In this document: one piece after another, positions 1 to 21,322 of the stretch
Layout: the number at the start of each line of letters is the position of its first letter
Position numbering within the stretch: the first letter of the stretch is position 1
Virus record (IMG/VR): IMGVR_UViG_3300028388_002249
Location: 1-21,322 of that record
Source of the DNA: a virus
DNA: 21,322 nt
Strand: one strand, 5' to 3'
Notes under the pieces: generated by a model
The model's input: only the letters and a program-made list of their open reading frames with translations
Told to the model about the DNA's origin: nothing
The model's database searches: none
Program-made: the position numbers and the translations under genes

Positions 1-987
1 TCCGTTGCTCGCCCGCCTCATTACACTCGCATACAGCCACTGAGTACAAGGCCGAGGGTTTGACTCAAAGCCGATGACCCTAGGGTTTTCCCACGACTGC
101 CCCTCCAGCATGACCACCACCCGGTCCCCTGGCTCGAACGCGCCGCCGTTGCAGTCCATGTACTCAATGGGCACGTCAACCAGCGTCTGCGTAGGGTTTA
201 TCTCGAGATCCTGCGCGCTGCTCGCGGCCTCGTCCAGCTGGACGGTGCAGATGTCACCAGATAGCGCTGTAATCTCGCCCACGCGGTATGTGGGTGACCA
301 GCGCTGCCATCCTGGCAAAAGCGCAGCATTGAGGTAGGTTGCTTCTGGCGACATCGCCATGCGGTGCGTCATAGCGCCATCGGCTGCTGATGGCTCCGGT
401 GCACCAGGCGCAATGATGATGGCCGGCTGCTCGCCGTTGATCTCGACGGTAGCAACTGCACCGGTCGCGTCCTCGGTGTAATCCGCGCACCATGCCTGCC
501 GGGTCTCGGTGGTACTGAGCGCCTGCAGCTCGGCTGCTCGAGCGAGAATTTTGGATCTCTGCAGTCTCGCGTTTGCGAGGTCGCGCTTTGCCAGCTCGAA
601 GGCGCCCTGCGTCTCGGCGAGCGAGCTGGTGAGCTTGACCACCTCCGTCTGGTACCGGTCGACCAGCTCATCGAGCTCGCGCTTCATCACCTGCCAGGGC
701 TCATCCGGCTCCGGCGGCGCGCTGATCTCCATCTCCATCTGCTGGCGCTTGTAGTCTGCATAAAGGGCGATCGCGTCATTGAGCGCGGTGACGATCGGCC
801 CGCGCTCATCCTCGATCTCGGCGAGCTTGTCGGCGAGCTCCTGGATGGACGTGTCCAGCTCATCCACTGTGGCCTGCAGCCTGGCTACCCTGCGCGCGAT
901 CTCGGCAGACCCGTAGTCCAGATCGATGGTGTACAGGCCCTCGCCGGAATTGCCGGTGACGGTCGCTCTACCCACGGCTGCCGACAT
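1..987 (-). CDS. Tail-tip/hub-associated phage protein with coiled coils (partial, runs off left edge)
   Basis: An open frame starts at the ATG at 987 and continues without a stop to base 1, giving 329 visible residues. Residues about 27-85 and 98-158 are charged, leucine-spaced and likely coiled coil. Residues about 165-312 look beta-rich and include a segment around 264-312 (NPTQTLVDVPIEYMDC, then GDRVVVML and NPRVIGFES) that reads like an OB-fold or small barrel. I associate this ending with conserved phage proteins encoded just after the tail hub, but I do not know a precise function. The start overlaps the preceding gene by 20 bp, so coupled translation is likely. Position after the hub-like gene supports a tail-tip or baseplate role. 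The real C-terminus lies outside the window. The reading frame is certain; the function is inferred from context. Confidence 0.75.
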   Translation of the reverse strand, partial: MSAAVGRATVTGNSGEGLYTIDLDYGSAEIARRVARLQATVDELDTSIQELADKLAEIEDERGPIVTALNDAIALYADYKRQQMEMEISAPPEPDEPWQVMKRELDELVDRYQTEVVKLTSSLAETQGAFELAKRDLANARLQRSKILARAAELQALSTTETRQAWCADYTEDATGAVATVEINGEQPAIIIAPGAPEPSAADGAMTHRMAMSPEATYLNAALLPGWQRWSPTYRVGEITALSGDICTVQLDEAASSAQDLEINPTQTLVDVPIEYMDCNGGAFEPGDRVVVMLEGQSWENPRVIGFESNPRPCTQWLYASVMRRASNG

Positions 988-2392
988 CCATGTAGGCGTC
1001 GCCAACAGTAGGCACAAAATAGTTGATGTAGCCAGCGGTAAAGCTGATCGTCCCATCGGTCACCACCTGCCCCGGCCGGAGGAGCCAGTCGATTGATGCG
1101 CGCACCCTGGCGCTGCCGCCTATGGTCTGTGAGCTCGAGCGCACGCCCTGCAACTGCACGGTGGATGCAGACACCGGCGAGCTGAACGCGTCTGCATACC
1201 CGGACAGGGTGCCAGTCTCCTTGGTCGGCCCGCGGTTGACGATCACGGTAGACAGATCCGCACGCGCCATCTCTGACTCGACAGTCTGCCCGCCTATGGC
1301 CGTCTGCCGGTAGATCACCATCTGCTCCACGCCCTGACGCGCCGTTATGACGTCGGCGTAGTCGCCCACGGCCGGCACCACACACTGCAGGAAAGAGGCG
1401 CGGTCATCCTGCACAGTGGCTTGCCAGCTGCTGATCGGCACCTCTGCTGGCGGATCACCGGTGATGCGCATGATGTAGCGCTCGGTGGGGTCGCTGATGA
1501 GGGCCGTGAAATCGTTTAGCACGTACGTCCGCACCGCGCCGACTGGCGAGGGTATGCGCATCTGCGCAGTCTCTGGCATTTCGATGAGTGCCGCGAGGTC
1601 GCCGAGCGGCGATGCTATCAATGTGCGCGCATCGACGGGCGGGCGTATTGTAATCTCAGGCGCAGGCAGCCCCAGCGGCGACGTCACGGAGACGCGCACA
1701 TCGGAAGGGATCGCAGGGGCGGTGTTCGGGAATGGCTCGGTCGGCGGAGAAAACTCGGCTGTATAGCGGCCCACGCCTTTTGTAATGCGCAGCTCATCTA
1801 TATGCCCGTTTGCAAAGCTGTCCGACCCCCAGAGCGTGCTGTACCCGATGCGGTTTGTTGCTGTGCTGCTGAGCCCAGAGCCGTACGGGGCCGATCCGTA
1901 AGGGTTCACCCCGTCAACGTACAGAGCAAGTCTGCCGCCCGAGCGAACAACGGCAACGTGGTGCCAGCTCCCAGCCGACACCATGCCCGCGTCAGACTCG
2001 CTTACTTTATAGAACGCCTCCTCGAACACGAGAGAGCCGTAATCAGTGACATACAGGCTGAACTCACCGCCGTTGCCTCTATCGCCCTGGCTGTAGACCG
2101 GGAACATGCTGGATAGCGATGCCGGACGTATCCATGCCTCAATCGTGAAATCCCCGGCCCCATACCCGGACCCATAGTCGAACAGCGCGCTGCCCGGAAC
2201 GGACACATAGTCGCCGTCGCCATCGAGCAAGCATGAGGCGCCGCCGAACTTTGCCTGTGCTGTATCAGTCTGAGCGTTGCCGGCAGCAGTAAGAGCAAGC
2301 GCGTTGCTGCTGCTATCAACAAACGACGTACTTCCGTCCGGCCCGTCGAAGTGGGCCAGCAGCGAGACGTTGGCGAAATGAGGGTCTGCCAT
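968..2392 (-). CDS. Tail-tip/hub-like protein with N-terminal LamG (concanavalin A-like) domain
   Basis: A 474-residue protein. Residues about 8-225 match the LamG/Laminin_G_3 pattern of phage and surface proteins: LLAHFDG near the start, GDGDYVSVPGS, DFTIEAWIRP, SWHHVAVVRSGGRLALYVDG, and INELRI-type HIDELRITKGVGRYTAEF. A linker follows with three spaced SPLG/SPVG motifs. Residues about 290-474 contain ISSWQATVQ, FLQCVVPAVGDY and a closing INYFVPTVGDAYMDVG. I recognise this ending from tail-tip proteins of lambda-like phages. The start ATG directly follows the TAA of the gene upstream. The LamG fold commonly binds glycans, so this protein may add receptor contact at the tail tip; that part is inference. 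Virion location follows from gene order after the tape measure. Confidence 0.72.
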   Translation of the reverse strand: MADPHFANVSLLAHFDGPDGSTSFVDSSSNALALTAAGNAQTDTAQAKFGGASCLLDGDGDYVSVPGSALFDYGSGYGAGDFTIEAWIRPASLSSMFPVYSQGDRGNGGEFSLYVTDYGSLVFEEAFYKVSESDAGMVSAGSWHHVAVVRSGGRLALYVDGVNPYGSAPYGSGLSSTATNRIGYSTLWGSDSFANGHIDELRITKGVGRYTAEFSPPTEPFPNTAPAIPSDVRVSVTSPLGLPAPEITIRPPVDARTLIASPLGDLAALIEMPETAQMRIPSPVGAVRTYVLNDFTALISDPTERYIMRITGDPPAEVPISSWQATVQDDRASFLQCVVPAVGDYADVITARQGVEQMVIYRQTAIGGQTVESEMARADLSTVIVNRGPTKETGTLSGYADAFSSPVSASTVQLQGVRSSSQTIGGSARVRASIDWLLRPGQVVTDGTISFTAGYINYFVPTVGDAYMDVGSRG

Positions 2393-2782
2393 TTACCCGA
2401 TCACGCAGCTGACCAGCTCAACGTCCGCGCCATTCACAATGGATGTCGTGCTCAGGACGATCTTGCCCGGCACTGCTGACGCCCCGCTTTCGGCTGGCAC
2501 TGAGACAATCGCATTATCGTCGCCGTCCACCATGACGCCGTAGGTGCACTCGCCGCTGGCGACCGCACTACTGGTTCCTGCTGCCGTGAGCGTGACCTGG
2601 CCGGTGATCGCACTCACAGTGCCGGCAGGGTCGGTCAGCGTAACCGTTGCCAGCAGGACGTCAGCGTCGTCGTATAACTTTAGCTTCGCTGGCGAGCTGG
2701 CTGCGTCAATCTGGCCAAGCACGGCAGTGTGCGCGGCAACGATTGTGGGCGTAGCATATTCTACGGCTGATGGCGCAGGCAT
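2393..2782 (-). CDS. Small phage tail protein, unknown function
   Basis: A 129-residue acidic protein rich in Ala, Thr, Val and Ser, with short alternating beta-like stretches (AKLKLYDDADVLLATVTL, then ITGQVTLTAAGTSS). It has no signal peptide, membrane segment or catalytic motif. It lies 3 bp after the preceding gene, and its TAA is followed immediately by the ATG of the LamG protein, so it is part of the tail-tip operon. A minor structural protein is the simplest reading, but I recognise no named family. Confidence 0.6.
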   Translation of the reverse strand: MPAPSAVEYATPTIVAAHTAVLGQIDAASSPAKLKLYDDADVLLATVTLTDPAGTVSAITGQVTLTAAGTSSAVASGECTYGVMVDGDDNAIVSVPAESGASAVPGKIVLSTTSIVNGADVELVSCVIG

Positions 2783-2785
2783 ATA

Positions 2786-3133
2786 TCAATCCTCACTCAG
2801 TGTGCGGATGACCAACAGGGTCAACGTGTTTTCGTCCGGGCCCTCGTCCATGCTCTCTGGCACGGCCAGGAAGCAGCCCTCTGCGCTGGACAGGGTGACA
2901 GTAGGGTGTAGCTTGACGATGCGCCGCACGCGCTCGGTGTGCGCCCTGGACACAACGCGCCAGCGGTATTGCCGGGTTAGGTCGCCATCGGAGTAACCGC
3001 GGTCGGATACAACCGCACCTCCATCAAGGGTGGCAGCGCGAGCCGCACGGCGCCGGTAGCTTTGCGCGCCTGGCAGCGGGTCAATAGACACATGGCCCAG
3101 CAGGTCAAATGTAGTGGATGCGATATGTATCAC
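2786..3133 (-). CDS. Small tail-tip protein downstream of tape measure
   Basis: A 115-residue protein starting with MIHIASTTFDLLGHVSIDPLPG. It has a basic stretch (YRRRAARAA), a segment of alternating charged and hydrophobic residues (QYRWRVVSRAHTERVRRIV) and a C-terminal beta-like end (NTLTLLVIRTL). The start overlaps the stop of the tape-measure 3' frame by 4 bp (ATGA), indicating coupled translation. The position directly after the tape measure is where siphophages encode distal-tail or tail-tip proteins. I cannot assign it to a named family from sequence alone. Confidence 0.6.
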   Translation of the reverse strand: MIHIASTTFDLLGHVSIDPLPGAQSYRRRAARAATLDGGAVVSDRGYSDGDLTRQYRWRVVSRAHTERVRRIVKLHPTVTLSSAEGCFLAVPESMDEGPDENTLTLLVIRTLSED

Positions 3134-4143
3134 TGTGACCCCAGCAGGTATTCATAGCCGGCTCGAGCTCTTGCTGCTGCGACCTTGATCTCTTCGTCTG
3201 TCAGTTTCAGCTGCCTCTGCAACAGCTTGTCCCTGCGCTCCTCCTCGGCGGTGATCTGCTCTTTGATGCCAAGCTTGTCGAACTTGGATATGTTCTCATC
3301 TCCAAGTAGGTCAAAGAGCCCCTGCAGCGTGTCGCCGGTGTTGACGAAGCTGGCGCTCACAGCCTCAAAAGCGGACTCTATACGCCGTGCGTCCCCTTCG
3401 ATCTGAGCCACCATGATCTGGGACTGCGCCTCAATGGCCGCCAGCTTTTCATCGAGCGAGAGCTTCTTGGTCTCGTCCTCGATGCCCTTGACTGACTTGC
3501 CGAGCTCGTCGCCCTTGCCGGCCGCTTCGCCCGCTGCATCCGCCGCCTCGTAGAGCGTCTCCTTGTACGGCACCAGGGTGCCGACGCCCTCCTCTGCTGC
3601 ATCCGCCGCCTCGTAGAGCGTCTCCTTGTACGGCACCAGGGTGCCGACGCCCTCCTCTGCTGCGTCAGCAACCTCCCACAAGCCGGTGCTGAAGTTGTAG
3701 AAGCGCTCGCGGCCATCGTCTGCAGTACCGGCAATGTCCGCCATTGCCTCGTCGGCCTCGCGGATCTGACGCGCAGTGGCCTCAGCAGACGGCCCCGTGG
3801 TCTCGGTCAGCTCCCTGCCAAGCCCCTCAAGCTCATCATTTAGGCCGGTAACATCAGCCGCCCAATCAGCAAGCCGTTCGCTAAGCGATGTGCCGGTGGC
3901 GGCCTCGGTCGCCTTATTTGCCAGCGTGCCAAGCGCAACGCCGGCGGCTCCTGCGGCCCCGACAAGCCCCGCCTTGCCCAACAGCGCCAGCAGCCCGGTG
4001 GAGCCGGAGAGCGCAGTAGCCGCCCTGCCGAACGAGCCCGCAAGGCCTGCGCCCTGGGACAGGCCGATGATGGCGATCAGGGACTCGATCGACGGCAGCA
4101 GGCCTGCCACGGCACCGCTGACCAGGTTAGCCTGTGTCGCCAT
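3130..4143 (-). CDS. Tape measure protein, C-terminal part (second frame)
   Basis: The frame is open upstream to 4278, but an ATG at 4143 (MATQANLVSGAVAG) gives a 337-residue product that overlaps the upstream tape-measure frame by 17 bp. The N-terminal half is Gly/Ala-rich and hydrophobic (about residues 5-80), as in tape measure membrane-insertion regions. The rest is highly charged and helical, ending EEERRDKLLQRQLKLTDEEI. It contains an exact tandem duplication of a 21-residue unit (EEGVGTLVPYKETLYE and flanks). The frame is +1 relative to the upstream tape measure: it may be the 3' part of one gene broken by an indel or deletion, or a separately translated gene. It is followed with a 4-bp overlap by a tail-tip gene, so it sits where a tape measure should end. 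Confidence 0.7.
   Translation of the reverse strand: MATQANLVSGAVAGLLPSIESLIAIIGLSQGAGLAGSFGRAATALSGSTGLLALLGKAGLVGAAGAAGVALGTLANKATEAATGTSLSERLADWAADVTGLNDELEGLGRELTETTGPSAEATARQIREADEAMADIAGTADDGRERFYNFSTGLWEVADAAEEGVGTLVPYKETLYEAADAAEEGVGTLVPYKETLYEAADAAGEAAGKGDELGKSVKGIEDETKKLSLDEKLAAIEAQSQIMVAQIEGDARRIESAFEAVSASFVNTGDTLQGLFDLLGDENISKFDKLGIKEQITAEEERRDKLLQRQLKLTDEEIKVAAARARAGYEYLLGSQ
3533..3663 (-). repeat. Exact 63-bp tandem duplication inside the tape measure
   Basis: Two identical 63-bp copies lie at 3533-3595 and 3596-3658, followed by 5 further matching bases. The period is 21 codons, so the reading frame is kept. Each copy encodes a unit containing EEGVGTLVPYKETLYE. The copies show no differences, which suggests recent duplication. 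Confidence 0.95.
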
Positions 4144-5428
4144 GCCGCGCGCGCAGTCCCTCGACAAACCCGGACATGTCGGCCTGATCAAGCGCTGCCG
4201 GCAGGTTTTCGGCGACCGAGGAGAGAACGTCCTCCAGCAGCCCCATCTGCTCCTCGACGAACTCGACCACGCCCGCAAGCTGGCCCTCGTCCACCGAGTT
4301 GCTGATGCCGAGGAAGATATTGCGGATGGCGTCTGCGATGCCGCCGGCCTCGTCCAGCAGTGGGTCGCCGAAGGTGATCAGGATGTCCTTGAAGGCGTTT
4401 TCGATGCGCTGGGACATCTTCTCCAGGTCATCCACCATCTTCCCGTAGGCTTCAGACGTCACGCCGGCCTTTTTTCCCATCTCCTCAATGTTGCCGGCAA
4501 AGGAATCTGCCGCACTACCGGTGAGCGGGAATACGGCGCGCAGCGCCTCAACCGAGCCGAACAGCTTGCCCATCTGCTCTTCGTTGCCGCCGGTGGCGCG
4601 GGCAACATTCTGTAGGACGCCATCAAGGTCCTTGGCCTTGACTGCCTGCGCGTTGAACTCGATGCCGAGCTCTGCGGCGAGCTTTGATGCCTCTGCGGTC
4701 GGCTTGATCAGCGCGGCCATCGCGGCATTGATCTGCGTGATCGCCTGCGATGTCGGCGTGCCGACCGACGTCAGCGATGCGATGGCGGAGAGGACTGTCT
4801 CGAACGGTACCTTGAGCGTCGCGGCGGTACCGGTGACCTGCGACAGCCCGTTGGCCAGCTCCGGCAGCGTGGTCTGGCCGTTTTTCACGGTCAGGAACAG
4901 CGCATCAGAGAAGCGGCCGGCCTCCTCCATACCCAGGCCATAGGCGTTAAGCGAGGACACCAGCACGCGCAGCGTATCGTTCAGATCCGCCTTGCCAGCA
5001 ACAGACAGCTGCTCAGCAATCGATACCGCCTCAATCGCATCCTTGTAGTCCACACCCGCTGAAATCGCGTTGTAGACCGCGGTGGTGACCTGCTCGAGCG
5101 GCGCCGTGCTATTGGCTGCGTAGTCCTGCAGCGCATCCCTGAACCCGCCGAGATTCTCGATGGGCTCATTGATCAGCGTGGCGATCTCGCGGAATGCGCC
5201 GTCGAAGTCGCCCGCAATCTTGATGGCAAACGCAGTGGCAGCAGCGCCGGCGGTGAGCAGCCCGGCCTCCAGCTTGATCGCATTCGTCGTGAAATCAGCA
5301 ATGGGCTGCGTGGCGCCCTGGATGTTGCCGGCGAGATTGCTGGTGCCGCCGATGACAGACTGAACAGCAGCGCCGGTGTTATCCACGGCGTTGAAGATCA
5401 GATCGATGGTGCGTTGCGCGTCAGCCAT
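4127..5428 (-). CDS. Tail tape measure protein, TP901 family, N-terminal part
   Basis: A 433-residue protein. Residues about 75-330 read as the TP901 tape-measure core: FREIATLINEPIENLGGF, then APLEQVTTAVYNAISAGVD, LNAYGLGMEEAGRFSDALF, LPELANGLSQVTGTAATL and NIEEMGKKAGVTSEAYGKM. Tape measures set tail length and help pass DNA through the host envelope. The frame stops at 4127 with an odd tail (RARHGDTG), while similar low-complexity coding continues in the +1 frame from 4143. The two frames together would give about 765 residues, a normal tape-measure size; 433 alone is short. The start ATG overlaps the stop of the frameshifted chaperone extension by 8 bp. Family assignment is firm; whether the gene is intact is not. 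Confidence 0.85.
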   Translation of the reverse strand: MADAQRTIDLIFNAVDNTGAAVQSVIGGTSNLAGNIQGATQPIADFTTNAIKLEAGLLTAGAAATAFAIKIAGDFDGAFREIATLINEPIENLGGFRDALQDYAANSTAPLEQVTTAVYNAISAGVDYKDAIEAVSIAEQLSVAGKADLNDTLRVLVSSLNAYGLGMEEAGRFSDALFLTVKNGQTTLPELANGLSQVTGTAATLKVPFETVLSAIASLTSVGTPTSQAITQINAAMAALIKPTAEASKLAAELGIEFNAQAVKAKDLDGVLQNVARATGGNEEQMGKLFGSVEALRAVFPLTGSAADSFAGNIEEMGKKAGVTSEAYGKMVDDLEKMSQRIENAFKDILITFGDPLLDEAGGIADAIRNIFLGISNSVDEGQLAGVVEFVEEQMGLLEDVLSSVAENLPAALDQADMSGFVEGLRARHGDTG

Positions 5429-5570
5429 TGCGTTTCATCTCTGCGGCGCGCTCCTTGTAATAGAGCGACCACAGCTCCATCTCAAGGTCGCCCATCTGGG
5501 TGCCGAAAAGGTCCGGCCGTGCCTCGAACAGAAAGCGCCCCCGGTCAGCGCACAGGTATATCAGGCTTTT
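5421..5570 (-). CDS. Frameshift extension of tail assembly chaperone (gpT-like frame)
   Basis: This stretch lies between the end of the chaperone gene and the tape measure and has no good start codon of its own. It is open in the -1 frame relative to the chaperone, from the AAAA run at 5567-5570 to TGA at 5421-5423. It encodes 48 residues after the slip, including DRGRFLFEARPDLFGTQMGD and ELWSLYYKERAAEMKR, which resembles the acidic/aromatic C-terminal extensions produced by ribosomal frameshifting in siphophages. The fusion product would be about 202 residues. In lambda the gpG and gpGT pair loads the tape measure with tail tube protein; the same role is inferred here. Its end overlaps the tape-measure start. 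Confidence 0.7.
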   Translation of the reverse strand, partial: KSLIYLCADRGRFLFEARPDLFGTQMGDLEMELWSLYYKERAAEMKRNG

Positions 5571-6028
5571 GACTTCGCCTTGCCGCCAGAGGCTTTCCGC
5601 TTTCCCGGCTCGGCGCCCTGGTCCGTGAGTAGTGCTATCCGGTCCGTCAGCGCCTGGAAAACCATCGGGTAGGCCTCGGACAGCTTGACTGCGACCATGC
5701 GCTGGCCCTTGATGTCCGGCGTGACAGACCCGGACACCAGCATCTCGATGCGCCGGACCGTCTCCTCCGGCACCTCGCGCCCGTAGAACTCCATGATCTC
5801 GCGAGCGCTGTCGATAACGCCCTCACCGGTCTGCGCTGCGGTCAGCAGTGCGTTGGTGCGATCACGGATGATCAGCGCAACCGCAGACCGCACGCGCCCG
5901 AGCTCGGCAGCGGTGAGCCCGCGCACGGTCCACTTTGGCTCACCCTCCCACCAGTCAGCGAGTTGCGGCACATCGACCGTCAGCTCGCGCGGCGTGAACT
6001 GCTCCTGAAGGAACCGGTTAAGGTCCAT
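5561..6028 (-). CDS. Tail assembly chaperone (gpG-like)
   Basis: A 155-residue protein encoded between the tail tube gene and the tape measure, the standard chaperone position. It begins MDLNRFLQEQFTPRELTV, has a helical middle (LTAAELGRVRSAVALIIRDR) and ends in a Lys-rich tail (GKRKASGGKAKSKA). The WWEGEPKWTVRGLTAAELGR segment is typical of phage tail assembly chaperones that bind the tail tube. The start shares one base with the stop of the tube gene (TGATG). The gene ends at a likely -1 frameshift point that adds 48 residues to part of the product. Assignment rests on position, size and the frameshift architecture more than on residue-level family recognition. Confidence 0.75.
   Translation of the reverse strand: MDLNRFLQEQFTPRELTVDVPQLADWWEGEPKWTVRGLTAAELGRVRSAVALIIRDRTNALLTAAQTGEGVIDSAREIMEFYGREVPEETVRRIEMLVSGSVTPDIKGQRMVAVKLSEAYPMVFQALTDRIALLTDQGAEPGKRKASGGKAKSKA
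5567..5572 (-). promoter_or_regulatory. Candidate -1 ribosomal slip site (TCA AAA GCC)
   Basis: Four consecutive A residues at 5570-5567, read as TCA AAA GCC in the chaperone frame, would let tRNA-Lys re-pair one base back and continue AGC CTG. The chaperone stop TGA follows two codons later at 5563-5561. The canonical two-codon slippery heptamer is not present, and I see no strong downstream stem-loop, so efficiency is uncertain. Confidence 0.5.
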
Positions 6029-7014
6029 CAGCCGCTCACGTCCACAGTGGACGAGCGCGCACCGACGGTGCAGCTCACAGTCACGTCATCACCGCTGGTC
6101 GGGAATGGCCGGGACACAGCCAGGTAACCCTGCGTCAGCTGGTACACGGTGGACACATCGCGGTCAGGGAAGTACTTGAACCACAGGTTGTCGCCCTTGC
6201 GGCCGATGAAGTCGCCGCCAATCGCCTCGCTCTGGCGCATGCGCGCGGTGAAGGTCGCGGTACCCACGCTGAACGATACGCTCGCCTTGGGCCCGTCGTG
6301 CGTCTCCACCGAGGACGTGCTCACAGAGTCATCTGCAGGCTGCCAGTCGGCCGAGCCGGGCACCGGCGCAAACAGCGGCGTAGCGCCCTTGACGTGCACC
6401 TTGCGCGGCACAGCGCCGGTGTGGATCGCAGGCAGCGCAGAGTAGAAGGTAACGGTGCCGTTGGTGGCGTCGATGTCGTAGCCGGGCGAAATAGCAGACT
6501 CGCGGTGCACGCCCACGGTCACCATGATCTCGCCCGCTGCCACCGGCGCAGCAGTGACAGACGTGGTGCGCACCTGGCCGATCTCGATACTGCCCACAGG
6601 GATCAGCGGCGGGCCGCCGGCAGAGCCGCGCGTCTCAACAAACTCTGTGCCGTCGGTACCAGCCACGGCAGTCAGCGCGCCGGTGCTGTCCACCGTGATC
6701 GAGGTGATGCAGTGCGTGTCAGTGCTGATGCCGCGAGTGATGCTGACCGACCCGCCGGCCACGGCCACAACACCGTCGGCGTCAGCGCCGGCCATGCCGG
6801 GCGCCTGCACGGTCAGGGCAGCGACAGCGACCTCGTCATTACTGCCAGATGGCGAGATTGCGCCGCCGGTCAGCAGCCCGTAGGGCGCGACGACGGTGCC
6901 ATCGGAGAACGGCGCAAACGCGGCCTCAAAGGTGATGCCATCACCGCTGTCATCCATCTCCTGCCAATCATAGGCCGTCTGGCCCGACTCGTACTGAACT
7001 TGGGGACGTCCCAT
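6028..7014 (-). CDS. Major tail (tube) protein
   Basis: A 328-residue beta-rich protein, Gly/Ser/Thr/Val-heavy, with an N-terminal segment (MGRPQVQYESGQTAYDWQEMDD) and a C-terminal part (SVSFSVGTATFTARMRQSEAIGG, then DNLWFKYFPDRD and VSCTVGARSS) that fit a siphophage tube subunit with an extra internal domain. Residues about 90-200 may be an added Ig-like or surface domain, since 328 residues is longer than the roughly 200-250 of simple tube proteins. It lies between the tail terminator-like gene (11 bp upstream) and the chaperone. Position and composition support the call; no single diagnostic motif is seen. Confidence 0.72.
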   Translation of the reverse strand: MGRPQVQYESGQTAYDWQEMDDSGDGITFEAAFAPFSDGTVVAPYGLLTGGAISPSGSNDEVAVAALTVQAPGMAGADADGVVAVAGGSVSITRGISTDTHCITSITVDSTGALTAVAGTDGTEFVETRGSAGGPPLIPVGSIEIGQVRTTSVTAAPVAAGEIMVTVGVHRESAISPGYDIDATNGTVTFYSALPAIHTGAVPRKVHVKGATPLFAPVPGSADWQPADDSVSTSSVETHDGPKASVSFSVGTATFTARMRQSEAIGGDFIGRKGDNLWFKYFPDRDVSTVYQLTQGYLAVSRPFPTSGDDVTVSCTVGARSSTVDVSG

Positions 7015-7025
7015 GGTATGCCTCC

Positions 7026-7466
7026 TCAGGCCTCATCGATCAGATAGGGATTGCCGCGCACAAAGCGGTAGCGCACCCTGAAAAACGCCTGCGCGAAAAT
7101 CCCGCGCGAGCCGTCCGGTATCTCGCCGGCGGCACCGCCGGTGTACTCAATATGCTCAGCCAGGCCGCCCAGCCGGGTATCCGTGGCCAGCGCCTCCTGG
7201 ATCAGGTCCGCCAGCGCAGTGCTGGCCTGCTCGTGCCACCCATCACCCTTGCGGCCAGAGATCAGCACGATGCGCGCGATGGTGACATCCATCTCCATGC
7301 GGCTGTGCTCGTGGTCGCTGCCGGCATCCTGCTCCTCGCCATCTACCACCACGCTCATAATTCCCGATGCAGGCACCTGCTCGATGCCAAAAGCCTCGAG
7401 GTTGCGCACAGCACTCACCCTGGCAGCGAGGGCCTGCAGAACCTGCTCGCGCACCGGCAGGCTCAT
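7026..7466 (-). CDS. Tail terminator / minor tail protein U-like
   Basis: A 146-residue protein with mixed alpha/beta composition: an N-terminal helix (VREQVLQALAARVSAVRNLEAFG), alternating strands (MEMDVTIARIVLISGRKGDGW), a helix (QASTALADLIQEALATD) and a final strand (RGIFAQAFFRVRYRF). This layout and size match the lambda gpU-type tail terminators that cap the finished tube and join it to the head. The start overlaps the stop of the upstream gpZ-like gene by 4 bp (ATGA). The gpZ, gpU, tube, chaperone and tape-measure order is that of lambda. The call is by fold-like pattern and synteny. Confidence 0.7.
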   Translation of the reverse strand: MSLPVREQVLQALAARVSAVRNLEAFGIEQVPASGIMSVVVDGEEQDAGSDHEHSRMEMDVTIARIVLISGRKGDGWHEQASTALADLIQEALATDTRLGGLAEHIEYTGGAAGEIPDGSRGIFAQAFFRVRYRFVRGNPYLIDEA

Positions 7467-8143
7467 GCCGGCGGGTACTTCTGCTGGAGCAGGTAGCGCA
7501 TGGCGTCCAGGAACTGGTGCTGCAACTCGTCACCAGCACCTGGCAGCAGCCGGTCCCGCGTCTCGTTGCCGAACACCTGCGAGACTGATGGCCCGTAGGC
7601 CACCTCAAACTTGCCGCCCTGGCTGCCTACGCCTCTGCCAGCCTTGACGGCAGCGGACCGCTCGCCAGAGGACAGTCGCCGAACAATGCCAAGAGCCCGG
7701 CTCTTCGGCAGCACCATGTAAAACCACTCGCGGCCCATGACCTCTGTCTGGCCAGAAGGCTTGACCTTCACCCTGATGCCGCGCTTGGGTATGGGTGGCG
7801 GTCTCAGCCAGGACAGCTTGTCGCCTGATATCTGCGGATCGGTGCTGAACCGCGACAGCAGTATCCCTCTGCTCGGCACCTTAATGGCGCCAGACAAATC
7901 TGCCCGCGTGGCGCGCTTGAACGTCAGCTGTTTGTTGACGTACGCCGCCTTGAGCCGCACCTGCTCGCGTATCGCTTTGCTCGAGGCCGTCTTGACCTTC
8001 GGGCCCGCCTTGTTGATTGCAACACGCAGCGCCTCATCCGCATTGCCGCCGACGAACTCAAAGAAAGCGAGTGCATCGGCGACCTGCGCACGATCGACCT
8101 CTACCGTCGCCTCGATCACGGACACACCCCAAGGCACAGGCAC
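7463..8143 (-). CDS. Minor tail protein Z-like (head-tail joining)
   Basis: A protein of up to 226 residues. The motif series is that of phage minor tail protein Z (GPZ): DEALRVAINKAGPKVKTASSKAIREQV near the N-terminus, YVNKQLTFKRA, then IPKRGIRVKVKPSGQ and a C-terminal basic tail. In lambda gpZ acts at the tail end that meets the head. Two starts are possible: ATG at 8143 (28-bp overlap with the upstream gene) or GTG at 8125 (10-bp overlap, beginning VSVIEATVEVD). The second is the more economical but I cannot decide. It is followed by the gpU-like gene with a 4-bp overlap. Confidence 0.78.
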   Translation of the reverse strand: MPVPWGVSVIEATVEVDRAQVADALAFFEFVGGNADEALRVAINKAGPKVKTASSKAIREQVRLKAAYVNKQLTFKRATRADLSGAIKVPSRGILLSRFSTDPQISGDKLSWLRPPPIPKRGIRVKVKPSGQTEVMGREWFYMVLPKSRALGIVRRLSSGERSAAVKAGRGVGSQGGKFEVAYGPSVSQVFGNETRDRLLPGAGDELQHQFLDAMRYLLQQKYPPA

Positions 8144-8451
8144 TGGTGCACATATTCATCCGATGACAGGGTGCGCTGCACCTCAAGCACAGCGCCGCCG
8201 TCCATCTCGATCAGTGCGCCGCGCTGCGGCATTGCTGCGACATCTGCCCGCTGTATCGATACCAGTGTCTGCCCGCTGCTGATGTCCACCGCATCACCCC
8301 ACTGCGTGAGATTGTGAGACAGGATCGCGGTCACCTGCACCGGGCTCGACCTGGTCAGATCGTCATGCGCGTAGTAGGTCGCCTCGCCAGATCCGCCCAC
8401 AGCAGACAGGGTGCCAAATATCGTGCTGTGAGCGTCGGCGAAGACATCCAT
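8116..8451 (-). CDS. Head-tail joining / head closure protein (gpFII-like position)
   Basis: A 111-residue protein containing MDVFADAHSTIFGTLSAVG, then VTAILSHNLTQWGDAVD and QTLVSIQRADVAAMPQRGAL. The last segment, a beta-rich piece ending in an oxidisable Cys-x-Cys-x4-Cys tail (QCLCLGVCP), is unusual. Size and position between the decoration protein and gpZ match lambda gpFII-type joining proteins that complete the head for tail attachment. It starts 6 bp after the decoration-protein stop. Assignment is mainly positional. Confidence 0.65.
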   Translation of the reverse strand: MDVFADAHSTIFGTLSAVGGSGEATYYAHDDLTRSSPVQVTAILSHNLTQWGDAVDISSGQTLVSIQRADVAAMPQRGALIEMDGGAVLEVQRTLSSDEYVHQCLCLGVCP

Positions 8452-8457
8452 GGGCTA

Positions 8458-8793
8458 TCAAGCGCTCAGGCGCACCAGTCCAGATGCGGACGGGTTAGCG
8501 GCCGCCGCCACTGCATGACCGATCGCAAGGTTGGTACCTGTGTCGTCATCGGTGGTCGCCTCACCAGCAGAGACATCCCAGTAGATGACGGCGCCCTCAG
8601 CCCAGGCCTGCGCGCTGGTCTTTGGGAGAGCGAACACGCCGGTGCACTGACCCTCGAACGTCTCGGTCTCCGCAGCATCGCCGAGCGCCACTACAAAGAG
8701 CGCGCCGATCATGTAGCCGCCGCCGCTGGTCACGCCCCCAGAGGGCGCGGTCAGCGTGAGCACATTGCCGGGCTGGGTGTAGTTCGTTGCCAT
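8458..8793 (-). CDS. Capsid decoration protein, DUF2190 family
   Basis: A 111-residue protein of the small, Gly/Ala/Thr-rich DUF2190 type: MATNYTQPGNVLTLTAPSGG, GGGYMIGALFVVALGDAA, GVFALPKTSAQAWAEGAVIYWD and a final GHAVAAAANPSASGLVRL. Members are thought to decorate or cement capsids of phages with protease-processed shells. It lies 12 bp after the capsid fusion gene, the normal place for a decoration protein. The family match is clear at pattern level; function is from the family and context. Confidence 0.82.
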   Translation of the reverse strand: MATNYTQPGNVLTLTAPSGGVTSGGGYMIGALFVVALGDAAETETFEGQCTGVFALPKTSAQAWAEGAVIYWDVSAGEATTDDDTGTNLAIGHAVAAAANPSASGLVRLSA

Positions 8794-8805
8794 GATTCAG
8801 TCTCC

Positions 8806-10785
8806 TTATGCGCCGGCGTTGGTGACAGCGCCGCGGTAATCGATGGCACCGACACCGAAGTCGAGCCGCACTTTGTACTGCGCCCCGTCCACGTCGAAGC
8901 CGTCCTGGATCTCGAGATAGGGCGACTGGTTGCCGTCCAGGAACGCCACCTCGATGACGGGCGCCTCGGACGGATCCGCAAACGTGTAGAACCGGGTGCC
9001 GGACAGGCGCGGAGTGTCCACGATGTCGCGGAACAGCCCGCGGACCATGTTCGGGCGCTGCAGCTTGCCGGAGGTGTCAGGGTCGTACTCTGCGGCGTTG
9101 ATCACGCGCGCAGTGCCACCAAGACCCATGGGCACCAGAAGGACAGCCGGGCGCAGATCGAGGTAGTCATTGCCGCCGACATCCATCTGGCTGGCCAGCT
9201 TGACGCGCGCGTCCTCAATGCTGACAACTGCCAGCGCACCAGCAGAGCCGATGTTGCCGTGGTCAGCGTGGAACAGCGTCTTGCTGTCGCCCATCACCGG
9301 GCCTAGACCTGCGTTCTCGGCCAGCAGCGCGTATACCGCCGCCTCCACCGTGCGGGCCGCAGAGCGCCCCAGCATATTGGACAGGCCGAGGAAGGCGCTC
9401 AGGTCATCGTTGATGATCGCCTGGCGGGACAGGTTGATGATGTTGCCCACCGTCTTGGCGGAAATGCTGGCCTTCTCACCATCAGGGATGGTCTTGTTCG
9501 TGAACTCACCCAGCTCGCTGACGGTGTCCAGGTTGCCCAGGCTGCCAACGCGGTACCGGTTGTGAGCACGGAAGTCGCTTACGCTTCCTGTTGCGCAAAA
9601 TCGGCTCCAGGTGAGCGCAGCCGCGCCGTAGGATGCCTGCAGCGTCTTGTACATCGCCTCTTCGAGCAGCACCGGGAAGTCGGAGGTGCTCTGCGTGAAG
9701 GCGGCGCCGACGATCTTCAGCTGATCCATTCCGCGGGTGGATACGCCAGATGCCTCAACGCACTCGCGCGCAATGTCAAGCAGGCGATAACCGCGGTAAG
9801 GGTTGCCGTTGTCTGCCTTGACGCCCGCAACACCAGCACGCGCTAGCACTGCGTTCACTGCATCTGCGCGGCGCTCCTCGCGCTCGTTGAAGCGGGTCAC
9901 CACGTGACCCTGAATGGGCTCGGCGCCCTCTGCGAGCTTGGCGAGGATGCGCTCACCAGCAACGGCCGCGGTCACATGGTCATCATCCATGCACTGCGCC
10001 TTGAGCTCTGCCATGCCATCTCGCTCGGCGAAGGGCTCAAACTTTGCGGCCACCGCCTGGCGGCGCTCACGCTCTTCCTTCAAGGCCTGCGCCTTGATGG
10101 CCTCGAGATCGACGGCATCCGCCGCCGGCTTGTTGTCGGTAGGCATATTACCCTCCTGGTGTGTCGCGGCAGCCGCCGCACGAAATCGCGTATACCGCGA
10201 CAGATCAAAAACCTTGTGGATGTGCGCGGCCACAGGCAGCGCAGCCGTGACGGCATCGATAAGACCGGCGCTGGCCGCCTCATCTGCCGAGAAGTAGTGG
10301 TCCTCGCCATCGGTAAGCAAGCCGAGGATGTAGTCAGCGTCAACGTCAGTGCGCGCTGCGTAGGCGTTCGCCATCGCGCCCGCATATTTGTCGAGCACGT
10401 CGGCGTAATCGCGCATGCTCGTGCTGTTGCCGATAGACACGCCCCACGGCGCATGAATCATCAACAGCGCGTTCTCGGCCATCTGGACAGTGTCGCCGGC
10501 CATGGCGATCAGGCTGGCGATGGAGGCAGCGATGCCGTCAATCTCGACGTGTACTGCAGCAGGGTGCCGGCGAAGCGCGTTGTAGATGGCTAGCCCGTCG
10601 GTGACGCTGCCGCCATACGAGTTGACGCGGACGGTCAGGGTGTCAGCATCAAGCGCAGCCAGATCGCGCACAAACTCGCGAGCGGAGACGGTTTCATCGT
10701 CCCAGCCCTCGCCGATATCGCCGTAGATGAAGATCTCAGCCGCGCGAGGCGCTGCAGATGCCTTGATGGTAAATGGAGAGGTCAT
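8806..10785 (-). CDS. ClpP-like prohead protease fused to major capsid protein (Mu gpT-like)
   Basis: A 659-residue single frame. Residues about 15-200 form a ClpP-type serine protease: NSYGGSVTDGLAIYNAL, the nucleophile motif GIAAS (Ser88), MIHAPWG with His111, and EDHYFSADEAASAGLID carrying the likely acidic residue. Residues about 214-305 are charged and helical (EAIKAQALKEERERRQAV), as in scaffold or delta domains. Residues about 310-659 resemble the Mu gpT-type major head subunit: TSDFPVLLEEAMYKTLQ, LSRQAIINDDLSAFL, TLFHADHGNIG, ARVINAAEYDP. The protease would cut the scaffold during prohead maturation. A consensus Shine-Dalgarno and ATG occur in frame at codon 214, so a separate capsid product of 446 residues is likely. 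The gene start has GGGAGA nearby and a dyad element 45 bp upstream. Confidence 0.88.
   Translation of the reverse strand: MTSPFTIKASAAPRAAEIFIYGDIGEGWDDETVSAREFVRDLAALDADTLTVRVNSYGGSVTDGLAIYNALRRHPAAVHVEIDGIAASIASLIAMAGDTVQMAENALLMIHAPWGVSIGNSTSMRDYADVLDKYAGAMANAYAARTDVDADYILGLLTDGEDHYFSADEAASAGLIDAVTAALPVAAHIHKVFDLSRYTRFRAAAAATHQEGNMPTDNKPAADAVDLEAIKAQALKEERERRQAVAAKFEPFAERDGMAELKAQCMDDDHVTAAVAGERILAKLAEGAEPIQGHVVTRFNEREERRADAVNAVLARAGVAGVKADNGNPYRGYRLLDIARECVEASGVSTRGMDQLKIVGAAFTQSTSDFPVLLEEAMYKTLQASYGAAALTWSRFCATGSVSDFRAHNRYRVGSLGNLDTVSELGEFTNKTIPDGEKASISAKTVGNIINLSRQAIINDDLSAFLGLSNMLGRSAARTVEAAVYALLAENAGLGPVMGDSKTLFHADHGNIGSAGALAVVSIEDARVKLASQMDVGGNDYLDLRPAVLLVPMGLGGTARVINAAEYDPDTSGKLQRPNMVRGLFRDIVDTPRLSGTRFYTFADPSEAPVIEVAFLDGNQSPYLEIQDGFDVDGAQYKVRLDFGVGAIDYRGAVTNAGA
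10146..10157 (-). promoter_or_regulatory. Internal ribosome binding site and start for the capsid part
   Basis: On the minus strand AGGAGG at 10157-10152 is followed by a 5-base spacer and an in-frame ATG at 10146-10144 (product begins MPTDNKPAADAVD). It sits exactly between the protease domain and the charged scaffold-like segment. This is a better ribosome binding site than that of most genes in the window. It would yield a 446-residue scaffold-plus-capsid protein from inside the fusion gene. Confidence 0.75.
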
Positions 10786-10829
10786 GCCGGTCTCCCGATC
10801 AGGTTACCGGCAGTTTTCTACCCTACGGG

Positions 10830-10854
10830 TGAAATTGTTATCCCTTGGATTTCA
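10830..10854 (-). promoter_or_regulatory. Dyad element, copy 1 (upstream of protease-capsid operon)
   Basis: On the minus strand this reads TGAAATCCA, then AGGGA, then TAACAATTTCA. The outer arms TGAAAT and ATTTCA are inverted repeats separated by 13 bases. It shares 22 of 25 bases with the element at 18382-18406. It lies in the only 81-bp gap between the chitin-binding-like gene and the capsid gene, 45 bp above the capsid start. An operator for a dimeric regulator or a promoter element is inferred. Confidence 0.7.
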
Positions 10855-10866
10855 GTATTGCGAGCG

Positions 10867-11859
10867 TCACTCCACCAACTGCCAGCCTGCGGGATAACCC
10901 GTGGGCGACCACGAATTGTTGTCGATGACAGACTCATAAACTGAGCCATTGAAGGTTACTCGATCGCCCGTGTTGTATATGTCGTGCGAGCCTGTGGGCT
11001 GCACCCACTCATCAGGCCGCTGCCCGTGGCCATGGCCACCAGAGCCAACGCGCAATGGTGTGAACAGGCTGGCAGCAGTAGCTGGTGTCCAGTCTGCTTG
11101 GCTGGTGTGGGCCTGCAGTACCCGATAAGGCACGTCACCCACGCGTACTATGTCGCCTATGGCATACGCCTGATTGACTGCCCATTCGTCGTACAGGTAG
11201 GCCAGCGCGGCCTTGTCCTCGTCGGGTAGCGCGTCAATCTTTGCTGCGATCTGCTCACGCAAGACCAGCGTGGAAGCGATCGCTTCCGCTTGCGGGCCTT
11301 TGATCTTTGCCTGGTAAGCGCCCTTCTCGGCATCGGTCAGGGCGACGATCTGCCAGTCGTATGTGCGTGTTCGGCTTCCAGCATCGAAAAGATCACCGCG
11401 CAGCTTGATAGCGCCGGCATCCATAAGCTGCGCTACGCCAGCAACGCGCTGCGCATACGCCGCCCTTGCCTCTGGCTCCATCTGCACGCCATTGAGCTGC
11501 TCGTGGGATGTGCGCACAGACAGTGCAATCGCAAACTCGCACAGGCGCATCACGTCGCTCAGCAGATCGTGCACATCGCCTACATCCAGCTCGATGCGTT
11601 TGCGCACCACATCCTTTGCGATGCGAACCGGGCGGGTCATCTTGAGCGCCTCAAATAGCGCAGGTGTCATCTCTGCCTCTTGCCACGCAATCTCCGCCGG
11701 CTGCTCCGGTAGTGTTACGTCAGCTGGCACAGAGACGTAGCGCCAGCCATCGATCTCGCCGAGCTCGATGGCCTGCGGCTCATCGGAATCTGCGTTCACA
11801 AACCGCAGCGTGTACCCGTTAGGACCAGGGACTGTGTGTGTCTGATAGCGGTAGATCAT
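10867..11859 (-). CDS. Tail fiber-associated protein with two C-terminal chitin-binding-like modules
   Basis: A 330-residue protein. Residues 1-90 look like a fiber-accessory or attachment domain (MIYRYQTHTVPGPNGYTLRF, then ELGEIDGWRYVSVPADV). The middle is helical. The C-terminus carries two modules of the CBM5/12 (ChiC-like) type: NQAYAIGDIVRVGDVPYRVL with HTSQADWTP, and DIYNTGDRVTFNGSVYES with NSWSPTGYPAGWQL. Such modules bind polysaccharides. A Gly-His stretch (GSGGHGHGQ) separates them. The start has GAGGAG six bases upstream. It is encoded next to the large fiber, on the other side of the HNH gene, and may assist fiber assembly or supply extra glycan binding; the exact role is inferred. 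Confidence 0.65.
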   Translation of the reverse strand: MIYRYQTHTVPGPNGYTLRFVNADSDEPQAIELGEIDGWRYVSVPADVTLPEQPAEIAWQEAEMTPALFEALKMTRPVRIAKDVVRKRIELDVGDVHDLLSDVMRLCEFAIALSVRTSHEQLNGVQMEPEARAAYAQRVAGVAQLMDAGAIKLRGDLFDAGSRTRTYDWQIVALTDAEKGAYQAKIKGPQAEAIASTLVLREQIAAKIDALPDEDKAALAYLYDEWAVNQAYAIGDIVRVGDVPYRVLQAHTSQADWTPATAASLFTPLRVGSGGHGHGQRPDEWVQPTGSHDIYNTGDRVTFNGSVYESVIDNNSWSPTGYPAGWQLVE

Positions 11860-11886
11860 CGCGTGCTCCTCGCCTTAGCATAGTTG

Positions 11887-11895
11887 TGGTATGAT
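11887..11895 (+). promoter_or_regulatory. Possible extended -10 promoter for the HNH gene
   Basis: TGGTATGAT fits an extended -10 (TG-N-TATGAT), 33 bases before the HNH start. No convincing -35 box lies at the right distance. The 68-bp gap between two divergent genes is the only place where a promoter for this lone plus-strand gene can lie. Confidence 0.35.
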
Positions 11896-11927
11896 GGTGC
11901 GGAATCCATAGTTAACAGGTTGCCGCC

Positions 11928-12572
11928 ATGCCACGAGGAAAGGACGTAACCGGGCAAAAGTCCAACCGGCTTCTTGCTATTCGGCGAGTAGGCACAAACC
12001 ACAGAGGCCAAGCCATCTGGCTCTACGATTGCGATTGCGGCAAACAAATCACCACCGTCCAATCTGAAGTTACGCGAGGCAGAACACGGTCCTGCGGCTG
12101 TCTCGGCTTGGAGCAAAGGCGAAGAGCTGCAAAGAGCCGACAGCACGAATACAGCCGCGCAAACTGGACGCGCGAGCGCAGAACCTGGGAAGGTATGATC
12201 GGCAGGTGCACCAATCCAAATTACCCGGGATATGAGCGCTATGGCGCGAGAGGCATTCGCGTCTGCGAGCGATGGATGAAATCCTTCAAAAGTTTTGCGG
12301 TTGACATGGGCAGACGGCCCGAAGGGTGCACTCTCGACAGGATCGACAACAGCGGCGACTACACCCCCGAAAACTGCCGATGGGCAACCACCAGCGAGCA
12401 GAACAACAATACCCGCGTCAACCGCCACGCCACCATCGATGGTCGCACACAGACCGTCCAGCAGTGGTGCCACGAGCTCGGCGTAGATAGCGCACTGGTC
12501 TACAACCGCCTGCATCGCGGCTGGAGCGAAGCGGACGCCATTCTGACTCCTAACCTCAGACATAGCGCTTAA
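11928..12572 (+). CDS. HNH homing-type endonuclease
   Basis: A 214-residue protein and the only plus-strand gene in the window. The N-terminus has paired cysteines (C35-x-C37 and C56-x-C58 in WLYDCDCGK and SCGCL) that could bind zinc. Residues about 85-163 hold the phage HNH pattern: WEGMIGRCTNPNYPGYERYG, RGIRVCERW, LDRIDNSGDYTPENCRWAT and SEQNNNTR. Residues about 170-205 (QQWCHELGVDSALVYNRLHRGWS) look like a helix-turn-helix for DNA binding. Such free-standing genes spread between phages by cutting alleles that lack them. Its TAA overlaps the stop of the convergent fiber gene by 4 bp (TTAA). Orientation and position mark it as a mobile insertion between two receptor-module genes. Family is clear; target is unknown. 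Confidence 0.88.
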   Translation: MPRGKDVTGQKSNRLLAIRRVGTNHRGQAIWLYDCDCGKQITTVQSEVTRGRTRSCGCLGLEQRRRAAKSRQHEYSRANWTRERRTWEGMIGRCTNPNYPGYERYGARGIRVCERWMKSFKSFAVDMGRRPEGCTLDRIDNSGDYTPENCRWATTSEQNNNTRVNRHATIDGRTQTVQQWCHELGVDSALVYNRLHRGWSEADAILTPNLRHSA

Positions 12573-14407
12573 CTGCTCGGGGCGGGACGGGCAGCGCGCC
12601 ACCCGTAGATCGTGCTGCCAATCGACCGGCTGCTGCGCCAATGCCGGTAGAACACGCCGGCGCTGACGCTAAAGCTCCAGTGGCCGGCACAGGGCACGAA
12701 GAGGTTCGCGCGGTTGTACTGATAGCAATAGTCCTGGCCGAACAGGCTGGTGCCGCTTGCCGACATCGCGTCCGTGTCTTGCTGTATGCCGCACGCTGTC
12801 CGCAGCCAGCCAGCGCCGCTCGTCGCCTCGTCAAACACCTGGTTCGTCCCATTGCCGAAGTACACTGCGCCGGTGGCGCTACCCCATGGCAGCAGCCCGG
12901 TCTGCAGGTCGTACAGTGTCGCCAGGTGCGCTGCGTTACCCCACGCATCATTCGTCGAATTCCAGCCGGCCTTCAGGTCAGCTGCCGCAACAGACTCCTT
13001 GAGCGCGTACACATCACCGCTGGCCACCTGTGCCGTATCGGTCGCACTGGATCCGGGCGATGTGATACCCAGTGCCACCTGGAACATCGAGCCATTCACG
13101 TCGGCGATACCGCAGCTCTGCCCATTGTGCGTAGTCTTAGCAAATGGCGAGCCGCTGCCGGTCTGCGGTTTGTTCGCATTGCCAGAGTCGCCCGCGGTGG
13201 CGAATGTCACGCCAGAGTCATCGACGTCCGACAGCGCATTGTTGTTGCAGCCCTTCGGGTAGTTGGTCGTGCCGGCGGCGTCATACCATGCACAGTGCGT
13301 AGAGCTGCTGGATGCCTGCGCGTGCGCCAAGCTGAGCAGCGCCACCGCGGACACTTGGAACACTGTGTGGCAGTGGAACCCGGCGCCACGGGCTCGACTC
13401 AGCATCACGGCGTCTGCGAGGATGCCCGTGCACGTGCCGTCCGGCGTGACCATGCCATTGCTGTTCGTGTAGTTGGCGTCGGTTGTGAGCGATATGGGCA
13501 CCCCGTTTTTGACCGACTTGCAGGATGTGCTGCCATCCTTGCTCGCCAGATACTTGTCGTAGAAAAATCCGTCCAGCACCTGCCCGCCGTCGATGAATGC
13601 GCGATGCATCGCGTAGCCTGCAGCATTCGCGGCGGCCTCGTCGGCGTAGGTGTCTATGCCCTTCACATCGATGCTGTTGGCGCCGTAGTCACCATAGGTC
13701 GGATTGCTCGCATGGCCGATGCGGTAATAAAACCGCGGCACGAAGCACATGATGCTGCCGTCCGTGTACTGATAGTTGCCGTAGTTGTCTGATGCAGGGT
13801 CCGTGGTGCCCGTCATTTCAGAGAACCCGGACGGCAGGTTGGTAGCCACGCCCACACCGAAGCCCTGGGTGCCAGGCGCGCCGATCAGTCCACCGAATGT
13901 CGCCGCAGTGGCGAATGACGAGGCGGCGGACCACTCAGACGACCCATTGTTGGTGCCGTTGTGGCGCACGCGGACGTAATAGGTCTGGGACGTGGACAGG
14001 CCGGACACATCCCAGCTGGTCAGGTTTGATGTGTCTGCTGTGGACTGTGAGACGATGGACGTAAAGCCGGCATCGGTGGCGAGCTGCCAGTCGCTGGATG
14101 CGTGCGTATCCGACAGGCCTGACCAGCCGAATGCGCTGCTGGTGATCGTCACACTGCCCATCTGGTCGACCGCGCCATTGGATGGCGATGTGATGCTGGG
14201 TGTATCTACGCCCAGCGCCACAGTAGATGCGCTCACCTCGGCCCAAGCGCCGGCGCCAAGCGATGCACCCACATGCCGCGCCCTGAACGTGTAAGCAGTG
14301 CCCGGCGTGATCTCGCCGGCAGTAATCGATAGCAAATTGACTGTGTCGCCCAGACTCTGCCAGACGACAGACGCGCCATCGAGGATCTGCCAGGTCGACG
14401 TATATGT
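12569..14407 (-). CDS. Tail fiber, C-terminal part: Fn3-like repeats and C-type-lectin/FGE-like variable domain
   Basis: This frame has a usable start at 14335 (a TTG codon), but coherent protein sequence extends back to about 14407 ([16 protein letters not shown]), so it is the continuation of the upstream fiber frame. It holds one truncated and one full Fn3-like repeat ([11 protein letters not shown], then [19 protein letters not shown]). A domain seen in many phage tail proteins follows: [55 protein letters not shown] and [20 protein letters not shown], resembling the formylglycine-generating-enzyme/C-type-lectin fold. The last 31 codons before the end show the pattern of a retroelement-diversified region. 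Joined with the upstream frame the fiber would be about 1010 residues. Receptor binding is the likely role. Confidence 0.8.
12590..12682 (-). other. Candidate DGR variable region at fiber C-terminus
   Basis: These 31 codons run from [11 protein letters not shown] to GWRAA. Fixed positions (W, AGVF, R, W, R-S, G, T, GWRAA) mostly use codons without adenine as a target. The intervening positions S, F, S, S, Y, H, R, S, S, I, S, I and Y are all NNC or NNT codons. They are what AAC/AAT template codons give after adenine-specific mutagenesis. No template repeat or reverse transcriptase is in the window, so the call is inference. Confidence 0.5.
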
Positions 14408-15602
14408 CAGCAGTGGTGAACGCCACAGGCGCAGACTCGGCAGACCACCCGAGGATCGCGCCTTTGTGCTGCACGGTCACGCTGTAGAGGGTGTCGCCAC
14501 TTAGCGTGGGCGGGACGTAGGACACCAGGCCCGACACCTCGCCACTGTCGTGCACGATGGAGCCGCCAGAACTGACCCGCCAGCGGGAGGCCTCGTGTGT
14601 ATCTGCAACGCCGACCGCCTCAAACGCCGAGGACTCGATGACCGGAGACCACGCTATACCTGTGGCGCCGTCAATAGGCGCTGTGATGCTGGGTGTAAGC
14701 ACCCCCGCAGGCAGCACGTCCACGACAAAATCTGCCTGCACGCCGTCTGCGGTCACTGATAGCGTGATCTCGCCGGACGTGGCGGGCGCCGTGAGCGTGA
14801 GCGTGTCGCCCGCCAGGCTGACAGTGCCGCTGCTGACCTGCACTAGATAGGACGAAAATGCGTTGTAGTTTGTGATCAAGTACTCGCCGACCTGACTGGC
14901 GTAGATCTCTGTGCTGCCAGATAGCGTCACTGCGGATCCGCCGCCAGATGCTGGGTCGATCCACTGCGTATCAAAGTCGGTACCGCTTGCCTTTGCGAGC
15001 ACCTGCCCGGTGGTACCGCCGATCGGCACACCCTCGCCTGCCGGACCCTGCGGGCCTGTCGCACCGGTCTCGCCCTGAGGGCCTGTCGCACCGGCCGGCC
15101 CGACCTCACCTTGCGGACCCGCTGGCCCCTGCGGGCCATCGATGCTGCCCACCAGAGACCACGCGCCAGCCGCTTTCGCGAAAACGTCACCGCTGGTGGT
15201 GTTGAGGTAGTAATCACCATCAGCGCCAGTTGCTGGCGCCGGGTCCGTCGTGCCGTCGTGCCATGTGGTACCCGGGTCGCCCTTAGGACCGGCGGGGCCA
15301 GCATCACCTTGTGGGCCAGCAGGCCCGGCGGGCCCAGCAGGACCGGTATCACCGGCAGGCCCAGCAGCACCAGTGTCGCCTTGCGGGCCGGCAGGGCCTG
15401 TAGCGCCAACAGGACCGTCTGGACCAGCAGGCCCCCGCATGCCGCCATAGCTGAGCGCAGCCCACGCGGTCGTGCCATCGCCCACCTTGAACTGGTCTGT
15501 GTCGAGCTCAAGCCCGATCTCGCCCTCGGCAAGCGTGGGATTTGCCGATGTCCAGTTTGCCGCTGTATCCCTGCGCAGCTGGATTCGGGTGAATGTGCTC
15601 AA
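13935..15602 (-). CDS. Tail fiber, N-terminal part: Mtd-like N-terminus, collagen repeats, Fn3-like domain
   Basis: The first 50 residues ([41 protein letters not shown]) match the N-terminal domain of the major tropism determinant (Mtd) of Bordetella phage BPP-1, a virion-anchoring beta domain. Two collagen-like Gly-x-y tracts follow (about residues 55-110 and 153-190) flanking a [19 protein letters not shown] module. An Ig-like and an Fn3-like repeat come next ([12 protein letters not shown], then [10 protein letters not shown] and [13 protein letters not shown]). After about residue 398 (VAFTTAD) the frame loses sense and ends at 13935, while the +1 frame continues the Fn3-like pattern. 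The start overlaps the upstream collagen-like gene by 4 bp. The fiber is encoded between portal and capsid genes, away from the tail cluster. Confidence 0.82.
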
Positions 15603-16123
15603 GCGCCACCTCCAGTGATTGTGTGGTCCTGCAAGTCAGATGTCGTGCCGCCGTCAACCGCGCTGGCCTGCACCGCACCGGCAGGGCCGCCATCCATGAT
15701 GGCCGGTGGAGACCAGGTACCGCCGATGACCTCGCGCAGCATGGCAATGCTGACCCGGTAAGCGGCTCCCTCGCGCTCGAGGACCAGCGTGTCGGTCTCG
15801 GCGATGTCCAGCAGCAGCGGCAGGCTTGAGACGTCGAATGATGAGGCGGAGCCGCTGCCGCCGCCGCCACCACCTTTCTGACCTCGCGCGCCTTTCGGCC
15901 CCCGCAGATCGACCAGCTCACCCCAGCCGCCGTCCGGCTTCTCGAAGCGCAGCTTAGTCCCTTGCCACTCATGGTCGGGCGGATCGCCCTTGGGCCCCGG
16001 CGGGCCCCGGTCACCCTTCGCCTCGGCGGTCAGCCTGTCGCGCTCAGCCTCGGCGCGCAGGCGCATAGACTCTTCTGCTGCGCGCCTAGCGCGGACGCGG
16101 GCCAGTACGTCAACTGAACTCAT
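15599..16123 (-). CDS. Short collagen-like structural protein
   Basis: Starting at the ATG at 16123 ([14 protein letters not shown]) gives 174 residues; an upstream start at 16144 is possible but overlaps the portal more. Residues 5-40 are a basic, helical stem ([20 protein letters not shown]). Two short Gly-x-y tracts follow ([12 protein letters not shown] and [16 protein letters not shown]), then an acidic domain ([33 protein letters not shown]) and a small C-terminal domain. The gene is squeezed between portal (14-bp overlap) and fiber (4-bp overlap). It may be a fiber anchor, a head fiber or a capsid-surface protein; the collagen-like and helical parts favour a trimeric fibrous protein. 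Confidence 0.7.
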
Positions 16124-18122
16124 TGCGCAGCTGCTCCAGCGCAAGCTCTTCGGCCGTGCGCGATGCCCTGGCAGCCGCCAGCCTCTCCGCCTCGATCGCC
16201 GCTTGCGCCTCTCGCGCCTCAGCCTGCGCTGACAGCAGTGCCGCGTGCGCTTCCTGATTCCGGCGCTCTGCAGCCTTCATCGATTCTCGGGCAGACTTCG
16301 CTTGATCTTCGATCGACTTCGCCTTGGCCTCTGCTTCTGCTTTGATCGCCTGCAGTCGGGCTTCTCGCTCTTCCAGGTCAGCGATCTGCCGGGCCTCTTT
16401 CTCTTCGGCGGCGATCCGGGTGCGCTCGGATTCGCGGGCCGCCTGCGCGTCCTGATGCTCCTTCTGCGACAGCGTGAAATCTGTGTCGGCCTCCGCCTTC
16501 CGCGCCTCCGCCTCCGCCAGGAGTGAGCGCGACAGGTGCTCGGACTCTCGCGCCTTCTCGGCGCCTTCCGTCGCCTTCAGCCTGCCGGCATCAGCTGAAG
16601 CCGTCATATCCAGTCGCGACTGCTCCGCCTCCATGACCTCCATGTCGTGAGGGCCTGGACCAGCATTGGAGTCAAAAGTAATGCCGCGCTCGGCGACATC
16701 CTCTCGCCACTGGTGGATCTGCTCGAGCACGTCTGCCGGATTCTGACCGCGGCGCCTGATCACCTCCTGCTCGCTCGCAAAGCCTGCGCGTACCAGCTTG
16801 AGCCACGCCCCCGCCTCTTTTGCGGGGTCGATCCACGGCATCTGCTGCCCGATGAAGCTGGCATCATCTGCCGAACCGCCGCGCAGATCAGCGGGCCGCG
16901 GCACGGCGCCAGAAAGGTCGGCCGCAATGACGAACGCCTCCCAAACAGGGCGGATGATGTTTCCTACGAACTCGTCTGTGAGTGCCGCATAGTGCGTCCA
17001 CTGCTCGCCCATCTCCTGCCGCTGTGCCGAGTAGGTGCCGCTATAGTCTTTGGAGAGAGATGAGTAGCTGGCGCCAATGCCCGCCGCAAACGCTTTCAGC
17101 TGACCCTGTCGGAACGTGACCAGGTTAGGGTTAGGCCTCTTGCTGTCGATCAGGCCAATCTCCTCGCCCACCTCTAGCGTGTCTATGATCACGCCGGGCT
17201 CCAGGCCGATCTCGCGCGGTAGTGGGTTGCCAGACTCATCCCTTGCCAGCCTGTCAGGATCGATGCCGTCCGGAGAGTGGCGCTTCACGTAAGCAGTAAG
17301 CATGGCCGCAATCTTGGCCGCAACGCGCTCGCTCTCCTCGTAGTCTTTGATGTCCTCGAGGCGCGTGATCACCGATGCAAACTCGGACACGCCGCGCAGC
17401 TGCCCGATGCGGTCCGTGCTGGCGATGTGGAGGATGCGGTCAGCCGGCACGCGCTTGAGCTCAGCCGTGAGTGCCGACGTCAGCACGTTGTCACTGGGAT
17501 GGTGCTTGTGCAGCCAGTAGGCCCTCGGCGCACCCCAGGCATTGGTCTCGATGCCCTGGCGAATCCCTCGACCGGTATCGTTGAGGTAATACGGCACCAT
17601 GTCAGGCTCGAATAGCTCGAGTGATAGTGGCACGCGGGTACCGTGCTGCAGCAGCGGTATCGGCCCTTGCAGCAGCTGCGCGAAGGCCTCGCCGTCTCGT
17701 ATCCATGTGCGCGCCAGCAGCCGCTGCACGCGAGCCCAGTGGTATTGCTGCGTGACCTCCGGGTGGCGCATCCAGTCACGCCATGCCTCACGCAGCAATG
17801 CCGCGTACTCCTCGTGGATGGACCCGTCCGGGCGCCTCGGCTGCGGCTCAATGCCGACACCAGTCGGCCCCACGATGTTGTCAGTGATAGTCCGCAGCGC
17901 GCCGCGGGTGATGTCGTGATTCTGCGCCAGGTGGCGCACCTGGTTGCGGACCGCAACAGCACCCTGCTGTGTCTGCAGGTTTGGGCCAGCCGCGGCAGTC
18001 CGGAACTTGCGCAGCCGTCCAGGCTTTGCCGCCTCATAGTATGCAAGGGCGCGGCGGGCGCGCTGCCTGCGCAGAGCCGCCTCCGGGCTGAATACGCCGA
18101 TCAGCGCATCGATGGCGCTCAT
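16110..18122 (-). CDS. Portal protein, lambda family, with long coiled-coil C-terminus
   Basis: A 670-residue protein. Residues 1-480 fit lambda-type portals: RQRARRALAYYEAAKPGRLRK, NHDITRGALRTITDNIVGPTG, WARVQRLLARTWIRDGEAF, LFEPDMVPYYL, RILHIASTDRIGQLRGVSEF and SYSSLSKDYSGTYSAQRQEM. The portal forms the dodecameric ring for DNA entry at one capsid vertex. Lambda gpB has 533 residues. Here residues about 505-670 are an added Ala/Glu/Arg-rich segment (SERTRIAAEEKEARQIADLE, AEAEAKAKSIEDQAKSARES) predicted by eye to be a long coiled coil. The start overlaps the gpW stop by 4 bp (ATGA). The collagen-like gene starts inside its last codons. Confidence 0.9.
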   Translation of the reverse strand: MSAIDALIGVFSPEAALRRQRARRALAYYEAAKPGRLRKFRTAAAGPNLQTQQGAVAVRNQVRHLAQNHDITRGALRTITDNIVGPTGVGIEPQPRRPDGSIHEEYAALLREAWRDWMRHPEVTQQYHWARVQRLLARTWIRDGEAFAQLLQGPIPLLQHGTRVPLSLELFEPDMVPYYLNDTGRGIRQGIETNAWGAPRAYWLHKHHPSDNVLTSALTAELKRVPADRILHIASTDRIGQLRGVSEFASVITRLEDIKDYEESERVAAKIAAMLTAYVKRHSPDGIDPDRLARDESGNPLPREIGLEPGVIIDTLEVGEEIGLIDSKRPNPNLVTFRQGQLKAFAAGIGASYSSLSKDYSGTYSAQRQEMGEQWTHYAALTDEFVGNIIRPVWEAFVIAADLSGAVPRPADLRGGSADDASFIGQQMPWIDPAKEAGAWLKLVRAGFASEQEVIRRRGQNPADVLEQIHQWREDVAERGITFDSNAGPGPHDMEVMEAEQSRLDMTASADAGRLKATEGAEKARESEHLSRSLLAEAEARKAEADTDFTLSQKEHQDAQAARESERTRIAAEEKEARQIADLEEREARLQAIKAEAEAKAKSIEDQAKSARESMKAAERRNQEAHAALLSAQAEAREAQAAIEAERLAAARASRTAEELALEQLRNEFS

Positions 18123-18334
18123 GGGCCAAGCCTCGCCACAGAATACCCGGCGCCTCCGATTGACGGGCCGCCCTTCTCAGACTGGACGCGCCGCTCCCAC
18201 TCCTTGCGGCCCGCCCTGATCTCGGCGAGGTCCTCACGCGAGAGCCTGCGACCCTCAAACATAACGTCCTTGCCCTGCAGCACCGCGGCCTCGGCCGCCA
18301 GGTACTTGGCAAGCATATCGGTAGCTGTGCTCAT
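18119..18334 (-). CDS. Head-tail joining protein gpW-like
   Basis: A 71-residue protein close in size to lambda gpW (68). The sequence MLAKYLAAEAAVLQGKDVMF, then SREDLAEIRAGRKEWERRV, is the family pattern: two helices around a beta hairpin. It sits between terminase and portal as in lambda. gpW joins the filled head before tail attachment. The start has no strong Shine-Dalgarno sequence, and a dyad element lies 48 bp upstream. Its stop overlaps the portal start (ATGA). Confidence 0.88.
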   Translation of the reverse strand: MSTATDMLAKYLAAEAAVLQGKDVMFEGRRLSREDLAEIRAGRKEWERRVQSEKGGPSIGGAGYSVARLGP

Positions 18335-18381
18335 AGATTTCAGGCCCAGTAACGGAGGCTCTCACGCTACGCCCCGCGCCA

Positions 18382-18406
18382 TGAAATTGTTACCCGCTGG
18401 ATTTCA
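18382..18406 (-). promoter_or_regulatory. Dyad element, copy 2 (end of Mor-like gene, upstream of gpW-portal operon)
   Basis: On the minus strand this reads TGAAATCCA, then GCGGG, then TAACAATTTCA. Arms TGAAAT and ATTTCA are inverted around 13 bases. It shares 22 of 25 bases with the element at 10830-10854. Its first three bases are the TGA stop of the Mor-like gene. It lies 48 bp above the gpW start. The intergenic stretch here is the only one between terminase and portal. Confidence 0.7.
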
Positions 18407-18691
18407 TTCGCCAGCCAGTATCTGCCGCACCCTGCGCTCGCAGACACCGTACCGCCTCGCCAGTGCGCTGTGATTGCGCCCATCAAACTCCTCGCGCATA
18501 CGGGCATCGCGCAGCTCGCGGTTCGGTGCAGGTATGTACAGCGTCTGACCCCCGGCCTGCGCACGCAGCGCGGTCACGATATCGTCCGACAGCGCGGCAG
18601 CGGCTATTTCCTGCACCTGGTAGGCGCCACATATCGCAGCAGTGACGGCGCGATGCAGCTCAACGGCGCTGTCAGTGTCGCGGTTGTTCAC
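18404..18691 (-). CDS. Mor/C-family transcriptional activator-like protein
   Basis: From GTG at 18691 (VNNRDTDSAVELHRAV) the product has 95 residues. This start overlaps the terminase stop by 4 bp and has GGAG about 9 bases upstream; an upstream ATG at 18811 would add 40 residues antisense in character and inside the terminase. The C-terminal part, LYIPAPNRELRDARMREEFD then GRNHSALARRYGVCERRVRQ, is the Mor/C pattern: a short strand followed by a helix-turn-helix. In Mu, Mor and C turn on middle and late transcription. This copy is shorter than Mu Mor (129) and lies inside the late operon. It probably binds the dyad element overlapping its stop codon; that is inference. Confidence 0.78.
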   Translation of the reverse strand: MNNRDTDSAVELHRAVTAAICGAYQVQEIAAAALSDDIVTALRAQAGGQTLYIPAPNRELRDARMREEFDGRNHSALARRYGVCERRVRQILAGE

Positions 18692-20778
18692 AGCCTGCCG
18701 CTCCAGTCTAAATTGCCCAGCTTGCGGCCAGCGGCCGGCCTTGCTGTCTGGCGAGCGCGCCGTTCGGCACGGGTCTCGCGCAATGTGTTTGCCTCCAGTC
18801 GATCCGCCCATTTGGGCGGGTTTGCCCAGCTCAGGCGATTAACGCGGCGGGTATGCATGTGCATCAGGAGCGCACGCGTCATCGCGCATAGGTCGATGGC
18901 CTCGTTACGCGCCCGGACCTTCACCCATGATCCATTCGCCTGCCTGACCTCTGCGCGCATCTCGTCCCAGAAGGTTGCCCCGAGCCAGCTGCCGAAATGG
19001 ATCTTCCCGGGGCCTGCCTCGGCCCGCCGCGCACCGTTGAACATCGCGTCCTTCAGCGAGTTTGCGTTACACACGAGCAGTCTCACCGTGCCGGACCGGC
19101 CGGTCTTGCCTTGGGCGGTCACGGTGGATTCCTTCACTGGCGCCGCATCGCGCGACGAGCCGCCCTTGTATAGCCAGGCTCGACGACGGAGCTCAAGCGG
19201 AAGCGACAACCACCAGGCGTATGCGTTTGCTGTAACGCCCTCCTCGCCACCGGTGTCCACAATGATCTCCGCAACGCGAAGCTCCTGCTCGGCATCCTCC
19301 GTGCGGTACGTCCACTCGAGCATCTCTGTGAGCACCGACCAGTCCTCTGGGTACCTGGCTGGATCAACCTGCGCAAACCCACTGTCGCGTGAGCCCGCGC
19401 GATTGCTGTCGCGTATGTCTCTCCGGTCTATCACCCACTGCTCGTAGTCCGGCGCGTGAGCATGGGCCTGTATGACAAACCGCGAGTCCTGCCCGCCCTG
19501 GACGTCCACCGATACGGTGATAAATCGAGCCTGACCAGGCACAACGAATCGAGGGAAGTCCTCCGCCATGTCGGCAATGTCAGAGCGGGCCGCATCATGG
19601 CGGCTCAGCGCAGACAGGTACGGCATCGCGAGATCCGTGTTTACCACGGTCTTTAGGGTCTCCTCGTCGCCGCTCGCCGCAAATCCGCGCAGCGCCTGCA
19701 GGTAGCGCAGCAGCAGGCTGTGCCATGACTGATAGGCCGCGGCGACACCACCCAGCCAGTAGCTCGCGATGCTGGAGCCCAACGGGTCTCCGGATCGCTC
19801 GCCATCACGGTTGATTTGCTCGCCATCACGAAGCCATGCGCCAGCCTGCAGAAGCCTATGCTTATGCTCGGGACCGACAGCAGATCCGCAGTGCGGGCAG
19901 TAGATCACCGCGTGCTCAGACGCAAGGGCAGACAAATCAGCCCCGCGCACGACCTCGAGCAACGCCTCCTCATCCGGCAGGGTGGCGAACAGAGCAAGCC
20001 CAGGAGACGCCTCGAAGAACTCACGGCAGTGCGGGCAAGGCCAGTAGAACCTGCGCCGGTCTCCGCGATTGTAAACCTCGAGGATCCCGGTGGTCGGCGG
20101 CGCCTCATGCGGAGTAGCTGCGCGCCAGTTCGGGTCGCGGATGGGCCGGCCAGGCGAAGACTCCACCATGCACATGCCCCGCGATAGGAATGTGGTGGTG
20201 CGCTTCAGCCCAAGCTGAAAAGCCGAGCCTTCACCATCGATGTTGTCCGGCATCCGATCGTAATCGGTGAGCGCCACATAACGGTAGTCCGAGCTCGCCA
20301 GCTGCGACGCTGACGGCCAGCCCAGCTTGAGCCACATACCGTGCCGGAACAGCTTGTCGTAGGTGTTGTCATCCTGCCCGCCGGCGATCAGCTCGGCCAG
20401 TGCGGGTGAATGCCTGATCGCCCGGTCCACGCGCGTCTTGCTGTAGTCTCGCGCCTTATCCTGCGTCATCTGGAGCGCCAAAAAATCGCCAGGATCGCAG
20501 GTCGCCGCGTAGGTGATCCAGCCGTCCAGGAGACTCATGGTCTTCCCGCTGCGTGCACTTCCCACAAACACCACCGCCTCATGCCGCCGGCTGGCAAGCA
20601 TGTCCATCGGCTCGACCATGTACGGCGTCTCCGCCGCAGACCACCGGCCCGTATACCCACCGGGCTGGGCGATGTGCAGCCGCTCCGCGGCACCCTGCGA
20701 AACCGAAACACGTACCGGCGGCCGGAATGCCTGCGCCGCGCCGCGCACTACCGGCCAGGCCGAGGCGAAGCTACTCAT
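18688..20778 (-). CDS. Terminase large subunit (lambda gpA-like)
   Basis: Starting at the ATG at 20778 (MSSFASAWPVVRGAAQAF) gives 696 residues; the frame is open to 20853 but that extension lies in the small subunit. The ATPase Walker A is FVGSARSGKT (about residues 71-80), with a likely Walker B at VALTDYDRM. A pair of CPHC motifs (YWPCPHCREFF and YCPHCG) is typical of gpA-type terminases. The nuclease half holds ITVSVDVQGGQDSRF and EIIVDTGGEEGVTANAYAWW with acidic residues. The enzyme cuts concatemers at cos or pac sites and drives DNA into the prohead. The start overlaps the small-subunit stop by 8 bp; the end overlaps the Mor-like start by 4 bp. Confidence 0.93.
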   Translation of the reverse strand: MSSFASAWPVVRGAAQAFRPPVRVSVSQGAAERLHIAQPGGYTGRWSAAETPYMVEPMDMLASRRHEAVVFVGSARSGKTMSLLDGWITYAATCDPGDFLALQMTQDKARDYSKTRVDRAIRHSPALAELIAGGQDDNTYDKLFRHGMWLKLGWPSASQLASSDYRYVALTDYDRMPDNIDGEGSAFQLGLKRTTTFLSRGMCMVESSPGRPIRDPNWRAATPHEAPPTTGILEVYNRGDRRRFYWPCPHCREFFEASPGLALFATLPDEEALLEVVRGADLSALASEHAVIYCPHCGSAVGPEHKHRLLQAGAWLRDGEQINRDGERSGDPLGSSIASYWLGGVAAAYQSWHSLLLRYLQALRGFAASGDEETLKTVVNTDLAMPYLSALSRHDAARSDIADMAEDFPRFVVPGQARFITVSVDVQGGQDSRFVIQAHAHAPDYEQWVIDRRDIRDSNRAGSRDSGFAQVDPARYPEDWSVLTEMLEWTYRTEDAEQELRVAEIIVDTGGEEGVTANAYAWWLSLPLELRRRAWLYKGGSSRDAAPVKESTVTAQGKTGRSGTVRLLVCNANSLKDAMFNGARRAEAGPGKIHFGSWLGATFWDEMRAEVRQANGSWVKVRARNEAIDLCAMTRALLMHMHTRRVNRLSWANPPKWADRLEANTLRETRAERRARQTARPAAGRKLGNLDWSGRL

Positions 20779-21262
20779 GGACCGGGCCAAGCTCCGACAG
20801 ACGGTCGGCGATCGATGACATCTCGGCATCAAGCACACACTCGATAGCGGCAATCACATCCGGTGCAGCTCCGGTGCGACGCTCGATGTTGTCAGGCAGC
20901 GACCGCAGGCCCTGCGCAATGGCGCTGAATGCAGTGGCGATCACCCTTTCGACCTCCTCCACCGGTATCAGCTCCCTATCCCGCTCCTGCAGCGCCCTGC
21001 GCTTGAGCTCACTGTCATACCAGGCCTTGCGGTCTTGCGGCGCCATGCTGTCAGGATCCGCATCCGACGCAGCGCCAGAACCGTGCAGCACGCGGGACAC
21101 ATCAGCAATGGAATACACAGCATTGCCGTGCCGCCGGCCTACCGGCTGGAGACCCGCATCACTGATTCGCTTCGCAAGCGTCTGCCGGTGCAGACCGAAG
21201 CACTCAGCGAGCCTCGAGACTGACCAGGCAAACGCATCGTTAATTTCACGGATTTCCGCCAC
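20771..21262 (-). CDS. Terminase small subunit (DUF1441/Nu1-like)
   Basis: A 163-residue protein. The N-terminus has a winged helix-turn-helix (WSVSRLAECFGLHRQTLAKR, then VGRRHGNAVYSIADVSRVL) that would recognise the packaging site. The middle (APQDRKAWYDSELKRRALQE) and C-terminus (IATAFSAIAQGLRSLPDNIE) are helical, as in DUF1441-type small terminases. It overlaps the large subunit by 8 bp. The start is taken as GTG at 21262, but no Shine-Dalgarno is near it. A strong AGGAGG at 21293-21288 lies 25 bases away, too far for this GTG. The true start may be different. Confidence 0.82.
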   Translation of the reverse strand: MAEIREINDAFAWSVSRLAECFGLHRQTLAKRISDAGLQPVGRRHGNAVYSIADVSRVLHGSGAASDADPDSMAPQDRKAWYDSELKRRALQERDRELIPVEEVERVIATAFSAIAQGLRSLPDNIERRTGAAPDVIAAIECVLDAEMSSIADRLSELGPVHE

Positions 21263-21322
21263 ACCAAGAACCGGTACCCGGCTCAGCCCTCCTGGTGATG
21301 ATGCCTAGCAGCACCGAAAAAC
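21263..21322. other. Right edge, no gene seen
   Basis: Sixty bases before the small terminase gene. On the minus strand AGGAGG at 21293-21288 is followed by no start codon at usual spacing. No promoter or terminator is recognised. It may hold the end of an upstream gene. Confidence 0.4.

Follow-up and report, generated by a model that had tools for sequence, protein, structure and literature searches.

A phage fibre tip that probably was a DGR target, with an HNH endonuclease gene in the place of the avd-TR-RT cassette

The fibre tip encoded by the window, i.e. the whole record IMGVR_UViG_3300028388_002249, a 21,322-bp linear fragment of a phage genome, is probably a former DGR target, which was frozen after an HNH gene, belonging to a clade that occurs at DGR loci, replaced avd, the template repeat (TR) and the reverse transcriptase (RT) gene. 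In the window the minus-strand genes run in the order TerS-like, TerL, portal (16110-18122, upstream of the fibre module), collagen-like protein and fibre, followed by the plus-strand HNH gene, a CBM5/12 protein and a ClpP-capsid fusion. Named phages, searched by DNA and by protein, gave distant relatives only (best 34%). The comparisons below are with related fibre loci, each designated by an L number.

The core of the variable region (VR) is formed by 31 codons on the minus strand (12682-12590), delimited by their codon pattern and by alignment with the VR/TR pairs of relatives. The alternation of fixed residues with NNY codons in this segment, noticed in the original prediction, was seen again and is beyond chance: 11 codons are AAC or AAT in at least six of eight relatives' TRs, and at all of these (11/11) the window has NNY and at none Asn (p about 0.003, given a fibre NNY background of 0.587), with the majority residue kept at 15/20 of the remaining VR codons. 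Compared with the TR of L006, mismatches lie at 16/28 adenines versus 16/72 other sites (p 0.001), and the adenine enrichment holds over eight TRs (p 0.0005-0.016). The variable-region footprint in the window is thus confirmed, and it lies, as in DGRs, in a C-type-lectin target protein. The 16 non-adenine mismatches with the L006 TR also reveal that the window's VR is far from every TR found; the comparison points to former diversification, the date of which such distant TRs do not fix.

A search with the lectin gave 80 viral and 10 genomic relatives, with the tip relatives being about 65% identical. When these were searched for near-repeats differing at adenines, the same segment proved in most of them to be the VR of a standard DGR, in which it is followed by avd, a TR 540-670 bp downstream and an RT gene; the ORF between VR and TR encodes Avd (bAvd/NF033474), and an RVT_1 match is present in 63 of the first 90 records. 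In these relatives VR/TR mismatches are almost exclusively at TR adenines, with a mean share of 0.54 of the TR adenines changed and 0.37 other mismatches per 100 bp over 91 VR/TR pairs. Of the 117 distinct loci for which 1.2 kb or more of downstream sequence is available, 85 have a TR close downstream; the window segment is therefore homologous to DGR VRs, which contradicts the suggestion that the pattern is a relic in a related non-DGR lectin. The one close relative in which a DGR occupies the corresponding site is L055, a 4.5-kb contig in which a portal gene 59% identical to that of the window is followed by a VR fibre, a TR and an RT gene.

The tip (12569-13900, minus strand) is predicted to be a C-type-lectin (FGE-like) receptor-binding domain with the fold of DGR variable proteins, on the basis of structure prediction and profile comparison. 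The AlphaFold2 model, built from 54 sequences (pLDDT 93.3, pTM 0.94), replaced a poor earlier model from 12 sequences (pLDDT 54). Its best PDB match is the Thermus aquaticus protein TaqVP (5vf4; E 1.1e-15, Z 30.8, 301 residues aligned at 20% identity), which is also matched by the tip profile (E 4e-6); the second structural match is Mtd (Z 12.7). The C-type-lectin/FGE-like fold anticipated for the C terminus is thus borne out by the predicted structure. Binding of the Mtd lectin tip to its host receptor is established, and the modelled tip of the window would likewise be expected to bind a host receptor. TaqVP is itself a DGR variable protein with an FGE-like lectin fold, but the window's domain is a phage fibre tip on a collagen/Ig-like stalk, in a record with no DGR.

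At its other end the fibre begins, as originally proposed, with an Mtd-like N-terminal domain (PF18454, E 1.9e-15, 57.0 bits versus a cut-off of 26.3), followed by collagen repeats (PF01391, E 7e-13). Such a head is weak evidence for a DGR because the closest DGR relatives have N termini other than Mtd-like. The fibre is not, however, the one gene (12569-15602) that had been described, but occupies two minus-strand frames: the first ORF (13935-15602), coding from 15602 to about 14400, includes the Mtd_N anchor, the collagen repeats and the first Ig-like domain, and the second (12569-14335, its frame being open from 14476) includes Ig-like domains and the lectin tip. Comparison with the fibres of L001-L008 and L081 locates the frame change in the stalk at 14385-14425, where about 45 residues are absent, which in the relatives make up the first half of an Ig-like domain. 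Programmed frameshifting was considered and rejected; a lesion or an error is likelier because no slippery heptamer was seen and half a domain is gone. The assembled sequence does not join anchor and lectin tip in one polypeptide.

The DGR machinery itself is absent from the record. An adenine-asymmetric search of both strands of the 21.3 kb found no TR, i.e. no near-copy of the VR, with the best other match covering 64/90 positions, and neither an RVT_1 match nor, by tblastn, an RT-like stretch was found in the same 21.3 kb; on both counts the original prediction was right. Searching the 21.3-kb record by tblastn with two Avds also gave no match, and it is on tblastn that the Avd negative is based, since the Pfam profile search for Avd had no control that gave a signal. 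In the nine DGR relatives closest to the window, and in most TR-bearing loci, the VR is succeeded by the IMH and a GC-rich hairpin with a GRNA loop, which is required for homing in BPP-1 (PMC3240598); no such hairpin stands after the VR in the window, L063 or L257. The GC-rich tract noted after the VR in the original prediction is not the usual post-VR hairpin.

What lies next to the VR is an HNH endonuclease gene (11928-12572, plus strand), convergent with the fibre, which the original prediction overlooked. The fibre and HNH stop codons overlap by 3 bp. Membership of the HNH family, with an intact motif, is evident from phrog_374 (E 6e-64), phrog_3377 and the alignment, and the product is a putative DNA-cutting endonuclease of the selfish type. 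On the far side of the HNH gene, with 68 bp between the two starts, lies a tail-fibre-accessory-like gene with two CBM5/12 modules (10867-11859, minus strand; PF02839), syntenic with, and 52-60% identical to, genes of L001-L008 and L081. The HNH gene occupies the avd-TR-RT slot, because the homologue of this tail gene comes after the RT gene in these DGR relatives and after the HNH gene in the window.

The same layout is present at L063, L257, L328, L337 and L133, and in all six, the window included, the starts of the HNH and tail genes are 50-68 bp apart. The border on the fibre side is more varied, coinciding with the stop codon of the fibre in four cases (window, L063, L257 and L337) and lying 187 bp past it inside a truncated avd in L133, and 423 bp past it behind a whole avd in L328. 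No RVT_1 match was found in the records of L257, L328, L337, L133 or L063. One clade (support 99/89) unites the HNHs of the window, L063, L257, L328 and L337; the L133 HNH may be its sister, and in a profile-based HNH scan the four best non-self loci were L063, L257, L328 and L337. Among the 117 distinct loci an HNH gene lies in the slot at 0/85 TR-bearing versus 5/32 TR-less loci (p 0.001), an association that is overstated because L133 and L328 were discovered via HNH searches, with fibre-based discovery alone yielding L063 and L257. The clade pattern of the slot HNHs is independent of this count. In 369 genomes of one class the HNH clade had matches in 3 genomes, none of them at a DGR locus.

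The replacement can be followed most closely in pairs of related loci, one of which has the cassette and the other not. Up to the end of the VR, L257 shares 87-88% identity with the DGR phages L252 and L250, and from the tail gene onwards 83% with L252; the stretch enclosed by these flanks is 1.69 kb of avd-TR-RT in L252 but 0.69 kb with the HNH gene in L257. The L257 VR differs from the L250 TR at 16/28 adenines and at 0/87 other sites, which shows it to be the work of that DGR, with hardly a change afterwards. In the case of L063 and L076 the flanks are 84% and then 90% identical, the VR has 16 adenine and 2 other differences from the TR, and L063 has kept the last 26 RT codons, where the RT gene overlapped the next gene. 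Further comparisons gave 16 adenine and 1 other difference for the L133 VR and the L052 TR, and 15 adenine and 8 other differences for the L328 VR and the L054 TR. The L257 and L063 pairs show a replacement of the cassette by the HNH gene. The portal relatives give no such before/after pair for the window itself, because most pass from portal directly to capsid and, where there is a gap between the two, no TR/VR pair was found in the interval. The fibre module of the window thus stands between portal and capsid genes (8806-18122) at a position where most portal relatives have nothing, the portal being directly followed by the ClpP-capsid fusion.

The favoured course of events, which corresponds to the 'DGR lost' option among the readings first offered, with the slot now filled by the HNH gene and the VR-side target hairpin gone, would be as follows. 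In an ancestor Avd, RT and TR, located in the interval that separates the fibre gene from the tail gene beyond it, would have rewritten the binding residues of the lectin; an HNH gene of the clade found at DGR loci would then have replaced avd-TR-RT and, in the window, also the VR-side hairpin, with loss of the cassette freezing the tip in its last state. The HNH gene presumably arrived by homing: the enzyme would cut the DNA of relatives that carry a DGR, and repair templated by the HNH allele would copy the HNH gene in and the cassette out, leaving a new genome without the site. Free-standing homing endonucleases of T-even phages convert a rival allele around their own cut site in this manner (PMC2988022). 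Deletion first and HNH insertion later would leave the same picture as homing. We tentatively suggest, as a possibility that at present is somewhat less probable than not, that the HNH lineage is specialised on phage DGR loci, with a target in avd-TR-RT, such that homing deletes the diversifier, makes the resulting genome immune because the site is gone, and fixes the receptor-binding tip in its current state. If so, this lineage would be a selfish element that turns off targeted hypermutation.

The most serious alternative, doubtful but by no means negligible, is that cassette loss and HNH insertion were unrelated, i.e. that an ordinary deletion was followed by a passing HNH gene settling in the space ahead of the tail gene. 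The 27 TR-less loci without an HNH gene are consistent with this, as is the finding that deletion alone is common in this fibre family, with clean deletions and scars in L032, L038, L039 and L255, and free-standing HNHs are frequent in phages (1136 records). It does not readily accommodate the slot HNHs being one clade across unrelated phages at a constant distance from the tail gene, nor the restart of flanking homology exactly at the gene borders in L257 and L063; a deletion-only intermediate was not found. Since the record is a fragment (21,322 bp, linear) and the footprint is clear, a DGR that is active but remote, with TR and RT in the rest of the phage genome or in the host rewriting the VR at a distance, stays in play, but we consider it unlikely. 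In every TR-bearing relative the TR is in cis and close downstream, the target hairpin is absent from the window, and no RVT_1 match was found in 13 records that share the portal/capsid backbone, several of which reach 30-50 kb or more.

Two other readings carry very little weight. That the HNH stretch was misjoined to the fibre in assembly, hiding an intact cassette, is highly improbable; the contig does have two frame breaks (near 14400 and 4150), but the same junction architecture recurs in L063, L257 and L337, which are from independent samples. Least probable of all, to a degree that is close to dismissal, is that the tip is a plain lectin with no history of DGR targeting, its NNY pattern having arisen by coincidence or codon bias. 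C-ending codons are indeed frequent in the fibre (249/554), but direct homology places the VRs of DGR phages at the same position, the mismatches are adenine-enriched and the predicted fold is that of a DGR variable protein.

The favoured reading, i.e. replacement of the cassette by the HNH gene, combines elements of known kinds, since VRs of DGRs, the loss of DGRs and homing endonucleases have all been described already. In the open-access literature we found no report of an HNH clade in DGR slots, although such coverage is no proof of novelty. The window shares with the DGR of Bordetella phage BPP-1 (Mtd) an Mtd_N-type head, a C-type-lectin tip, a VR at the extreme C terminus of the fibre and, in the window's relatives, the cassette downstream; it differs in that its record has an HNH gene instead of TR, Avd, RT and hairpin and in that its lectin is nearer to TaqVP than to Mtd. 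The seg/mob endonucleases of T-even phages, known for intronless homing and marker exclusion (PMC2988022), are likewise encoded by stand-alone genes between structural genes and in principle replace a rival allele by co-conversion; by contrast, the window HNH is of the phrog_374 type, the replaced allele would be a retroelement cassette, and homing is here only presumed. The HNH protein gp210 of phage PhiPA3 (PMC11620839) is directed against a co-infecting phage, but is intron-encoded and has a target other than a DGR.

Because DGRs are usually catalogued by their RT, DGR targets that lack the cassette are overlooked. Comparison of close pairs, one member with the cassette and the other without, reveals how a hypermutation system disappears; the VR serves as a dated record of its last activity (16 adenine changes and no others), and a mobile endonuclease clade is implicated as one of the agents of DGR loss. 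Whether selection maintains DGRs against such displacement thereby becomes a testable question.

Outside of the fibre, the tape-measure gene of the window changes frame at 4130-4160, at a CGCGCGCG run/GC repeat near 4150 (ORFs 5428-4127 and 4278-3130); this break and that near 14400 may be real lesions or errors. Elsewhere among the related loci, L038 (1495-1998) has avd fused to the 3' part of the RT gene, a scar of TR-RT deletion for which the DGR-bearing L028 provides the intact form, and L289 (6300-6677) has an RT remnant of about 125 codons, with a stop, directly after the VR fibre. L255 (6303-6707) encodes an Avd 98.5% identical to that of L252, with no TR or RT found, i.e. a fresh loss. 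The fibre locus L081, from the cultivated strain Ectothiorhodospira mobilis DSM 237, is a complete prophage fibre cassette with its DGR, the tip of which is 64% identical to that of the window. L082 (Zhongshania marina) and L012 have a VR-like fibre end with neither TR nor hairpin, the RVT_1 matches in the genome being four identical 401-residue ORFs, none of which is inside the fibre locus; Z. marina thus offers a cultivated host in which to study a frozen target.
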